Assembly (NCBI RefSeq): GCF_016858305.2
Contig: NZ_CP074436.1
Coordinates: 1,074,001-1,138,000 of the forward strand
Reading direction: 5' to 3'
Source of the DNA: Polaribacter sp. Q13
GTDB lineage: Bacteria; Bacteroidota; Bacteroidia; Flavobacteriales; Flavobacteriaceae
Length of the DNA stretch: 64,000 bases
Part shown: piece after piece, positions 1 through 64,000 of the stretch
Layout: each line of letters begins with the position of its first letter
How positions within the stretch are numbered: position 1 is the first letter of the stretch
Position numbers and translations under genes: made by a program
The notes under the pieces: model-generated
Database searches by the model: none
What the model was told of the DNA's origin: nothing
Seen by the model: only the letters and a program-made list of their open reading frames with translations

Positions 1-45
1 ATTCTGTATCAATTCTGGAAGTTCTTTTATAAATTTTGAATCCAT
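1..45 (-). CDS. N-terminus of a protein cut by the left window edge, possibly DUF2157-type
   Basis: An ATG at 45 on the minus strand opens a frame that stays open to the window edge and gives the first 15 residues, MDSKFIKELPELIQN. This pattern is reminiscent of the N-terminus of DUF2157 membrane proteins of flavobacteria, but 15 residues cannot prove a family. The upstream YiaA/B-like membrane protein gene is on the same strand, which fits a small membrane-protein operon. A nearby ATG at 50 opens another frame that stops after seven codons, so 45 is the better start. Confidence 0.45.
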   Translation of the reverse strand, partial: MDSKFIKELPELIQN

Positions 46-79
46 TTCATTTTAATTTTTATTAAAAATACTAATTTTA

Positions 80-107
80 AACCCCACAAGTCGAAACTTG
101 TGAGGTT
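80..107. repeat. Palindromic intergenic hairpin
   Basis: Arms AACCCCACAAGT and ACTTGTGAGGTT pair over 12 bp with one wobble around a cgaa loop. It lies between two minus-strand genes and resembles the palindromes at 9793, 9987 and 22147. It may act as an RNA hairpin or weak terminator. Confidence 0.5.
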
Positions 108-132
108 TTGGCTCTCTAAAACCATTACTAAA

Positions 133-621
133 CTAACTTTTCTCTTCTTCTGTTTTGTTGTTGATAAAATCGATATCTCTCGTATTCTTTTGTACTGTAA
201 TGGCTCCAAATAAACTTAATAGGAATGAAATTCCGTAGAAACCTTTTTCACTTAAAAGCAAATCTGCATTTCTAAGCCCTATAATTAACAAAAGAATGGC
301 CGCTATAACTACCACCCAACTTATTCCGTAATACATTTCACTTACTTTAATTTCTTCTGCTTTGTCTCTTACCGCTTTTTGCAAAGAAATTACTGCATAA
401 ATACCCATTAAAAGAATAGAAAAATAATACCCTTTTTCATTCAATTCCATAGAAGCATTCCATAAACCGATACAGTAAGAAACCAGACCAATCATTAAAA
501 CTCCCCACGAAGCGCCAATATAAGCAGAAGTTGGTTTTGGATTTAACTCATTCTTTACTTTATTCTTTTTACTTACTTTTTTAGTTTCTTCATTAATAGA
601 AGATGTTGTTTGATAATTCAT
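133..621 (-). CDS. YiaA/YiaB-like four-helix inner-membrane protein
   Basis: This is a 162-residue protein with a charged N-terminal tail of about 35 residues and then four hydrophobic segments arranged as two similar helix pairs (about 36-80 and 98-145). Each pair ends in a short basic stretch (QKAVRDK and QKNTRD). That internal duplication is the hallmark of the YiaA/YiaB two-helix family, whose function is unknown. Both halves also share an N-A-x-x-x-L/S-x-E-K-G-x-Y/F motif. The start ATG at 621 is preceded by an AT-rich leader. The next gene on this strand begins at 45, after a hairpin, and looks like another membrane protein. Family assignment is fairly sure; a function cannot be read from the sequence. 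Confidence 0.75.
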   Translation of the reverse strand: MNYQTTSSINEETKKVSKKNKVKNELNPKPTSAYIGASWGVLMIGLVSYCIGLWNASMELNEKGYYFSILLMGIYAVISLQKAVRDKAEEIKVSEMYYGISWVVVIAAILLLIIGLRNADLLLSEKGFYGISFLLSLFGAITVQKNTRDIDFINNKTEEEKS

Positions 622-692
622 AATATTTAGTTTAATAATTATGATACAAATTTGCGACTCTTTTAAAGTTCTGAGAATTCAATTTTAAACAA

Positions 693-772
693 TTACTGAC
701 GATATAAAATATAAAAAATTATTTATATTCTATTATTTAATTATATTTACAAGACATTTACTGACGATATAA
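693..772 (+). promoter_or_regulatory. Pair of 15-bp direct repeats overlapping a start codon
   Basis: TTACTGACGATATAA occurs at 693-707 and again, exactly, at 758-772, 65 bp apart (start to start). The last A of the second copy is the A of the ATG of the gene at 772. The DNA between the copies is almost pure A/T. The exact match in such a short interval suggests a protein-binding or regulatory element; this is inference. Confidence 0.5.
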
Positions 773-2268
773 TGATAAATTTAAAAGAAGTATTAAGTAC
801 TTTTACAAAGGAACAACAACAAGAATTTCTTTCTTTTCTCCATAAAAAGAACAAAAGAAAAGATGCTAAAAACGGCCAATTGGTTACACTTTTACTAGAA
901 GACAATGCATCTTCTGCTGAAATTTCTGATAAATTATACGGTAAACAGAATAAAGTAGCTTTACACGCACTTAGAAAACGTTTGTTTCAATCTCTTATAG
1001 ATTTTACAGCAAACACAAGTATGAAAGAAGAAAACTCTATAGATATTCTTTTAATAAAAAACATTCTTTCTGCCAGACACTTCCTAAAGAAAGAACAAAT
1101 AAAAGTTGGGTATCAAATTTTAGACAAAACCATCATAATTGCAAATGAGTATCAATTATTTGCAATTTTAAATGAAGTTTATCATACTAAAATTCAATAT
1201 GCTCATTTAAACCCAAACTTAAATTTAGATCAATTAATTAGTACTTTTAAAGAGAACCAAAATCGACTTATTTTAGAAGATCAACTAAATATTGCCTATG
1301 CTAAAATTAGGACATCATTAGCCAATTATCACAAAAACAAGTCTAATATTGACATTAAAGAATTGATATCCATTATTTTAAAAGAACAAAATATTACAAT
1401 TTCAGATACCTTATCGTTCAAGTCCTTGTATCAAATTATTCAGATAACCAGCATATCTTCTGCTCAAAAATTCGATTATTATAATATTGAAGAATTCGTT
1501 ATTGAAACCTATCAAATTATTCAAAATCATACATCCAAAGACAAACAACTTAATTATCACTTAGAGGTTTTGTATTTAATTGCCAACGTACTTTTTAGAA
1601 ATAAGAAGTTTAATAAATCTCAAAAATACTTAAAACTGATGCTTTTCTATATGAATGCTGAAAAGAAAAAATATTATAGTGATTTTATTCTGAAATATGA
1701 TTTACTGCATGCTCTAAACTTAAATTACACAAATAAACAAGAACAAGCTATTGCTTTATTAGAACCTTATATCGATAAAAAAAACACGGATCTTGTTGCT
1801 CAATTAGACTTCTCTCTTTCATTAATCGTTTTTTATTACCAGCATAAATCCTTAGAAAAAGCTCAAAAATTAGTGTCTAAATTTTACCATACCGATAAAT
1901 GGTATATTGAAAAAGCAGGTATTATTTGGACCATCAAAAAAAACTTAATTGAAATTTTATTACAAATAGATTTAGGAAATATAGACTTGGTAGATTCTAG
2001 GTTAAAAAGCTTTAAAAGAAACTATTTTACGAATCTGTCAGAAATTAATCAAGAAAGGGTAATTACTTATTTAAAGTTAGTAGAAATCTACTATAAAAAT
2101 CCAGAGATTGCTACCACAACCGAATTTAAAGAGAAAGTAGCAACTTCTTTTAGTTGGATAAACAACGAGAAAGAAGATATTTTTATGATGAGTTTCTTTG
2201 CATGGTTAAAAGCAAAAATGACCAAGCAAGATATTTATTTAGTCACTTTAAATTTGATAAATAGTTAA
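772..2268 (+). CDS. Unrecognised alpha-helical cytoplasmic protein
   Basis: This is a 498-residue protein that I do not recognise by name. It has no signal peptide or membrane helix. It is rich in Leu, Ile, Lys and Tyr, and the middle and C-terminal parts (roughly 100-480) read as repeated amphipathic helix pairs resembling degenerate TPR repeats (for example SQKYLKLMLFYMNAEKKK and EKAQKLVSKFYHTDKW). The N-terminal 60 residues (LSTFTKEQQQEFLSFLHKK) look like a separate small helical domain. Flavobacteria carry comparable long helical proteins of unknown role. The ATG at 772 overlaps a 15-bp repeat. The gene is followed after about 85 bp by a lipoprotein gene on the same strand, so the two may be co-transcribed. 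The reading frame is long and its codon use is normal, so it is a real gene; the role is open. Confidence 0.7.
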   Translation: MINLKEVLSTFTKEQQQEFLSFLHKKNKRKDAKNGQLVTLLLEDNASSAEISDKLYGKQNKVALHALRKRLFQSLIDFTANTSMKEENSIDILLIKNILSARHFLKKEQIKVGYQILDKTIIIANEYQLFAILNEVYHTKIQYAHLNPNLNLDQLISTFKENQNRLILEDQLNIAYAKIRTSLANYHKNKSNIDIKELISIILKEQNITISDTLSFKSLYQIIQITSISSAQKFDYYNIEEFVIETYQIIQNHTSKDKQLNYHLEVLYLIANVLFRNKKFNKSQKYLKLMLFYMNAEKKKYYSDFILKYDLLHALNLNYTNKQEQAIALLEPYIDKKNTDLVAQLDFSLSLIVFYYQHKSLEKAQKLVSKFYHTDKWYIEKAGIIWTIKKNLIEILLQIDLGNIDLVDSRLKSFKRNYFTNLSEINQERVITYLKLVEIYYKNPEIATTTEFKEKVATSFSWINNEKEDIFMMSFFAWLKAKMTKQDIYLVTLNLINS

Positions 2269-2354
2269 ACAATAATACTTTTCTTATTTCAATAAAAATA
2301 AATCATTTGGCATACTAATTGCTTCTTATAATTTTAAACAAAAAAACCTACACT

Positions 2355-2849
2355 ATGAAACACATCTATTTATTACTTTTAATTCTTACCAGTTTATTAT
2401 TATACAACTGCAGCAAAGACGACAAAGAAATAGATGTTAGATATAACGTAGATGATTTACAAAAAATTCATGGAAACGGTTCTAAAACATGGAAAGTTGA
2501 GGGCTTTTACAAAACCTATGAAAATGATTTACTCAGCGAATTTAACGACTGTTATACCGATGATACGTATACTTTTTTCTACGATAAAAACGAAGCTCAG
2601 GTAACGCTTGGTAATAATTCTTGTTACTACGATAATCCTACAGAACAAGACGGGCGTTTAACTTATAATTTCTACGAAGATATAGGTGAAATTTTCATCA
2701 ATATTTCTAAAGGAGAAAGTCTTGATGAAAATTTTAGAACTGAACTTACTATTCTTGGTTTAACAGAACTTAGTGAAACTAGAATGGTTTTTACAGCAGG
2801 AGAAAATCCTTATTATGGAAAAACTATAGTTTTCACATCTGTACCATAA
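2355..2849 (+). CDS. Small secreted lipoprotein, function unknown
   Basis: The start is ATG at 2355. A longer frame exists upstream from a TTG, but the signal peptide begins exactly here. Residues 1-18 are a type II signal (KH, then ILLLLILTSLLL-like core) with lipobox YNC; the lipidated Cys is followed by SKDDKE, the acidic +2 region usual in Bacteroidota surface lipoproteins. The mature part of about 145 residues has a W-K-V-E-G strand (SKTWKVEGFYK) and alternating strands with a C...C pair (DCYTDD, NNSCYYD), recalling lipocalin-like lipoproteins of this phylum. It converges with the histidine operon 15 bp downstream. No catalytic motif is visible. Confidence 0.7.
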   Translation: MKHIYLLLLILTSLLLYNCSKDDKEIDVRYNVDDLQKIHGNGSKTWKVEGFYKTYENDLLSEFNDCYTDDTYTFFYDKNEAQVTLGNNSCYYDNPTEQDGRLTYNFYEDIGEIFINISKGESLDENFRTELTILGLTELSETRMVFTAGENPYYGKTIVFTSVP

Positions 2850-2864
2850 ATCTTTCAAAAAGCG

Positions 2865-3464
2865 TTATTTATGTCTTCCTATTAATTCTTTTTCAATATC
2901 TTTTAACGTAAACCCTTTTGCTTGTAACAACATTAAATAATGGAACATTAAATCTGCTGACTCATAGATAAATAATTCATCGTTATTGTCCATTGCCTCA
3001 ATAACAGTCTCCACTGCTTCCTCTCCTACTTTCTGAGCAACTTTGTTAATTCCTTTAGCAAATAAACTTGCTACATAAGATTTTTTAGTGTCTTTATTAG
3101 CTACTCTTTCTGTAATAACGTCTTCTAAAGTAGAAAAGAAACCATAATTAGATTTGTTTTCTTCTCCCCAACAAGTATCTGTTCCTTTATGACATGTTGG
3201 CCCATTCGGATTTACAGAAACCAACAAAGTATCATTGTCGCAATCTAGTTTTATATCTACTAAATTCAATACATTTCCGCTTTCTTCACCTTTTGTCCAA
3301 AGTCTATTTTTAGTTCTAGAAAAGAAAGTAACTAATTTTGTTTCTTGCGTTTTTGCAAACGCTTCTTCATTCATATACCCTAACATCAACACCTTTTTTG
3401 TGGTTACATCTTGAATGATTGCGGGTACTAATCCGTCGTTGTTTTTACTAAAATCGATATTCAT
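2865..3464 (-). CDS. hisIE: Bifunctional phosphoribosyl-AMP cyclohydrolase / phosphoribosyl-ATP pyrophosphatase
   Basis: This 199-residue protein catalyses steps 2 and 3 of histidine biosynthesis: hydrolysis of phosphoribosyl-ATP to phosphoribosyl-AMP, then opening of the adenine ring. The N-terminal HisI domain (about 1-105) has GYMNEEAF, WTKGEESGN, the metal-binding D-x-D-x-D stretch (LDCDND) and the Cys motif TCHKGTDTCW. The C-terminal HisE domain (about 110-195) has the helical KVGEEAVETVIEA motif. The fusion is normal for the phylum. It is the last gene of the minus-strand his operon, 89 bp after hisF; that gap holds a palindromic repeat. The length is typical for the fused enzyme. Confidence 0.95.
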   Translation of the reverse strand: MNIDFSKNNDGLVPAIIQDVTTKKVLMLGYMNEEAFAKTQETKLVTFFSRTKNRLWTKGEESGNVLNLVDIKLDCDNDTLLVSVNPNGPTCHKGTDTCWGEENKSNYGFFSTLEDVITERVANKDTKKSYVASLFAKGINKVAQKVGEEAVETVIEAMDNNDELFIYESADLMFHYLMLLQAKGFTLKDIEKELIGRHK

Positions 3465-3486
3465 AATTTTATTTTTATACTATATT

Positions 3487-3544
3487 GTCATTTCAAAATG
3501 AGCTTTCACAGAGATTTAGATTCCTTCTTCTTCGGAATGACATT
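3487..3544. repeat. Interspersed repeat of the TGTCATT...AATGACA type between hisF and hisIE
   Basis: The outer ends TGTCATT and AATGACA are inverted around an internal part containing, on the minus strand, CCGAAGAAGAAGGAATC. This resembles repeats that occur in many copies in flavobacterial genomes. A related family is seen at 28921 and 29057. It lies inside the his transcript. Confidence 0.55.
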
Positions 3545-3553
3545 CTTTACATT

Positions 3554-4309
3554 TTATATTCTAACTGGTATATTTTGCTTTTTCAACTCCTTTTTTAACT
3601 CTAAAATAGGGATTTCTCCAAAATGAAAAACACTTGCAGCTAATGCAGCATCTGCTTTTCCTTCTTTAAACGTATCTGCAAAATGCTGAATTGTTCCTGC
3701 TCCTCCAGAAGCAATAATAGGTATGTTTAATATTTCTGATAAATGTGCCAAAGCTTCGTTTGCAAAACCTGCTTTTGTACCATCATGATTCATAGACGTA
3801 AACAAAATTTCTCCTGCGCCACGATTTTCTACTTCTTTTGCCCATTCAAATAATTTAATATCTGTTGGTATGGTTCCTCCTGCCAAATGCACAAACCATT
3901 CTCCGTCAATTTGTTTGGCATCAATAGCAACCACCACACACTGACTCCCGAATTTTTCTGCCAATTCATTAACCAATTCAGGTCTTTTTACCGCGGATGA
4001 ATTGATAGAAACCTTATCTGCCCCCCATTTTAACAACTCATTTACGTTTTCTACAGAAGAAATTCCACCACCAACTGTAAACGGAATATTTACTTGTTCC
4101 GCCACTTGATGCACCATTTCTATCATGGTTTTTCTACCTTCTAATGTTGCAGAAATATCTAAAAAAACCAATTCGTCTGCACCTAAATCTGCATATTGTT
4201 TTGCTAAAACTACAGGATCTCCTGCATCTATTAAATTCACGAAATTAACACCTTTTACAGTTCTTCCGTTTTTAATATCTAAGCAAGGTATTATTCTTTT
4301 TGTTAACAT
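3554..4309 (-). CDS. hisF: Imidazole glycerol phosphate synthase, cyclase subunit
   Basis: HisF (251 residues) is the (beta/alpha)8-barrel subunit that joins ammonia from HisH to PRFAR and releases imidazole glycerol phosphate and AICAR. The N-terminal [19 protein letters not shown] carries the catalytic Asp (D11), and the second catalytic Asp lies in VVAIDAK (about 130). Phosphate-binding loops VGGGI (about 80) and ASGGAG (about 203) are intact. The partner hisH is in the same operon at 5563-6144. The gene follows hisA after a gap of about 65 bp filled with an AGCTTTTGGC-type repeat. Confidence 0.96.
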
Positions 4310-4312
4310 TTT

Positions 4313-4374
4313 TTATAGCTTTTGGCTCTTGGCTTTTGGCTGTTCGCAAATAGCAAACTGCTGAAAGCTAATTG
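4313..4374. repeat. Intergenic AGCTTTTGGC-type palindromic repeat (his operon)
   Basis: Tandem TTTTGGCT units followed by GCAAATAGC...GCTGAAAGCTAATTGC form an imperfect palindrome filling the hisA-hisF gap. Sister copies fill 5113-5168, 6145-6198 and 7336-7404, the other gaps of the same operon. Confidence 0.55.
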
Positions 4375-5112
4375 CTATTTTTTTAATATAAATTGCTCCA
4401 ACTGTTTTAAGCTGATTTTATTCTCATAAATTGCTTTTCCAATAATAACACCTTCACAACCATTTTCTGCCAATTTAGGCAATTCATCAAAAGCAGAAAT
4501 TCCACCAGAAGCAATTAGTTTTACGTTTTTTACTTCGGATAAAATCTGTTGATAGATATCGAAACTTGGTCCTTGTAGCATGCCGTCTTTAGAAATATCT
4601 GTACAAATAATATACTGAATTCCTTTTTTTTGATAATCGGCAATAAAAGGAATCAACTCTAAAGAACTTTCTTCTTGCCATCCATTCGTAGCAATCTTTC
4701 CTCCTGTTGTATCAGGATAAAAATCGGCACCTAAAATAATTTTTTCTGAACCATATTTTTTAATCCAACTTTCAAAAATTTCTGCATTTTTAACAGCAAT
4801 ACTTCCTCCAGTAATTTGATTCGCTCCAGAATTAAAAGCAATTTCTAAATCTTTATCAGATTTTAAACCACCACCAAAATCAATTTTCAAATTCGTTTTA
4901 GAAGCAATTTGCTCTAATACTTTATAGTTGATAATTTCACTTGCTTTTGCACCATCTAAATCTACCACATGCAAATATTCGATTCCCGCAGCTTCAAATT
5001 CTTTGGCAACTTCTAACGGATTTTCGTTATAAATTTTCTTTGTGTTATAATCTCCTTTTGTTAAACGAACACATTTTCCGTCTATAATATCTATTGCTGG
5101 TATTATTCTCAT
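4375..5112 (-). CDS. hisA: ProFAR isomerase
   Basis: HisA (245 residues) isomerises ProFAR to PRFAR by an Amadori rearrangement, step 4 of the pathway. The start [17 protein letters not shown] carries the catalytic Asp (D8); the second half has LGADFYPDT and the catalytic-region motif [14 protein letters not shown]. Phosphate loops FGGGL (about 79) and ASGGIS (about 200) are present. It is a half-barrel-duplicated relative of the adjacent hisF. The 57-bp gap from the RidA-like gene upstream is occupied by a palindromic repeat. Length and motifs are fully normal. Confidence 0.96.
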
Positions 5113-5168
5113 TTTTTTGGCTTTTACCTTTTGGCTAATAGCTAAAAGCTAAAAGCGAAAGGCTTTTT
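5113..5168. repeat. Intergenic AGCTTTTGGC-type palindromic repeat (his operon)
   Basis: The gap between the RidA-like gene and hisA holds GGCTTTTACCTTTTGGCT and GCTAAAAGCTAAAAGC, self-complementary units of the same type as in the other his gaps. Confidence 0.5.
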
Positions 5169-5169
5169 T

Positions 5170-5550
5170 TTATTTATTTAAAGCAGTAACTTGAATTTCA
5201 ATTTTCATTTTTTCATCAATTAAAGCTGCAGAAAAAACGGTAGCTGCTGGTTTCACATTTCCCATATATTTTTTTAAAACCGGTAATGTTAATTCAAAAT
5301 CAGACGCTGTTGGTAAAATATAAGTAATTCGTACAATTTTATCTAAACTAGAACCCGCTTGCTCTAAAACAGCCTTAATATTTTTAAAACATTGCTCAGT
5401 TTGATTGACAACATCATCTGCAATGGTCATATTTTCATAATTAAAACCTGTTGTTCCAGATACAAAAACCCAATCTCCTTCTACTACTGCTCTTGAATAG
5501 CCCATTACATCCTCAAAAGGAGAACCCGAACTTATTAATTTTCTTGCCAT
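5170..5550 (-). CDS. RidA/YjgF-fold protein inside the his operon
   Basis: This 126-residue protein has the YjgF/YER057c/UK114 fold (VVEGDWVFVSGTTG, QTEQCFKNIKAVLEQAGSSL, VRITYIL). Classical RidA members hydrolyse reactive enamines and imines using a conserved Arg in PARS and a Glu in IEIE. Here the corresponding segments are PAAT (about 101-104) and IEIQ (117-120), so both residues are replaced and imine-deaminase activity is unlikely. The gene lies between hisH and hisA on the same strand, 12 bp after hisH, so it is co-transcribed with the pathway. Its role there is not known; a structural or alternative hydrolytic role is possible. Confidence 0.85.
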   Translation of the reverse strand: MARKLISSGSPFEDVMGYSRAVVEGDWVFVSGTTGFNYENMTIADDVVNQTEQCFKNIKAVLEQAGSSLDKIVRITYILPTASDFELTLPVLKKYMGNVKPAATVFSAALIDEKMKIEIQVTALNK

Positions 5551-5562
5551 ATTAATTCTATT

Positions 5563-6144
5563 TTATAAATTTAAGAAGTTTTGTAAAATCTTACTTCCTT
5601 CTACACCACTCTTTTCTGGGTGAAATTGTGTACCGTAAAAATTATCTTTTTGCAATGCAGATGCATATTCAAATTCATAATCGGTTGTTGCAATCGCTTC
5701 ATCACAATTTTCTGCATAAAAACTATGCACTAAGTACATAAATTCTTTTTCTTTAATGCCTTTAAATAAATCAGATTTTAAATCATAAACAACATTCCAC
5801 CCCATTTGCGGAACTTTTACTGCTTTAGAAAACTTCTTTACAACTACATCAAAAATCCCCAATCCTTTTGTATCTCCTTCAGACGAAGATCTGCACATTA
5901 ATTGCATTCCTAAACAAATCCCTAAAACAGGTTGTTTTAAAGAAGGAATCACTTTGTCTAATCCGCTCTCTTGCAACATTTTCATAGCAGAACTTGCTTC
6001 TCCAACTCCAGGGAAAATCACTTTATCCGCAGCTCTTATTTCATCAATATTATCTGATAAAACAGCATCTACTCCTAAACGTTTAAACGCAAACTGAATA
6101 CTTTTTATGTTTCCTGCTCCGTAATCTATAATGACTAATTTCAT
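5563..6144 (-). CDS. hisH: Imidazole glycerol phosphate synthase, glutaminase subunit
   Basis: HisH (193 residues) is the class I glutamine amidotransferase that feeds ammonia to HisF. The catalytic triad is visible: nucleophilic Cys77 in GICLGMQLM, and His/Glu in QFHPEKSG (about 175-181). The N-terminal VIIDYGAGNIKS is the usual first strand and turn. It is separated from hisB by a 54-bp repeat-filled gap and followed closely by the RidA-like gene. Normal length. Confidence 0.96.
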   Translation of the reverse strand: MKLVIIDYGAGNIKSIQFAFKRLGVDAVLSDNIDEIRAADKVIFPGVGEASSAMKMLQESGLDKVIPSLKQPVLGICLGMQLMCRSSSEGDTKGLGIFDVVVKKFSKAVKVPQMGWNVVYDLKSDLFKGIKEKEFMYLVHSFYAENCDEAIATTDYEFEYASALQKDNFYGTQFHPEKSGVEGSKILQNFLNL

Positions 6145-6198
6145 TCTTTATCTTTTAGCTTTTGGCTATTAGCAAATGGCTAACAGCTAAAAGCAATT
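6145..6198. repeat. Intergenic AGCTTTTGGC-type palindromic repeat (his operon)
   Basis: TTTTAGCTTTTGGCTATTAGC and GCTAACAGCTAAAAGC pair as an imperfect hairpin filling the hisB-hisH gap. Confidence 0.5.
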
Positions 6199-7335
6199 TT
6201 ATAACACACCTTTTGTTGATGGTAAAAACATCTTGTTTGCATCTCTTTTAACCGCCATTTTCATTGCTTTTGCAAAAGCTTTAAAAATTCCTTCTATTTT
6301 ATGATGCTCGTTTGCTCCTTCTGCCTTAATATTTAAGTTACATCTTGCACCGTCTGTAAACGATTTAAACAAATGTAAAAACATTTCTGTTGGCATATCT
6401 CCAATCATTTCACGTTTAAAATCAGCTTCCCAAACCAACCAAGGTCTTCCACCGAAGTCAACAGCTGCTTGCGCTAAACAATCGTCCATTGGCAAACAGA
6501 ATCCGTAACGCTCAATACCTAATTTATTTCCTAATGCTTTGTTGAACAACTCACCCAAAGCAATCATGGTATCTTCTATAGTGTGATGCTCATCAACCTC
6601 TAAATCTCCATCCACTTTTACTGTTAAATCCATAGCACCATGACGACCAATTTGATCTAACATGTGGTCGAAAAACTTAACTCCTGTAGAAATATCATTT
6701 TTACCAGAACCGTCTAAATTTAGTTTGATGTAAATCTTAGTTTCATTGGTATTTCTAGTAATTTCGGATACTCTATCTTCTAATTTTAAAAACTCATAAA
6801 TGGTTTTCCAATCTGTGGAAGTTAAAGCGATACAATCTAAAATTTTTTGTTTAGAAGTTTCAATTTCGTCTGCACCTAATTCTGGATCTTCAGATAAAAA
6901 GATTCCTTTTGCTCCTAAATTCTTAGCCAATTCCATGTCGGTAATTCGATCACCTAAAACAAAAGAGTTTGCCAAATCATATTCCTCAGAAAAATACTTG
7001 GTTAACAAACCTGTTCTTGGCTTGCGTGTTTCTGCATTTTCATGTGGAAACGTTTTATCGATACAAACATCAGAAAAAACAACACCTTCTTTTTCAAAAG
7101 CAGATAGAACTTTATTTTGTGCTGGCCAAAAAGTATCTTCTGGAAAAGAGTCTGTACCCAATCCATCTTGATTGGTTACCATCACCAATTCGTAATCTAA
7201 TTCTTCGGCAATTCTTGCCATGTAACGAAAAACCTTCGGATAAAACTCTAACTTTTCTAAACTATCTAATTGATAATCTACAGGCGGTTCTAATACTAAA
7301 GTTCCATCTCTGTCTATAAATAATACTTTTTTCAT
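6199..7335 (-). CDS. hisB: Bifunctional histidinol-phosphatase / imidazoleglycerol-phosphate dehydratase
   Basis: This 378-residue fusion carries out steps 6 and 8 of the pathway. The N-terminal HAD phosphatase domain (about 1-165) starts with [10 protein letters not shown], with nucleophile Asp8 and Asp10, and has VTNQDG and the late LGDRITD motif. The C-terminal dehydratase domain (about 185-378) has [12 protein letters not shown] and DEHHTIED, the metal-binding His/Glu motifs, and a second copy of the pattern at [10 protein letters not shown]. The fusion is of the E. coli type and is common in Bacteroidota. Same-strand neighbours are hisC upstream and hisH downstream. Confidence 0.95.
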
Positions 7336-7404
7336 ATTGTAGCTTTTCGCTTTTGGGTTTAAGTTTTTAGCAAAATGCTAAAAGCGAATAACCAACAGCT
7401 ATAT
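7336..7404. repeat. Intergenic AGCTTTTGGC-type palindromic repeat (his operon)
   Basis: AGCTTTTCGCTTTTGGG and GCTAAAAGCGAATAACC form an imperfect palindrome in the hisC-hisB gap, a fourth relative of the repeats in the other his gaps. Confidence 0.5.
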
Positions 7405-8463
7405 TTATTTTATTGCCTTTAAAGCTCTTAATAATCTTTGATTTTCTTCACAAATCCCAACACTTATACGCAACGTATTTTCACATAAAGGTTGAGTTGT
7501 TCTATTTCTTATTACTACACCATATTCAATTAATTGTTGGTAACGTTTATTAGCGTCATCTACCTTTAACAACAAAAAATTACCATCTGATGGATATACC
7601 TTTTCAATATAACTATCACAACCTTCCAATTCTTTTTTAAGTCTTTTTCTCTCACTTATCAACTGCGAAATTTCATTTTCAACTTCATCTATTTTTTGCA
7701 ATCGCACAATTGCTCTTTGTTGGGTTAATTCATTTACATTATAAGGCGGCTTTATGTTATTTAAAATTTTAATAATTTCTTTGGATGCATAACAAACTCC
7801 TAAACGAATTCCCGCCAAACCAAAGGCTTTAGATAAAGTTTGTGTAATGATTAAATTAGGAAATTGCGCCAACTTTTCTAACCAGCTTTTTTGCTCAGAA
7901 AAATCGATATACGCTTCATCTATAACCACTAAACCATTAAACTTAGTTAGCAATTCTCTAACCGATTCAACAGAAAAGCTATTTCCCGTAGGATTGTTTG
8001 GAGAACACAAAAACAAAATTTTACTATTTGCATCTGCTTCCTTTAAAATCTGACTCACTTTTGGTTGAAAATCACCATCACTTAACAACACCGTTCTATT
8101 TTCTATTGCATTAATGTTTGCCAACACAGCATACATACCATAAGTAGGAGGCAATGTAATTACATTGTCTTTATTAGGCTCGCAAAATGCTCTATAAATT
8201 AGATCTAAAACCTCATCACTTCCATTTCCTAAAAGAATATTTTCTTTATCGATTCCTTTAATTTCTGACAACAAATCTTTCACTTTATTTTGTTGTGGAT
8301 CTGGATACCTATTGACACCATTTTCGAAAGGATTTTCATTAGCGTCTAAGAAAATCATTTCGGTAGTATTGGCATCTTTATACTCATCTCTTGCAGAGGA
8401 ATATGGTTTTAGAGATTTAATGTTTTCTCTAACTAAGTTGTTGATGTTAAAGTTTGTTTTCAT
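7405..8463 (-). CDS. hisC: Histidinol-phosphate aminotransferase
   Basis: HisC (352 residues) is a PLP-dependent fold-type I aminotransferase that converts imidazole acetol phosphate to histidinol phosphate (step 7). The N-terminus has IFLDANENPF and NRYPDPQQ; the core has LGNGSDEVLDL, CSPNNPTGN, VIDEAYIDFS and the PLP-lysine motif TLSKAFGLAGIRLG (Lys at about 212). The C-terminal RNRTTQPLCENTLRISVG binds the substrate phosphate. It lies 32 bp downstream of hisD. Length and motifs are typical. Confidence 0.95.
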   Translation of the reverse strand: MKTNFNINNLVRENIKSLKPYSSARDEYKDANTTEMIFLDANENPFENGVNRYPDPQQNKVKDLLSEIKGIDKENILLGNGSDEVLDLIYRAFCEPNKDNVITLPPTYGMYAVLANINAIENRTVLLSDGDFQPKVSQILKEADANSKILFLCSPNNPTGNSFSVESVRELLTKFNGLVVIDEAYIDFSEQKSWLEKLAQFPNLIITQTLSKAFGLAGIRLGVCYASKEIIKILNNIKPPYNVNELTQQRAIVRLQKIDEVENEISQLISERKRLKKELEGCDSYIEKVYPSDGNFLLLKVDDANKRYQQLIEYGVVIRNRTTQPLCENTLRISVGICEENQRLLRALKAIK

Positions 8464-8495
8464 ACGTGTTCTTTTCTAAACCTCACAGGTTTAAC

Positions 8496-9779
8496 CTAAT
8501 TTAAATCCTTTAAGCGAATTGAAACTGCATTTTTATGCGCATCCAATCCTTCTGCAGCTGCCATTAATTCTATTGATTTACCAATAGTTTGTATCCCTTC
8601 TTTAGATATTTTCTGAAACGTAATACTTTTAGTAAAACTATCTAAATTTACACCAGAATATGATTTTGAAAATCCGTTTGTAGGTAATGTATGATTGGTT
8701 CCAGATGCATAATCTCCTGCACTTTCTGGCGTATAATTACCAATAAAAACAGAACCTGCATTTTCTATATTATCTATATAAAAATCGTTATTATTTGTAC
8801 ATACAATAAAGTGCTCTGGGCCATATTCGTTTATCAACTCTAGCGCAATTTCATCATTGGCAACAAAAATAGACTTCGAATTATCAATTGCTTTTTGAGC
8901 AATTTCTTTTCTAGATAGATCTAAAAGTTGTTTTTCTATTTCTAAAGAAACTTCTTTTATTAGTTCTTTTGATGTTGACACCAAAATTACCTGACTGTCT
9001 GCACCGTGTTCTGCCTGACTTAATAAATCTGAAGCTACGTAACTAGCATTTGCAGAATCATCTGCAACTACTAATAATTCACTTGGACCTGCTGGCATAT
9101 CAATAGCAACACCGTGTTTGGTAGACAATTGTTTAGCAACTGTTACAAACTGATTTCCTGGTCCGAATATTTTGTACACTTTCGGCACTGTTTCTGTACC
9201 AAATGTATACCCTGCAATTGCCTGAATTCCGCCAACTTTTATAATTTTTGTAACTCCACAAAGATTTGCAGCAAACAAAATTGCTGGATGAATTTTTCCT
9301 TCCTTATTTGGAGGAGAACATAACACAATTTCTTTACAACCTGCAATTTGAGCAGGTATAGCCAACATTAAAACTGTAGAAAACAAAGGTGCTGTTCCGC
9401 CAGGAATATACAAACCAACTTTTTGAATTGGTCTTTTTTCTTGCCAACATTGTACTCCGTTTGCCGTTTCTACAAAAACTTTTTCCGTTTTTTGTGCTGT
9501 ATGAAACTTGGTAATATTTTCTTTTGCAAGAATAATTGCGTCTTTTAATTCGTTAGAAACTAATGAAATTGCTTCTTCTATTTCATTAAGAGAAACAATA
9601 TTATTTTCTAAAGAAACACCATCAAACTTTGCAGTGTATTTATGAATTGCAGCATCTCCATTTGCTTTGATATCTGCAAAAACCTCATTTACGACTCCTT
9701 CAATATCATCAACTGTTTTTGTTGGTCTCTCTAAAATTTGAGACCAATCTTTTTTTGATGGATTTATTATTGTATTCAT
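8496..9779 (-). CDS. hisD: Histidinol dehydrogenase
   Basis: HisD (427 residues) oxidises histidinol to histidine in two NAD-dependent steps using Zn2+. Visible family motifs are VGLYIPGGTAPLFSTVLM, AGPSELLVVADDSAN, SQAEHGADSQV (Zn-binding region), the catalytic Glu-His of NEYGPEHFIV and the late DYASGTNHTLPT. It is the second gene of the operon. The gap upstream to hisG (247 bp) is unusually long and contains a repeat-bounded block (9793-10013). Confidence 0.96.
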   Translation of the reverse strand: MNTIINPSKKDWSQILERPTKTVDDIEGVVNEVFADIKANGDAAIHKYTAKFDGVSLENNIVSLNEIEEAISLVSNELKDAIILAKENITKFHTAQKTEKVFVETANGVQCWQEKRPIQKVGLYIPGGTAPLFSTVLMLAIPAQIAGCKEIVLCSPPNKEGKIHPAILFAANLCGVTKIIKVGGIQAIAGYTFGTETVPKVYKIFGPGNQFVTVAKQLSTKHGVAIDMPAGPSELLVVADDSANASYVASDLLSQAEHGADSQVILVSTSKELIKEVSLEIEKQLLDLSRKEIAQKAIDNSKSIFVANDEIALELINEYGPEHFIVCTNNNDFYIDNIENAGSVFIGNYTPESAGDYASGTNHTLPTNGFSKSYSGVNLDSFTKSITFQKISKEGIQTIGKSIELMAAAEGLDAHKNAVSIRLKDLN

Positions 9780-9792
9780 GATCTATTTTTCT

Positions 9793-10013
9793 CCTGCAAG
9801 GTTTCTAAAACCTTGTAGGTATTTTACTTTTTAATTTATACTTACAAAGTGCTTTAAACCTTGCAGTATGTTTACAAACTTGCAATTTGCGTTAGGGATT
9901 GTAGCATTTGTTTGAGCTCTTTTTTCTTTTTCAGAAAAAAAGCGAGTGCGAAAAGCCCGTTAAAACGCCCAAATAAAAATTATATACCTACAAGGTTCTG
10001 AAAACCTTGCAGG
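9793..10013. repeat. 221-bp block bounded by inverted palindromes in the hisG-hisD gap
   Basis: CCTGCAAGGTTT...CCTTGTAGG at 9793-9819 and CCTACAAGGTTC...CCTTGCAGG at 9987-10013 are each palindromic and are inverted copies of one another. The interior contains GCGTTAGGGATTG and, further on, GCCCGTTAAAACGCC, whose outer parts are partly complementary. The block looks like a small non-coding repeat element (MITE- or REP-like). No open frame of note lies inside. Confidence 0.55.
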
Positions 10014-10026
10014 ATAAAAGGCTAAA

Positions 10027-10884
10027 TTAAAGCACCATTTTTTCTATAGGGCACACTAAAATACCTTCTGCTCCGTTGGCTTTTAACTCATCGATTATTT
10101 CCCAAAATTCGTTTTTGCTAATTACAGTGTGCACAGAACTCCAACCTTTTTCTGCCAATGGCAAAACGGTAGGACTTCTCATACCTGGTAATAATTTTAA
10201 AATATTTTCTAATTTATCATTAGGTGCATTTAACAACACATATTTAGAATTTTGTCCTTTTAAAACTGACTGAATTCTAAATTGAATTTTCTCTAAAATA
10301 GCTCTTCTTTCTGCTGATATTTTAGAAGAAACCGCCAAAACAGCTTCTGATTTTAGTAAAACCTCAACCTCTTTTAAACCATTTTTAAATAGAGTACTTC
10401 CACTAGAAACAATATCACAAATTCCGTCTGCCAATCCTATATTTGGGGCAATTTCTACAGAACCATTAATAACGTGTATGTCTGCTTTAATATTTTTTTC
10501 TTTTAAAAATTTCTTTACTGTTTCTGGATACGAAGTTGCAATTCTTTTTCCGTCTAAATCTTTTAACGAATTTGCATCAGAATCTTTAGGTACTGCAATA
10601 GAAACCTTACATTTAGAAAAACCTAAACGTTCTACAAACTCAATATCTGCTCCTTTTTCTATTAAAACATTCTCTCCAATAATGGCTGCATCTACTACTC
10701 CATCTTTTAAATATTGAGGAATATCTCCGTTTCTTAAATAGAAAACCTCAACAGGAAAATTTCTTGCAGCTGCTTTTAATTGATCTTTACCATTGTCTAT
10801 AGAAATACCAATGTCTTTTAAGATTCTCATTGAATCTTCATTTAATCTTCCTGATTTTTGTACTGCAATTCTTAAATTACTCAT
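10027..10884 (-). CDS. hisG: ATP phosphoribosyltransferase (long form)
   Basis: HisG (285 residues from the ATG at 10884) starts histidine biosynthesis by joining ATP and PRPP, and is the usual target of feedback by histidine. The start MSNLRIAVQKSGRLNEDS matches the family; an upstream in-frame extension to 10950 would run through the terminator hairpin and is rejected. Motifs include GDIPQYLKDGVVDAAIIGEN and the PRPP loop DGICDIVSSGSTLF (about 168-181). The C-terminal regulatory domain (about 215-285) ends with GILVCPIEKMVL, so this is the hisZ-independent long form. It is the first structural gene after the leader peptide and attenuator. Confidence 0.95.
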   Translation of the reverse strand: MSNLRIAVQKSGRLNEDSMRILKDIGISIDNGKDQLKAAARNFPVEVFYLRNGDIPQYLKDGVVDAAIIGENVLIEKGADIEFVERLGFSKCKVSIAVPKDSDANSLKDLDGKRIATSYPETVKKFLKEKNIKADIHVINGSVEIAPNIGLADGICDIVSSGSTLFKNGLKEVEVLLKSEAVLAVSSKISAERRAILEKIQFRIQSVLKGQNSKYVLLNAPNDKLENILKLLPGMRSPTVLPLAEKGWSSVHTVISKNEFWEIIDELKANGAEGILVCPIEKMVL

Positions 10885-10919
10885 TTTTGTTTTTGTTTGA
10901 TGCCTGAGCAAATACGGTT

Positions 10920-10958
10920 TAAAATTAAAAAACCCGTTTGATTTGCTCAAACGGGTTT
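10920..10958 (-). terminator. Attenuator terminator of the his operon
   Basis: On the minus strand an 11-bp stem (10957-10947 with 10941-10931, AACCCGTTTGA / TCAAACGGGTT) with a 5-nt loop is followed by TTTTTTAATTTT. It stands between the leader peptide and hisG. The segment CGTTTGA of the first arm can instead pair with TCAAGCG at 11001-10995 inside the leader reading frame, giving an antiterminator. Confidence 0.85.
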
Positions 10959-10988
10959 ATAAATATCTTGATTTTATTCAATACACTT

Positions 10989-11045
10989 TTAAATCGCTTG
11001 ACTGCAATTGTAAAAATGATGATGATGGTTTTGAATAAAAGTCAT
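10989..11045 (-). CDS. hisL: Histidine operon leader peptide
   Basis: An 18-codon frame on the minus strand, ATG at 11045 and TAA at 10989-10991, encodes MTFIQNHHHHFYNCSQAI with four consecutive CAT codons. It lies about 30 nt upstream of a strong intrinsic terminator and directly before hisG. In attenuation of the classical type, ribosomes stalled at the His codons when charged tRNA-His is scarce leave AGTCAAGCG free to pair with the terminator arm; ribosomes that reach the stop codon cover it and termination follows. The distances fit: AGTCAAGCG begins 12 nt after the last His codon and ends 6 nt from the stop codon's last base. It is too short for most gene finders. The regulatory role is inferred from structure. 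Confidence 0.85.
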   Translation of the reverse strand: MTFIQNHHHHFYNCSQAI

Positions 11046-11063
11046 GTCTTGTTTATTTCTATG

Positions 11064-11096
11064 CAAATATCAAAATTTTATTTCTAATTACACAAA
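11064..11096 (-). promoter_or_regulatory. Candidate promoter of the his operon
   Basis: On the minus strand TTTG (11096-11093) and GATATTTG (11071-11064) are 21 nt apart, one base off the Bacteroidota pattern TTTG/TAnnTTTG. Transcription would begin just upstream of the leader peptide ATG at 11045. Confidence 0.45.
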
Positions 11097-11209
11097 TAAT
11101 CTGATAAAAAAATCATGAAAATAAAATATTTATCAATTTTTAAATATTTGTTTAAAATTTATATTCCTTTTAATTTATAATTCCTTTTTAACTTTTACAT
11201 ACAAATACC

Positions 11210-11217
11210 TATTTTTG
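11210..11217 (+). promoter_or_regulatory. TAnnTTTG box almost touching the ttcA start
   Basis: TATTTTTG matches the Bacteroidota -7 consensus and ends only 5 bp before the ATG of ttcA. If used, the mRNA would be leaderless or nearly so. No clear -33 TTTG is seen, so the call is tentative. Confidence 0.35.
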
Positions 11218-11222
11218 CAGCC

Positions 11223-12020
11223 ATGGAAAACATTAAACAGGTTACAAAAAAACTACAGCGTGCAGTTGCAGAAGCTATTCAACAATTTACGATGATTGCT
11301 GAAGGAGATAAAATTATGGTTTGTCTTTCTGGCGGAAAAGATAGTTATGCCATGCTGAATATGTTATTGTATTTTCAGAAAGTAGCGCCTATTTCTTTTG
11401 ATATTGTAGCGGTTAATTTAGACCAGAAACAACCTGGTTTTCCAGAGGAAGTATTACCTACTTATTTAAGTAATCTAAAGGTTGATTATAAAATTATAGA
11501 AAAAAACACCTATAAAATTGTAATGGATAAAACGCCCGAAGGTAAAACAACTTGTAGTTTATGTTCTCGTTTGCGAAGAGGAACTTTATATGAAGCTGCC
11601 AAAGACTTAGGTTGTAATAAATTGGCTTTAGGACATCATAGAAATGATATTATAGAAACCTTTTTCTTAAACTTCTTTTTTGCAGGAAAAATGGAAACCA
11701 TGCCTCCTAAATTTAAAAATGACGCTGGTGACATTGTTGTTTTAAGACCATTGGCTTTTTGTAAAGAAAGTGACATAGAAGAATATGCGAACTTTATGGA
11801 CTTCCCTATTATTCCTTGTAACTTATGTGGATCTCAAGAGAATTTACAACGCCAAAATGTAAAACAAATGATAGCCGATTGGGAAACTGAATTCCCAAAT
11901 AGAAATGCTATTATGATGAATGCCTTGCAAAACGTATTTCCTTCTCACCTTCTAGATAAAAACTTATATGATTTTGAAAATTTGGAATCTAAAATACCCA
12001 AAAATTCTTTAACCGATTAA
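11223..12020 (+). CDS. ttcA: tRNA 2-thiocytidine(32) synthetase TtcA
   Basis: This 265-residue protein belongs to the PP-loop ATPase family. It activates C32 of certain tRNAs by adenylation and inserts sulfur. The PP-loop SGGKDS lies at 36-41, and the two Cys pairs that bind the iron-sulfur cluster in TtcA lie at C111/C114 ([12 protein letters not shown]) and C199/C202 (IPCNLCGSQ). [15 protein letters not shown] is the usual family motif following the first Cys pair. It is a single gene facing away from the his operon, with about 180 bp of AT-rich DNA between it and the his leader. Assignment is firm because both the PP-loop and both CxxC motifs are intact. Confidence 0.93.
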
Positions 12021-12161
12021 GCTTCAAACAACTCTTTTTTTCTAAAAATATAGACTTATTTTCTTTGATTTTTACCTTAAAATTAGTAACTTAGCTTAGT
12101 GCTATTTCTTTAACCTCAATTAAAGAACACGGCAATTTATTATGAACTAAAATCACGAGAT

Positions 12162-12422
12162 ATGAGCCTTCTATCAAACAATGTGATTCCTGGAAATCAC
12201 GGAAAAGTATTCGAAACAAACGTAGTAGATAATTACGATTTACAAAGAATAAAAAATGATTTATTGCTTGTAGACGGAATTAAAGATGTACTTATTGATG
12301 CACAAAAATTTCCAAAAGAGTTTACTGTGCATACAACAAAATTATTAGCTATTAAAGAAATTGAAGCTGTTGTGTTACATTTAGGTTTTCATGCAATAGA
12401 GAGAGCCCTTTTTAAGCTTTAA
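12162..12422 (+). CDS. Small HMA-like (ferredoxin-fold) protein without metal motif
   Basis: This 86-residue protein has the beta-alpha-beta-beta-alpha-beta pattern of heavy-metal-associated domains (VFETNVVDNYDLQRIKNDLLLVDGIKDVLIDA, then FTVHTTKLLAIKEIEAVVLHLGFHAI). The CxxC copper-binding motif is absent, so it is unlikely to be a copper chaperone of the Atx1 type. It stands alone between ttcA and the LacI gene. The ATG at 12162 is preceded by an A-rich leader. Role unknown. Confidence 0.65.
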   Translation: MSLLSNNVIPGNHGKVFETNVVDNYDLQRIKNDLLLVDGIKDVLIDAQKFPKEFTVHTTKLLAIKEIEAVVLHLGFHAIERALFKL

Positions 12423-12565
12423 TAACAGTTTTTACAGCAACTAAATTGATGTCATTAAAATTACGTAAAAAAAGAACTAAACCTGTGATAGATTTTTTTA
12501 TACACCTCACCCTACTAAGAATCTATAATCACTAGAGCATAGACAATATACATATTGATAAAAAA

Positions 12566-13636
12566 CTAACTATTCGGTAAAAGTGTTTGTATTTTTTGAA
12601 GTAAATCTTTAATTTCTTTTACAGAATTTAAATTTTCTTTTACAGACATCGTACTTTGTCTTTCTATTAACTGAACTGGAATTACCATTTTAGAAATATT
12701 ACTTTCATTTTTTAACTGTATCAAAATTTGCTTTACAGCTTGTTTCCCTATTTCTAAAAAATTTTGATGAACGGTTGTTAACGGCGGATTGTAATACGCA
12801 CTATTTATAGTATCATCAAAACCCGTTACTGCTATTTGCTCTGGTACGGCATATTTTTGCTCTGCACAAGCCCTTAAAGCACCCAATGCCATTTGATCAT
12901 TCCCTACTAATAAAGTATCTATTTCTTGAGGCTGCAAGAGTACTTTTGTGGCTTCATCATACCCACTTTTAGCACTCCAATCTCCTGTTTCTACAGTTAC
13001 AATTTCTACCTCAGAGGCTTGTAAAACATCTAACCATGCTTGTTTTCTTAAATTTGCAGCGTGCGAATGAGCGGGTCCATTTAAAAGCGCAAATCTTTTT
13101 CTTCCTTGTTTCAACATTAACTCTGCAATTAACGCAGCGCCTTTGTAATGATCTGCAGCAACCTGACTCACGTTTGCTTCAGGAGAAACATCAATAAACA
13201 AAAAAGGTAAATGCTCATGTTTCGCTACTAAGATTTCCGCCAAATCTTTTTGCACGGGTAAATTTACAAATACAACGTCTACTTGTTGAGACTTTAACTC
13301 TCGTATGGCTTTTTCTAAGTTTTTCTCTTCAGAATTTGAAACAGCAATAGATACCGCATAGCCTGCCTTTTCACTTTCTAATCGAATTCCGTTTACAATA
13401 CTAGAAGCACCTTCCATGGTCATTTCTAGTGTTATGATCCCAAAAATTTTTGCTTTTTTACGCACCAATAGTTGCGCTCCTTTATTTGGTACATACCCTA
13501 ATTGATCAATTGCTTCCTGAACTTTTTTTAAGGTATCTAAATTCACTCCTTTTCCTCCGTTAGTAACTCTAGAGACTGTTTGAGTAGAAACCCCTGCTAA
13601 TTCTGCAACTTCCTTAAATGTCACCTTTTTATTCAT
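12566..13636 (-). CDS. LacI-family transcriptional regulator
   Basis: The start ATG at 13636 gives a 356-residue repressor; a TTG two codons upstream is not needed. The N-terminal helix-turn-helix (about 4-25, VTFKEVAELAGVSTQTVSRVTNG) and hinge (QLGYVPNKGAQ) are standard, followed by a periplasmic-binding-protein-like sensor domain (about 65-330). It is the last gene of a minus-strand row: porin, GH97, LacI. A palindrome TGTTTACGCAAACA at 17322-17335, in front of the porin, is a good candidate operator. It may also have its own promoter (TATATTTG, minus strand, 13663-13656). Ligand probably a sugar released from the GH97 substrate; this is inference from context. Confidence 0.9.
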   Translation of the reverse strand: MNKKVTFKEVAELAGVSTQTVSRVTNGGKGVNLDTLKKVQEAIDQLGYVPNKGAQLLVRKKAKIFGIITLEMTMEGASSIVNGIRLESEKAGYAVSIAVSNSEEKNLEKAIRELKSQQVDVVFVNLPVQKDLAEILVAKHEHLPFLFIDVSPEANVSQVAADHYKGAALIAELMLKQGRKRFALLNGPAHSHAANLRKQAWLDVLQASEVEIVTVETGDWSAKSGYDEATKVLLQPQEIDTLLVGNDQMALGALRACAEQKYAVPEQIAVTGFDDTINSAYYNPPLTTVHQNFLEIGKQAVKQILIQLKNESNISKMVIPVQLIERQSTMSVKENLNSVKEIKDLLQKIQTLLPNS

Positions 13637-13647
13637 AAACAAACCTT

Positions 13648-13735
13648 AATTACAACAAATATAATTGTTTAAAATTACAATGTCTTATTCATAGAAAAAT
13701 CTATACCTGCATAGAATTACAACAAGTATAGATTT
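13648..13735 (-). promoter_or_regulatory. Leader region of lacI with promoter box, direct repeat and hairpin
   Basis: Minus-strand TATATTTG (13663-13656) matches TAnnTTTG. AATTACAACAA occurs on the plus strand at 13648-13658 and 13715-13725. An inverted repeat AAAATCTATAC...GTATAGATTTT (about 13695-13736) could be an operator or a weak terminator between GH97 and lacI. Confidence 0.35.
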
Positions 13736-13769
13736 TAAACTATCGGGGGACTAAAAAAAAAATAACTTA

Positions 13770-15791
13770 TTATATTTTCACTACAAAACCTCCTCCTGGA
13801 GCCATACGCACTGTAAACGTATCTTTTATATTCTCTGTTTTTTTTACAAAATCAATTCCATTCATATCTGCATTCGGTCCATCTTTAAGCACAGTAGCAC
13901 TTCCAGATTTCCCTGTAATTTCTTTTATATTGATTGTTATTTCACGAGCGTCCCAGTTATTTAAACCACCAATATACCAGTCATTTCCTTTTCTACGAGC
14001 CGTAATAATGTACTCTCCTATTTTTCCATCAACAGTAATAGTTTCATCCCACGTAGTTGGAATAGAAGCAATAAATTCTGTACTAACAGGATTTTTCTCA
14101 TAATTCGTTGGGGTATCACAAAGCATGTTTAAAGGAGAAAAGAATATTACATACTCTGCAAATTGATGCGTACGTGTACCTTGACTCATTGGTTTTGAGA
14201 AGTTAGGAGCATATTGAGTTTCTACTTCATTGGTAATAGTATTTAAAGCCTTTACCGCATTATTCATAGCACCTTGCGTATAATCTACAGGTCCAGAAAT
14301 CATTCTGATAAACGGAAACGTAACATCATAGGTAACCTGATCACATTCTTTTGGTTGCCATTTCATTTGCTCTAAACCATGCACTCCTTCAAAATTTAAA
14401 ATATTTGGATAGGTACGTTGTAAACCTGCTGGTTTATAAGTTCCATGAAGATCTACAATCAATTTATATTTTGCACACATTTGCGCAGAACGCTCGTTAA
14501 AATACACCAATTCCTGATCATCACCATTCATAAAATCGACCTTAAAACCTTTTACGCCCATTTCACTATAATGCTTACAAACCTCTTCCATATCTTTGTC
14601 AAAAGCATAATAACCAGCCCAAAGAATAATATCTACATTACGTTCTTTTCCATATTCAACTAGTTCTTTGATATCAATTTCAGGAACAACCTGCATTAAA
14701 TCGTATACTTTATTAACCGACCAACCTTCATCTAAAATTACATATTCAATGCCATTTTTTGAAGCAAAATCGATATAATATTTATACGTTCTATTATCTA
14801 TACCCGCTTTAAAATCTACACCTTCTAAATTCCAGTTATTCCACCAATCCCAAGCAACTTTTCCTGGTTTAATCCAACTTGTATCACCAATTACATTTTT
14901 AGCAGCTAATTTGTAAGACATCGTTGTATTTGCCAATTCCACATCATTTCTTGTTACAATTGCCGCTCTCCAAGGAAAACTACGTGGTGCATTTACTTTC
15001 GCAATAAAAGGATGTCTACTTTTTACAATTACCTGAAGATTATTATACCCTGCGTGTTCTTCTACATCATCTCTTAAAGGCGCAAAAAAAGCATTCATTG
15101 TATTTTTACCAATACTTGTGGTTAAGTACATTCCTGGATAATTTCTTAAATCACTTTCTGTAATGGTAATACGTTTTTGATTTTTAGATTCGATACTTAA
15201 AGGCAAAAACATTAACCTATTTTTATCTAAATCAGAAATTTTAGAACGTGTGTATTGATTTTCAAAAGATTGAAAAAGTTGATGTTCCATAGTTCCCGGA
15301 GAATACACATACGGTACTGTAGTTTCTACATCGTGCGCAAACTTATATTGTGCCTGCTCACTCACCACTTCATAACTTCCTTTTTTTGTTGAAGCAAAAC
15401 GATACGCAACACCATCATTATAAGCTCTAAACTCTAAACTCCAATGATCATTAAACGTTATAGTTACAGTATTGTATTCATCTTTTACCGTTTTAGATTT
15501 GTAAAAATGAGCATTGATTACGTCATTTACTTTCGCTGTTTTAATGTTCTTTATTTTAGAACCAAGTCCCCAGATAGTTCCATCAGACAAGGTCATAGAA
15601 AGTTGAGAAGGCTCTAATACCTGCACTCCGTCTTGTGAAATAGTGTAATAGATAGATTTACCTACCGTTACCTGCGCCTGTGTTTTTCCATCAGGAGATT
15701 TTACGATTATTTTTTTATCTGCTGCAGACATAACAGACGCGCCAAAAAGAATTAATAATGCTGCTGCCATTATTGAAAATGTATTTTTCAT
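13770..15791 (-). CDS. GH97 family alpha-glycosidase
   Basis: This is a 673-residue secreted enzyme with a signal peptide (1-23, ending MSAA). An N-terminal beta-sandwich domain (about 25-300) precedes the (beta/alpha)8 barrel (WDWWNNW at about 314, EYVILDEGW at about 350) and a small C-terminal beta domain. GH97 contains inverting alpha-glucosidases (SusB type) and retaining alpha-galactosidases. Here GFKVDFM supplies an Asp (D419) where retaining members carry the nucleophile, and LNFEGVHG supplies a Glu at 468, so an alpha-galactosidase-like mechanism is more likely than SusB-like; this is inference. It lies between a LamB-like porin and a LacI regulator, as expected for an oligosaccharide uptake unit in the periplasm. 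Confidence 0.9.
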   Translation of the reverse strand: MKNTFSIMAAALLILFGASVMSAADKKIIVKSPDGKTQAQVTVGKSIYYTISQDGVQVLEPSQLSMTLSDGTIWGLGSKIKNIKTAKVNDVINAHFYKSKTVKDEYNTVTITFNDHWSLEFRAYNDGVAYRFASTKKGSYEVVSEQAQYKFAHDVETTVPYVYSPGTMEHQLFQSFENQYTRSKISDLDKNRLMFLPLSIESKNQKRITITESDLRNYPGMYLTTSIGKNTMNAFFAPLRDDVEEHAGYNNLQVIVKSRHPFIAKVNAPRSFPWRAAIVTRNDVELANTTMSYKLAAKNVIGDTSWIKPGKVAWDWWNNWNLEGVDFKAGIDNRTYKYYIDFASKNGIEYVILDEGWSVNKVYDLMQVVPEIDIKELVEYGKERNVDIILWAGYYAFDKDMEEVCKHYSEMGVKGFKVDFMNGDDQELVYFNERSAQMCAKYKLIVDLHGTYKPAGLQRTYPNILNFEGVHGLEQMKWQPKECDQVTYDVTFPFIRMISGPVDYTQGAMNNAVKALNTITNEVETQYAPNFSKPMSQGTRTHQFAEYVIFFSPLNMLCDTPTNYEKNPVSTEFIASIPTTWDETITVDGKIGEYIITARRKGNDWYIGGLNNWDAREITINIKEITGKSGSATVLKDGPNADMNGIDFVKKTENIKDTFTVRMAPGGGFVVKI

Positions 15792-15840
15792 GATTATAAA
15801 TTTTAAGTTAATTGTTGTTTATTTTATTTTTTAAATTGAT

Positions 15841-17307
15841 TTACCACCAGATTTCAAATTGTAATCCATAAGTAAATCCGGAAGTATTATTACCAAAAGG
15901 AGCGCCATTAGGCGTATTACCAATCAGTCCTTTTAAATCATCGCTCCAAAAAGCGTAGGTAACAAACGGACGCAATACTGGGCGCGCGTAAAAACCTTTT
16001 TCTAACGAAAGCTCTGGCGTAAACGTTATTTTATCAAGATTACCAGAAACATTTAATTGTTCATTTTTAATATACTCATGCGTCAATTCTAAGTGTAATT
16101 TAAAATGATCGCTCATATAATACATTCCTCTTGCTCCCGCTGTTAACCAATACAGTTTTTTATCCCTCCCTTGCAAATAGGCTTTATTAGTAGGATTAGC
16201 ACTATTGTATTCATAAGGCTTTGTTCCGTAATCTCTCATTACAGCAGACAGAATACCATTTACAGCAAAAGTTTCTTTATCATCATATAAAAAGTTATTG
16301 TTGATTTCTAAAAAGTAAGAACTTGCAATATCATTTAAAACGATGTTATCATTTCCTGGATTTTCTTTTTCAGACATTCCAGACCAGTGGTGTATTGGTA
16401 TTGAAGCCCCTTGTCTAAATATAAGTGCCGTTGTATTGGTAATATATTTCTTTTCATAATCTAACCAGGAAATAACCGCAAAACCGTGTTTAGCATCATA
16501 TTCCATGATTTCATTTTCTGCCCGATAACTATAATTTAAAGAGACATTCATTTTAAGCGTTTCACTAATTGGTAAATGCACATAACGCACATCTGCCGTA
16601 TACGCTCTTAAGTGATCTTCTTCATCATTTATAAAAGAAACATCTTTACCTTTCTCTTGAAAAGCCCAAATACCGAATTTAATATCTTCATCAGTTCCTT
16701 TCTGAATTAGTTTTTCCATACCAAATCCCCAACCTCTTTGTCCTGGGTTTACCCACTGTCTATCTAACATATGTTCTGCTCTACGATCATAAAATCGTTT
16801 ACCTGCCCAAATAACTTCTCCGTTTCCCAAAAAATTATTTGCACGCACATATAATTGTTCCGCTTTATTAAAACTCATTTGAGTATCCGTTCCAAAGTCT
16901 TCATAAATAGAACTCATCCAAATAACATCTAAAGATTTCGATTTCTCTTCATCAAAATAATACGAATAGTCAAACTCTAACTCTCCATAAGTATCGGCCT
17001 GATTTCCCAAACTATATTTATTTTGAGCACCTGGCATCTGAAAATGTGCCTGCGTTTCTCCACCTTCACTTCGCCCAACACCTGTCCTTAAATAACCAGA
17101 AGTTTTAAACTTATGATTTCCTTTTTCAAAAATTGTTTGTGCTTTCATATTAAATGTTATCGCAAACATAAATAATACAAAAACAGACAATAAAGTTCTT
17201 TCTCCTACTCGGAAAAGGGATGCGCTAGATTGACCAACACACCACAAAACCTCACTAAACAAAGGAGATAACCTTTTTTTTAAGTAATTTAAATATAAAT
17301 ATTTCAT
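15841..17307 (-). CDS. LamB/maltoporin-like outer-membrane carbohydrate porin
   Basis: This protein of up to 488 residues has the carbohydrate-porin pattern: FKTSGYLRTGVGRSEGGE at the first strand, NKYSLGNQADTYGELEFDY, WAGKRFYDRRAEHMLDRQW, RGWGFGME, and a C-terminus ending in aromatic FEIWW. It would let oligosaccharides cross the outer membrane for GH97. The N-terminus is odd. MKYLYLNYLKK, a normal signal n-region, is separated from the hydrophobic core RTLLSVFVLFMFAITFNMKAQ by about 24 residues encoded by a repeat-like segment (17201-17268). Without that segment the signal peptide would be perfect. The start at 17307 is the only ATG that gives an n-region. It is the first gene of the LacI-controlled row. 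Confidence 0.85.
   Translation of the reverse strand: MKYLYLNYLKKRLSPLFSEVLWCVGQSSASLFRVGERTLLSVFVLFMFAITFNMKAQTIFEKGNHKFKTSGYLRTGVGRSEGGETQAHFQMPGAQNKYSLGNQADTYGELEFDYSYYFDEEKSKSLDVIWMSSIYEDFGTDTQMSFNKAEQLYVRANNFLGNGEVIWAGKRFYDRRAEHMLDRQWVNPGQRGWGFGMEKLIQKGTDEDIKFGIWAFQEKGKDVSFINDEEDHLRAYTADVRYVHLPISETLKMNVSLNYSYRAENEIMEYDAKHGFAVISWLDYEKKYITNTTALIFRQGASIPIHHWSGMSEKENPGNDNIVLNDIASSYFLEINNNFLYDDKETFAVNGILSAVMRDYGTKPYEYNSANPTNKAYLQGRDKKLYWLTAGARGMYYMSDHFKLHLELTHEYIKNEQLNVSGNLDKITFTPELSLEKGFYARPVLRPFVTYAFWSDDLKGLIGNTPNGAPFGNNTSGFTYGLQFEIWW
17201..17268 (-). repeat. In-frame palindromic repeat inside the porin signal-peptide coding region
   Basis: The 68-bp segment is bounded by the inverted hexamers TCTCCT/AGGAGA and encodes the atypical stretch SPLFSEVLWCVGQSSASLF. 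It resembles interspersed flavobacterial repeats of the CTCCTTTG...GAGG kind. The flanking codons join to a normal signal sequence if it is removed. Confidence 0.55.
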
Positions 17308-17321
17308 AACTGCTAGTTAAT

Positions 17322-17337
17322 TGTTTACGCAAACATA
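17322..17337 (-). promoter_or_regulatory. Promoter box with overlapping LacI-type operator
   Basis: TGTTTACGCAAACA (17322-17335) is a palindrome with 5-bp arms around ACGC, typical of LacI-family sites. It overlaps the minus-strand -7 box TATGTTTG (17337-17330). A second inverted repeat, TTACGAAAA...TTTTCGTAA, lies upstream at 17377-17408. Repression of the porin-GH97-lacI row by the local LacI protein is the natural inference. Confidence 0.6.
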
Positions 17338-17515
17338 CGTATAATTGCATGATTTTCAGCGTATAGAATAAATTATTTACGAAAATATTATAAAAAATGT
17401 TTTCGTAACACAACCTACAACCAGTCTCACATCTCTATTAACCCCACTAAACCATACTGTTTTTCTTAATATTATCTTAAAATTCAAAAGAAAACATCAA
17501 AATATTTTTTCATTA

Positions 17516-17536
17516 CTAACCGATTGTTTAGATTTG
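17516..17536 (+). promoter_or_regulatory. TetR operator overlapping the tetR promoter
   Basis: CTAACCGATTGTTTAG (17516-17531) overlaps TAGATTTG (17529-17536), a perfect TAnnTTTG box, 19 bp before the tetR ATG. The same pattern recurs at 18138, before the next gene. Confidence 0.65.
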
Positions 17537-17554
17537 CATCGTAGTTAGGATATC

Positions 17555-18118
17555 ATGGCAAGAAAAAAAGAATATAATGAAGATGTAGTCGTTGAAAAAG
17601 CAATGAATCTTTTTTGGAAAAAAGGGTACGAGGCTACTTCTATGCAAATGCTAGAAAAAGAAATGGGCATCAACAAATTCTCAATCTACTCTAGTTTTGG
17701 TAACAAACATGGTCTTTTTCTAAAAAGCTTAAAATGCTACAAAGGAAAAGTAAATGCTGTTTTAGATAAATTTAAAAATGCTTCCAACGGAGTTGAAGAC
17801 ATTAAACAATTTTTCTACGATTCTGTAAGTTCCAATTTTAAAGGCGACGATATAAAAGGTTGTTTGGTAACAAATACCTATAATGAGTTTTCAGAATCTG
17901 AAGATGCATTAATTAAAGAAGAAATGAATTCTTTTATGAATAACTTAAAAGCGTTAATCATAGAGAAACTTAAGTTAGACGAATCAAAGGATATAGAAAC
18001 CATAGAAAAACAAGCCAATTTTCTCCTTTTAGCCAAACATGGTTTAGCAGCAGCAGCAAGAGTAAATAGTAAAAAAGAAATTGAAGATTACATAGAAATG
18101 ACCTTTAAAAACATATAA
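17555..18118 (+). CDS. TetR/AcrR-family transcriptional regulator
   Basis: This 187-residue repressor has an N-terminal helix-turn-helix (about 10-55: VVEKAMNLFWKKGYEATSMQMLEKEMGINKFSIYSSFGNKHGLF) and an all-helical ligand-binding C-terminal half. The WKKGYEATS and SIYSSFGNKHGLF segments are classical. The gene is first in a row followed by CMD-family, EthD, HAD dehalogenase, DsbA-like and peroxiredoxin-like genes on the same strand. Near-identical palindromes CTAAmCGATwGTTTAG lie before this gene and before the CMD-family gene, so autoregulation and control of the operon are likely. The inducer is unknown; related TetR proteins respond to electrophiles. Confidence 0.9.
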   Translation: MARKKEYNEDVVVEKAMNLFWKKGYEATSMQMLEKEMGINKFSIYSSFGNKHGLFLKSLKCYKGKVNAVLDKFKNASNGVEDIKQFFYDSVSSNFKGDDIKGCLVTNTYNEFSESEDALIKEEMNSFMNNLKALIIEKLKLDESKDIETIEKQANFLLLAKHGLAAAARVNSKKEIEDYIEMTFKNI

Positions 18119-18137
18119 ACATTTTTTCACCCTAAAA

Positions 18138-18153
18138 CTAAACGATAGTTTAG
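18138..18153 (+). promoter_or_regulatory. Second TetR operator, before the CMD-family gene
   Basis: CTAAACGATAGTTTAG sits within a longer palindrome AACTAAAC-GATA-GTTTAGTT (18136-18155) about 38 bp before the ATG at 18191. It matches the site before tetR at 13 or more of 16 positions. Confidence 0.65.
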
Positions 18154-18190
18154 TTAAAATTAACATAAATAATAAATTAAAATAGAAATT

Positions 18191-18748
18191 ATGACCACAT
18201 TAAAAATTCACAACATTGAAACTGCACCAGAAGCAAGCAAAGCATTATTAGAAACATCTAAAAAAGCCTATGGTATGATTCCTGGATTACATGGTGTATT
18301 AGCTGAATCTCCACAAATCTTTGAAGCTTACCAAACGTTACACCAATTATTTACAGATACTTCTTTTAATGCAGAAGAATTAACGGTAGTATGGCAAACC
18401 ATCAACGTAGAACATGAATGTCATTACTGTGTTCCTGCACATACAGGTATTGCAAAAATGATGAAAGTAGATGATGCTATAACAGAAGCTTTACGTAATG
18501 AAACTCCTTTAGCAAACCCTAAATTAGAAGCTTTACGTACGTTAACTTTAATAATTACGCGTAATAGAGGACATGTTTCTCAAGAAGAATTGGATGCTTT
18601 TTATGCTGCTGGTTATGGTGAGAAACAAGTTTTAGAAATTATTTTAGGTTTGTCTCAGAAAGTAATTAGTAACTATACAAACCACATTGCTAATACACCG
18701 GTAGATGCAGCTTTTAAAGCTTTTTCTTGGAGTAAAGAAAAAGTATAA
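18191..18748 (+). CDS. Carboxymuconolactone decarboxylase / AhpD-like family protein
   Basis: This 185-residue helical protein carries the AhpD-type redox motif EHECHYCVPAHTG (C77, C80, H84). In AhpD-fold proteins with CxxC...H the Cys pair gives alkylhydroperoxidase activity. It is probably a cytoplasmic peroxidase or redox enzyme. It directly follows tetR behind a TetR-type operator and heads a row of thiol and dehalogenase genes. A 10-bp hairpin (18780-18806) separates it from the EthD gene and may reduce read-through. Confidence 0.85.
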   Translation: MTTLKIHNIETAPEASKALLETSKKAYGMIPGLHGVLAESPQIFEAYQTLHQLFTDTSFNAEELTVVWQTINVEHECHYCVPAHTGIAKMMKVDDAITEALRNETPLANPKLEALRTLTLIITRNRGHVSQEELDAFYAAGYGEKQVLEIILGLSQKVISNYTNHIANTPVDAAFKAFSWSKEKV

Positions 18749-18779
18749 TATTCTTAAGAATATAAATTGAAAATAATTT

Positions 18780-18806
18780 AAACCTTCCGCTTCATTCGGA
18801 AGGTTT
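18780..18806 (+). terminator. Hairpin between CMD-family and EthD genes
   Basis: AAACCTTCCG (18780-18789) pairs with CGGAAGGTTT (18797-18806) over 10 bp around a 7-nt loop. The following DNA is not a pure T-run, so it may be a partial terminator or mRNA processing hairpin. Confidence 0.55.
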
Positions 18807-18841
18807 ATTCAGTATTAAAAACTATATTTAAAATAAAAAAC

Positions 18842-19156
18842 ATGATAAAAGTATCTGTAATGTACCCAAACTCTAAAGATGTAAAGTTTGATGTAGAATA
18901 CTATAAAACAAGTCATTTACCTATGATTTCTAAAGCAGTTGGTAGTGCGTTAAAAGGGTTGGAATTAGATTTAGGAATTGGAAGTAGAATTCCAGGAGAA
19001 CCTGCTCCTTATGTAGCAATTGCACATTTATTGTTTGATGATGTTGCTTCTTTTAAAGAATCGTTTGGTCCGCATGCTGCTGAATTTGCTGCCGACATAA
19101 AAAATTACAGCAATGTACAAGGAAAACTTCAAATTAGTGAATTGATAACTTTTTAA
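18842..19156 (+). CDS. EthD-family small protein
   Basis: This 104-residue protein has the EthD dimeric alpha/beta-barrel pattern (VMYPNSKDVKFDVEYYKTSHLPM, then a central AHLLFDDVASFKESFGPH and C-terminal strands). The conserved His in TSHLPM is present. EthD proteins accompany degradation of ethers or hydrophobic compounds, but most members have no defined role. It precedes the dehalogenase by 2 bp, so the two are translationally linked. Confidence 0.85.
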   Translation: MIKVSVMYPNSKDVKFDVEYYKTSHLPMISKAVGSALKGLELDLGIGSRIPGEPAPYVAIAHLLFDDVASFKESFGPHAAEFAADIKNYSNVQGKLQISELITF

Positions 19157-19158
19157 AG

Positions 19159-19854
19159 ATGAAAAACAACCGTAACATAAAACCGAAAGTACTTTTTTTT
19201 GATGTAAACGAAACTCTATTAGATCTTACCAAAATGAAAAAACAGGTTGGTGATGCTCTGGGCGGAAAAGAAGAATTACTGCCTTTATGGTTTACGACGA
19301 TGTTGCACTATTCTTTAGTAACATCCGCAAGCGGAGATTATAAACCTTTTGGACATATTGGTGCTGCAGCTTTGCAAATGGTGGCTGCTAATAATGGCAT
19401 TAAATTATCCGAAGAAAATGCGCGCAAAGTAACTGTAACTGCTATGCAAAACTTACCTCCTCACCCAGAAGTAAAAGAAGCATTATTGCTATTAAAAAAA
19501 GCGGGTTACAAATTAGTTGCGTTTACAAATTCATCTATCAAAGGTTTAAAAAATCAATTTGAAAATGCAGGGTTAACTGATTATTTTGATGAAATGTTAA
19601 GTGTTGAAGAAACTGGTAAGTTTAAACCTTTTACGGAGACTTACCTTTGGGGAGCATCAAAAATGGGTGTACATCCAGAAGAATGCATGTTAATTGCAGC
19701 ACATGGTTGGGATGTATACGGAGCAATGAGTGCCGGTTTAAGAGCTGCTTTTGTAGCAAGACCTGGTCAACAATTATTTCCGTTAGCGCCCAAACCAGAA
19801 ATTGTAGAAACCGACTTAAAAAAAGTAACTGACCTACTTATAACTTATATATAA
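19159..19854 (+). CDS. HAD-superfamily haloacid dehalogenase (type II)
   Basis: This 231-residue HAD hydrolase has the nucleophile motif LFFDVNETLLDL (Asp at about 15), VAFTNSS as motif II, and a late C-terminal cap motif MLIAAHGWDVYGAMSAGLRAAFVARPGQ, all typical of type II haloacid dehalogenases. Such enzymes hydrolyse 2-haloalkanoic acids through an aspartyl ester. The ATG lies 2 bp after the EthD stop. With the surrounding EthD, DsbA-like and peroxiredoxin genes it suggests a detoxification set, for example for halogenated algal metabolites; the substrate is inference. Confidence 0.88.
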   Translation: MKNNRNIKPKVLFFDVNETLLDLTKMKKQVGDALGGKEELLPLWFTTMLHYSLVTSASGDYKPFGHIGAAALQMVAANNGIKLSEENARKVTVTAMQNLPPHPEVKEALLLLKKAGYKLVAFTNSSIKGLKNQFENAGLTDYFDEMLSVEETGKFKPFTETYLWGASKMGVHPEECMLIAAHGWDVYGAMSAGLRAAFVARPGQQLFPLAPKPEIVETDLKKVTDLLITYI

Positions 19855-19858
19855 AATT

Positions 19859-20515
19859 ATGACACAAAAATTAAAAATAGACATCGTTTCTGATGTTGTT
19901 TGTCCGTGGTGTACCATCGGATACAAACGTTTAGAAAAAGCAATTATAGAATTGGATCTTCAAGATAAAGTAGACATAGAATGGCAACCTTTTGAGTTGA
20001 ACCCTAATATGCCAGCTGAAGGTCAGAATGTAAACGAACATATTACAGAAAAATATGGTTCTACAACCGAGCAACAAAATCAATCGAAACAAATGATGAC
20101 GGAAGCTGGAGAAGAACTTGGTTTTAAATTCGATTATTTTGATGACATGCGCATGGTGAATACCTTTGATGCACACGTTTTATTAGAATATGCGAAAAAT
20201 TTCGGCAAACAAACTGAATTAAAAATGCGCTTAACAGCTTCTTTTTTTAGCGAACGTAAAGACGTTTCTAAAAGAGACATCTTAAAACAAGCCTTATTAG
20301 AAGTTGGTTTAAATGCAGAAGAAGGACTTGCTAAATTAGACAATGAAGATGCACAAAACGAAGTAAGATTCAAACAAAATTATTGGAAAAATTTGGGTGT
20401 CAATTCTGTACCAACTATTGTCTTTAATAGAAAAAGTGCGGTAACTGGTGCACAACCTGTAGATACTTTTAAACAAGTACTTTCAGAATTAATGAAAGAG
20501 GAACAAACCGTTTAA
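19859..20515 (+). CDS. DsbA-family (FrnE-like) thioredoxin-fold oxidoreductase
   Basis: This 218-residue cytoplasmic protein has a CPWC active site (C15, C18 in SDVVCPWCTIG) and a long helical insertion, as in FrnE / HCCA-isomerase-like DsbA relatives. The conserved cis-Pro motif GVNSVPTIVFN lies near 180. There is no signal peptide, so it acts in the cytoplasm. It begins 4 bp after the dehalogenase stop and is clearly co-transcribed. Confidence 0.88.
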   Translation: MTQKLKIDIVSDVVCPWCTIGYKRLEKAIIELDLQDKVDIEWQPFELNPNMPAEGQNVNEHITEKYGSTTEQQNQSKQMMTEAGEELGFKFDYFDDMRMVNTFDAHVLLEYAKNFGKQTELKMRLTASFFSERKDVSKRDILKQALLEVGLNAEEGLAKLDNEDAQNEVRFKQNYWKNLGVNSVPTIVFNRKSAVTGAQPVDTFKQVLSELMKEEQTV

Positions 20516-20545
20516 AACTGCCAATAATTACTTAAAAATAAAAAA

Positions 20546-21211
20546 ATGGAAGCAACAAACAATAAAGGAACATTAGACGCATTATTAACTGCAAAACGTA
20601 ACGAAGGTGCAGCAAAATTCACCAAGGAAAAGAATAAAATTTATGCAGACGGAATTGCAAGTGTAGCAGATTCTGGTATACTTGAAAGTGCTTTAAATGT
20701 GGATGATAAAGCCCCTAATTTTACACTAAAAAATGCTTTAAACAAATCAGTAACTTTATACGATGAATTAAAAAACGGACCTGTAGTTTTAACATGGTAC
20801 AGAGGTGGCTGGTGTCCGTATTGCAACATTACATTGCATTATTTACAAGAAAAATTACCAGAATTTCAACAAGCAGGTGCAACACTTATGGCTTTAACTC
20901 CTGAATTACCAGATAATTCTTTAAATACATCCGAAAAAAACAATTTAGAGTTCAATGTTTTAAGTGATGTTGGCAATACTATCGGAAAAGAATATGGTGT
21001 TGTTTTTAAACTAACTGATGAAGTTGCCGAAATTTATGAAGCAGGTTTTGGTTTAAGTAAAGTAAACGGAGAGACCAGCAACGAATTGCCTTTAGCTGCT
21101 ACGTACGTTATAGATACTAACGGAATTATTCAGTACGCTTTTTTAGATGCAGATTATAGAGAAAGAGCAGAACCATCCGCTATTTTAGCTGCTTTAAACA
21201 AGCTGAAATAA
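20546..21211 (+). CDS. Peroxiredoxin-like (AhpC/TSA) protein
   Basis: This 221-residue protein has an N-terminal helical part (1-50) and a thioredoxin-fold domain with WYRGGWCPYCNITLHYL (C90, C93). The CPYC motif at the peroxiredoxin position, in place of PxxxTxxC, marks the peroxiredoxin-like subgroup. It probably reduces peroxides or disulfides in the cytoplasm. It closes the row of co-oriented genes that starts with tetR. Confidence 0.87.
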   Translation: MEATNNKGTLDALLTAKRNEGAAKFTKEKNKIYADGIASVADSGILESALNVDDKAPNFTLKNALNKSVTLYDELKNGPVVLTWYRGGWCPYCNITLHYLQEKLPEFQQAGATLMALTPELPDNSLNTSEKNNLEFNVLSDVGNTIGKEYGVVFKLTDEVAEIYEAGFGLSKVNGETSNELPLAATYVIDTNGIIQYAFLDADYRERAEPSAILAALNKLK

Positions 21212-21293
21212 CAATAGAACCCAAATAACTGATTCTTCTAATTTTCTAAGCAACAACAACAGTTCAATTACAAATTAACCAATTTAAACAAAT

Positions 21294-22103
21294 ATGCAAA
21301 CTACCAAACTCCTCTTCATCGCTTTTAGTTTCTTCTTCTTTTCTTGTGGAAATAAAAAAACAAATTCAGAAAAAGAAACTCCAATTACCTTTAAAAACAA
21401 AGGCCATGAATTGGTTTACAACACGGTTCAAAAAACGGGAAATTATCAAATGCTTGCCGCTAAAAAAGATGTGGTCTACTCCTACTCTTACCAAACGCCA
21501 GATGGAAAAACAGACATCTCTACAGAAAAATATATTTTTGACGGAGAGTTTTCTTACGGTGCCTATACAAAGCACGAAAGAACGTTAACAGACTTAGAAG
21601 GTAAAGTAGAACAAGGCTATGACGGAAACGAATATTGGTTAAAAAATAATGGCGAAATCATAACAGATTCGGCAGCCTTAAAAAAAGTTGCTTTTAACAG
21701 ACCTACAAATTTTTATTGGTTCTGTATGATTCAAAAATTATTAGATCCTAGTGTACAATATCAATATATAAAAGAGCAAACAATTGAAGGAACTGCGTAT
21801 GATGTTGTGAAAATAACTTTTGAGGCAAACCCAAATAAACCGCAAGATATTTACCAAGTGTACATTAATAAGGAAACTAAATTGATAGATCAGTTTCTTT
21901 TTACGGTAATGGATTTTGGAAAAACAGATCCTCTTTTAATGCAAATGAAGTATGAAAATATAGACGGAATCTTAATCCCTACACAACGTAAATACAAAGC
22001 CTCTAATTGGGATGCAGAAGTTACAGATGCTCCTTGGATTCTTGTAAACTGGACCAATATTAAATTTAATAACGGCTTACAAAAAGCGATGTTTAAAAAA
22101 TAA
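21294..22103 (+). CDS. Predicted lipoprotein with LolA/LppX-like pattern (DUF6503-type)
   Basis: This 269-residue protein has a lipoprotein signal peptide (1-18, lipobox FFSC) followed by GNKKTNSEKE, the usual linker. The mature part reads as many antiparallel strands (VVYSYSYQTPDGKTDISTEKYIFDGEF, YDGNEYWLKNNGEI, QDIYQVYINKETKLIDQFLFTV), the pattern of half-barrel lipid-binding lipoproteins. I recall similar flavobacterial proteins as DUF6503, but cannot check this. It stands 80 bp after the peroxiredoxin gene, and a strong palindrome follows. Confidence 0.65.
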   Translation: MQTTKLLFIAFSFFFFSCGNKKTNSEKETPITFKNKGHELVYNTVQKTGNYQMLAAKKDVVYSYSYQTPDGKTDISTEKYIFDGEFSYGAYTKHERTLTDLEGKVEQGYDGNEYWLKNNGEIITDSAALKKVAFNRPTNFYWFCMIQKLLDPSVQYQYIKEQTIEGTAYDVVKITFEANPNKPQDIYQVYINKETKLIDQFLFTVMDFGKTDPLLMQMKYENIDGILIPTQRKYKASNWDAEVTDAPWILVNWTNIKFNNGLQKAMFKK

Positions 22104-22146
22104 TTAAAATACTTGTAGTAATTAATTTAAACCATTTTATATAGAT

Positions 22147-22172
22147 CCTTCAGGTTTTCAGAAACCTGAAGG
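22147..22172 (+). terminator. Palindrome with 11-bp arms after the lipoprotein gene
   Basis: CCTTCAGGTTT (22147-22157) pairs with AAACCTGAAGG (22162-22172) around tcag. The following GTTCTTTCATTT is moderately T-rich. It belongs to the same palindrome type as 80-107 and 9793-9819. Confidence 0.5.
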
Positions 22173-22326
22173 GTTCTTTCATTTAAAACGATTCAAATAA
22201 AAAAGAATATTCCTTAAAAATTAAACAAATAAAGTCCACTTTTGTACAACATAAAAAGCGTCTATTCGTTTTAAGGTTTTGGCATCATTTATGTTCATAC
22301 ACTAAAGAATAAAAGGAAATAACTTC

Positions 22327-22767
22327 ATGAAAAAAATAATAGCAATAGTAGTATTAATACTTACCACTGTAAGCACTATAAATGCACAAGAATGGCATAC
22401 TAATTTTAAGGAAGCAAAACAAATTGCATCAACAGAAAGTAAACCTATCATATTGGTTTTTCAAGGTTCAGATTGGTGTGCACCTTGTATTAAATTAGAT
22501 CGCCAAATTTGGAGTACTCCTACTTTTAAACAATATGCAAAAGACAACTATGTAATGCTGCAAGCAGATTTTCCGAAGCGAAAGAAAAATGCATTGTCAG
22601 ATGCTCAGACTGCCGCAAATGCCAAATTGGCTGAAATGTATAACAAGAGAGGTATTTTTCCTTACGTAGTAGTACTCAATGCAAATGGTAAGGTTCTTGG
22701 TGAAACAGGTTACAAGAAAATTACACCAGAAAATTACATTAAAGAACTTAATATGTTTACAAAATAA
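22327..22767 (+). CDS. Periplasmic thioredoxin-like protein
   Basis: This 146-residue protein has a signal peptide (1-20, ending INA) and a thioredoxin domain with GSDWCAPCIK (C51, C54). The cis-Pro region is GIFPYVVVLNANGK. It belongs to the DUF255/thioredoxin_7-like secreted group. It is the first gene of a tight four-gene unit with ApbE, DUF4266 and DUF3570, and ends 1 bp before the ApbE start. A role in reducing disulfides of the DUF4266 or DUF3570 partner is possible but inferred. Confidence 0.88.
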   Translation: MKKIIAIVVLILTTVSTINAQEWHTNFKEAKQIASTESKPIILVFQGSDWCAPCIKLDRQIWSTPTFKQYAKDNYVMLQADFPKRKKNALSDAQTAANAKLAEMYNKRGIFPYVVVLNANGKVLGETGYKKITPENYIKELNMFTK

Positions 22768-22768
22768 A

Positions 22769-23749
22769 GTGAAAAAAGTACTTACCTCCTTTTTATTGCT
22801 AATATCTATTGTTTGTGCAGCACAAACACCCTATAAACGAGTACTCAAATTAATGGGAAGTCGTTTTGATATTACGGTTGTTGCCAACAATAAAATTCAG
22901 GGAGATGCATACATTGATTTGGCGGTTGCCGAAATTACAAGAATTGAAAAACTTATTTCTTCTTGGGATGCGCATTCACAAACTTTTTCCATCAATAAAA
23001 ATGCAGGTATTAAACCTGTAAAAGTTGCCCCAGAACTTTTTAATTTGATAGAAAGAGCTATCCGAATTTCAAAACTTACCGATGGTGCTTTTGATATTAG
23101 CTATGCATCCATGGATAAAATATGGAAATTCGACGGCAGTATGAAAAAAATGCCTGCAGAAGAAACAATAAAAACATCGGTTGTAAAAGTAGGGTTTCAA
23201 AACATTGTTTTAGATAAAGTACATAGTACTGTTTATTTAAAACTGAAAGGAATGAAAATTGGTTTTGGTGCCATTGGTAAAGGATATGCAGCAGATAAAG
23301 CAAAAGCACTCCTTATTTCTAAAGGTGCAATTTCTGGAATTATCAACGCCTCTGGCGATATGAATACTTGGGGAAAACAACCTGACGGAAAAGAATGGAA
23401 AGTAGCCATAACAAACCCAATGAATAAGAATAAAGTATTTGCTTTATTCCCGCTTAATAATGGTGCTGTGGTTACTTCTGGAAATTACGAAAAATACGTT
23501 AACTTTAATGGCAAAAGATACACACATATTATAGATCCAAGAACAGGATATCCTTCTACCGGAATTATAAGTGTTACCGTTTTTGCACCCAAAGCAGAAT
23601 TAGCAGACGCACTAGCAACCTCTGTATTTGTAATGGGGAAACAAGTAGGTTTAGATAGAATTAATCAATTACCAAAAATAGAATGCATCATCATAGATGA
23701 TAAAGGAAATATTACAACATCAAAGAATATAGAAATAGATAAATTATGA
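22769..23749 (+). CDS. apbE: FAD:protein FMN transferase (ApbE)
   Basis: The start is GTG at 22769, 1 bp after the thioredoxin stop; a longer frame from 22679 would overlap the thioredoxin gene and has no signal peptide. The 326-residue protein begins VKKVLTSFLLLISIVCAAQ, a signal peptide. ApbE transfers FMN from FAD to Thr or Ser of partner proteins outside the cytoplasm. Family motifs are LMGSRFDI, TDGAFDISY (Asp at about 109), IGFGAIGKGYAADKA, NASGDMNTWG and HIIDPRTGYPSTGI. It overlaps the DUF4266 gene by 4 bp. The likely flavinylation target is encoded in this cluster. Confidence 0.92.
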   Translation: MKKVLTSFLLLISIVCAAQTPYKRVLKLMGSRFDITVVANNKIQGDAYIDLAVAEITRIEKLISSWDAHSQTFSINKNAGIKPVKVAPELFNLIERAIRISKLTDGAFDISYASMDKIWKFDGSMKKMPAEETIKTSVVKVGFQNIVLDKVHSTVYLKLKGMKIGFGAIGKGYAADKAKALLISKGAISGIINASGDMNTWGKQPDGKEWKVAITNPMNKNKVFALFPLNNGAVVTSGNYEKYVNFNGKRYTHIIDPRTGYPSTGIISVTVFAPKAELADALATSVFVMGKQVGLDRINQLPKIECIIIDDKGNITTSKNIEIDKL

Positions 23750-23958
23750 TTAAAAAGTGTATAATCGCTGCATTGATAACAATTAGTTTTAGTAGTTGTG
23801 TGGTGCTTAAAGAATACGAGAAAGTAAATATAAACGACCCAGATATGGTGCTTTCTGAAAAAAAAGCAGACCGTAATGTTGCCACAGCACAAGCATACAG
23901 AGAAGCTGCCGTTGGTGCAAATGGAGGTAAAACTGGTGGAGGCTGTGGTTGTAATTAA
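23746..23958 (+). CDS. DUF4266 small lipoprotein
   Basis: This 70-residue protein has a lipoprotein signal (MIKKCIIAALITISFSSC, lipobox FSSC) and the DUF4266 pattern: VLKEYEKVNINDPDM, then a helix ending in a Gly/Cys-rich tail GGKTGGGCGCN. The ATG overlaps the ApbE stop (ATGA). DUF4266 genes usually sit next to DUF3570, as here. The two tail Cys residues, unusual in a surface lipoprotein, could bind a metal or react with the cluster's thioredoxin; this is inference. Function of the family is unknown. Confidence 0.85.
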   Translation: MIKKCIIAALITISFSSCVVLKEYEKVNINDPDMVLSEKKADRNVATAQAYREAAVGANGGKTGGGCGCN

Positions 23959-24049
23959 GGAAACCCTTTTTTAGAAAACAAAGCTAAAATCAACATTTAA
24001 ATTATCCCGCTTAAAAGCGGATTTTAATAATAAATTATTCTCAAATAAA

Positions 24050-25354
24050 TTGAAAAATATAATCCTATTTATGTGTTTATTTGCTTTTGTAAAAGTGAAT
24101 TCACAAACTAAACAAGACGCACCCAAAGTCTATAAAAAACGCGTGCTAGAAACTACCGAAGTAGATTTCTTAACAAGTTACTACTCTCAAGATGGTGATA
24201 ACGCTGCCGTAAGTGGTGGTATTGGCTCGGAATCGTTAACCGATGTAACCGGAACTTTTGTGGTTTCTATGCCTTTAAACGATGACGATATACTAACTAT
24301 TGATGCCGGTATCTCTGCATACACATCTGCATCATCTAGTAATATTAACCCTTTTGATGGTGATAACGCAGATCCTTTTCAGGCTTCTTCTGGTGCTTCT
24401 AAAAGTGATCTTTGGGCAAACATAACTGGTAGCTATACACATAGTTCAGACGATAGAAATGATATTTGGTCTACCAAACTAGCCATTTCTTCAGAATATG
24501 ATTATTTTTCTTTTGGTCTTGGCGGTAGCTATACCAAACTTTTCAATCAGAAAAACACAGAAGTAAGTGTGCATGGTAATGTATATATCGATTCTTGGGA
24601 GTTGCTCTATCCTATAGAATTGAGAGAAGCTAACGGAGATAAAAATGATTTTAACATCAACAATTATACAATAACTGGTAATACAAATTACACGCCTACT
24701 TTTGTTCCTTTAGATGGCACCGCTAGAAACTCGTATTCCGTAGGTTTTGGATTTTCTCAAATACTGCATAAAAATGTACAAGGTTCTTTGGCTTTAGATT
24801 TTGTAAAACAGGATGGTTTGCTATCCACTCCCTTTCAAAGAGTTTATTTTAGTGATGTAGCAGATTCTTTTGTAGAGAATTTTCAGCTTGCAGATGATAT
24901 AGAACGTTTGCCAGATACTAGATTTAAAGTAGCTGTTGGTGGTCGTTTAAATTGGTATTTAAATGAAATTGTTACGCTTAGAACTTTTTACCGTTATTAT
25001 TCTGATGATTGGGGAATTTCTTCTAACACAGCAAGTATAGAAATACCTGTAAAAATTACAGATAAATTTACCTTATATCCGTCATACCGCTATTACAACC
25101 AAACGGCTGCAGATTATTTTAAACCGTACCAAACGGCACTTTCTACGGATGAATATTATACATCTGATTATGATCTCTCTAAATTTACTGCCAATCAATT
25201 TGGTTTTGGGGTTTCTTACACCGATATTTTTGCAAAAGCACACATTCGTAATTTTGGTTTAAAAAGTATCGATTTAAAGTTTTATCAGTATGATAGAGAT
25301 ACTTCGTTTAGCTCTAGTATAATTACCGCAGGATTTAAGTTTGTAATGGATTAA
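24050..25354 (+). CDS. DUF3570 outer-membrane beta-barrel protein
   Basis: This 434-residue protein starts at TTG 24050 and has a signal peptide (1-19, ending VNSQ). The rest is alternating strands ending in FKFVMD, a DUF3570 beta-barrel (TEVDFLTSYYSQDGDNAAVSGGIGSESLTDV is the characteristic first part). A segment DPFQASSGAS at 108-117 resembles the Ser/Thr-Gly-Ala-Ser/Thr pattern that ApbE flavinylates in other proteins, and ApbE is encoded two genes upstream. Whether DUF3570 is itself flavinylated cannot be decided here. The cluster as a whole suggests an envelope redox function. Confidence 0.88.
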   Translation: MKNIILFMCLFAFVKVNSQTKQDAPKVYKKRVLETTEVDFLTSYYSQDGDNAAVSGGIGSESLTDVTGTFVVSMPLNDDDILTIDAGISAYTSASSSNINPFDGDNADPFQASSGASKSDLWANITGSYTHSSDDRNDIWSTKLAISSEYDYFSFGLGGSYTKLFNQKNTEVSVHGNVYIDSWELLYPIELREANGDKNDFNINNYTITGNTNYTPTFVPLDGTARNSYSVGFGFSQILHKNVQGSLALDFVKQDGLLSTPFQRVYFSDVADSFVENFQLADDIERLPDTRFKVAVGGRLNWYLNEIVTLRTFYRYYSDDWGISSNTASIEIPVKITDKFTLYPSYRYYNQTAADYFKPYQTALSTDEYYTSDYDLSKFTANQFGFGVSYTDIFAKAHIRNFGLKSIDLKFYQYDRDTSFSSSIITAGFKFVMD

Positions 25355-25485
25355 ATATCATCCATTTATTTAGAAAACTAAAGGTTCATTTTGATTAGAA
25401 AACAATCAAAAGTATTTTTCTATGCCCCTTTTTTTGTTTAAAAATACTAATTTTACAATCTTTCACCCGCAAAAACAAAGACTGA

Positions 25486-26325
25486 ATGGCAATTGAAAAC
25501 ATCCCAGAAATATACATAGATAACACTAAAGAGAGTTTAGATTTATTTGTGTACGATTTTAAAATGACCAGTGACGTTGTTAAAAGCAAGGTTAATTTAG
25601 GGATGAATATGTTTAGTTTTTTACAAGTTGGTAAAAAGCAAGTGCATTTTGCAGATACTGCTATTGCTGTAAATAAAGAACAGTCTTTGTTATTAAAAAA
25701 AGGAAATTGGCTTTGGACAGAATTACTAGACACAGAAGCTATTTATTACTGCAAACTTTTCTTTTTTTCTGAAAAAAAATTGACCGATTTTTTAAGCAAA
25801 TACACCAACAATGTAAAGCCATATAAAGAAGAATCTGCTTATTTTGTGATAGAAAACGACGATTACTTAGCTTCTTTTATCAGCTCTTTATCTTCTAAAA
25901 CATTTGCCAAAAACAGCTATAGCAATGCCCTACTCTCTCTAAAGTTTGATGAAATAATGCTGTATTTATTAGACAAATATGATACTAAATTCGAGTATTA
26001 TTTACATTCTTTAATCTCTAAAGAAATATCTCCATTTAAAAAGACCATAGAAAGCAATGTAAATTCTAATTTAAAAATAGAAGAAATTGCTTTTTTGTGC
26101 AACATGAGTTTATCAACTTTTAAACGTCATTTTACAGCCGCTTATAACGAACCTCCTGGAAAATGGTTTCAAGACAAACGTCTTCAAAAAGCAAAAACAC
26201 TCTTACAAGAAGGTACCTTAACTCCATCTGATATTTACCTAGATATTGGCTATAACAACCTGTCTAACTTTAGTATAGCTTTTAAAAACAAGTTCGGAAT
26301 AAGTCCAACAGATGTTTCAAATTAA
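25486..26325 (+). CDS. AraC-family transcriptional regulator
   Basis: This 279-residue regulator has an N-terminal sensor domain of the AraC_N type (about 1-165) and a C-terminal double helix-turn-helix (about 185-279: NLKIEEIAFLCNMSLSTFKRHFTAAYNEPPGKWFQDKRLQKAKTLL, then SDIYLDIGYNNLSNFSIAFKNKFGISPTD). It precedes the aldehyde dehydrogenase gene by 207 bp on the same strand. Two ATTGAACC copies 21 bp apart (26401, 26422) in that gap look like its binding site, so it probably activates the dehydrogenase gene. Confidence 0.9.
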   Translation: MAIENIPEIYIDNTKESLDLFVYDFKMTSDVVKSKVNLGMNMFSFLQVGKKQVHFADTAIAVNKEQSLLLKKGNWLWTELLDTEAIYYCKLFFFSEKKLTDFLSKYTNNVKPYKEESAYFVIENDDYLASFISSLSSKTFAKNSYSNALLSLKFDEIMLYLLDKYDTKFEYYLHSLISKEISPFKKTIESNVNSNLKIEEIAFLCNMSLSTFKRHFTAAYNEPPGKWFQDKRLQKAKTLLQEGTLTPSDIYLDIGYNNLSNFSIAFKNKFGISPTDVSN

Positions 26326-26400
26326 TTAAAATAAACATAAGTTATTGACTTTAAGTTAATTAATTAAATTTCAACTTATTTACTTCACCCAAAACACAAC

Positions 26401-26469
26401 ATTGAACCTTTTTCATAAGCTATTGAACCAAATCAATAAATAAAACCTTTAGATACCAACATACATTTG
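26401..26469 (+). promoter_or_regulatory. AraC-type direct repeats and promoter of the aldehyde dehydrogenase gene
   Basis: ATTGAACC at 26401-26408 and 26422-26429 are 21 bp apart, two helical turns, as in AraC-family sites. The -7 box TACATTTG (26462-26469) is a perfect TAnnTTTG about 63 bp before the ATG. Confidence 0.6.
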
Positions 26470-26532
26470 CACCATGCTTACAAACAAGAGATTTTGTAAG
26501 AAATTATTAAACATAAATAAAAATATATAATT

Positions 26533-28035
26533 ATGGCAAATGTAACAAAACCTGTATTTAAAGAAAAGTACGGGAACTTTATTGGCGGTAAATTTGTAGC
26601 ACCCGTTAAAGGTCAATATTTCGAAAACAGATCTCCAGTAGACGGAAAAGTATTTACACAAGCAGCACGCTCTACAGAAGAAGATATTAATCTTGCTTTA
26701 GATGCAGCACACGAAGCTTTCCCTACATGGAGTAACACATCTGCTACAGAACGTAGTAATGCGTTATTAAAGATGGCTCAGGTTATGGAAGATAACTTAG
26801 AGTATTTAGCAACTTTAGAAACCATTGATAACGGGAAACCAATTCGTGAATCTCTTGCAGCAGATATTCCTTACTGTATAGATCATTTCCGTTATTTTGC
26901 AGGTGTTATTCGTGCTGATGAAGGAAGTATCTCTGAACACGATAAAGACACGGTAAGTATCGTTTTACATGAAGCTATTGGTGTTGTTGGGGAAATTATC
27001 CCTTGGAACTTCCCAATGTTAATGTTAGCTTGGAAAATTGCGCCGGCTTTAGCAGCAGGTTGTACAGCAGTAGTTAAACCAGCAGAACAAACACCAACAA
27101 GTGTTATTATGTTAATGGAATTAATTGGTGATATTTTACCAGCAGGTGTTTTAAACATTGTAACTGGTTTTGGTAATGAAGCAGGTGCAGCTTTAGCAAC
27201 CTCTAAACGTATTGCAAAATTATCTTTTACAGGTTCTACAGCAACAGGTCGTACAGTATTGCATAATGCAGCAGAAAATATTATTCCTGTAACTATGGAA
27301 TTAGGTGGTAAATCTCCTAACATTTTCTTTCCATCTGTAGCAGCTCAAGACGATGAGTTTTTTAGCAAAGCTATAGAAGGTGCATTAATGTTCGCTTTAA
27401 ACCAAGGTGAAATTTGTACATCTCCGTCTCGTATTTTAGTACACGAAGATATTGCAGATCGTTTTGTAGAAAAAATGCAAGAGCGCTTAAAACTAGTAAA
27501 ACCAGGAAACCCATTAGATCCAGAAACCATGATTGGTTCTCAGGTATCTAAAGCGCAATACGAAAAAATACTAAATTATATTAAAATTGGTATTGAAGAG
27601 GGTGCTGCTGTTTTAGCAGGTGGTGAAGCTGGTAACTATGAAGGTGAATTGGCCGAAGGTTACTACGTACAACCAACGGTTTTAAAAGGTGATAATAAAA
27701 TGAGAGTGTTTCAAGAAGAAATTTTTGGACCTGTTGTAGCCTTAACAACCTTTAAAACTACAGAAGAAGCGATTGCTATTGCGAACGACACTCCTTACGG
27801 ATTAGGTGCCGGTGTTTGGTCTAGAGATGCGCACGAATTATATCAAGTACCACGTGCTATACAAGCAGGTAGAGTTTGGGTAAACCAATACAATACTTAC
27901 CCTGCTCACGCACCTTTTGGTGGTGTTAAAGAATCTGGTTTCGGACGTGAAAACCACAAAATGGCTTTAGATCATTACCGTGTTGTAAAAAACATGTTAA
28001 TCTCTTATGACAAGAAACCAATGGGCTTCTTTTAA
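26533..28035 (+). CDS. NAD(P)-dependent aldehyde dehydrogenase (ExaC/AldA-like)
   Basis: This 500-residue enzyme has all ALDH motifs: [14 protein letters not shown], the coenzyme-binding [19 protein letters not shown], the general-base Glu256 in MELGGKSP, the nucleophile Cys295 in [11 protein letters not shown] and the late [10 protein letters not shown]. Sequence style ([33 protein letters not shown] end) is that of the acetaldehyde/short-chain ALDH group. Oxidises aldehydes to acids in the cytoplasm. The AraC gene upstream is the likely regulator. A UUCG-loop terminator follows. Confidence 0.92.
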
Positions 28036-28064
28036 GTAAGAAACCACATTCAATTATTTAATAA

Positions 28065-28090
28065 AACCTCAGATTCGTCTGGGGTTTTTT
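28065..28090 (+). terminator. Terminator of the aldehyde dehydrogenase gene
   Basis: AACCTCAGA (28065-28073), loop ttcg, TCTGGGGTT (28078-28086), then a T-run. Nine pairs including one G-U; UUCG is a very stable tetraloop. Confidence 0.85.
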
Positions 28091-28119
28091 AATTTTAAAA
28101 AATTATTATTTTACAAACA

Positions 28120-28154
28120 AAAACAGCCTTTGTTAAATAAACAAAGGCTGTTTT
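28120..28154. terminator. Bidirectional terminator between converging genes
   Basis: AAAACAGCCTTTGTT (28120-28134) pairs perfectly with AACAAAGGCTGTTTT (28140-28154). A/T-runs on both sides let it work for the FKBP gene on the minus strand and as backup for the plus strand. Confidence 0.85.
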
Positions 28155-28176
28155 AATATATTTAAAAAAAATTACT

Positions 28177-28608
28177 TTATGCTGTAATTTCTACTACTTC
28201 AAGGTCAAAAACAAGATCTCTACCTGCTAAAGGATGGTTACCATCAATCACAACGCTATCATCTTTTACTTCAACAATCATTAAGTTCATTTCTTGTCCT
28301 TCTGGAGACTTAGAAACCAATCCCATACCAACTTTTGGCTCCATATCTTGTGGAAGATTCGCTTTAGCAACTTCTTGAATTAATTGTTCATTTACTTCAC
28401 CATACGCTTCTTCTTTAGCAATAGTAATGGTTTTCTTTTCATTCACTTTCATGTCAATTAAACCTTGTTCAAAACCAGGAATTAATCTTCCTTCTCCTAA
28501 AACAAATTCAACTGGCTCTTTCCCTTCAGACGTGTCAAAAATTTGTCCGTCTGCTAATTTACCTGTATAATGTACTTTTACTTTGTTATTCGCTTTTACT
28601 TGACTCAT
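28177..28608 (-). CDS. SlyD-like FKBP-type peptidyl-prolyl isomerase
   Basis: This 143-residue protein has the FKBP fold with an inserted flap, as in SlyD: VKVHYTGKLADGQIFDTSEGKEPVEFVLGEGRLIPGFEQGLIDMKVNEKK (about 9-60) and the insert-in-flap part (about 65-125), ending FDLEVVEITA. The His/Cys-rich metal-binding tail of E. coli SlyD is absent. No signal peptide, so it is a cytoplasmic chaperone/isomerase. It is monocistronic, converging with the dehydrogenase gene. Confidence 0.9.
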   Translation of the reverse strand: MSQVKANNKVKVHYTGKLADGQIFDTSEGKEPVEFVLGEGRLIPGFEQGLIDMKVNEKKTITIAKEEAYGEVNEQLIQEVAKANLPQDMEPKVGMGLVSKSPEGQEMNLMIVEVKDDSVVIDGNHPLAGRDLVFDLEVVEITA

Positions 28609-29334
28609 ACTATAATTAATTTGAAAAAATAGCCGTTGTATAATTCTTACACAAAAACCATTTTAATTTAAACTTACAAACGCTTCGTTGCCATAACCAA
28701 GCCAAAATCAGGAATTTTAATGTCATTTTTTTTAATTAACCACATTTAAAAACAAGAAATAAAGCGCTATCTCTCTTATAGTAACCCACAACAAGGTTTC
28801 TACCTTTTTAATATTTGAAATGAACGTGTATTATTGAAACCGCAACTTTGTCAGTCTTTGTTAGAAATTTAGCAATTTTTATGACAAGTTTGTGCTTTAA
28901 AGAAGCTTTTCTTTTTGATTAAAGGGAGAAACCTTATAAAGTTACTTAGGTATATGTTATCTCGGTGATGGGTTTTCTCCTTACGTCGGATGATAAAGTT
29001 GGTGAGTTTATTTTACATTTTACGCAATACTTCTCGCACTGCTTGTCATTTTGACCAAAGGGAGAAATCACATAAGGATGAACCATTCTATGTTTTCACT
29101 GTTATGTGATTTCTCTTAAAATCGGATGATAAAACTGAGGTGTTTTTTAGGTTGATAATTAACAAATTACTGTTAATAAGTTAATCTCTATACACCTCAT
29201 ATAAATTGTACTTTTATCATGAACAATTCTTCCCTCATTTGCTATGAAAGAATTTCAAACTGAAAAACGAAATAACTACTCATATTACCCTGAAAAATTA
29301 GGATATGAGGAGTTAAGGTAAGGATATAAACAAG
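28609..29334. other. 700-bp intergenic region with repeats, left flank of the cassette array
   Basis: Two related hairpin repeats lie here: 28921-28996 (GGGAGAAACC...GGTTTTCTCC then CGGATGATAAA) and 29057-29134 (GAGAAATCACATAA...TTATGTGATTTCTC, 14-bp perfect arms, then CGGATGATAAA). They resemble interspersed repeats common in flavobacteria. The short frame at 29244-29321 is listed separately. No other gene is seen. Confidence 0.6.
29244..29321 (+). CDS. Possible 25-residue peptide left of the cassette array
   Basis: ATG at 29244 to TAA at 29321 encodes a 25-residue peptide rich in Glu, Tyr and Lys (…NYSYYPEKLGYEELR). It ends 13 bp before the G/TT boundary of the array. It may be a real small gene, the remnant of one, or a leader; nothing decisive is visible. 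Confidence 0.25.
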   Translation: MKEFQTEKRNNYSYYPEKLGYEELR

Positions 29335-29352
29335 TTGGGCTTAATTAAAAAA

Positions 29353-30666
29353 ATGAAAATAAGAAAAACTAATCAAGTATTTACACCATCCAAACCTTCA
29401 ACATTAATTTTCGTTGAAAGAGATAGGAAAATAAACAACCAACTCGTTGACGCACTAAATACACCTGGAAAACAAATTGTGGTTTTTGGTCATTCAGGTT
29501 GTGGAAAAACTACTTTAGTTCTTAATAAATTGAATCAAACTTATGAAAACTATATCATAACTCGATGTATGAAAGGAATGACATTTGAAAATGTAATTTT
29601 AGACGGCTTTGATCAATTAGATAATTTTTATGAGGAATCTTCTTCTTCAAAAGGTTTAAAAATAAATCCTAAAATTACTCTCCAATATAACGAGTTAAAA
29701 TCTTCAATTTCTTTATTCGAAATAAATAAATCTAAAACAAAGAACAACATATCAGTATTACCACCTCAATTAACACCACAAAGATTAGGTCATTTTTTTG
29801 GAGAATCTAATTCTTGTTGGGTTTTAGAAGATTTTCATAAAATAATAGGAGAAAATAAAACAAAAATCGCTCAATTAATGAAAGTTTTTATGGATATGTC
29901 CATAAATTATGATGAGTTAAAAATAATCGCAATTGGTGCAGTTTCAACAGCAAGACAAGTTGTAGAATATGATAATGAACTATCTGGAAGAGTAAGTGAG
30001 ATAAAGGTTCCGATTATGGATAATGATGAAATTGAGAAAATAATAAATAAAGGTGAAAAACTTTTAAATATTCATTTTTCAAAAGATACAAAAGAAAAAA
30101 TAATTAAATATTCTTGTGGTTCACCTACAATTTGTCATCAAATATGCCTTAACATTTGCTTTAATGAATTAGTTTATCAAACATCAAATAAGAAAATTTT
30201 CTTTGATACTACTCATTTAGATTTAGCCTTAGAAAAGTATTTAGAAGAAAAGACAGATACATTAACTTCAACATTTGATAAAGCAGTAAAAACTTCAAAT
30301 GGTTCAACTTTAAATTTGCCTAAAGAAATAATTAAACAAGCTTTAAACTTAAAGAAAGATTTTTTCAGCTTCGATGATTTAACAATCTCTAAATTAATAA
30401 GAGAAAATTCAGTTAAATCCGAAAAAATTATTAATGAATTATGTACTTTAAAAAGAGGAGAGTTTTTTACTTATGATGTTAATTCTAATAAGTATAGGTT
30501 TAATAACTTATTTCTAAAAAACTTTGCCTTTCTAACTTTTAAAGATGAGAAAGATGAATTAGATGTTGAACCAAAAAGAAAAGACTTCAAAGTAATAGAA
30601 AGACTTTTGAATATTATTGAAAATGACATTAATGAAGATTATGAATTTTATATTGAGAATTTATAA
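29353..30666 (+). CDS. P-loop ATPase, cassette 1
   Basis: The start is ATG 29353 (an upstream in-frame TTG lies in the cassette end and is less likely). The 437-residue protein has Walker A GHSGCGKTT (46-54), a Walker B-like strand CWVLED (155-160), a sensor-like strand IIAIGAVS (about 195) and a C-terminal winged-helix-like region (about 320-405). This is the layout of AAA+/STAND-type ATPases (Orc/Cdc6-like) of unknown function, often found in accessory DNA. No effector domain (nuclease, TIR, transmembrane) is visible. It is the only gene of the first cassette. A defence-related role is possible but not supported by the sequence itself. Confidence 0.75.
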   Translation: MKIRKTNQVFTPSKPSTLIFVERDRKINNQLVDALNTPGKQIVVFGHSGCGKTTLVLNKLNQTYENYIITRCMKGMTFENVILDGFDQLDNFYEESSSSKGLKINPKITLQYNELKSSISLFEINKSKTKNNISVLPPQLTPQRLGHFFGESNSCWVLEDFHKIIGENKTKIAQLMKVFMDMSINYDELKIIAIGAVSTARQVVEYDNELSGRVSEIKVPIMDNDEIEKIINKGEKLLNIHFSKDTKEKIIKYSCGSPTICHQICLNICFNELVYQTSNKKIFFDTTHLDLALEKYLEEKTDTLTSTFDKAVKTSNGSTLNLPKEIIKQALNLKKDFFSFDDLTISKLIRENSVKSEKIINELCTLKRGEFFTYDVNSNKYRFNNLFLKNFAFLTFKDEKDELDVEPKRKDFKVIERLLNIIENDINEDYEFYIENL

Positions 30667-30670
30667 AACT

Positions 30671-30805
30671 AAGCCCAACACCGTATAAACTTTATTGCTA
30701 GTTTTGGCTCACTTGGGAAATTCCTCCGGAATTTCGCCGTTCGTGTTTTATTTACTAAATTCACTGCTTAAACAACGCAACAAAGCTTATACAACAACGT
30801 TGTGT
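30671..30805 (+). repeat. attC-like site 1
   Basis: R'' AAGCCCAAC (30671-30679), outer arms TATAAACTTTATTGC (30684-30698) and GCAACAAAGCTTATA (30777-30791), a central hairpin GAAATTCC-TCC-GGAATTTC, and R' GTTGTGT (30799-30805). The two mismatches in the outer stem are A/C on the top strand and therefore G/T wobbles on the bottom strand. It belongs to the same subtype as site 4. Confidence 0.7.
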
Positions 30806-30872
30806 ACAATTCCACTCATGTACTTTCCTGAAATAGGTTGACTAAAAATTAAACATTTAATTATAGTCGCTT

Positions 30873-31331
30873 ATGAAAACTCAAAAACAACCCTGGCGAA
30901 AAAAAACGTACGAAAAAGCAACTTTAGAACTCAAATTATTCGTCGTTGACCAAATTCAGAATGGACAGATTTCCACAAACTTTGCTTCCAAAAAATATGA
31001 TGTTCCTAGAACTACAATTGGGTATTGGATCAAAAAATATAGTACTTTAGTCCAACAAAATACTGGTATGAGTAAATTAGATGAGATTAAAAAACTAAAG
31101 GAACGTATTGAAGAATTGGAGTTTGTAAAGGAATTTCAACAAGATATCATTGCTGACATGGAAATCATTACTGGAGTCGATTTGTCAAAAAAGTCGTTGC
31201 CCAAAACATTAGCGAAAGAGATAGAACTAAAAAAGAAAAACCGTTTAAAAGAAAATGGTTCTATGAGTGTTTTGGGATTAGTAAACAAGCTTTCTACAAA
31301 AGACTCAAAACCCAAGAAAACAAACGACTAA
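30873..31331 (+). CDS. IS3-family transposase OrfA
   Basis: This 152-residue protein has an N-terminal helix-turn-helix (about 8-55: KATLELKLFVVDQIQNGQISTNFASKKYDVPRTTIGYWIKKY) for binding the element ends, and a coiled coil (about 68-95: LDEIKKLKERIEELEFVKEFQQDIIADME). It is translated from 30873. At 31229-31235 the heptamer A AAA AAG lies in the correct phase for a -1 frameshift, after which reading continues in the orfB frame; without the shift OrfA ends at 31331. Confidence 0.88.
   Translation: MKTQKQPWRKKTYEKATLELKLFVVDQIQNGQISTNFASKKYDVPRTTIGYWIKKYSTLVQQNTGMSKLDEIKKLKERIEELEFVKEFQQDIIADMEIITGVDLSKKSLPKTLAKEIELKKKNRLKENGSMSVLGLVNKLSTKDSKPKKTND
31229..31235 (+). promoter_or_regulatory. 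Programmed -1 frameshift site of the IS3 element
   Basis: AAAAAAG is phased as A_AAA_AAG in the orfA frame. After slipping, the frame from 31235 continues without a stop into orfB, through a segment reading WFYECFGISKQAFYKR, the normal start of an IS3 OrfB domain. Confidence 0.85.
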
Positions 31332-31351
31332 ACGATGAAAAAGTCATCGAA

Positions 31352-32125
31352 ATGATACAGGAATATCGAAAACTAGTTGGCATGAGAACTGGCGGAATTA
31401 AGTTATATGATGAACTTAAACAAGACTTTATAAAACAAGGTATTAAAATCGGTAGAGACAAGTTGTACGATGTATTAAGGCTTCATAATTTACTTGTTCC
31501 TAAGCTTAAAAACTATGTAACAACAACAAATTCTAATCATCAATTTAGAAAATATAAAAACCTAATTAAAGACCAAGTTCCTACTCGACCAGAACAACTA
31601 TGGGTAAGCGATATAACATACATTAAAACGGACAATGGACACAATTACCTAGCAATCGTTACAGATGCATATTCTAAGCAAATTATGGGGTATAATCTCG
31701 ATAAGCATATGAAGACATCACTTTGTACAGAAGCGCTGGAAATGGCTATAAAAAATAGAAAATATCCTGATAAAAAATTAATACATCATTCTGACAGAGG
31801 TTTTCAATACTGTAACCCGAAATACACAGCCTTTGCAGAAGAAAATGGCATAATGATGAGCATGACAGAACAATATGATCCTTATGAAAACGCAATTGCA
31901 GAGCGAATTAATAGAACTTTAAAATATGAATACGGACTTAGAAATTACATTAAAAACACTGCCATTGCTCAAGAAGTAACAAAACAAGCAGTGTATATAT
32001 ACAACAATTTAAGAACGCATTATAGCCTAGATTTAAGAAAACCAGCTGAAGTACATTTAAATCCAAACATCAAATACAAATCATATCGAAGAAATAATGT
32101 AAATTTGACTGAACTAACAATTTAA
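31352..32125 (+). CDS. IS3-family transposase OrfB (DDE integrase core)
   Basis: The first ATG of this frame is at 31352, giving 257 residues, but the frame is open upstream to 31235 and the product is probably made as the OrfAB fusion by frameshifting. It has the HTH_21 segment (RTGGIKLYDELK), and the rve catalytic domain with DDE: Asp in WVSDITYI, Asp in HHSDRGFQY, Glu in NAIAERINRTLKYEYG. All three catalytic residues are present, so the element may be active. Confidence 0.9.
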   Translation: MIQEYRKLVGMRTGGIKLYDELKQDFIKQGIKIGRDKLYDVLRLHNLLVPKLKNYVTTTNSNHQFRKYKNLIKDQVPTRPEQLWVSDITYIKTDNGHNYLAIVTDAYSKQIMGYNLDKHMKTSLCTEALEMAIKNRKYPDKKLIHHSDRGFQYCNPKYTAFAEENGIMMSMTEQYDPYENAIAERINRTLKYEYGLRNYIKNTAIAQEVTKQAVYIYNNLRTHYSLDLRKPAEVHLNPNIKYKSYRRNNVNLTELTI

Positions 32126-32240
32126 AAACAAATCTAGTTCAAATTATTTTTTGCCTTCTAAACGGCTAAAAAAAGCTTTTGAACGGTAGAAATTAACCTA
32201 AAAAAAGGTCAACCTATATCAATATAATACAAATATAGCA

Positions 32241-32885
32241 ATGAAAAAAACTTTATTTATTGGATTATTAACTATTTTTCCATTAATATCATTTTCTCAA
32301 AATAAAAATATCGCTTTTGGAATAAAAGGTGGAATAAATTACTCAAATTACATTGATAATATTGATTCAAATTTATTTACTCATATACCTGCTGACTATA
32401 ATGGAAAAATAGGTTTCTATATTGGTGCGTACTCTAATATTGGAATCAATGAAATAATCTCAATAAAACCTGAATTATTAATTTCCAAAACTGGTAGTAA
32501 AGCAACTATTGAATTTAAAGATTTACGTACTATTTATACAGATCAAGACATAGTAGTTTATCGAGAAACAAAAGCGATAATAGATGAATATAATGTGTTA
32601 ATTCCAATTTTATTAAACCTTAATCTGAATAAATATTTTTTTGAAATTGGACCACAATTTGGATATGCTTTTAGTAGGAATATATCTTATAAAGATGGAC
32701 CAATTAATTCTCAACTGATTTTAAAAAACTCTAACTCTGAAAATTTTGAATTTGCTGGAGCAATTGGTTTTGGTTATAGAATATCTGAATTATATCAGAT
32801 TGACATTCGATATTCTTATGGATTTACAGAAAGACATCACTTGAATAGTTCTATTTTATATTTTGGGCTATCTTATAAACTCTAA
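32241..32885 (+). CDS. PorT-like outer-membrane beta-barrel protein, cassette 2
   Basis: This 214-residue protein has a signal peptide (1-19, ending SFS) and the pattern of small 8-strand barrels: FGIKGGINYSNYIDN, GKIGFYIGAYSNIGINEIISIKPELLISKTGS, FFEIGPQFGYAFS and a C-terminal SILYFGLSYKL. It is the gene of the second cassette, just before attC-like site 2. Between it and the previous site lies the IS3 element. The cassette start (GTTGTGTACAA) does not match its end (TTTGTAAC), so the gene probably belonged to a different cassette before an IS-linked deletion. Confidence 0.78.
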   Translation: MKKTLFIGLLTIFPLISFSQNKNIAFGIKGGINYSNYIDNIDSNLFTHIPADYNGKIGFYIGAYSNIGINEIISIKPELLISKTGSKATIEFKDLRTIYTDQDIVVYRETKAIIDEYNVLIPILLNLNLNKYFFEIGPQFGYAFSRNISYKDGPINSQLILKNSNSENFEFAGAIGFGYRISELYQIDIRYSYGFTERHHLNSSILYFGLSYKL

Positions 32886-32895
32886 TATAAAACTG

Positions 32896-33031
32896 TTTGT
32901 AACCACCGTATATAATTTATTGCTGGCTTCTCGCTTACTTACGAAAGTCCTCGCGGACTTTCTTGGTCGGTAATTATTTACTAAATTAGTTGCTTAAAAC
33001 ACGCAACAAATCATATATAAAAACGTTAGCT
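32896..33031 (+). repeat. attC-like site 2
   Basis: R'' TTTGTAAC (to 32903), outer arms TATATAATTTATTGC (32909-32923) and GCAACAAATCATATA (33003-33017) with two top-strand A/C mismatches, a central hairpin GAAAGTCC-TCGC-GGACTTTC, and R' GTTAGCT (33025-33031). Nearly identical to site 3 over the right-hand 95 bp. Confidence 0.7.
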
Positions 33032-33050
33032 ACAATTAAAAAAAAAGATT

Positions 33051-33512
33051 ATGATGATTAAATATCTGACATTTGGAATATCAATATCATTCATATCTTG
33101 GATAGTCGGAATGATTCTAAATATTATTCTTATGAAAACTGAATACTACAAAAAAATATCAAACCTGAATTTTATTGAGAGTAAAACTCTGAATAAAAAT
33201 ATTGGAATTGAATACTTTAAGTGGATTTTGAAAAATTCCTTTTTCAAATTTTTCAATCAGAAAATAGCTTTAAAAGATAAAAAAACGGATTTAAGAGATA
33301 TACGAAAAGAAATGACAATTGCCGAAATAGGTCATTTAATCGGATTTATATTCGTGACTGCTATCGCCCTTTACCAAGGGATTTCAAATAACTATTTATT
33401 TGGATTAACAATAATGATTCCGAATATTTTAATGAATTTATATCCTTCATTATTACAACAGGAAAACAAAAGACGAATCGATAGATTGATTAAAAGACAA
33501 ATAAAACTATAG
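33051..33512 (+). CDS. Small integral membrane protein, cassette 3
   Basis: This 153-residue protein has an N-terminal membrane helix (about 5-28: LTFGISISFISWIVGMILNIILM) and two further helices (about 95-140: IGHLIGFIFVTAIALYQGI, NYLFGLTIMIPNILMNLYP), with a basic connecting part. Its stop codon TAG (33510-33512) lies inside the R'' sequence TAGCTAAC, so gene and recombination site overlap. I do not recognise a family. The N-in/C-in arrangement with the QENKRRIDRLIKRQ tail recalls glycosyl-4,4'-diaponeurosporenoate acyltransferase-like small proteins, but this is weak. Confidence 0.6.
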   Translation: MMIKYLTFGISISFISWIVGMILNIILMKTEYYKKISNLNFIESKTLNKNIGIEYFKWILKNSFFKFFNQKIALKDKKTDLRDIRKEMTIAEIGHLIGFIFVTAIALYQGISNNYLFGLTIMIPNILMNLYPSLLQQENKRRIDRLIKRQIKL

Positions 33513-33644
33513 CTAACAACTGGTATATTTTATAGCTTGGTTTTAGCACACTTACGAAAATCCTCGCGGACTTTCTTGGTCGGTAATTATTTACTAAATT
33601 AGTTGCTTAAAACACGCAACAAATCATATATAAAAACGTTAGCA
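33511..33644 (+). repeat. attC-like site 3
   Basis: R'' AGCTAAC (33511-33517) and R' GTTAGCA (33638-33644). Central hairpin GAAAATCC-TCGC-GGACTTTC with one A/C top-strand mismatch. The right half equals that of site 2; the left arm (TGGTATATTTTATAGC) is more divergent. Confidence 0.65.
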
Positions 33645-33667
33645 GAAATTAAAAAAAAATTAGATAT

Positions 33668-33922
33668 ATGGAACACAAAATTTTATTAGAATGGAGTGAC
33701 GAAGAACTTTTACAGAAAATAAAAAATCTAAAATCAAGTAAAATAATTGATGCAACTCTTATTGGTTTAACAATTGGAATTTTCATCTATAGCGTTGTGA
33801 ATAATGGTTTTGGATTCTCTACTTTTTTCCCCTTAATAATTGGATACCTAATAATTAAAAGTTCTAAAAACAATAAAGTTTTAGAGAAAGAAATTCTGAA
33901 AGAAATAAAATATCGAAAATAA
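33668..33922 (+). CDS. Small membrane protein, cassette 4 first gene
   Basis: This 84-residue protein has a soluble start (MEHKILLEWSDEELLQKIKNLKSSK) and two adjacent membrane helices (about 28-46 and 49-66), then a basic tail. It ends 2 bp before the DUF3667 gene, so both form a two-gene cassette. Family unknown. Confidence 0.6.
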   Translation: MEHKILLEWSDEELLQKIKNLKSSKIIDATLIGLTIGIFIYSVVNNGFGFSTFFPLIIGYLIIKSSKNNKVLEKEILKEIKYRK

Positions 33923-33924
33923 AA

Positions 33925-34665
33925 ATGGATGCTAATTGCCAAAATTGTAATGAAATCATTAAAGGTAACTTTTGTGCTAATTGTGGACAAAAAACAAGTG
34001 TTCATAGATATTCATTCATACATTTTATAGAACACGATTTAATTAATGGAATTTGGAACGTTAACAATGGCGTTTTTTTTACAATTAGAGAACTATTTAT
34101 AAGACCAGGTCATAGTATAAGAGAGTTTATAAATGGAAAGAGAGTTAAGTACTTTAGTGTAATAACACTACTACTAATTATTCTTGCAGTCTCACATTTT
34201 GTTAGTGAATATTCTCAAGTAAGACTTTCGGATTTAATGCCTGAAAGTACTAAGGAGTCAATGAACGTTATTGAAGAATTTACAAAAGAACATCCTAAAT
34301 CCACGTTGTTATTAACTATCCCTTTTTATTCTATTTTTAGTTTTCTTTGGTTCAGAAAATCAAAACTAAATCTAACAGAACATTTTGTTTTAAATTCATA
34401 CAAAACTGTTGCGGAATTAATAATTGGATTGGCTTTTACAATATTAACTGTTTTTTATACAAGTCAAAAAGGGTTAATAACAGCTTATAGTCTTGTTTCA
34501 CTTTTTTCAATAATTTATTCATTTTGGTATTATAAACAATTCTTTTCAGATTATGGATATTCAAAAAAATCTTTAATAATTAGAAGTTTAGGTGTTATCT
34601 TTTCATATATGATCTTCTTTATGATACCGGGATTTGTTATGGGGATTATTAAAAGTGGAACATAA
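33925..34665 (+). CDS. DUF3667 membrane protein with zinc ribbon, cassette 4 second gene
   Basis: This 246-residue protein starts with a zinc ribbon, CQNCNEIIKGNFCANCGQK (four Cys at about 5-22), followed by a juxtamembrane part (FIEHDLINGIWNVNNGVFFTIRELFIRPGHSIREFINGKRVKYFSVITL), which is the DUF3667 signature, and about five membrane helices (about 70-90, 125-140, 160-180, 185-205, 215-240). Function unknown. It is the last gene before attC-like site 4; R'' TTCTGCTAAC starts 5 bp after its stop codon. Confidence 0.82.
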   Translation: MDANCQNCNEIIKGNFCANCGQKTSVHRYSFIHFIEHDLINGIWNVNNGVFFTIRELFIRPGHSIREFINGKRVKYFSVITLLLIILAVSHFVSEYSQVRLSDLMPESTKESMNVIEEFTKEHPKSTLLLTIPFYSIFSFLWFRKSKLNLTEHFVLNSYKTVAELIIGLAFTILTVFYTSQKGLITAYSLVSLFSIIYSFWYYKQFFSDYGYSKKSLIIRSLGVIFSYMIFFMIPGFVMGIIKSGT

Positions 34666-34673
34666 ATAACTTC

Positions 34674-34806
34674 TGCTAACACCGTATAAACTTTATTGCT
34701 GGTTTTAGCTCACTTGGGAAATTCCTGCGGAATTTCGCAGTTCTTGTTTTATTTACTAAATTCACTGCTTAAACAACGCAACAAAGCTTACACAACAACG
34801 TTTGAA
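34674..34806 (+). repeat. attC-like site 4 (right end of array)
   Basis: R'' TGCTAAC (34674-34680), arms TATAAACTTTATTGC (34685-34699) and GCAACAAAGCTTACA (34778-34792) with three top-strand A/C mismatches, central hairpin GAAATTCC-TGC-GGAATTTC, and GTTTGAA (34800-34806), which already belongs to the chromosomal flank. Near-identical to site 1. Confidence 0.7.
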
Positions 34807-34826
34807 AAGCAAAACCACCACCCAAA

Positions 34827-35171
34827 ATGCCAACAAAAATCATAGACATTAACGAAGCTACTATAAAAAGTTATGTAGAATCATTAAGACCGGAAGATTT
34901 AGAAATTAGAAAACAAGTAGATATTGGATACCTTTATAAGGCAAATGTTGTATGTTTATTTGAAATAAGACCAAATTGGCAAAACCCAGAAGAAAAACAA
35001 AAAATAGAATTTGCAAGAATTAGACATTATAAGACCAAAAAAACATGGAAACTCTATTGGATGCGAGCAAGCGGAAAATGGGAACTTTATGAACCGTTTC
35101 CAGAATCTACACATATAGGGAAAATCATAGAGATTATAAAAGAAGATAAACACGGTTGCTTTTATGGATAA
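34827..35171 (+). CDS. DUF3024 family protein
   Basis: This 114-residue protein matches the DUF3024 pattern: a YLYKANVVCLFEIRPNWQNPEEKQKIEFARIRHYKTKKTWKLYWMRASGKWELYEPFP core of alternating strands with conserved W-K-L-Y-W-x-R and W-x-x-Y. Function unknown; genes of this kind often accompany sbcCD or repair genes. Its 5' leader was interrupted by the cassette array, whose right boundary is 27 bp before the ATG. Its end overlaps the UPF0158 gene by 8 bp. Confidence 0.8.
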   Translation: MPTKIIDINEATIKSYVESLRPEDLEIRKQVDIGYLYKANVVCLFEIRPNWQNPEEKQKIEFARIRHYKTKKTWKLYWMRASGKWELYEPFPESTHIGKIIEIIKEDKHGCFYG

Positions 35172-35589
35172 AACAAAACAACACATAATTAAAGAAATTG
35201 CACAAGATTTAGATTGTGGATATGAATGCTATTATAACTTTAAAACGCATGAAATTATAGCTATTCCAGATTTTTCACAAGTTTTTGACGAAGAAGAATT
35301 TAAAGAGGCTTTTGGTGAAACTTTGAAAAAAGTTAAACAACATAAAGCCGATTTCCTAAAAATTGAACCCTTAGAAAGTTTCGACTCTTTTAAAATAATG
35401 GAACATTTTGTAGCACAATTAACTGACCAAAATTTTAAATTGGAATTGGAAGCTGTTTTACAAAGAAAAAAACCATTTCAGAATTTTAAACATCAAATAG
35501 AACAATCTAATTTTAGACAAGATTGGTTTGATTTTAAACAACTCGAACTAGAAAAAATAGTTGCTAAAATATTAAGTTTAAGAAAATGA
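35164..35589 (+). CDS. UPF0158 family protein
   Basis: This 141-residue acidic protein (KEIAQDLDCGYECYYNFKTHEIIAIPDF, IEPLESFDSFKIMEHFVAQL, FNFK…RQDWFDFKQLEL) matches the UPF0158 family, whose role is unknown. It overlaps DUF3024 upstream by 8 bp and sbcD downstream by 4 bp (ATGA), so the four genes form one translationally coupled operon. Confidence 0.82.
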   Translation: MDKTKQHIIKEIAQDLDCGYECYYNFKTHEIIAIPDFSQVFDEEEFKEAFGETLKKVKQHKADFLKIEPLESFDSFKIMEHFVAQLTDQNFKLELEAVLQRKKPFQNFKHQIEQSNFRQDWFDFKQLELEKIVAKILSLRK

Positions 35590-36788
35590 AAATACTGCAC
35601 ACTGCCGATTGGCATTTAGGACATCGCTTGCACGAACAATCACAGTTTGAAGAACAATCTTTATTTTTAAGTTGGATTGAAACCTACATTATAGACCAAA
35701 AGATTGATGTACTTTTAATTTCTGGTGATGTTTTTGACACCGGTTCTCCGTCTAACCAGAGTTTAGAAATGTATTACAGTTTTTTAGTAAAACTAAACGG
35801 AACCACTTGTAAATCGATCATTATTACAGGTGGAAACCATGATTCTCCAGGAACTTTAAATGCGCCAAAACACATCTTAGGCGCATTATCTATAAAGGTG
35901 GTGGGTAAGGCAACGGAAGATATTAACGATGAAGTTTTTGAAATTGAAATAAATAACGAAAAAGTAATTATTGCTGCAGTTCCTTATTTGCGTGATGGAG
36001 ATATTAGACGTGCTGTGGCTGGTGAAACTTTTGATGAATTAACAGACAAATACAAAACGGCATTGATAAACCATTATGTGTCTGCTGCAACACAGTGTAA
36101 AGAGATAAACACAAGCAATGCGCCTGTAATTGCCATGGGTCATTTGTTTGCCACTGGCGGAACGATTTCTGATAGTGAACAAAATATTTATGTAGGAACG
36201 CTGGGACATATTGGTGCAGAAGATTTTCCTACGTATTTTGATTATATCGCTTTGGGGCATTTACACAGACCGCAAATCATTGGCGGAAACGACAAAGTTC
36301 GGTATTCTGGATCGCCAAATGTTTTAAGTTTTAGTGAAATTAATTACGACAAAAAAGTGATTATTTTATCGGTAGAAAATAATAAAATTACGGACATTAA
36401 AGATGATGTAATTCCTAATTTTAGAGAATTTTACAAGCTTATAGGTAATTTACAAGAATGTATGAGTTCTTTTTCTAGCCTTACTTCTAATTCGTACAAT
36501 TTAACGCCTTGGGTAGAAATTGCTTTAAAAGAAGACAACACTGTTAATACAGACGATTTAAAGTCTGAAGCGGAGAAATACCCTTTTGAAATCTTAAAAA
36601 TAGGATTAAAAAATCAGCGTAAAATTAAAGGAATTGAAGAGTTGTTAGAAAACACAAAATCAATCAAAGAATTATTACCTACAGAAGTTTTTAAACTAAA
36701 ATGTGCAGAAATGGATTATGATTTAGAAAAAAGACCTGAGGTTTGGGATGCTTTTAATGAAATTTTACAATCCGTTAAAAAACAATAA
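35586..36788 (+). CDS. sbcD: Nuclease SbcCD subunit D
   Basis: SbcD (400 residues) is the Mre11-like metallophosphoesterase subunit that, with SbcC, cuts hairpins and blocked DNA ends. Metal-binding motifs are complete: TADWHLGH (D8, H10), ISGDVFDTG, TGGNHDSPG, AMGHLF and LGHLHRPQ. The C-terminal SbcD_C domain (about 280-395) is present. It is coupled to UPF0158 upstream and sbcC starts 11 bp downstream. SbcCD destroys long palindromes, which is of interest next to an array of hairpin-forming sites. Confidence 0.94.
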   Translation: MKILHTADWHLGHRLHEQSQFEEQSLFLSWIETYIIDQKIDVLLISGDVFDTGSPSNQSLEMYYSFLVKLNGTTCKSIIITGGNHDSPGTLNAPKHILGALSIKVVGKATEDINDEVFEIEINNEKVIIAAVPYLRDGDIRRAVAGETFDELTDKYKTALINHYVSAATQCKEINTSNAPVIAMGHLFATGGTISDSEQNIYVGTLGHIGAEDFPTYFDYIALGHLHRPQIIGGNDKVRYSGSPNVLSFSEINYDKKVIILSVENNKITDIKDDVIPNFREFYKLIGNLQECMSSFSSLTSNSYNLTPWVEIALKEDNTVNTDDLKSEAEKYPFEILKIGLKNQRKIKGIEELLENTKSIKELLPTEVFKLKCAEMDYDLEKRPEVWDAFNEILQSVKKQ

Positions 36789-36799
36789 GGCAGCTTTCT

Positions 36800-39700
36800 A
36801 TGAAAATTTTAAAGATAGAATTACAAAACATAAACTCCTTAAAATCAAACACTCCTATTGTTATCGATTTTGAAAACGAACAATTTAGAGATGTTGGTTT
36901 GTATGCCATTACAGGATCTACAGGTGCAGGAAAAACAACAATTTTAGATGCTATCACTATTGCCTTGTATCACAGTGTACCCCGTTTTAACGGATCAAAA
37001 GGTACTTTGTTAGATGTTGTAAGTCATGGTGCACATGATGCTTTTAGTCGGGTTACTTTTAAAAATGACACCACCGTTTATGAGGCGTTTTGGGGAATTA
37101 GAATTGCTGATAAAAATGGCAAACCCTATAAAAATCCGAAGGAAGAAGTCAGTTTAAAAAACTTAAGAACAGATAAAATTTTAGCGACTCAAAAACGAAA
37201 TTTAATTACCGAAGTAGTGAGCGCTACTCAATTAGATTACAATCAGTTTTTAAGATCTGTAATGTTGGCACAAGGAGAATTTGCTTCGTTTTTAACAGCA
37301 AAAGGACCAGAAAAAGGAAAATTATTAGAGCAAATTACTGGCGAACAGATTTATAAAAAAATTGGTCAAGGTATTTTAGATAGAAAATCTGAAGAGGAAA
37401 AAATACTAAGAGAAATTGAAGCTAAAATTAACGCCGATGATATTTTATCGGAAGATGCAAAAACCGATTTAAAACAACATGACAAAGTCTTAGATTCCGA
37501 CATTCTTACAACTGAAAAAGAAATAAAAGCCACTCAGGTTATTGCAGATTGGTATGTGCAATATAAAGAATTGGTTGCCGCTGCCGAAACTTTAGACCAA
37601 AACACAAAAACGTTACATTCTTTTATTGAAAAGCATAAACCAGAATTAGATTTATTAGCTTTAAATGAAAAAGCAGCGCCTTTTAAAGAATTGATTCAGA
37701 ATTTAAATAGAATTGAAAAAGAGGCTCTTTTAAAGGAAAATCAATTAAGTTTAATTGAAAAGGAATTAGTTACACTAAAACCACAGATTGAACAACTAGA
37801 AACTATTACAAAAAAAGAAGCTATAGAAATAGCTGCTTCTGAGAAAGAATTTTCTACTTGGTTGCCAAAACTAGATACCGTAACAAAATTAGATAGCGAG
37901 TTAAAAAATGAAATTACTACTCAGCAAAAATGTAAAGAAAAAATAGCCGAATTAAAGCAACAAATAGCTACTTTAACTTTAGATCAGCAAAAGCTAAGCA
38001 AAGAATTAAATGATACCGTTGCTCATATTAAAATTGATGCCGCTTTTATTTCTGAAAACAAATTTTTAAAAGAAGTTGCCTTAGAAATTTCTGATTGGAC
38101 CACCGGTTTAACCACCTTAAAAGGACATAAAGAAACACTAAATGCAACTGTTTTATCTCTTATTGAAAAGAAATCTGCCATTTCTAAAACGACAGAAACG
38201 TTAAAAGAAAATAGTGAATTATTACTAAAAAAAGTAGCTGAGGTTACCAAAATTGAGAAAGAAATTTCTACAATTAACACAGCCATCAAACAAAAGAATT
38301 CAACTGATTTATTAGCTAAAAAAGACAAACTTCTTGTTACTGAATCTCATTGGAAACAATTTAAAACACTTGCAGAACAGCATACTAAAACAAAAGCAAC
38401 CAAGATTACTTTAGTAGAGAGTGAAAAAAAATATACAACTGATTTAAAAGGAATTCATACACAAATAGCAAGCTTACATAAGGATATAGAAGTTCAAGAA
38501 AAAGCGGTTACTGATGCATCAAAAATTTTAGATTTAGAAAAAAGTGTTGCCAAGTATGAAGATGATCGTCAGTATTTAATTGACGGACAACCTTGTGGTT
38601 TATGTGGTTCTAAAGAGCATCCGTTTACGGAACATTTAATAACCATTAATATTTCTAAAGCCGAATTAGAATTCAATAAAAGAAAGGAAAAACTACAAAC
38701 ACTCACCCACTCTAAAAACGTTTTAGATAAAAATGAGGTACAACTAAATACCAGCGTAGAAAGTTTAATAACGCAAATAAAGACACTTACTACAGAATTA
38801 AATACAATTGAAGCGAGTGTAAAACAAATCCCTATTTCTTGTGAACTAAGTAATCTTCCTCAAATTGATATTGAGTTAAATCAGCTCACCTCACAACTAA
38901 AAGATTTAAATAAAAATTTAGCGGTCGCTCAACAATTACAAGTTGATAAGGATAAATTTTCAAAAGAGTTTGAAGCACAAAACCAAGCAGTTCAAACACT
39001 AAAAACAACGGTTGCCACGCTAGAAGAAAAAAATAAAAATGCCAAAGTTGATATTGATGAAAGTCAGAAAACAATAGATCGTTTATCTAAAACTTGTACA
39101 GACTTAGAAGCTGATTTTAAAACACAACTTTCTAAATACAACTACCAATTACCATCAACTGAAAATACAACTCTCTTTATTAAAGAAATTGAAGAAAAAA
39201 TTACAGTCTTTAATAGAACACAAAAGAATTTAGATACTTTAAAAGCTTCAGAAAAAGTACTTGAAATCAAGATTGAAAATCATAATAAGCAACTAGAAAC
39301 CCTTTCTAAAACCGAAGCAGAAACACTAAAAACCAGTACTGCTTCAGATGTTAAATACAACGAATTAAAAACACAACGAACTGCTATTTTGCCTATTGAA
39401 TTTTCTGTAGAAAGTAAAAGAAATAGTTTACAAAGTTCAAAAAACAAAGTAGTTGAAAACGCCAAATTAAATACCATTCGTTTGCAAAAATTGGTAGATG
39501 CAAAAAACAAACAAGAAACGTTAAAAGTAGATCACATTGCGACTCAAAAAGAGCTCAAAGAAAAATTAAATGTTTTAAATGTATCACTAGCATCACAATT
39601 AAAAGAGAGCGTATTTACTTCAAAAGAAACTGTTGAAAGTGCTTTATTATCAACTGAAGATCAGTTAAAATTCACCACTAATAAAGAACGTATAAAAGAG

Positions 39701-40453
39701 AATGAACTCAAAATAAAAACCCTTAAAGAGGTTAATACAAAAGCAATCGCAGGTTTACAAAAATCTAAAACTTTTGAAATATCTGAAGCAGAAAGTAAGT
39801 TGCTTTTAGAAACTTTACATGCTAAAAACAAAACTTTCTTATCCGAAAAAGGAAAAATTGTAGAAGCGTTTAGAAAAGACAAAGAAATACGTGATCGTAA
39901 TCAAGAAGTTTATAAAAAAATAGAGAAGCAATCAGAAATTTGCACCGTTTGGAAAGAACTTTTTAAAATTATTGGGAATTCTAAAGATGCCTTTAACGTC
40001 TATGTACAGCGTTTAACGCTAAAACATTTATTGGATATTGCCAATGTGCATTTGTATAAATTAAACAAACGTTATTCTTTAAAAATGGAAGATTCTTACA
40101 AACCAAAAGAAGAGCTGAATTTTAATCTGATAGACCATTATCAAACCGATCAAGCTCGTTTGGTAGATACTTCTAGTGGTGGAGAAAAGTTTATCATTAG
40201 TTTGGCTTTGGCCTTAGGATTGTCTGATTTGGCGAGCAAAAACGTAAAAATAGATTCTCTTTTTATTGATGAAGGTTTTGGGACGCTAGACAGCAATACA
40301 TTAGAAACCGTAATATCGACTTTAGAAACATTGCAATCTCAAGGAAAAATAATCGGAATTATCTCTCACGTAGAAAACTTAAAGGAACGAATTCCTACTC
40401 AAATTAGAATTACTAAAAAAAGCAACGGTGTTAGTGCTGTAGAGATTATATAG
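36800..40453 (+). CDS. sbcC: Nuclease SbcCD subunit C (SMC-like ATPase)
   Basis: SbcC (1217 residues) is the Rad50-like ATPase partner of SbcD. Walker A GSTGAGKTT lies at 39-47. Two long coiled-coil halves (about 190-590 and 620-1080) flank the zinc hook PCGLCGSKEHP (about 598-606). The C-terminal lobe has the ABC signature SSGGEKFIISLALALGLSDL (about 1123-1142), Walker B SLFIDEGFGTLD and the D- and H-loop region. Length is at the upper range of the family. It ends the DUF3024-UPF0158-sbcD-sbcC operon. Confidence 0.95.
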   Translation: MKILKIELQNINSLKSNTPIVIDFENEQFRDVGLYAITGSTGAGKTTILDAITIALYHSVPRFNGSKGTLLDVVSHGAHDAFSRVTFKNDTTVYEAFWGIRIADKNGKPYKNPKEEVSLKNLRTDKILATQKRNLITEVVSATQLDYNQFLRSVMLAQGEFASFLTAKGPEKGKLLEQITGEQIYKKIGQGILDRKSEEEKILREIEAKINADDILSEDAKTDLKQHDKVLDSDILTTEKEIKATQVIADWYVQYKELVAAAETLDQNTKTLHSFIEKHKPELDLLALNEKAAPFKELIQNLNRIEKEALLKENQLSLIEKELVTLKPQIEQLETITKKEAIEIAASEKEFSTWLPKLDTVTKLDSELKNEITTQQKCKEKIAELKQQIATLTLDQQKLSKELNDTVAHIKIDAAFISENKFLKEVALEISDWTTGLTTLKGHKETLNATVLSLIEKKSAISKTTETLKENSELLLKKVAEVTKIEKEISTINTAIKQKNSTDLLAKKDKLLVTESHWKQFKTLAEQHTKTKATKITLVESEKKYTTDLKGIHTQIASLHKDIEVQEKAVTDASKILDLEKSVAKYEDDRQYLIDGQPCGLCGSKEHPFTEHLITINISKAELEFNKRKEKLQTLTHSKNVLDKNEVQLNTSVESLITQIKTLTTELNTIEASVKQIPISCELSNLPQIDIELNQLTSQLKDLNKNLAVAQQLQVDKDKFSKEFEAQNQAVQTLKTTVATLEEKNKNAKVDIDESQKTIDRLSKTCTDLEADFKTQLSKYNYQLPSTENTTLFIKEIEEKITVFNRTQKNLDTLKASEKVLEIKIENHNKQLETLSKTEAETLKTSTASDVKYNELKTQRTAILPIEFSVESKRNSLQSSKNKVVENAKLNTIRLQKLVDAKNKQETLKVDHIATQKELKEKLNVLNVSLASQLKESVFTSKETVESALLSTEDQLKFTTNKERIKENELKIKTLKEVNTKAIAGLQKSKTFEISEAESKLLLETLHAKNKTFLSEKGKIVEAFRKDKEIRDRNQEVYKKIEKQSEICTVWKELFKIIGNSKDAFNVYVQRLTLKHLLDIANVHLYKLNKRYSLKMEDSYKPKEELNFNLIDHYQTDQARLVDTSSGGEKFIISLALALGLSDLASKNVKIDSLFIDEGFGTLDSNTLETVISTLETLQSQGKIIGIISHVENLKERIPTQIRITKKSNGVSAVEII

Positions 40454-40733
40454 AGACACTATCCTAAAATCTGTGTAAGTAACAAAACTCAGGGTTAAAT
40501 TATTTATAGTTTAATCCTGTTTTCTTAAAATCCTTTTAAATTTTAGATTACCGCCCTTAAGATATTTGCTATTCCAATAGCTGTAATATTAGTTAAGGCA
40601 TTCATTCCAAAAAAAACAATCAATTTATGCTTCTTGTCACCATGAGGTTGGCAGTAGAACAAAGCTCTCATCGATTCATATGACAACTATATCCCACCAT
40701 TACGTTCGTGCCTAATTACTTCTTCAAAATAAT
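40454..40733. other. 280-bp gap between sbcC and the polysaccharide region with a possible gene remnant
   Basis: On the minus strand 40543-40671 a short frame encodes ESMRALFYCQPHGDKKHK followed by a hydrophobic stretch ending GIANILRAVI. The mix of a charged motif and a hydrophobic segment looks like the end of a lost gene, but I cannot name it. Nothing else is evident. Confidence 0.35.
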
Positions 40734-41981
40734 TTAATCCTTTTTGTTATTAATGTCTTCCCATTTTTTATCCGTATGCATCCATTCTTGCATCTTATTG
40801 TACTCTTCTTCTACCTTCAACCCTTTCTCTAAACTTAAATTACAATCAAAACGTTCTAGGTAATTCCATTTACCAAGTCGATGCATTATTCCCCAAGTAA
40901 CACCTTTTCCAGGAATACTATCTGTGTCTACAAAGTTACTAACTCTATACATTCCTCCTGCCTCAGGTTTTTCTAAACCATGTTTTACCGGATGAAAATT
41001 AATACCATCTTCTGCAAATTGAATACTATTGGCTTCTGGTCCTTCAGTTAAAATAGCACAAACTCCCTTTTTATAAGGCCATACAATTACTTCATGTCCA
41101 CCAACAATTACAGGATTGTATTTTGATTTGATATAAGGTCCTTCTGGTTTATCTGCTATTGCCAAACCTACTGCTGCTCTATTAATATCTGCATATTTTC
41201 TAGACAATACATTTCCTCTTTCATTGTTATCCCACGGAGTTCGGGGAGACGATTTATAATACAGCCAATATTTCCCACCACGTACAATTAATGATGGGTC
41301 GTGAACTACATTACCATCCCAATCATCCTGATTTCCTGGATATAATACTGGTTTTTCCATACGATGCCATGGTCCATCAGGAGAATCTGCCCAAGACATT
41401 CCTAAAACATTTGGATTAAAATCCCCTCCAAAAATGGGGTCCTTTCCTCCTTTATGTCCTTGTTTTAGACTTCCTGCTGCTTGATAGAACAAGTAATATT
41501 TTCCTTTTGCAACCAAAATATCAGTTGTAAAAACACTTCTGTGGTCGTACTCTCCTTTTTTTCCTCTTTTAATTGCGACACCTTTTTCTGTCCATTTATA
41601 TCCATCTGGAGAAGTAGCATACCAAACCTCAGCTAAATCCCAATGATATGCTCTTAATGTATCATTCGCAGCTTTTATACCTACTACAGGAATACCTGAT
41701 GGTGGCCTTGTATACCAAACATAGTACAAACTATCGACTTTAATAACACTAGAAGGATCTCTTCGTGTAACACCTTCTTCAAAGCCAATACCTGTAATCT
41801 TCGTAAACTTGAATTTAGTTTCAAACTCATTAAATTTCTCATAACGAAGCTTATTTTCTTTAAAACGCTTGTATGATGCACTTTGATTATTTTCAGAATT
41901 TACTTCTGATTTTTCTTCTTTCTGCTCACATCCAAGAATTCCTAAAGAAAGTATTGCTAATAATATATGTAGTTTTTTCAT
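40734..41981 (-). CDS. GH117-like five-bladed beta-propeller glycosidase (lipoprotein)
   Basis: This 415-residue lipoprotein (signal 1-18, lipobox LGC) has the GH117/GH43-clan five-bladed propeller. HRSVFTTDILVAKGKYYLFYQA, VLGMSWADSPDGPW, VVHDPSLIVRGGKYWLYYK, GLAIADKPEGPY, GHEVIVWPY and EGPEANSIQFAEDGINF follow the pattern of alpha-1,3-(3,6-anhydro)-L-galactosidases, which remove 3,6-anhydro-L-galactose from agar oligosaccharides. The sugar specificity is inferred from family memory and from the adjacent GH16 and sulfatase genes. It is the last gene of the minus-strand polysaccharide row, 26 bp after the sulfatase stop. Confidence 0.8.
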   Translation of the reverse strand: MKKLHILLAILSLGILGCEQKEEKSEVNSENNQSASYKRFKENKLRYEKFNEFETKFKFTKITGIGFEEGVTRRDPSSVIKVDSLYYVWYTRPPSGIPVVGIKAANDTLRAYHWDLAEVWYATSPDGYKWTEKGVAIKRGKKGEYDHRSVFTTDILVAKGKYYLFYQAAGSLKQGHKGGKDPIFGGDFNPNVLGMSWADSPDGPWHRMEKPVLYPGNQDDWDGNVVHDPSLIVRGGKYWLYYKSSPRTPWDNNERGNVLSRKYADINRAAVGLAIADKPEGPYIKSKYNPVIVGGHEVIVWPYKKGVCAILTEGPEANSIQFAEDGINFHPVKHGLEKPEAGGMYRVSNFVDTDSIPGKGVTWGIMHRLGKWNYLERFDCNLSLEKGLKVEEEYNKMQEWMHTDKKWEDINNKKD

Positions 41982-42007
41982 TTATGATTTATGTTATCCT
42001 TTTTCTA

Positions 42008-43498
42008 CTAATTATTACCATAAGCTAATACTTGCTTTAACTTTTTATTAAATTCAGCATTGTCTTTAAAAGGATCTTTTTGCTCCTTTACATAATTCTG
42101 TAATTTTTTAGCCAACTGAATTGTAATCTCTTTATAGTTTTTATCACCATAAAAATTGATCAATTCATCCGGATCTTTTTCTGTATCAATTAACCAAGGT
42201 TTAGATTTATTAGAAACATCAATCGCAAGTTTATATCTATCTGTAATAACTGCTACCCAACTTTTATGAATTCTACTAAAAGTAACGCCTTCAAAAGTGC
42301 TTAATTTTGGATTTTTAATCAGTTCCGATAAATCTTTTCCTGCTGATTTTGGTATGTTTTTAGCACCAACCATATTTAAAAATGTAGGCATCCAATCTGT
42401 ATTATTTACCGCTTTATTTACAATTGTACCTGGTTTTATAGATTTTCCGTGATACATAATAAACGGAATTAATGCAGATCCTTCAAAAGGCGCCCCTTTA
42501 TTTATTTGATTATGCTCACCTAATAAATCTCCATGATCCGAAGAAAACATAACAATTGTATTTTCTAAAATACCTTGGTCTTTTAATGATTTTATCAATT
42601 TCCCCATATTATCATCTATACATTTAACCGATCCAAAATACGTAGCCACCATTTCATGTAACTTTTCTTCTGTAAAGTTTTTCCCTAATGGTTTTCTCCA
42701 TTTTGGTGAATGCGCTGTTCGTCCTTCTGTAAATGTTTTTGGTAAGTTAAATTCATTAGCCATAAACATGGTGTCATAAGGCGCTCTTACAGCATCTGGC
42801 CCATGAGGTTCTGGCAAACTAACTACACAAAAGAAAGGGTCTTTTTTCTGTTCTGCAATAAAATCTATTGCTCTATCCATTAACCAATCTGTAGAATATG
42901 TTTTTTCATTAGCCCCTTTCATTCCATAATTCGGAACTCCTTTTTTATCTTTTGTTGGAATAAACGGCGTACCATCTGTTTTGGTTCCAAAAACTTTCCA
43001 ATGCCCTCTATTAAACATGTATTTATTATTCTTAAAACCATGACTAGCCTCTGGTGCCCAACCTGGTTTTGCATCACCATCCAAATGCCATTTCCCAATA
43101 TAACCTGTGTTGTAGCCTTCTTTATTTAAAACATTTGCAATTGTAGGATAGCTTTTATCTAACACTCTGTTGTTAATTTGCATATTTACAGTCTGCGGAT
43201 ATTGGCCAGTAAACATACTGGATCTAGAAGGTGAACAAACTGGAGACGAAGCATACATACTTGTAAATAAAGCTCCGTTGTTTGCTAACCAATCTAAATT
43301 TGGCGTTTCTACCACTTTATCTCCCCATTGTTTCGCCTGAGAAGCTTCCATTAAATCTCGATAACAACCTAAGGTTCTAAAATTATGTTCGTCTGTAATG
43401 ACCCAAACAATATTTGGTTTTTCATTTTTTTGAGCAAAAGAACAAATGCTAAATAAGGCAAAAGCGATAACGAATCTTATGTTTATATTTTTTTTCAT
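42008..43498 (-). CDS. Secreted S1-family sulfatase (formylglycine type)
   Basis: The start ATG at 43498 gives a normal signal peptide (1-22); a longer frame to 43579 is ignored. The 496-residue enzyme has the formylglycine motif SSPVCSPSRSSMFTGQYP, with Cys88 to be modified (CxPSR). Other features are NIVWVITDEHNF (metal-binding region), GYIGKWHLDG, SLPEPHGPD and FSSDHGDLLGEH. It removes sulfate esters from algal polysaccharide outside the cytoplasm or in the periplasm. A terminator (43614-43654) separates it from the upstream GH16, so it probably has its own promoter; GH117 follows in the same unit. Confidence 0.92.
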   Translation of the reverse strand: MKKNINIRFVIAFALFSICSFAQKNEKPNIVWVITDEHNFRTLGCYRDLMEASQAKQWGDKVVETPNLDWLANNGALFTSMYASSPVCSPSRSSMFTGQYPQTVNMQINNRVLDKSYPTIANVLNKEGYNTGYIGKWHLDGDAKPGWAPEASHGFKNNKYMFNRGHWKVFGTKTDGTPFIPTKDKKGVPNYGMKGANEKTYSTDWLMDRAIDFIAEQKKDPFFCVVSLPEPHGPDAVRAPYDTMFMANEFNLPKTFTEGRTAHSPKWRKPLGKNFTEEKLHEMVATYFGSVKCIDDNMGKLIKSLKDQGILENTIVMFSSDHGDLLGEHNQINKGAPFEGSALIPFIMYHGKSIKPGTIVNKAVNNTDWMPTFLNMVGAKNIPKSAGKDLSELIKNPKLSTFEGVTFSRIHKSWVAVITDRYKLAIDVSNKSKPWLIDTEKDPDELINFYGDKNYKEITIQLAKKLQNYVKEQKDPFKDNAEFNKKLKQVLAYGNN

Positions 43499-43613
43499 GA
43501 ATCTATATTTTCTAGATAATAAAAGTAAATAAATATGACTAGTTTGATTAGAACAAATAAACGGAACAACAGAATACATGGTCTATATTCATGGGTTTAG
43601 TTACTATAAACAC

Positions 43614-43654
43614 AAAAACCTAAGACAAATCCTTTGTGGGTTTCTTAGGTTTTT
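43614..43654 (-). terminator. Terminator after the first GH16 gene
   Basis: AAAAACCTAAGA (43614-43625) pairs perfectly over 12 bp with TCTTAGGTTTTT (43643-43654); T-runs on the minus strand follow. It ends transcription from the GH16 gene at 43692-44984. Confidence 0.75.
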
Positions 43655-43691
43655 ATAAAAACTTATTTAGTGATGTTCTTAAAAAATTTTC

Positions 43692-44984
43692 TTACTTCTT
43701 CAATGTGAAAAATAAAATACTTTTATCTAAAGCATCTTTTGCTTTATTAGTACCATTTATAGGAAGTAAACTTGCCTCAACTTTATACGTAATATTACTA
43801 GAAAGTTTCTTTTTTAATTTTACAAGAGCTTCTAAATTCCCATAACCAGGAGAAATAGTAATGGTGGTTTCTGCTACTTTTATGTTCTTTTTCTCTTTTG
43901 ATTTATTTATTTTTTCTGAAATTTTTAAATACAGCACGCGCTTTTCATTTGCTTTAAAGCTTATTGGAATTTTTATTTCATTTGCTTTTAACATTGCTAA
44001 TTCCATTTCTATTTCAGAAAAAATTACACTTTCATCGTATAATTTTACACCAACTTCATATTCTTGATTCACTTTTTCATCCAAAACATCTACCAATTCA
44101 TAACCTCTAACCCAATCATAATACACCGTATTTTTTGAAGGATCTGATAATTCTTTTTCATTCGGAAGCTCAATCCAAGGAAACGGATAGGTTTCACAAA
44201 CCAAACGCATATACATCGGTTTATCAAAAGGTTTTTTCTTTACCTCATCATAAAAAGACTGATGTTTAGGTGCTCTATTATCATAATAATAACTAGCAGA
44301 ACTTTCATCGCGCCACCATCCACCGTAGGTGTGAAAACTCTCTGATGCAAGTTCTTCTTCTTCAAATCTAACTTGTGACGCTCTATGATCATGACGCTTT
44401 TTTTCACAATCTGTATACCAAAAATGTGCATTAGAATGCATTCCTTTTGCAAAATAATCGCCTTTAAATCCGCCTGTTCTTCCTATACATTCTTGTATAT
44501 CCCATTCCAAACCATACTTATCGCACTCATTTGGACCAACATTACTTCCTCCTGATGAAAACCAAAATGTTGCGGACATGGTTGTTGCAGATGCTTTCAT
44601 TCTTGTTTCATAATATCCAAGAAAAACAGCCTTTTTAGAAACTACAGCACCTCCTTTTATATTAAAAGTTAAGTCTCTATTATAAGCGTGAATGATGGTG
44701 TCTTTTTCCATTTTTTCTCCTTTAATTTGAAGATATCCATCTTTTACAGAAACCTGTGACGACATAAATAAACCCGGTTCTCTACCTTTCCAAGTAGGAT
44801 GATTATCTAGCCATTTTGTAGCGTCTAATTGAGTACCGTTAAACTCATCTGAAAAATCTGGATTCATTACCCACCTTTTTCCAACTGGTGGTTTTGGTGG
44901 ACCCGAAGAATTGTTTTGTGAAAATGAATAAAAACTAAAAAACAGAAATACAATTACTAATTTAAGTACTAAAAAATCTCTCAT
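43692..44984 (-). CDS. GH16 glycoside hydrolase (agarase/porphyranase type)
   Basis: This 430-residue secreted enzyme (signal 1-22) has a GH16 catalytic domain (about 30-305) and an additional C-terminal beta-sandwich-like part (about 310-430). The catalytic motif ExDxxE is LEWDIQE with nucleophile E160, D162 and acid/base E165. GKRWVMNPDFSDEFNGTQLDATKWLDNHPTWKGREPGLF is the agarase/porphyranase-like entry. It hydrolyses beta-linked galactans endo-wise. The subfamily and substrate (agar, porphyran, carrageenan) cannot be fixed from motifs. Just upstream, 13 bp away, is an SGNH esterase gene. Confidence 0.9.
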   Translation of the reverse strand: MRDFLVLKLVIVFLFFSFYSFSQNNSSGPPKPPVGKRWVMNPDFSDEFNGTQLDATKWLDNHPTWKGREPGLFMSSQVSVKDGYLQIKGEKMEKDTIIHAYNRDLTFNIKGGAVVSKKAVFLGYYETRMKASATTMSATFWFSSGGSNVGPNECDKYGLEWDIQECIGRTGGFKGDYFAKGMHSNAHFWYTDCEKKRHDHRASQVRFEEEELASESFHTYGGWWRDESSASYYYDNRAPKHQSFYDEVKKKPFDKPMYMRLVCETYPFPWIELPNEKELSDPSKNTVYYDWVRGYELVDVLDEKVNQEYEVGVKLYDESVIFSEIEMELAMLKANEIKIPISFKANEKRVLYLKISEKINKSKEKKNIKVAETTITISPGYGNLEALVKLKKKLSSNITYKVEASLLPINGTNKAKDALDKSILFFTLKK

Positions 44985-44997
44985 TTTACAATATATT

Positions 44998-46536
44998 TTA
45001 TCTATTCGCTTTTTTGTTATGTAAAGTAATTGTTGGCCAATTATCTGTTCTAAAAGCAGTCACGGGTAAATTAGCTTTGTCATATAAATTCGCATACGGG
45101 TTATTAGCCCACGCAAATCTTACTGCTATTGGTTTGCTAATTTCATCAGCAAAAACAACTACTTTGTTTTTACCAACAATATTCGCTTTTGCCCACACAA
45201 ACTTTTGATCTTTTCCCGAAATCATAAATCCTTTTACCGTATTCTCATCGAAAGCGTATAAACTTTGAGCTACATCTTTAAATGTAATTGTTATTTTATT
45301 CCCTTCAACTTTCATAGATTGATAACTCGGACTTTTTGCTTTCAATTTAACGCCATAATCATTATTTAAAGCATGTAAAACCAATCGGTTTGCAGAAGTT
45401 TGTTTGTCTTTAAAATGAATATTATTACTTTCTGATAAATCATACACAATAGCTTCACCTGTATTTGGCAAAGACAACGTCATACTTTGTGCTTCTCGCA
45501 TTTCTGCCCACATATTTCCTTTTCCTATTTCTAAAGTTTTTTCTTTTAAACCAGCAACTTGTACCCAATAAAAAGGAAAATCACCTTGATTCCATAATTT
45601 TCTCCAACTATTAATTAATAGCGGAAACAAAGTACGGTATTGATACGCACGACCTAAATTTGTTTCTCCCTGACACCAAATAGCACCTTTAATACCGTAA
45701 CCTACAATAGGATTTACCAAACCATTAAAACCATTAGCAGGTGTATTCTGACCAATTCTATGATCTCTCGCTGGGTTTAATTTCTTTCCTTTTTTACCTC
45801 CTTTTTCCCAAGCTTTGTATGCTTTTGTTTCTTTATCAAAAGTAGACTGCGTATAATTCGCCATTTTTTCATCCCATTGCGCCAGCATTTCTGTATATTC
45901 TCCTGAAGCATCCATAGCATCTCTAGGTATCCAAGTTTCAATTGCAGAAGCTCCCCAAGCTACATTAATTAAACCTATTGGCACACCTAAAGTTTGATGT
46001 AATTTTCGTCCGAAGAAATATCCATTGGCAGAAAAAGTTCCCACAGTTTCTGGGGAACAAACTTCCCAAGAAGCATCAAAATTATCTTGTTTTTCTAAAT
46101 TCCCTACTAAAGGAACTTTTAAAAATCGAATCTTCGGATACTTTGCTGATGCTATTTCTAAATCTGCAAAAGTAGTTCCTGCGACTTTCCATCCCATATT
46201 AGATTGCCCAGAACATAACCAAACTTCACCAATTAATATGTCTTTAATTTCAACTGTATTTTTACCTTTTACCAATAAATTATAGGGTCCTCCAGCTTTC
46301 ATTGAATTTAAAATTACTTTCCAATAGCCATTTTTGTTAGCTTTTGTAGTATGCTCTTGTCCGTTTATAGAAACTGTTATTTTCTCATTTTTATCTGCAT
46401 TTCCCCAAATAGGATTTTTATGATTTCTTTGTAAAACCATATGATCACTAAAAAAGTTTGGCAAAGTAACTTGTGCAGTTACTTTTGATGCAGTTGATAA
46501 TAGTATAACAACCAATAATGTCTTAAAATAATTCAT
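44998..46536 (-). CDS. SASA/SGNH-type carbohydrate esterase 1
   Basis: This 512-residue secreted protein (signal 1-22) belongs to the sialate O-acetylesterase (SASA) family. PNFFSDHMVLQRNHKNPIWG is the usual start, LCSGQSNMGW holds the nucleophile Ser112, and GAIWCQGETNLGRAYQYR and a late DLSESNNIHFKDKQTSANRL carry the other catalytic-region motifs. In algal or plant polysaccharide loci such enzymes remove acetyl groups. It is a paralog of the gene at 48879-50288. Between it and GH3 lies the 3' remnant of a third esterase gene. Confidence 0.88.
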   Translation of the reverse strand: MNYFKTLLVVILLSTASKVTAQVTLPNFFSDHMVLQRNHKNPIWGNADKNEKITVSINGQEHTTKANKNGYWKVILNSMKAGGPYNLLVKGKNTVEIKDILIGEVWLCSGQSNMGWKVAGTTFADLEIASAKYPKIRFLKVPLVGNLEKQDNFDASWEVCSPETVGTFSANGYFFGRKLHQTLGVPIGLINVAWGASAIETWIPRDAMDASGEYTEMLAQWDEKMANYTQSTFDKETKAYKAWEKGGKKGKKLNPARDHRIGQNTPANGFNGLVNPIVGYGIKGAIWCQGETNLGRAYQYRTLFPLLINSWRKLWNQGDFPFYWVQVAGLKEKTLEIGKGNMWAEMREAQSMTLSLPNTGEAIVYDLSESNNIHFKDKQTSANRLVLHALNNDYGVKLKAKSPSYQSMKVEGNKITITFKDVAQSLYAFDENTVKGFMISGKDQKFVWAKANIVGKNKVVVFADEISKPIAVRFAWANNPYANLYDKANLPVTAFRTDNWPTITLHNKKANR

Positions 46537-46549
46537 GTTTATAATTTAA

Positions 46550-46677
46550 TTTTTAAGAATTGTTTTCCAATCTTATTTTCTAAAAGCTGAAGCAGGAAAA
46601 CCTGCATTATTAAATAAATATTCGTCTATATAACTACTAAAACCATAACAAACATTTTTTGGTTTTGATACTTTATC
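46550..46677 (-). pseudogene. 3'-terminal remnant of a third SASA esterase gene
   Basis: Read on the minus strand, this piece encodes DKVSKPKNVCYGFSSYID...NAGFPASAFRK, a stop and DWKTILKN. It is about 89 percent identical in DNA, by eye, to the 3' end of the esterase at 48879 (12 differences in 112 bp). The GAA codon became TAA. It starts exactly at the last two codons of the GH3 gene, so GH3 was joined to it by a deletion. Confidence 0.75.
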
Positions 46678-48868
46678 TCAACTGAAAAATAGCTTCTTGA
46701 GGTATTGCAGCACCAAGTTTAGTGCTTAATTTCCCTGGTGATGAGTTACCTACTACAACTTTATATTTTCCTTTTCGCCAGACCTTTTCACCTACTTCGT
46801 TAATTACTTTTAACTCTTCAGGGCTTATAGAAAAAGAAACCTTTTTACTTTCTCCTTTTTTCAAAGAAATACGTTTAAATGCTTTTAAACTTTTCAATGG
46901 AATTCCGCCAGAAGTATCTTCAGGACAAATATATAATTGAACAACTTCATCAATATTAAAATCACCTTTATTGGCAACTTCTAGGTTAACTTCAAGTGAT
47001 TCTTTTTTCTTCAATTTTTGAGCATTTAAACTCATGTTTTTATATTCAGCTTCAGAATATGTTAAACCAAATCCAAAAGGAAACATAGGCTCTTTAGTCA
47101 TATATTTGTAAGTTCTTCCTTTCATAGAATACCTATCATACGCAGGTAATTGAGCTGTGTTTTTAGGAAATGTAACTGGTAATTTTCCAGAAGGAGATAC
47201 TTTTCCAAATAAAATATCTGCCACTGCGTTTCCACCTTGTTCACCTGGATACCAAATTTGCATAATAGCTTCACAATGTTCTTCAATCCCTTCTAAAGAA
47301 ACTGGACCTCCACTTGCAATTACTAAAATTAATGGTGCATCCTTTTTCTTTTCAATTAATTGATGAATGTATTTAATTTGGTTTTCTGGTAATTTTAAAA
47401 ATTCTTTATCACCACCCCAAGTTGAAGCAATAGCATCAACTGATTCTCCTTCTAAATAACGAGTTGTACCAACAACACAAATAATAGCATCTGACTCTGC
47501 TGCTACATTTGGTGCCCAATTTTTAGGATTCGGGTTTATTTGAAATGGTAAAGCACCTGTTCTATAATTTAAAGAAGTACCTAATGAAAGTGCATCCGTA
47601 ACTCCCTCTAAAATAGAAACCATTGAAGGACTAACCCCATAGTAACTCCCCATTAACACATCATTAGAATTTGCAAAGGGTCCTGTAAGATAAGGAACCT
47701 TAATATCTGGCGATAAAGGAAGTGTATTATTTTTGTTCTTCAACAAAACAATAGATTTTTGCGCAATGTTTCTTGCCAATTGAACATGTTTTTGACTGTG
47801 AATATGTTCTGGTCCAATTTTAGTATAGGGATGATCACTATTCTTATCAAACAAACCTAAACGGAAACGAGTTTTAAATAACTGAATCACTCTTTCATTA
47901 ATCAATTCTTCGGTAACCATTCCTTTTTCTACTGCCGTTTTCAATTGCTTATATGCACTTCCACAGTTTAAATTAGCTCCTGCTTTTATAGCAAGAGAGG
48001 CTCCTTCAAGACTTGATTTTGCGTATCCTTGTTTTCCTGAAACACCGCCAATAGCTCCACAATCTGAAGTTACATATCCATCAAAATTCCAATTTTCACG
48101 TAAAGTTTCCTTAATTAAAAACTCACTAGTAACTGAAGGTTTTCCGTAAACCATATTGTAGGCAGTCATTACACCTTCTACTTTAGCATCTTCAACTAAG
48201 GCTTTAAAAGCAGGGAAATAGGTTTCGTTTAAATCTTGCTTGGAAACCTCTACATTAAAAGTCAATTTACCGTGTTCAGGACCTGAGTGCATAACAAAGT
48301 GTTTTGCACAAGCTGCTGTTTTTAACATATTTGGATCATCACCTTGTAAACCATTTACAAAAGCAACCCCAATTTTAGACATTAAGAGCGGATCTTCTCC
48401 ATAACATTCTTGTCCACGACCATATCTAGGGTCTCTAAATAAGTTTACCGTTGGCGACCAAAAAGTTAATCCCGCAAACTTTCCGTAATTTCCCTTTTTT
48501 TGAGCAATGGTAAATTTAGCTCTTGCTTCAGTTGAAATTGCATCAGCCATTTCTTTAACCAATTCAGGATCAAAAGTTGCTCCTAAACCAATAGCTTGTG
48601 GAAAAATAGTAGCTTTCCCATTTCTTGCAACACCATGTAAAGCTTCACTCCACCAGTTGTATTTTGGTATTTTAAATCTAGGAATTGCTGCTGCATTAGA
48701 AGTCATTTGACCTATTTTCTCATCTAAAGTCATCTGAGAAACTAATAATTTTGCTCTTACATCAATTGGTAATTGATTATTTTGAAAAGAGAAATCCACA
48801 TTTTGAGCATTCGACAAAGTGCTAATAAAAAAACATGAAAAAATGATAAAATATTTATTGTATGACAT
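46673..48868 (-). CDS. GH3 beta-glycosidase
   Basis: This 731-residue secreted enzyme (signal 1-22) has the GH3 barrel domain (about 25-330), the alpha/beta sandwich domain (about 360-560) and a C-terminal fibronectin III-like domain (about 600-720). The nucleophile Asp269 lies in GYVTSDCGAIGGV. YNWWSEALHGVARNG and ACAKHFVMHSGPEHG resemble beta-xylosidase-like members. It acts on oligosaccharide ends, probably in the periplasm. Its final codons (LR, stop) come from the fused esterase remnant, so the natural end may have been slightly different. It starts 10 bp after the second esterase gene and is co-transcribed with it. Confidence 0.9.
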   Translation of the reverse strand: MSYNKYFIIFSCFFISTLSNAQNVDFSFQNNQLPIDVRAKLLVSQMTLDEKIGQMTSNAAAIPRFKIPKYNWWSEALHGVARNGKATIFPQAIGLGATFDPELVKEMADAISTEARAKFTIAQKKGNYGKFAGLTFWSPTVNLFRDPRYGRGQECYGEDPLLMSKIGVAFVNGLQGDDPNMLKTAACAKHFVMHSGPEHGKLTFNVEVSKQDLNETYFPAFKALVEDAKVEGVMTAYNMVYGKPSVTSEFLIKETLRENWNFDGYVTSDCGAIGGVSGKQGYAKSSLEGASLAIKAGANLNCGSAYKQLKTAVEKGMVTEELINERVIQLFKTRFRLGLFDKNSDHPYTKIGPEHIHSQKHVQLARNIAQKSIVLLKNKNNTLPLSPDIKVPYLTGPFANSNDVLMGSYYGVSPSMVSILEGVTDALSLGTSLNYRTGALPFQINPNPKNWAPNVAAESDAIICVVGTTRYLEGESVDAIASTWGGDKEFLKLPENQIKYIHQLIEKKKDAPLILVIASGGPVSLEGIEEHCEAIMQIWYPGEQGGNAVADILFGKVSPSGKLPVTFPKNTAQLPAYDRYSMKGRTYKYMTKEPMFPFGFGLTYSEAEYKNMSLNAQKLKKKESLEVNLEVANKGDFNIDEVVQLYICPEDTSGGIPLKSLKAFKRISLKKGESKKVSFSISPEELKVINEVGEKVWRKGKYKVVVGNSSPGKLSTKLGAAIPQEAIFQLR

Positions 48869-48878
48869 TATAATTTCT

Positions 48879-50288
48879 TTAATTTAATTTTAATATAACA
48901 TTCCAATCTTCTGTACTAAAAGCTGAAGCAGGAAGACCTGCAGTATTAAATAAACATCCGTCTATATAACTACTAAAACCATAGCGAACATTTTTAGGTT
49001 TTGCCACTTTATCACTCCAAACTTGCAGCAATTTTTCTTTCATAATAATTTTAGCTTCCGCTGGATGAAATACACCGTCTTCTCCCGAAATCTCAAAATT
49101 TGTTAATGGTTTTCCCAAACTTGTAATTCCTAAAGCAGCATGATCAAAACTAATAAGTGCCTTGTTTTTTTCTATTTTCATAGCTTTATATGTTGGTCCG
49201 GAATAGGTTATTCCCTCAACATTATAATCTTTTGCAAGCGCCCAAAAAGCCAAACGCTCTCCTACTTCTCTCTTTTTTGGTGGATGAATTCGTGTTTTAT
49301 ATCCAATATCATTAATTACTGCCATACCTGTATTTGGTACCGTTAACATTGTTTTTAATTGCGATTGCTGCAATTGTGCCCAACCTTCTAAATCTTTATA
49401 CCCATAAGGTGCTAATTGCACAAAATAGAATGGAAAATCTCCTTGTTTAAATTGGTCTCTCCAATTTTTAATCATTGCAGGAAACAATCTAGAGTATTGT
49501 TCTGCATTCCATCTATTTGCTTCTCCTTGATACCAAATAGCGCCTTTTATTCCATACGGGATTAAAGGGTTTATCATTCCGTTATATAAAACTGTTGCCG
49601 TTTTTGTGTTTATCTTTTTAGAAAAATCTTTATTAAATTCTGGAAATTCTGAAGAAATAATTTCTTTTGAAGTCCATGCTTGTGCTGGGGTTCCGCCCAC
49701 ATTACTAGAAATTAATCCAACAGGAACACCTAAATGTTCTTGAATCATTTTTCCGAAGAAATAACCTACAGCACTAAATGCTGCCGCTGTTTTGGGGCTT
49801 GATACTTCCCAATTCCCTTTTAAATCATCTAAAGGAACTTCGCTTACGGTTGTTGGAACTGTAAAAAACCTTAAGTTAGAATTTGTACTATTTAAAATGG
49901 CACGATTGCTTCCTTCTATATGCTGACCAACATTCCCCCTTAAAGCCATAGCCATATTAGATTGACCGCCACACAACCAAACTTCACCCAAAAGCACATC
50001 TTTTAACGTGATACTTTTAGATCCTTTTACCTCTAGAGCATAAGGTCCACCAGCTTCTAACGTTTTAATTGTTGTCTTCCATTTCCCATTAGCATCTGTT
50101 GTGACGCTAGCTTTTTCTCCCCAACTTCCAATAATTTCAATGGTAGATTTAGGAGTATCTGTACCCCAAATATGGACATTAGTATTACGTTGTAATACCA
50201 TATGGTCATTAAAAATATTGGCTAATTGTGTTTGCGCATTTGTAGTATACACAAACAAGCATAAAATCATTAGATATAAATTTCTCAT
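48879..50288 (-). CDS. SASA/SGNH-type carbohydrate esterase 2
   Basis: The start ATG at 50288 gives a clean signal peptide (MRNLYLMILCLFVYTTNAQ); the longer frame from 50345 runs through the promoter region and is rejected. The 469-residue protein has NIFNDHMVLQRNTNVHIWG, LCGGQSNMAM with nucleophile Ser110 and GAIWYQGEANRWNAEQYSRLFP. It is a SASA-family O-acetylesterase like the paralog at 44998-46536. The upstream DNA (50303-50349) is also present after the TPR-HTH regulator gene. It probably heads a unit with GH3. Confidence 0.88.
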   Translation of the reverse strand: MRNLYLMILCLFVYTTNAQTQLANIFNDHMVLQRNTNVHIWGTDTPKSTIEIIGSWGEKASVTTDANGKWKTTIKTLEAGGPYALEVKGSKSITLKDVLLGEVWLCGGQSNMAMALRGNVGQHIEGSNRAILNSTNSNLRFFTVPTTVSEVPLDDLKGNWEVSSPKTAAAFSAVGYFFGKMIQEHLGVPVGLISSNVGGTPAQAWTSKEIISSEFPEFNKDFSKKINTKTATVLYNGMINPLIPYGIKGAIWYQGEANRWNAEQYSRLFPAMIKNWRDQFKQGDFPFYFVQLAPYGYKDLEGWAQLQQSQLKTMLTVPNTGMAVINDIGYKTRIHPPKKREVGERLAFWALAKDYNVEGITYSGPTYKAMKIEKNKALISFDHAALGITSLGKPLTNFEISGEDGVFHPAEAKIIMKEKLLQVWSDKVAKPKNVRYGFSSYIDGCLFNTAGLPASAFSTEDWNVILKLN

Positions 50289-50302
50289 ATGTATTCTTAA
50301 TT

Positions 50303-50349
50303 TAAGTTCAATGTTACCACATTCAACTGTTAAACTATAAAACAAATGT
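50303..50349 (-). promoter_or_regulatory. Upstream element of esterase 2, duplicated at 55915-55961
   Basis: TTCAATGTTACCACATT, then A/C-variable bases, TAAACTATAAAACA and ATGTT are shared with the segment at 55915-55961 at about 40 of 46 positions. On the minus strand GGTAACATTG is near the TAnnTTTG box. It may be a promoter or regulator site of the polysaccharide genes. Confidence 0.45.
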
Positions 50350-50421
50350 TCATTTTAATACAAGTAACTAGCTTTGTCTAAAAAAATAGGTGAGTAAATA
50401 GTACTTATGTTTTTAAAAAGA

Positions 50422-52430
50422 CTATTCAACCTCTATAACAGGACTCCTTCCTCTAATAAAATCAGAAACACGTCCTTTATCTCCTTCTTTATGTTTGGTT
50501 AAATAGATTAAGAAAACACATTCATCTTTAACTTTAAGTTTGTCAGAAGGTTTTAGAGAAAACTCAACATTTGCAGTTCCTTTTCCTTCCACCGTTACCG
50601 TAGAAATAGTTCTTATTCGCCCTCTAGGATTGGCACGTGTAAAATCAATTTGAATATCTCTTTTTCCTTTAGTCTCATATTTAATAGGCAATATCATTTT
50701 TCCGGTTACTGGAATTCCCTTTGGTACTTTTACCCATTGTAATTTATCGATACCCGCATTTGGTGGAAGCACTACAACTTCCTTGCTTACAACTTTTGAG
50801 ACTACTTCTTTACGATCGTTTATATCAGTTAAATAAATATCAAACCTGTAACGATGCTTTCTATTTAATTCAGCACCTTTTTTAGGTAAGAAATGAATCA
50901 CTTTTAAATCTTCTCCATTCACTTTCTTTAAAGAAACAGAATTCTCTTTTTCCCCAGTAGTTATATTTATTAAATCTACACAAAGATTTCGTTCTTCTTT
51001 CGTTTTAAAATTGACTGCAAACTTCATCTTTCCAGAGTACTCAATTTCATCTAAAACAGTATTGAAAATAATTTCATCTTTAAATGAAGAAGTACTTCGT
51101 TTCATCTTAGCGTACCCAAAAATCAATGCTCCATTTTTATCCTTCCCAATTAACTTACCCGCAAAATTATGATCTTCAAAACCGTTACCTTTCCCTTTGA
51201 AAACTACGATAAGATTTTTCCCTTCTTTTTGAGAACTTATCACTTTTACACCTTTACCAAAATTGACTAACTCTGGTGCTCCAAACTTTAATGATTTAAT
51301 ATCTATATCCTTTATAGGATCAAACCCATCTTCAGCCAATATTTTAACTTTTATTCGATTCGTGTTTTTATGAAGTCGTTCCTTGTTTAAAATTTGAATT
51401 CTTTTCGAAACACGTAATGGCATCACTAAATTTTTAGAGCTGTACCTGTCATTCGCCAAATCACCCCATTTAATAGTATCCATTACGGCCATGTTCATAT
51501 GTGTTGCGCGACCATAGGTATCCTGAACTACTTTAGGGCGTTCCAATTTATACCAACCTTCAGAAGTTCCTCCCACATGCTTTATTACATTAGGTAGATA
51601 AGCAACTCCTTCCATCCATTTCCAATGAATACCATCTTTGGAACGCATATAAAATGCAATTTTCCCTTTTGGCCCATTATATACACAATGATATTGAACT
51701 TCATCTCTCCAAATAACTGGATCTTCTGCTCCTACAATAGGAAATATTGTGAAAGCCGATTCGTCTTTTAACTCAATAAAATCTTCATCAGATTTCTCAC
51801 TAAAATAAAGAAACCCGTTTTGATTCATCACAATAGAAGAATCATCATCGCGCATTACATACGTTCTGTTCGAAGTATTATTTGGTCTTTTTAACCATTG
51901 AAATTTAGTCTCGTGTTTTATCCAAGGACCATTTAAAGATGTTGAGCGATAGTGTTTATACCCCAAGCATCCGAGAATATAGGTATCGTCTTTCCGTTTA
52001 TAAACTTCAGGATTATGACACGCTCCAATACTACTTTCAACCTTATACGGCCCAGTAACATTTTTACTAACTGCATGTACAACATCAGAACTACCCAAGT
52101 CATATGTCCACTCCTACTTCCTATGACATTTCCTTCTTTCCACCTGCAAGGAAACATATGGTATTTGCCATCATCCCCTAACATAATATTCCCGCCCCAA
52201 TAAGAGTACGTTTCATCTTCAATACCATTCAAAACATCACGAGGAAGAACACTTTTGGATCCCCAAACATCAGAATGCAAAGGTCCATTTAATTCAACAG
52301 GCAAAAATCGATCAATAAACTGACCTCCATTCACCATTCCTTTTGGTGCGTTATATTCTTTATTTTGAGCATTCAAAGAGCACATGCTAAGTATCCCTAT
52401 GTAAATGATTGTAGCAAAAAATTTATTCAT
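50422..52430 (-). pseudogene. Frameshifted beta-propeller glycosidase (GH43-clan-like)
   Basis: Two frames, 51933-52430 and 50422-52098, join into one protein of about 669 residues. The first gives a signal peptide (ending SLNAQ), then RWKEGNVIGSRSGHMTW; the second continues GSSDVVHAVSKNVTGPY, HNPEVYKRKDDTYILG, GAEDPVIWRDEVQYH, a five-bladed propeller of the GH43 clan, and a C-terminal region of about 300 residues of unknown type. Adding one G to the GGG run at 52094-52096 (plus-strand CCC) restores the frame. The damage could be a recent mutation or a sequencing error. It lies between esterase 2 and a decayed sulfatase. Confidence 0.8.
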
Positions 52431-52548
52431 CGCTTTATTTTAATTTAATAACAATATTATTATCCTCTTTAGCTCAATATGAATCTAAAAATATTTAGCA
52501 CAAGCCTAGCTCTCAACAACAAAAAGCTACACATTTGAAAGTGTATTG

Positions 52549-54087
52549 TTAGATTTTTGAATTGTCAATTTTCTTCTTTTGTTTCTCTCTATCTCTATTA
52601 GCTCTACTATAATTTGACTTTAGATTACTAAAGTTTTTTGCATCAGCTTGATAATTAGGATTTGGAATAGGTAATTCTGCATCCATTTTTTTCAACTCCA
52701 TCTCTAAAAGCATTGCGAGTTTTTGCGTGATTTTTGGTTCCTTTATTGACAAATTATTTTGCTCAGACAAGTCTTTACTTAAATCAAATAATAAATAAGC
52801 GCCTTCTTCGTCATTATAAAAGTGTATCAATTTAAAATCTCCATCAATAATGGATGAATAAGGACTCGAATTACTTGTATAATGTGGATAATGAAATACT
52901 AAACGTCTTTTTTTATTTTTTTGAGTTCCTTTAAAAACAGGCAAAAGACTTTGTCCATCAGCATGTTGATCGGGAGTTAATTTTAAACCTGCAGCGTCTA
53001 AAAAAGTTGGATAAAGATCCATACCAATAGCACGATTTTTAACTAGCTGTTTCGGCTTAATTACAGCTGGCCATTTTGCAATAAAAGGAACTCACATGGC
53101 AGCTTCAAAAGCATAACTTTTACCTCCAAGTAATGGATAATTAGATGTATTATTATTTAACCCACCATTATCAGACGTAAAAACTACAAGTGTATTCTTA
53201 TCTAAACCTAATCTTTTTAATTCAGCAACAACTCTTCCTAAACTTTCATCAACCGACAACAACATTGCTGCATACTCTGGATTATCATGATCTGTGGTTG
53301 CCTTATTTTTAAATCGTTCTACCAATTCAGGTTTTGCTTGTACTGGCATGTGCATCAAATAATGAGAAAGTACGGCTAAAAAAGGCTCTTCTTTCTTCTC
53401 ATTTATAAATTGAATGCATTCATCTGTTAAAGCATCTGCTATGTAGGTATCTCCTTTAATATCTTTTAATCCTACACCATATTTTTTAAATTTTTTTCCC
53501 CAATGACCTGAAGTTCCTGTTCCAACATGTTCATTTCTATAGCCTTTTGCAACCTGAAAACCGAGTGTATTAGGCGTATATTCTTTATCCACTCCACAAT
53601 GCCATTTTCCGAAAAATCCAGTAGCATATCCGCCATTATTTAGGGCTTCAGCAAAAAACACTTCCGACTTTGGAATATTATGTCTGTGCAAAGCTTCATA
53701 ATTTTTATTAGGTTTTTACCATCTCTAAACTTACTTCTTTCAAACAATCGTTCATCAGCTGCGGCACCACCATTATAAACCGTAGAATATTTTGTTCGTC
53801 CTGGACTTTTACCTGTATATATTGCACCACGAGAAGGAGCACAAACAGGAGATGAAGAATATCCGTTTTCGAAACGCATTCCGGACGCTGCTAAAGCATC
53901 CATATTTGGAGTTTCATAATATTTACTTCCCGAGCAGCCCATATCTTTCCAGCCCATATCGTCGATAAGAACCAAAACTATGTTTGGTTTGTCTTGTGTC
54001 TTATAATCCTTATTTTGAGCATTTAAGGAAAACAAAACCATTAGTCCTGAAAGAATTACTAAAATAAGAGTTCTATTCGTATTGCAT
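52549..54087 (-). pseudogene. Decayed S1-family sulfatase with three lesions
   Basis: The parts read as one sulfatase of about 510 residues. The start ATG (54087-54085) is followed by an extra C (plus-strand G at 54084); removing it gives a normal signal peptide beginning MNTNRTLILVIL and ending SLNAQ. KPNIVLVLIDDMGW and SSPVCAPSRGAIYTG (formylglycine Cys) are intact. A missing A in the run at 53713-53717 (plus-strand T-run) shifts the frame before LHRHNIPKSEVFFAEAL. A TGA at 53092-53094 replaces the conserved Arg of the family's VPFIAKWP approach (EAAM, stop, VPFIAKWP). Three independent lesions, one a substitution, make sequencing error unlikely. Confidence 0.88.
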
Positions 54088-54272
54088 AAATGAAGTTAAA
54101 TTCACTGTTTCACGTATTCCCAAAACTACAACTCAAATAGCTATATTTAAAATTTAACGACTCTATTTAACCTCTATTTGAGCGATATTAAACATCTATT
54201 TCGTTTTTAAATACATTTATCATTTATAATAGAATATTTTATTATATCATTGTTCTTTAATTACTTATAACC

Positions 54273-55892
54273 ATGAACAAGGAGCTCTACAGATACTTTA
54301 TAATTATATACATCTTATATACTACTTCTATTCAAGTAATTCATAGTTCCAAACATCAACAACAACCTGCAACAAAGAAAATAGATTCTATTTCTGTTAG
54401 AAATTCAAATTTTGACATAAACTTTTATATAAAAAAACACAAAGAGGCTAAGAAGAATAAAAATAGTAAGCGAGAAGTTTTTTATCTTCAAAAAATTGGA
54501 AATTATCATTATAATCAAATGAATTTCACAGAGGCCCTTAACTATTTTTCTAAAGCTTTGTTTTTATCAGAGCAAAAAGGACTACAAAAAGAAACAGCCG
54601 AAAACCTAAAACAACTAGGAAGTCTATATTGTAAATTTGGAGATTACGAGATAGGAGAAACCTATTTACATAGAGCACTACTAATTGCAAAACAACTACA
54701 GCTTGAAGAAAAAATAGCGTATTCAAAACTGATACCTTATTATCAAAACATGGTAGAGCTTGAGCGACACAAATTAAATAATGAGCGGGCATTATCCTAT
54801 TTAGATTCTTGTTTTACCATCACAGATTCTTTAAAATTTTCAACCATAAACAAAACTAGTCTTTATAGAATTAAGGCTGGTATCTATATGGCTATAGGTA
54901 GTTCTGACACAGCCTTAAAAATATTATTACCCTTAGAAATTCAAGGTAATATAGAAGATTTAAAAAATACAACAGAAAATGAAGTAGGTTCACAGATACT
55001 GGTTTCTTCAGGTATTGCACGTATTTATATGTCTAAAAAAGACTATACATCTGCTCTTTCTCATTATCTAAAAAGTTTAGCTCTTATAGAAAAACTGAAT
55101 ATAAAAAATGATCATCAAGCATTTGTAAAAAGTAAAATTGCTGAGATATACAAAGAATTAGGAGACAATGAAAAAGCCTATACCTACTTACTAGAAGCTA
55201 GCGAGTATACAGATAAACACCTAAAAGCAACAAGTAAAAGAAACAAGAGTGTTTTAAAAATACGAGATAGCTACCAGGAAATGCTTGAAAACCAAGAAAA
55301 AAAAATTGCAGAAAAAGAAAGTACAATTTTACGATTTAGAATCATATCGTTATTAATCCTTTTTATTTTTATAGCTAGTGGTTTATTCTATAGGAATAGA
55401 AAGCAAAAAATAAAACACAAAACGGAACAAAGACTAATTAAAGAATCTTCAAAGAAAAAAGAAAGATTGTCTCTTTTACAATTAGAACTAAAAAACAAAG
55501 AACTAACCTCTTACGCTTTACAGTTAATGGAACGAGATGATCTTTTAGACCAATTTGTTGATTATCTTGACAATACTGATGAATCTAAAGAAGCCAAATC
55601 TTTAATGATTTCAAGAAAACGATTGATTACAGATACCTGGGAAGAATTTGAAAAACGATTTGTTAGTGTTAACAAAGGTTTTTATGAAAATCTAAAACAA
55701 GAATTTACTGATTTAACAATTATCGATCTAAAATATTGTGCGCTTCTAAAATTAAACTTAAAAGGAAAGGAAATTTCTAAATTGTTAGGCGTTACAGAAA
55801 AAAGTGTTCATATGGCACGCTATAGAATTAGAAAAAAACTATCACTAAATACCGATACTAATTTAATTGAATTTTTAAACAATATAAAATAA
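54273..55892 (+). CDS. TPR-containing membrane regulator with C-terminal HTH
   Basis: This 539-residue protein has an N-terminal signal/anchor (about 8-24), TPR repeats (about 78-310: QKIGNYHYNQMNFTEALNYFSKALFLSEQKG, KQLGSLYCKFGDYEIGETYLHRALLIAKQ, SGIARIYMSKKDYTSALSHYLKSLALIEKL, AEIYKELGDNEKAYTYLLEAS), one membrane helix (about 354-372: IISLLILFIFIASGLFY), a coiled coil and a LuxR-like helix-turn-helix near the end (DLKYCALLKLNLKGKEISKLLGVTEKSVHMARYRIRKKLSL). This architecture is common in flavobacterial polysaccharide loci, where a periplasmic sensor is coupled to a cytoplasmic DNA-binding domain. It lies divergent from the row of enzymes on the left and is the best candidate regulator of this region. 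Confidence 0.88.
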   Translation: MNKELYRYFIIIYILYTTSIQVIHSSKHQQQPATKKIDSISVRNSNFDINFYIKKHKEAKKNKNSKREVFYLQKIGNYHYNQMNFTEALNYFSKALFLSEQKGLQKETAENLKQLGSLYCKFGDYEIGETYLHRALLIAKQLQLEEKIAYSKLIPYYQNMVELERHKLNNERALSYLDSCFTITDSLKFSTINKTSLYRIKAGIYMAIGSSDTALKILLPLEIQGNIEDLKNTTENEVGSQILVSSGIARIYMSKKDYTSALSHYLKSLALIEKLNIKNDHQAFVKSKIAEIYKELGDNEKAYTYLLEASEYTDKHLKATSKRNKSVLKIRDSYQEMLENQEKKIAEKESTILRFRIISLLILFIFIASGLFYRNRKQKIKHKTEQRLIKESSKKKERLSLLQLELKNKELTSYALQLMERDDLLDQFVDYLDNTDESKEAKSLMISRKRLITDTWEEFEKRFVSVNKGFYENLKQEFTDLTIIDLKYCALLKLNLKGKEISKLLGVTEKSVHMARYRIRKKLSLNTDTNLIEFLNNIK

Positions 55893-55914
55893 TAAAACCA
55901 AAGCACTTTAATTT

Positions 55915-55961
55915 ATATTCAATGTTACCACATTAAACAGATAAACTATAAAACATATGTT
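55915..55961. repeat. Second copy of the esterase 2 upstream element
   Basis: This segment after the regulator gene is close to 50303-50349 (see there). No esterase gene follows it here, so it is either a shared operator-like site or the remnant of a duplicated gene start. Confidence 0.45.
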
Positions 55962-56082
55962 TTTTTTAAGGCAAGTGTTTATCTTATTTAAATTTTATAC
56001 AAATTATCTATACAAAATAATTACAGTTAGTATACGTCTCATTAATCTAGAACGTTTTAAACATAAAAATTAGTTTGAATTT

Positions 56083-56345
56083 TTATTCGCTTAAAATCAT
56101 TTTTTTTACAACTGTACCTGTATCATTAACAAATTTTAAAAGGTAAATTCCATTTTTGAATTCCTTTAAGCTTAAGGTAAACTTACCGTTTCCTTCTTGT
56201 ACAGAAACCTGCTTTCTTAATTGCCCTACTAAGTTATAAACCTCAACTTTATAAGCTGTAGAATTACTGGTTTTAATTGTGATAAACTCTTTATTTTCAA
56301 TAAAACAATGTACAAATAGGGTTTTGGGTAAACTTGAAATTTTTT
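56083..56345 (-). pseudogene. Orphan type IX secretion C-terminal sorting domain
   Basis: On the minus strand the end (to TAA 56085-56083) reads YKVEVYNLVGQLRKQVSVQ, then GKFTLSLKEFKNGIYLLKFV and VVKKMILSE, the typical T9SS type A domain. The expected entry FQVYPKP lies in another frame just upstream, so a frameshift has occurred. The adjacent GH16 gene (56533) has its own stop codon and terminator. This is the tail of a lost secreted protein. Confidence 0.75.
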
Positions 56346-56472
56346 ATTTCCAATCACTAAAAACTATTAAAGAATTGATACAAAACCTACATTTATTGTT
56401 TTATCTATGCGCAACCAATTAAATGTTAATAAAATTCCTCAGCTAATTCACTACAAAAAAAGAACCACAAAA

Positions 56473-56497
56473 AAACCATCTAAAAATTAGATGGTTT
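56473..56497 (-). terminator. Terminator of the second GH16 gene
   Basis: AAACCATCTAA (56473-56483), loop aaa, TTAGATGGTTT (56487-56497): 11-bp perfect stem, with a T-rich tail on the minus strand. Confidence 0.8.
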
Positions 56498-56532
56498 ATT
56501 TTAAAATTTTAAAGACTTAAAAAATAGAAAGC

Positions 56533-57639
56533 TTAATTACAGCTTCTTCTATTTTCTGTACCAGTTGGAGTAAAAACGCGAATCCAGTCAATTCTCATTT
56601 TTGTAGCATTTCCAGATTTAATATCAGGACTATTCCAAAAATTATCAATACTTCCATATCTCCAATGTTGAGCAGCTTGACTAATTAGCATACGCATTTC
56701 TCTTTTAAGACCATTACATTTTGTATAACCCTGAGGATCGATACCATCAGTAATATTTAACCCATCTACAGTCTTTACTTTTTTTCCATCAACATAATAC
56801 TCAAGTTTAGTAGCGCTTACCCATTTAACTCCGTAAATATGGTATTTTTGACTCCATACTACGTCATTAGTTCTGTTACAATTACCATTGCTTTTCTTTT
56901 GAGACATCCATGTTTGAATTTTTGGTTGATAATCTAACCTTGGAGATGACTGAAAAGTATGATGACTTAGGTGTAAACGATCAGCAAAAAAAGGTTTGCT
57001 AACTTGAGTTCCGTCTGGACGTAATCTAGGTCCATAAGCTTCAAGGTTATCAATTTCTTCTGTTGTTCCAGGGTTGTCACTAAGCATCCAAACAGCATTC
57101 GCTAAAGAAGAATTACTTACTTTTACTCTAGCTTCTTGATATAATGGGTAACTACTTGAAGCTTTACTAGTAATCATACCACATTTAAGCCTTCTATTTT
57201 TACCCGACCCTGTTTCTTGTGCAGTTAACGTTAATTCTCCGCCCCCAAGAGAAACTTGATCTCCTGACCATAACGTTGGAGGAGGTCCAGTATAATTGTT
57301 AACAAAACCATATTTCCATTTGTTTAATAAAGTCTGTTTACTTGTATAATTAAATTCATCAGATAGAGAATTAACTTTTTTCCAACCACTCATTCCATTT
57401 TGATTTTTATTAGTGGGGCTAATAAGGTTATTTATAGGGGAATCAAAAAGGATATTGTTTGTAGGACTACAGCCTGATAAACTGGCACTGTTTATTGTAG
57501 TCTTAGCTAATACTTGAGCTATTGCAGATTTACCTTCAAGAGGAGTTAACTCATTTTCATTTTGATCACAACTTGTAAGTAATAAAGTACTTGATACAAC
57601 TGCAAAGGATAATACAGATAGTTTTCTAATAATTTTCAT
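56533..57639 (-). CDS. GH16 glycoside hydrolase lipoprotein (beta-agarase/porphyranase type)
   Basis: This 368-residue lipoprotein (signal 1-23, lipobox LTSC, Cys24) has a linker of about 60 residues and a GH16 domain (about 85-365). The catalytic motif is EEIDNLEAYG with nucleophile E195, D197 and acid/base E200. VWMLSDNPGTTEEIDNLEAYGPR and the late YGVKWVSATKLEYYVDGKKV follow the pattern of marine beta-agarases/porphyranases. It is likely displayed on the cell surface for the first endo-cleavage. It stands alone, with a 700-bp AT-rich region upstream and a terminator downstream. Confidence 0.9.
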   Translation of the reverse strand: MKIIRKLSVLSFAVVSSTLLLTSCDQNENELTPLEGKSAIAQVLAKTTINSASLSGCSPTNNILFDSPINNLISPTNKNQNGMSGWKKVNSLSDEFNYTSKQTLLNKWKYGFVNNYTGPPPTLWSGDQVSLGGGELTLTAQETGSGKNRRLKCGMITSKASSSYPLYQEARVKVSNSSLANAVWMLSDNPGTTEEIDNLEAYGPRLRPDGTQVSKPFFADRLHLSHHTFQSSPRLDYQPKIQTWMSQKKSNGNCNRTNDVVWSQKYHIYGVKWVSATKLEYYVDGKKVKTVDGLNITDGIDPQGYTKCNGLKREMRMLISQAAQHWRYGSIDNFWNSPDIKSGNATKMRIDWIRVFTPTGTENRRSCN

Positions 57640-58337
57640 GATTTAATGTGTTTTTATGATATTTATATTCATAAAGATACTTGAGTATTACCATTTTAGA
57701 ATAAAAACAAACTATACAGAACTTAACAAAGTATTTTAAGTTACATTCATTTAACTCTATTTAAAAAACACAAACAACTAATAAACAGACTATTAAAAAC
57801 AACACGCTATAGATTCTACAATTTCAAAAAAAAACAAAAAATTACGAAATGGTTGTAGTAATTATTTTGTTAAACTTAAGTATTAAGGTTTTGTTAAGAT
57901 TTTATTAAGGTGCTATTAGGGGGAATTTTTTAAAAAAAAGGTTGTTTTACAATATTTTAAAAAAAAAATGCTTTTTCTAACTAAATTTTAACTGTTAGCC
58001 CAATATTATAAAAATTTAAGTTCCAAAAATGATTCGCTAAAGTTTCAAGTTTATGTTTATTTGATTTTAACATACTTTACTTGCCTTTATCAAATAAATA
58101 AAAGGGTGGATATTTCATCATAAATTTATAATTAGCGAATAGATTCTTTTCTTTTTCTTTTGTCTTTCATTATAAGTACAAGTAACTCACAATGTAAAAA
58201 AAGACACCTAAAAATTTATAATTAAGGAAAACATTACAATTTTCCGTAGTATAATAATTTGTATCTCTTTTAAAAATTAGCTGTAATAATTAATTTAATA
58301 ATTACAAGATTTAGGTTTGTCTTTTATATAATAAGAT
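57640..58337. other. 700-bp AT-rich upstream region of the second GH16 gene
   Basis: No gene is supported here. The part next to GH16 (57670-57710) contains TATTACCATTTTAGAATAAAAACAAACTATAC, weakly resembling the element at 50303 and 55915 (TTACCA...AAACTATA). Further on there are long A/T runs and TTAAG/TTAAGG steps around 57870-57910. Confidence 0.4.
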
Positions 58338-59293
58338 AGAGGTCAGTAGTTAGTTGCATATAATTTGCTTATGACCTACTTTATCCTTTTCAACCATTTT
58401 TGTTATTAAGTTATTGAAAATTGTTGTTTTACTTTGTGAACGATTAATTCTGAAACAAAATTCATTAAAATATCTATTTAAATTAAAGTCACTTACCCAA
58501 GAATAAGTTGTTCTTATCCAAGATTTCACTTGATGAATCATTGTATGAAGTACTTTAAAATTCATCCCCCATTACTTTCTATTTGAGTAATATTATAAGC
58601 TTTGGCTATTGGTCTGTAACCTCTCCATTTATCGGTTATCACTTTAGCCTTTCTACTGATATGGTTCACAAAAATATATTGCAAAGAACTAGCTGAAAAA
58701 TCTTCGATTCTCATTGCATACATTCTTTTAACTTTTACATCTTCTGTTAATTCAACAGCAGTTATAGCCTTCTTTTTCTTTGTATTATAACTTCTACCTA
58801 CTTTATCTTTTTCTCGTCCTCCTAGGACAAATTCATCCACAGGAACAATACCAGTCATTGGATTATTCCCACTACTTTCCATAGCTTCTCTAATTTTAAG
58901 CATGAATAAACGAGCAGTCTTTTCTGTGACACTAAAGCGAACTGCAACATAACTAGCAGAAAGACTTTTAGTACTTGTACTCATTTCAAAAACGATAAAA
59001 AAGGCTTTTCTAATACCAAACTTTACTTTATGAAAAAGTGTGTTTGATGTTGAGGATTCTTGATGAGAACATATATTACAAGTACGTGAAAAATCTTTTC
59101 TTATTTGAGCCTTTTTATGACCCCATTTTACACATACAAAACCATCTTTCCATTTAATATCTGCCTAATATTTCTTGCAATCTTCATCTGTTTTAAACCG
59201 ATCAGCAAACTCTAGAAGATTTTGTCCTTGAAATATATTCATAATATTACCTATTTATTGATTTTAAAGATATGAATTTAAATACTGACCTCT
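58338..59293 (-). mobile_element. Inactive IS1595-family element
   Basis: Inverted ends AGAGGTCAGTA (58338-58348) and TACTGACCTCT (59283-59293) bound a 956-bp element carrying one broken transposase gene. No clear 8-bp target duplication remains. It separates the GH16 gene from the BNR/GH105 genes. Confidence 0.75.
58350..59242 (-). pseudogene. IS1595-family transposase, broken
   Basis: The frame starts at ATG 59242 (MNIFQGQNLLEFADRF) and has a TAG at codon 26 (59165-59167). It then continues in frame through a zinc-ribbon part in which one Cys of the first pair is lost (CVKWG), TCNICSHQ, and the ISXO2-like DDE part (VPVDEFVLGG, VITDKWRGYRPIAK). A missing G in the run at 58566-58570 shifts the frame before MNFKVLHTMIHQVKSWIR. 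Three defects make it inactive. Confidence 0.85.
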
Positions 59294-59342
59294 AATTAGT
59301 TAATTAAACTTAGAGTAGATGACATCTACAAACTTACATTTA

Positions 59343-61931
59343 CTATTTTTCAGTCAATACTCCTTTTGCAAATCCACTACCGTGGCAAGAACTCCAAAAT
59401 ACATTTTCATCATAAGGATCAAATTCAAAACCCGTCATTTTATCAACCTGACCTAAACCATAATTGTATTTTGTCCAAGTTTTTCCAGCATCCTTAGAAA
59501 TATAAATACCACTATTTATTTCTTTTACCTTTTTTCCAGGAGCAACTACTACCGCAATTGTTTTGTTATCTAACGGAGAAACTTTTACCATTTTAATATG
59601 TGGCATTTCAAAAATTTTATCCCAAGATTTTCCTTTGTTAGTACTTCTATAAACCCCTCCTTCTTTTATATTTGCAGCACCTTCTCCGCAAGCTAAATAA
59701 AGAGTTCCTTTTTTATCAACTTCAACAAAATTGACACTTTTTATTTCGTTTGGTATTTTTACTTTACCCCAAGATGTACCGTTGTTTTTACTTTTATACA
59801 AGCCTCCAACAGATTTCTCAAAGCTTCTTCCTAAAGCTGCGTAAATATTTTTATAGTTATTATCATACGTCATCTGCATCACATTTGCGCGGTTTGGCAA
59901 ACCATCATTACTTAATTCCCACGTTTTTCCGCCATCAGTACTTAAATGAACACCAAATTCTTTAAAATCTGTCATTCTTAAATAGCCATTTACCATCCAT
60001 TTACTGGTATGCCACCCTCTTTGTGTGTGCGTTGGAATGGTAAACAACATTCTATTTGAATCCTTTTTATCAATAATATGACTGAATGAAAACAAGACTC
60101 CATTGGCATTAAATTTTACCATTGGTTTTTCTGAAACTGTAAACCATGTTTTACCAGCATCCGTAGATTTACGTAACTCGCCTGCAAAATGCTGTCTGTT
60201 TGGTAAAATATAATAAATATTAGCATTGTTAGGATCAATAGAAATTTCTGGTGCACTGGTTGCTCTATGATCTTTTGCTGTTAATTCTTGTGTTTGACCT
60301 TCAATTTGCTTTAAGGCGACAGCTCCTTTATATACTTTATCTCCGTCCGTAGTAGATTTCCATATTCCGTGTTCTTCAGAGGCAAATAAATACTTTCCTT
60401 TTGTTCCTGTATTTACATTCAATCCAAAACCAGGTAGATTACTATTTCCTCTACCTACCCAATTTCCACTTCCTTTTGAGGTTTCAATATCATCTCTTTG
60501 TTGCCAAGTTTTTCCGTGATCTGTACTGATAAATAATTGCTGATCGTACACCGTAAAAACTTCCCCTTTATTATTGATTTGCAAATCTCTATAACCTTTC
60601 GAATTTCCATACGTATTTGCTGCCGCTTCTAAATGCGAAAAAGTCATATTTCCTCCTGACGGATTGTTTCTAGAATCCCAATAGGCATTATCATTTCCTT
60701 TTTTCCAATAATCCCCTGCTCTAGCACAAGCAAACCAAGTTTTACCTCCATCTTCAGTTTTCATTACTTCCGCAGGCGGAAAACTTTTATCATGTTTTAT
60801 GTTGCTAGAAATATAAACTTCATCCGGATTTAGAGGATTTACTACCAACCTATTATAAACAGGTAATATTGAATTCGGGTATTCTGAATATTTTTTCTTC
60901 GCTTCTTTCACCGAAATACCAAACCAATAAGCGATCGTTTTTAGGTAATAATTTCTTGAAGAATAATCAGCAATCTGACTCATATCAAAGGGTAAATTAC
61001 CGGTGATTGATTTCCAAGTATCTCCATTATTTTCGCTTTTATAAACACCGCCATCAGATTTTACCGATTTCCCATTAGGCTCATAATGTGTTTGTAACAA
61101 CAGATATAAGTTAAACTTCCCTGATTTTTCATTATAATAACTTTGGATATCTCTGGCGTCATTATACGGCAAACCATTTTTCTTTTCTACCCAAGAATTT
61201 CCTTGATCTTTTGATGTATAAAATCCGAAATTGGTTAAAACATATAATTGATCAGAATTTCTAGGATCTACAATAATTCTTAACACATCTAAATCTTTAG
61301 AAATAGTGTTCATTATTTTGTTCCAAGTTTTACCCGCATCTGTAGTTTTGTAGATAAAACCGTACTCTGTATTTCTATATTTGGAACCATGTGGCTCTTT
61401 TAAACTTCTATGAACTCCTTTTATTTTCCAGTGCTGTCCTGCGCCTACATACCAAATATTATCATCCTTAGGATCTATAGCTACGGCATTGAATTTTTTA
61501 GTACTCGGAAAATTTTCAATTTCCTCCCAAGTTCTACCTCTATTATTGGTAGTAAAAAGAGTTCCTTGATTTCCTTTCATAATTCCGAAATCATGATTGG
61601 TTGCTGAAAAGGCTGTTCTAAAAGGTTTTATTTTACTTCCTAAACCGTCATAATCATTCAAAGTTGTCCAAGAATCTCCTTTATTCCATGTTCCATAACC
61701 ATTTCCCATATCATAACTTAAAAACATTACATCACTATCATACGGATGGATATTTAAATCTTCGCTATAACCTGAAGTTCCTGGTCCAATTACCGTCCAT
61801 TTTAAACTCGGATCACTTGTAACTTTTTTAGTTTGTAAGGTTTTAAAATACTTCTTGTTTTGAGCCGTTAAACTTCCTACTACTAAAAAAGCAACCAACA
61901 TGCTTTTTAAAATTTTATGGTGATTTTTCAT
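59343..61931 (-). CDS. Secreted BNR/Asp-box repeat protein (sialidase/VPS10-like propeller)
   Basis: This 862-residue protein has a signal peptide (1-23) and about eleven Asp-box motifs of the S/T-x-D/N-x-G-x-T/S-W type spread over its length (for example TTDAGKTWNK, TSKDQGNSWVE, STDHGKTWQQ, STDAGKTWFT, STDGGKTWEL, SKDAGKTWTK). This predicts one or two large beta-propellers, as in GH74-like or sortilin-like proteins. Similar proteins are common in flavobacterial loci for sulfated algal polysaccharides; their activity is mostly undefined. It is followed by GH105 upstream on the same strand with a 60-bp gap, so they are likely co-transcribed. Confidence 0.8.
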   Translation of the reverse strand: MKNHHKILKSMLVAFLVVGSLTAQNKKYFKTLQTKKVTSDPSLKWTVIGPGTSGYSEDLNIHPYDSDVMFLSYDMGNGYGTWNKGDSWTTLNDYDGLGSKIKPFRTAFSATNHDFGIMKGNQGTLFTTNNRGRTWEEIENFPSTKKFNAVAIDPKDDNIWYVGAGQHWKIKGVHRSLKEPHGSKYRNTEYGFIYKTTDAGKTWNKIMNTISKDLDVLRIIVDPRNSDQLYVLTNFGFYTSKDQGNSWVEKKNGLPYNDARDIQSYYNEKSGKFNLYLLLQTHYEPNGKSVKSDGGVYKSENNGDTWKSITGNLPFDMSQIADYSSRNYYLKTIAYWFGISVKEAKKKYSEYPNSILPVYNRLVVNPLNPDEVYISSNIKHDKSFPPAEVMKTEDGGKTWFACARAGDYWKKGNDNAYWDSRNNPSGGNMTFSHLEAAANTYGNSKGYRDLQINNKGEVFTVYDQQLFISTDHGKTWQQRDDIETSKGSGNWVGRGNSNLPGFGLNVNTGTKGKYLFASEEHGIWKSTTDGDKVYKGAVALKQIEGQTQELTAKDHRATSAPEISIDPNNANIYYILPNRQHFAGELRKSTDAGKTWFTVSEKPMVKFNANGVLFSFSHIIDKKDSNRMLFTIPTHTQRGWHTSKWMVNGYLRMTDFKEFGVHLSTDGGKTWELSNDGLPNRANVMQMTYDNNYKNIYAALGRSFEKSVGGLYKSKNNGTSWGKVKIPNEIKSVNFVEVDKKGTLYLACGEGAANIKEGGVYRSTNKGKSWDKIFEMPHIKMVKVSPLDNKTIAVVVAPGKKVKEINSGIYISKDAGKTWTKYNYGLGQVDKMTGFEFDPYDENVFWSSCHGSGFAKGVLTEK

Positions 61932-61991
61932 TTTATAAATGGTTGTGAATTAACTTCAAAATTCTTTTTTATTATGGAAAATTTATGAATA

Positions 61992-63110
61992 CTATTTATG
62001 ATACATTTTATACATTTCTGTACCCGCACTTAAAAAAGCTCCGGTTCCATAGACTTCTGTAACATTTTCAGAAGCAACTCCAGGTGCTGCGCCAATAGGC
62101 TGTACATAGCCCAACATTCCGTTTTCGTGCACATAACCAGCCATCGCATTCCAACCTTTTATGGCTGCTTTTTTATATTTTGATTTATGAAGTATTTTAT
62201 TATTAACGCCCCAAGCCAAACCATAAACAAAGAACGAAGAACCACTTGTTTCTGGCGTTGGATAAAATTCATCACCTAACAAACTCATAGCCCAATGTCC
62301 TTTTTCTGTTTGAATTTTTACCAATTTCTTAGCCATTGATTTGTAAATTTTTAAGAAATATTTGTACTCTTTACTTTTAGGATTTAATTCGTTCATTATA
62401 TTTACCAAACCAGCAAATACCCAACCATTACCACGTGCCCAAAATATTTTTTGATCATGATCTCTTTGTTTAATAAATCTTTCATCTCTGTAGTAAAGGC
62501 TTTCTTTTTTATCAAACAAAAAGTCTGTTGTGGCTTTAAATTCTGAAACCATAAAATCTAAATACTTTTTATCTCCTGTTACATTATATAACTTTGCCCA
62601 AAGCGGAGGAGACATAAATAAAGCATCGCACCAATTCCATCTATTTTGATGATTTGGAGATTCCCATGCCAATGATGTATTTGAAGGGTTTTTTATGATA
62701 AAATCTAATAACTCAATGGTAGGAGCTAACATTTTATCTTCCTTATACTTTTTGTACAAATCCACATATAACTGCCCTACTGCATGAGGATCTGCGTGAT
62801 AACCATGCGCATGTTGATATGACCATTTTTGTTGATTTCCAATATCATTTTTTAACCAATCATAATATTTATCATCCTCAGACAATGCTGCCCATTTTAC
62901 CATTCCAGAATACAAAGCACCATTAGTCCAATGATTTGGATGATGTTTTTTCTTTCTGCTATAAGTATCTTTAAAATGTTCTATTTGCCAATCCGCATTT
63001 TTTGCTAATAGTTCCTTAATCTCTTTTTGTTTTTCGGTTTGCCCTTGAATTTGAAAGGCGCTTATTAGGACTAATAGTAAAAGAAAAGTGTTGTTCTTAA
63101 AAATGCTCAT
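61992..63110 (-). CDS. GH105/GH88-like unsaturated glucuronyl hydrolase
   Basis: This 372-residue secreted enzyme (signal 1-23) is an (alpha/alpha)6 barrel of the GH105/GH88 type. RWNWCDALFMSPPLWAKL (about 157-174) carries the catalytic Asp, and WARGNGWVFAGL (224-235) the second motif; HADPHAVGQLYVDLY (105-119) is also typical. Such enzymes hydrolyse the 4,5-unsaturated uronic acid left by a polysaccharide lyase. Its presence suggests that the target polysaccharide, or a second one handled by this locus, contains uronic acid. A partial beta-helix protein, a possible lyase, is encoded immediately upstream. Confidence 0.9.
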   Translation of the reverse strand: MSIFKNNTFLLLLVLISAFQIQGQTEKQKEIKELLAKNADWQIEHFKDTYSRKKKHHPNHWTNGALYSGMVKWAALSEDDKYYDWLKNDIGNQQKWSYQHAHGYHADPHAVGQLYVDLYKKYKEDKMLAPTIELLDFIIKNPSNTSLAWESPNHQNRWNWCDALFMSPPLWAKLYNVTGDKKYLDFMVSEFKATTDFLFDKKESLYYRDERFIKQRDHDQKIFWARGNGWVFAGLVNIMNELNPKSKEYKYFLKIYKSMAKKLVKIQTEKGHWAMSLLGDEFYPTPETSGSSFFVYGLAWGVNNKILHKSKYKKAAIKGWNAMAGYVHENGMLGYVQPIGAAPGVASENVTEVYGTGAFLSAGTEMYKMYHK

Positions 63111-63134
63111 GGTTCTAATTTATTTGAGATTTGT

Positions 63135-64000
63135 TTAATTTTTGATAAAAATAAAATCCTTTAATTTATCCTTTGAAATATCTTTAAACTTTATTCCATT
63201 CATCAACACATTTTCATCAATATCAAAAGTCATCGTGTTTTTTGTTTGATAACCTCCTATTATTTTTTCTTCTGAATTAATAATATTGTTGTCTTTTATT
63301 TTTAAAAAACCTCTACCATAACCAATAGCTATTGCATTTTTTTTGCTTGAAGTAATCGTATTTCCATCTAAAGTGATGTTGCTAGAACCGAAGTCAATTT
63401 TTTCTTCATCCGGAATTTTACGACCATTTCCATGTCCTGTATATCCTGTAGAAAAGATGATAATGGCGTTACCAACATCATTTTTCATAGTATTATTCTT
63501 TATCAGCACATCTCTAGTATCATGCTCGATATGAATTGCTTGAGAATACCCTTGCAAACCGCCATCCATTCTAGAATTATTCTGAATAATTACATTTCTT
63601 GTATTTGCCAAAGCGATATTAAATCTTGCGGCAACATAAAAAACACAATCATCAATTACAATATTCGCATGATCAATAGCATCCGTTTTAGCAAAAGCAT
63701 TGTCTATACTTATTTGATGATCTCCTCTTTTAAAAGTACATTTTGTGACTAAAAAATTCTTTAAAATCTCAGAATCCATCGTTTGTAAACTGAATTTACA
63801 ATCGTCAAAAAAGGTATTTTCTACCAGAATATTTGTAAAATCACCTCTAAAATCTATTCCTGTATATCCGCCATTAGAAAAATTGCAATCTTTAATAGTA
63901 ATAGTAGACAACGTTTTATCTTTTGCTTCAATTCGCAACAAATTAGTAGCATTTTTGAACGAGATATTTTCAAAAGTTGTAAAACCTACTTTTAATAAAA
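63135..64000 (-). CDS. Right-handed parallel beta-helix protein, cut by the right edge
   Basis: The frame is open to position 64000, so only the C-terminal 288 residues are seen. They consist of repeated beta-helix coils (TITIKDCNFSNGGYTGIDFRGDFTNILVENTFFDDC, NVIIQNNSRMDGG, RDVLIKNNTMKNDVGNAIIIF, SNITLDGNTITSSKKNAIAIG, LKIKDNNIINSEE) with the usual N-stacks, ending FKDISKDKLKDFIFIKN. This fold is shared by pectate lyases, PL6-type lyases and GH28 enzymes. No catalytic residues can be assigned from the visible part. Location before GH105 suggests a polysaccharide lyase or related enzyme. Confidence 0.75.
   Translation of the reverse strand, partial: LLKVGFTTFENISFKNATNLLRIEAKDKTLSTITIKDCNFSNGGYTGIDFRGDFTNILVENTFFDDCKFSLQTMDSEILKNFLVTKCTFKRGDHQISIDNAFAKTDAIDHANIVIDDCVFYVAARFNIALANTRNVIIQNNSRMDGGLQGYSQAIHIEHDTRDVLIKNNTMKNDVGNAIIIFSTGYTGHGNGRKIPDEEKIDFGSSNITLDGNTITSSKKNAIAIGYGRGFLKIKDNNIINSEEKIIGGYQTKNTMTFDIDENVLMNGIKFKDISKDKLKDFIFIKN

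What the first reader, a model, noticed from the sequence alone, without database searches (positions are those of the whole stretch)
29335..34806. Integron-like gene-cassette array in a flavobacterium, no integrase in view
Five plus-strand cassette genes (excluding the IS genes) are separated by four related sites of 133, 134, 135 and 136 bp. Each site has an RYYYAAC-like left box, a long imperfect outer stem, an inner hairpin and a GTT-starting right box. The size, orientation with the genes, G/TT boundaries and unrelated cargo (ATPase, porin-like protein, membrane proteins, DUF3667) match mobile gene cassettes. Clusters of attC sites without integrase are known in general; I cannot establish whether this flavobacterial site family has been described. 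It is the strongest candidate for a new system in the window.
Basis: partly seen in the sequence, partly recalled or inferred. Interest (0 to 1): 0.92.

Follow-up and report, generated by a model that had tools for sequence, protein, structure and literature searches.

The report
Flavobacterial gene-cassette array without classical integrase
This DNA holds a row of swappable gene cassettes of the kind bacteria keep in integrons, but in related bacteria the enzyme beside such rows lacks the part that marks known integron enzymes, which hints at a gene-capture system that searches for classical integrons would miss.

Summary
Four related sites separate cassettes at 29335-34800 with G^TT boundaries. 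Cassettes 1, 3 and 4 begin with the reverse complement of their own end, the rule for attC-bearing circles; cassette 2, which carries an IS, does not. The genome holds at least 65 such sites. Over 56 cassettes own start and own end match at 6.5 of 7 bases against 2.9 shuffled, and the bottom strand folds better in 56 of 56. 209 of 249 family genomes match the site model; none has IntI above NCBI's cut-off. In relatives a tyrosine recombinase related to XerA and IntI, without IntI's insertion, precedes the arrays, followed by an attI-like box. That box marks the window array's left edge without a recombinase; a decayed recombinase end plus the same box precedes the 20-site array. One congener has no cassettes here, another has different ones. 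Best reading: an integron-type platform run by a non-IntI recombinase, orphaned here. Strict integron membership fails on the IntI domain. Recombination is inferred, not shown. I found no description in the open-access papers searched.

The parts
29325..29336 (+). attI-like box TATAAACAAG^TT; crossover between 29334 and 29335
   Evidence: Exact start of cassette 1 (7 of 7); same 12-mer before the 20-site array at 1458685-1458696 and before first cassettes of recombinase loci L138, L139, L141, L143, L149, L154; 6 copies in the genome against 5 for the reversed control.
29335..30799 (+). Cassette 1 (AAA ATPase gene 29335-30666)
   Evidence: Start GTTGGGCTTA and own end TAAGCCCAAC are perfect complements; ATPase_2 PF01637.
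30676..30802 (+). attC-like site 1 (core YAAC to GTTR)
   Evidence: Profile hit 116 bits; bottom strand folds at -20.9 against -16.8 kcal/mol for the top strand.
30800..33025 (+). Cassette 2 (IS plus outer-membrane beta-barrel gene 32241-32885); hybrid
   Evidence: Start GTTGTGTACA and end do not match (run of 3); PF13568.
30828..32221 (+). IS3-like element (two transposase genes 30873-31331 and 31352-32125) inside cassette 2
   Evidence: rve and HTH matches; left end 29-30 nt after the crossover in 11 of 11 copies. Outer ends estimated by comparison.
32900..33028 (+). attC-like site 2
   Evidence: Profile hit 114 bits; -18.0 bottom against -11.7 top.
33026..33638 (+). Cassette 3 (CrtO-like gene 33051-33512)
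   Evidence: 8-base own-end match; full cassette at 79% in another genus, L126.
33514..33641 (+). attC-like site 3
   Evidence: Profile hit 101 bits; -14.0 bottom against -11.9 top.
33639..34800 (+). Cassette 4 (84-aa ORF 33668-33922 and DUF3667 gene 33925-34665)
   Evidence: 10-base own-end match; PF12412.
34677..34803 (+). attC-like site 4, last detected site
   Evidence: Profile hit 114 bits; -17.7 bottom against -15.8 top.
34801..35589 (+). Possible further cassette without a detected 3' site: DUF3024 (34827-35171) and UPF0158 (35164-35589) genes
   Evidence: PF11225 and PF03682; DUF3024 lies between two sites at three array places in congener G834 (L178 9839; L179 7611 and 11913).

Best explanation
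The region is a small mobile gene-cassette array sitting in an attI-like site, part of an integron-like system found across the window's family. Inferred mechanism: a tyrosine recombinase related to XerA and IntI, but without IntI's specific insertion, takes the bottom strand of a cassette circle, folded into a long hairpin whose outer stem is the cassette's own end paired with its own start, and joins it at G^TT to the attI box next to its gene. Repeated capture builds the array; site-by-site reactions excise, reorder and spread cassettes. In this genome no intact enzyme of this group was found: the window locus has the attI box alone, and only a decayed 3' end stands before the 20-site array, so the window array now changes only with outside help or by homologous recombination. 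Shown by sequence: sites, boundaries, own-end rule, fold bias, attI box, recombinase adjacency in relatives, different cassettes at one locus. Inferred: that this recombinase does the reaction, and does it on single-stranded DNA.
For: Own-end rule: 6.46 of 7 against 2.93 shuffled (max 3.66 of 2000) in 56 own cassettes; 4.70 of 6 against 2.07 (max 2.38 of 1000) in 161 cassettes of 33 other loci, with 122 of 161 at 5 or more against 9 of 161 for the neighbouring arm. Stem covariation: 11 of 15 pairs with changes on both sides. Bottom strand better in 56 of 56 and 158 of 161; circle form better than integrated form. Recombinase adjacency: 24 of 40 loci picked by recombinase match alone hold detected sites; in 23 of 24 the nearest ones lie on the gene's 3' side in its orientation. 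attI core within 160 bp after the stop codon in 27 of 29 clade A loci against 304 of 20000 random windows. Presence of a strong recombinase match goes with sites, 146 of 209 against 8 of 40. Turnover at this locus and exact cassette units elsewhere. Decayed recombinase end, attI box and array in that order in the own genome.
Against: No recombination was observed. 63 of 209 site-bearing genomes have no strong recombinase match, 8 genomes have the match without detected sites, and 9 of 40 loci have 6-10 kb after the gene and no detected site. Of the own genome's site clusters only the window array and the 20-site array start at the attI-like 12-mer; the 29-site array and the others do not show it, and one single cassette (start 1841115, 7 of 7) follows an unrelated sequence. 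Cassette 2 of the window breaks the own-end rule. Kinship was not corrected for in the Fisher test. The recombinases fall in several clades, a few of them short and without the N-terminal domain.
Confidence: 0.82

Rival explanations
1. Ordinary integron remnant (CALIN): the sites are classical attC sites served by an IntI that was lost from this family or acts in other bacteria; the neighbouring XerA/IntI-like recombinases are bystanders.
For: Size, bottom-strand folding, G^TT and cassette logic are attC-like; the window and own genome lack an intact enzyme of the neighbouring group; true IntI exists in the phylum (105 of 395), once within the class (G283), whose genome also has one weak site match.
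Against: 0 of 249 family genomes have IntI over the cut-off although 209 carry sites; the non-IntI recombinase stands at the array start with an attI box in unrelated genera.
Confidence: 0.08
2. Host XerC/XerD (chromosome dimer resolution enzymes) move the cassettes, as in Xer-exploiting elements, and the neighbouring recombinase only helps or is unrelated.
For: The own genome keeps a Xer pair at 76 and 1,824 kb and 65 sites without any intact platform recombinase found; Xer is close in sequence to the platform group.
Against: No site was detected in the 13-kb stretches around the two Xer genes; the attI box and array start sit at the other recombinase. A dif-like core in the sites was not looked for.
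Confidence: 0.06
3. The sites are a spreading intergenic repeat (transposed by another enzyme) that happens to lie between genes.
For: Many copies, several sub-families, some single copies outside arrays; sites 2 and 3 share a 3' half, which looks like exchange within sites.
Against: Transposed repeats would not make the first ten bases of each unit complementary to that unit's own last ten; no place for attI and the adjacent recombinase.
Confidence: 0.02

Closest known systems
Sedentary chromosomal integrons (IntI + attI + attC array)
   Same: Array of one-gene cassettes in one orientation, G^TT crossover, own-end rule, folded bottom-strand site, attI box beside a tyrosine recombinase gene, arrays of up to 29 sites.
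   Different: Recombinase has no IntI-specific insertion (box I-II spacing 91-92 against 133 aa), most have an extra N-terminal domain, 38 of 41 site-bearing recombinase loci have gene and array in the same direction; site arms follow GTTR + free own-matched bases, not GTTRRRY.
CALIN (clusters of attC sites lacking integron integrases)
   Same: Sites less than 4 kb apart without an integrase in the window; also the state of this genome.
   Different: Relatives show a complete platform with a different recombinase; not tested with the standard attC models.
XerA/XerC/XerD recombinases (NF040815, PDB 5hxy, 4a8e)
   Different: Stand at cassette arrays beside an attI box; most carry an extra N-terminal domain; archaeal XerA and Xer are chromosome-resolution enzymes (recalled).
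HARP / XPB / UvsW N-terminal domains (branched-DNA binding, recalled)

Membership tests
Integron (strict sense) | IntI with the IntI-specific additional domain (I2 / patch III region) | tested here: not met
   Platform recombinases of relatives: box I-II spacing 91-92 aa in the 53 measured of 55, against 133 in 18 of 18 IntI recovered; alignment to IntI4 misses residues 182-245. Window and own genome: no intact gene found.
Integron (strict sense) | Integrase above the curated TIGR02249 cut-off | tested here: not met
   0 of 249 family genomes.
Integron (strict sense) | Tandem cassettes, each with a recombination site and G^TT boundary, start complementary to own end | tested here: met
   in the window cassettes 1, 3 and 4, not cassette 2.
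Integron (strict sense) | Site folds as single strand with a preferred bottom strand | tested here: met
   By computed DNA folding only: 56 of 56 and 158 of 161.
Integron (strict sense) | RYYYAAC / GTTRRRY core consensus (recalled) | tested here: not met
   Base 4 is a purine in 56 of 56 and 158 of 161 starts, but bases 5-6 are often C or T.
Integron (strict sense) | attI next to the integrase gene | tested here: met
   In relatives; in the window only the box, without the gene.
Integron (strict sense) | Extrahelical bases in the folded site | not tested
   Not examined.
Integron (strict sense) | Integrase-catalysed attI x attC recombination | not testable with these tools
   Needs experiment.
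CALIN | At least two attC sites less than 4 kb apart without intI | tested here: met
   Four sites within 4.1 kb, no integrase found, provided the sites count as attC.
CALIN | Sites recognised by standard attC models | not testable with these tools
   Those models are not held; Rfam gave nothing.
XerA/XerC/D family (recombinase of relatives) | Sequence and fold match without IntI insertion | tested here: met
HARP domain | Significant sequence or fold match | tested here: inconclusive
   1 of 14 members, under Pfam's cut-off; profile E 0.11 to 4o66, behind two unrelated chains; Foldseek E 0.09.

The most novel reading that the evidence does not exclude
A second kind of integron: a XerA-like recombinase without the IntI-specific I2 domain recombines folded single-stranded cassette sites, perhaps by way of an N-terminal fork-binding (HARP/XPB/UvsW-like) domain, with strand choice written in G.T wobble positions. 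It would be either an independent invention of the integron or a relative of the stage before IntI gained I2, and the main gene-capture platform of a common marine bacterial family.
Probability: 0.45. Interest if true: 0.95.

Novelty: new variant of a known kind. Interest (0 to 1): 0.91.

Why it matters
Reviews list Bacteroidota among phyla with integrons (PMC8618304, PMC9668308, passages), but IntegronFinder 2.0 had earlier found only In0 elements in Bacteroidetes and now names one complete integron there, in Salinibacter, beside those of Chlorobi and Ignavibacteriae (PMC9024848, passages); an intI survey selected hits by the additional domain or patch (PMC2426708, passages). Here 209 of 249 genomes of one family match the cassette-site model. 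If the adjacent recombinase works the sites, the view that the I2 domain is what lets an integrase use folded single strands, and the proposal that a Xer-like ancestor became IntI by gaining it (PMC4792948, passages), become directly testable, and a large mobile gene pool with likely defence genes comes into view.

Tried and rejected
Rejected: (a) chance repeats. (b) An IntI elsewhere in the genome: TIGR02249 matches only two Xer-like genes and a 462-aa recombinase, all far under cut-off; PF00589 adds two more recombinases, 434 and 412 aa, at 3,018 and 1,729 kb, which I did not study further. (c) The 459/462-aa recombinase at 1,453-1,455 kb, a few kb before the 20-site array, as the cassette enzyme: best match to the platform group is 24% over 172 aa, E 8.7e-5, and the decayed platform gene lies between it and the array. 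(d) Rfam: nothing over a gathering score. (e) Phage collection: no match to site 4; plasmid collection: 2 records, both Tenacibaculum finnmarkense, 6 places. (f) A recombinase remnant at the window locus: best tblastn matches E 0.28 and worse.

Limits and slips: the site profile and model R1 were trained on the own genome and miss divergent sites; R1 searches scored at most 13 or 17 candidates per genome, so presence is counted, not copy number, and some genomes have one weak match only. A regex of mine for the attI core was mistyped and one for the catalytic tyrosine was too narrow; both were redone. My notebook says 12 of 20 clade A loci with sites; the recount is 11 of 20, and 13 of 20 for the second tier. 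The first 16 of the 20 loci were chosen because a site was near, so they are left out of the 23-of-24 count. In one search two of 56 cassettes with imperfect boxes (run 0) were kept. In one search hits spanning under about 110 model positions, near locus ends, or without YAAC and CGTT were dropped before the 216 sites. In one search one of 55 recombinases (L152, no box found) was left out of the tree, and 18 of 20 IntI loci gave a protein. In I scanned 39 of the 47 ORFs listed. VIA-align for the N-terminal model shows no HARP row among its 50.

I found no description in print (listings; open-access PMC only, no preprints). Papers were seen as passages only.
Full report
CHECK OF THE OBSERVATION. 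The four sites, gene order and orientation are as described. Cores from YAAC to GTTR are 30676-30802, 32900-33028, 33514-33641 and 34677-34803. Site 4 as a query finds 40 scored copies (71 candidates) in the same complete 4.42-Mb genome; an iterated profile over the stretches I fetched lists 65: 20 at 1,459-1,477 kb, 29 at 1,512-1,538 kb, 4 at 1,427-1,430 kb, 4 in the window, 4 at 2,932-2,939 kb and 4 singles. Within each of these arrays all sites point one way, and in 45 of 56 cassettes the longest ORF reads with the site (3 against, 8 without an ORF of 40 aa).

CASSETTE RULE. If a cassette was ever a circle closed at G^TT, its first and last bases once formed the two arms of one site. In the window cassette 1 starts GTTGGGCTTA and ends TAAGCCCAAC (7 of 7); cassettes 3 and 4 match over 8 and 10 bases; cassette 2, which carries an IS, does not match (run of 3). 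Over 56 cassettes of the genome, positions 4-10 match the own end in 6.46 of 7, the other arm of the same integrated site in 3.04, and shuffled ends in 2.93 (maximum 3.66 in 2000 shuffles). Over 161 cassettes from 33 loci of other genomes the figures for positions 5-10 are 4.70, 2.20 and 2.07 of 6 (maximum 2.38 in 1000). The bases themselves are free: GTT, a purine at base 4 (56 of 56; 158 of 161) and A at base 11 are fixed or nearly so. This is covariation across the length of a gene; I know of no repeat-spreading process that yields it.

FOLD AND STRAND. Bottom strands of the four window sites fold better than top strands. In 61 aligned sites RNAalifold finds a 15-pair stem; 11 pairs show changes on both sides with pairing kept, and three pairs are mostly G.U (58, 45 and 60 of 61), which on the other strand would be A.C mismatches. 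Modelled circle sites fold better on the bottom strand in 56 of 56 (mean -25.5 against -20.6 kcal/mol) and better than the integrated junctions (-20.5), and in 158 of 161 elsewhere. Base 11 is A in 56 of 56 and 161 of 161 starts and faces C in 49 of 56 and 132 of 161 own ends: a mismatch on the top strand, a G.T wobble on the bottom one. That strand choice is written in wobble pairs is inference.

DISTRIBUTION. With a covariance model of the sites, 209 of 249 genomes of the window's family match at E 0.001 or better, against 13 of 198 in a class-wide draw, 3 of which are the own genome, its congener and another family member. That the family is Flavobacteriaceae is inferred from named records: an exact site pattern hits Polaribacter, Tenacibaculum, Winogradskyella, Lacinutrix, Nonlabens, Olleya, Bizionia, Zobellia, Kordia and others (80 loci listed of at least 120). 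The genus of the window was not determined.

THE RECOMBINASE. None of the 249 genomes has an IntI over NCBI's cut-off, whereas 105 of 395 genomes in a phylum-wide draw do; of the listed matches all but one (G283) are marked as outside the class. The sub-threshold hits pointed to a group of tyrosine recombinases, mostly 368-417 aa, beside arrays. To test this without picking by adjacency I took 40 loci by recombinase match alone: 24 hold detected sites; in 23 of them the nearest sites (up to four shown) lie on the 3' side of the gene in the same orientation, and in one (L155) the array is divergent. Of the other 16, seven have under 1.8 kb of sequence after the gene and nine have 6-10 kb without a detected site. 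Counting also the 17 site-bearing loci, 38 of 41 are co-directional; the three divergent ones (L102, L107, L155) have recombinases of 277-279 aa, too short for the N-terminal domain. A strong recombinase match goes with sites: 146 of 209 against 8 of 40 (Fisher p 5e-9, not corrected for kinship).

ATTI. In 25 of 37 rows the first cassette starts 26-130 bp after the recombinase stop codon, found by its match to its own end (5-7 of 7). Just before it stands a conserved box: TATAA[CT]NNGTT within 160 bp of the stop in 27 of 29 clade A loci, against 304 of 20000 random windows; TATAAACAAG^TT in six of the 26 others (L138, L139, L141, L143, L149, L154); a ...CAATTG^TT form in several of the 375-aa clade (L100, L145, L148). 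The window's left edge, 29325-29336, is TATAAACAAG^TT, exactly at the crossover of cassette 1. The same 12-mer, with 6 copies in the genome (5 for the reversed control), precedes the first cassette of the 20-site array at 1,458,694 (6 of 7). About 120 bp before that lies a decayed recombinase end in two reading frames with an internal stop, most like L149 and L139, whose attI is this very box. So the own platform has lost its enzyme, and the window array is a second attI copy without one. The remaining site clusters of the genome, the 29-site array included, show no such start; one single cassette (start 1,841,115, 7 of 7) follows an unrelated sequence and may be an insertion outside attI.

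TURNOVER. At the window locus (FKBP-type gene on one side, DUF3024 on the other) congener G830 has 588 bp and no cassette, only a half-decayed site; G833 keeps the same attI box and holds different cassettes. G834 carries DUF3024 between sites at three array places. Exact cassette units recur: 397 bp at 100% in both large own arrays, 349 bp at 100% twice, 539 bp at 91-92% at two array places in G834 with both ends at the cassette boundary, and window cassette 3 in full in another genus (79%).

CARGO. Window: ATPase, outer-membrane barrel, CrtO-like, DUF3667. Own arrays (39 ORFs scanned, each listed family in one ORF): Fic, PRTase-CE, caspase, NACHT, Schlafen AlbA, ABC transporter and others; PADLOC names SoFic, PRTase_III-A, caspase and candidate defence models.

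LITERATURE (passages only). IntegronFinder 2.0 reports In0 elements earlier and now one complete integron (Salinibacter) for Bacteroidetes (PMC9024848). The archaeal integron paper calls the IntI-specific domain necessary for integron recombination and lists Bacteroidota among phyla with integrons (PMC9668308). A study of ancestral activity says the I2 domain has not been identified elsewhere and imagines its gain by a Xer-like ancestor (PMC4792948). The 11 taxon-specific attC models contain no Bacteroidetes (PMC8352920). A Polaribacter phage carries attC sites, one of them shown to recombine with IntI1 (PMC9892861); site 4 has no match in the phage collection, so those sites are of another type or too diverged.

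VERDICT. It works like an integron by the footprints that sequence can show, but the recombinase beside such arrays lacks the defining IntI domain, so I do not file it as an integron in the strict sense; it is a new variant of a known kind. Whether it is an independent invention, a pre-I2 relative, or a derivative that lost I2 cannot be told from this tree.

Noticed in passing
window 30828-32221; also L101, L108, L111 (two), L128, L210, L230, L246, L263, L274: An IS3-like element whose left end lies 29 or 30 nt after a cassette crossover, in the same orientation, in 11 of 11 copies found in the fetched loci, although the cassette starts differ. It looks like an IS that targets the flank of the cassette sites; the loci were fetched for sites or recombinases, so copies elsewhere are not excluded.
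   Followed up: partly
window 30800-33025: Cassette 2 has a start and an end that do not match; recombination between two IS-bearing cassettes would explain it.
   Followed up: no
window 28905-29148; L181 7247-7720: A 136-bp spaced intergenic repeat with inverted parts (GGGAGAAATC...GATTTCTC), two copies beside the array and more in congener G833.
   Followed up: no
own genome 1,453.5-1,458.6 kb (L037 15450 to L038 571): A block with a 459-aa tyrosine recombinase and a RecA-like ATPase gene sits just before the decayed platform recombinase; its arrival may have caused the loss.
   Followed up: partly
L127, L146, L147, L156: First detected cassettes follow another kind of junction (CCGTAACNGACGGTTATACGAGACC^GTT and the like), which suggests further site families that the own-genome profile misses.
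   Followed up: no
L102, L107, L155: Short recombinases (277-279 aa, no room for the N-terminal domain) read divergently from their arrays, unlike the other 38 of 41 loci.
   Followed up: partly
own arrays L036, L038, L040, L041, L044: Cargo includes likely defence genes: SoFic, PRTase_III-A, caspase, NACHT and Schlafen-type ORFs.
   Followed up: partly
plasmids CP116298.1 and CP116296.1 (Tenacibaculum finnmarkense): Two plasmid records hold 4 and 2 places similar to site 4, so the cassettes can ride on plasmids.
   Followed up: no
G283, C40:3592-4530 and C59:17775-17890: The one genome of the class with an IntI over the cut-off also has one weak match to the flavobacterial site model, on another contig.
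   Followed up: no
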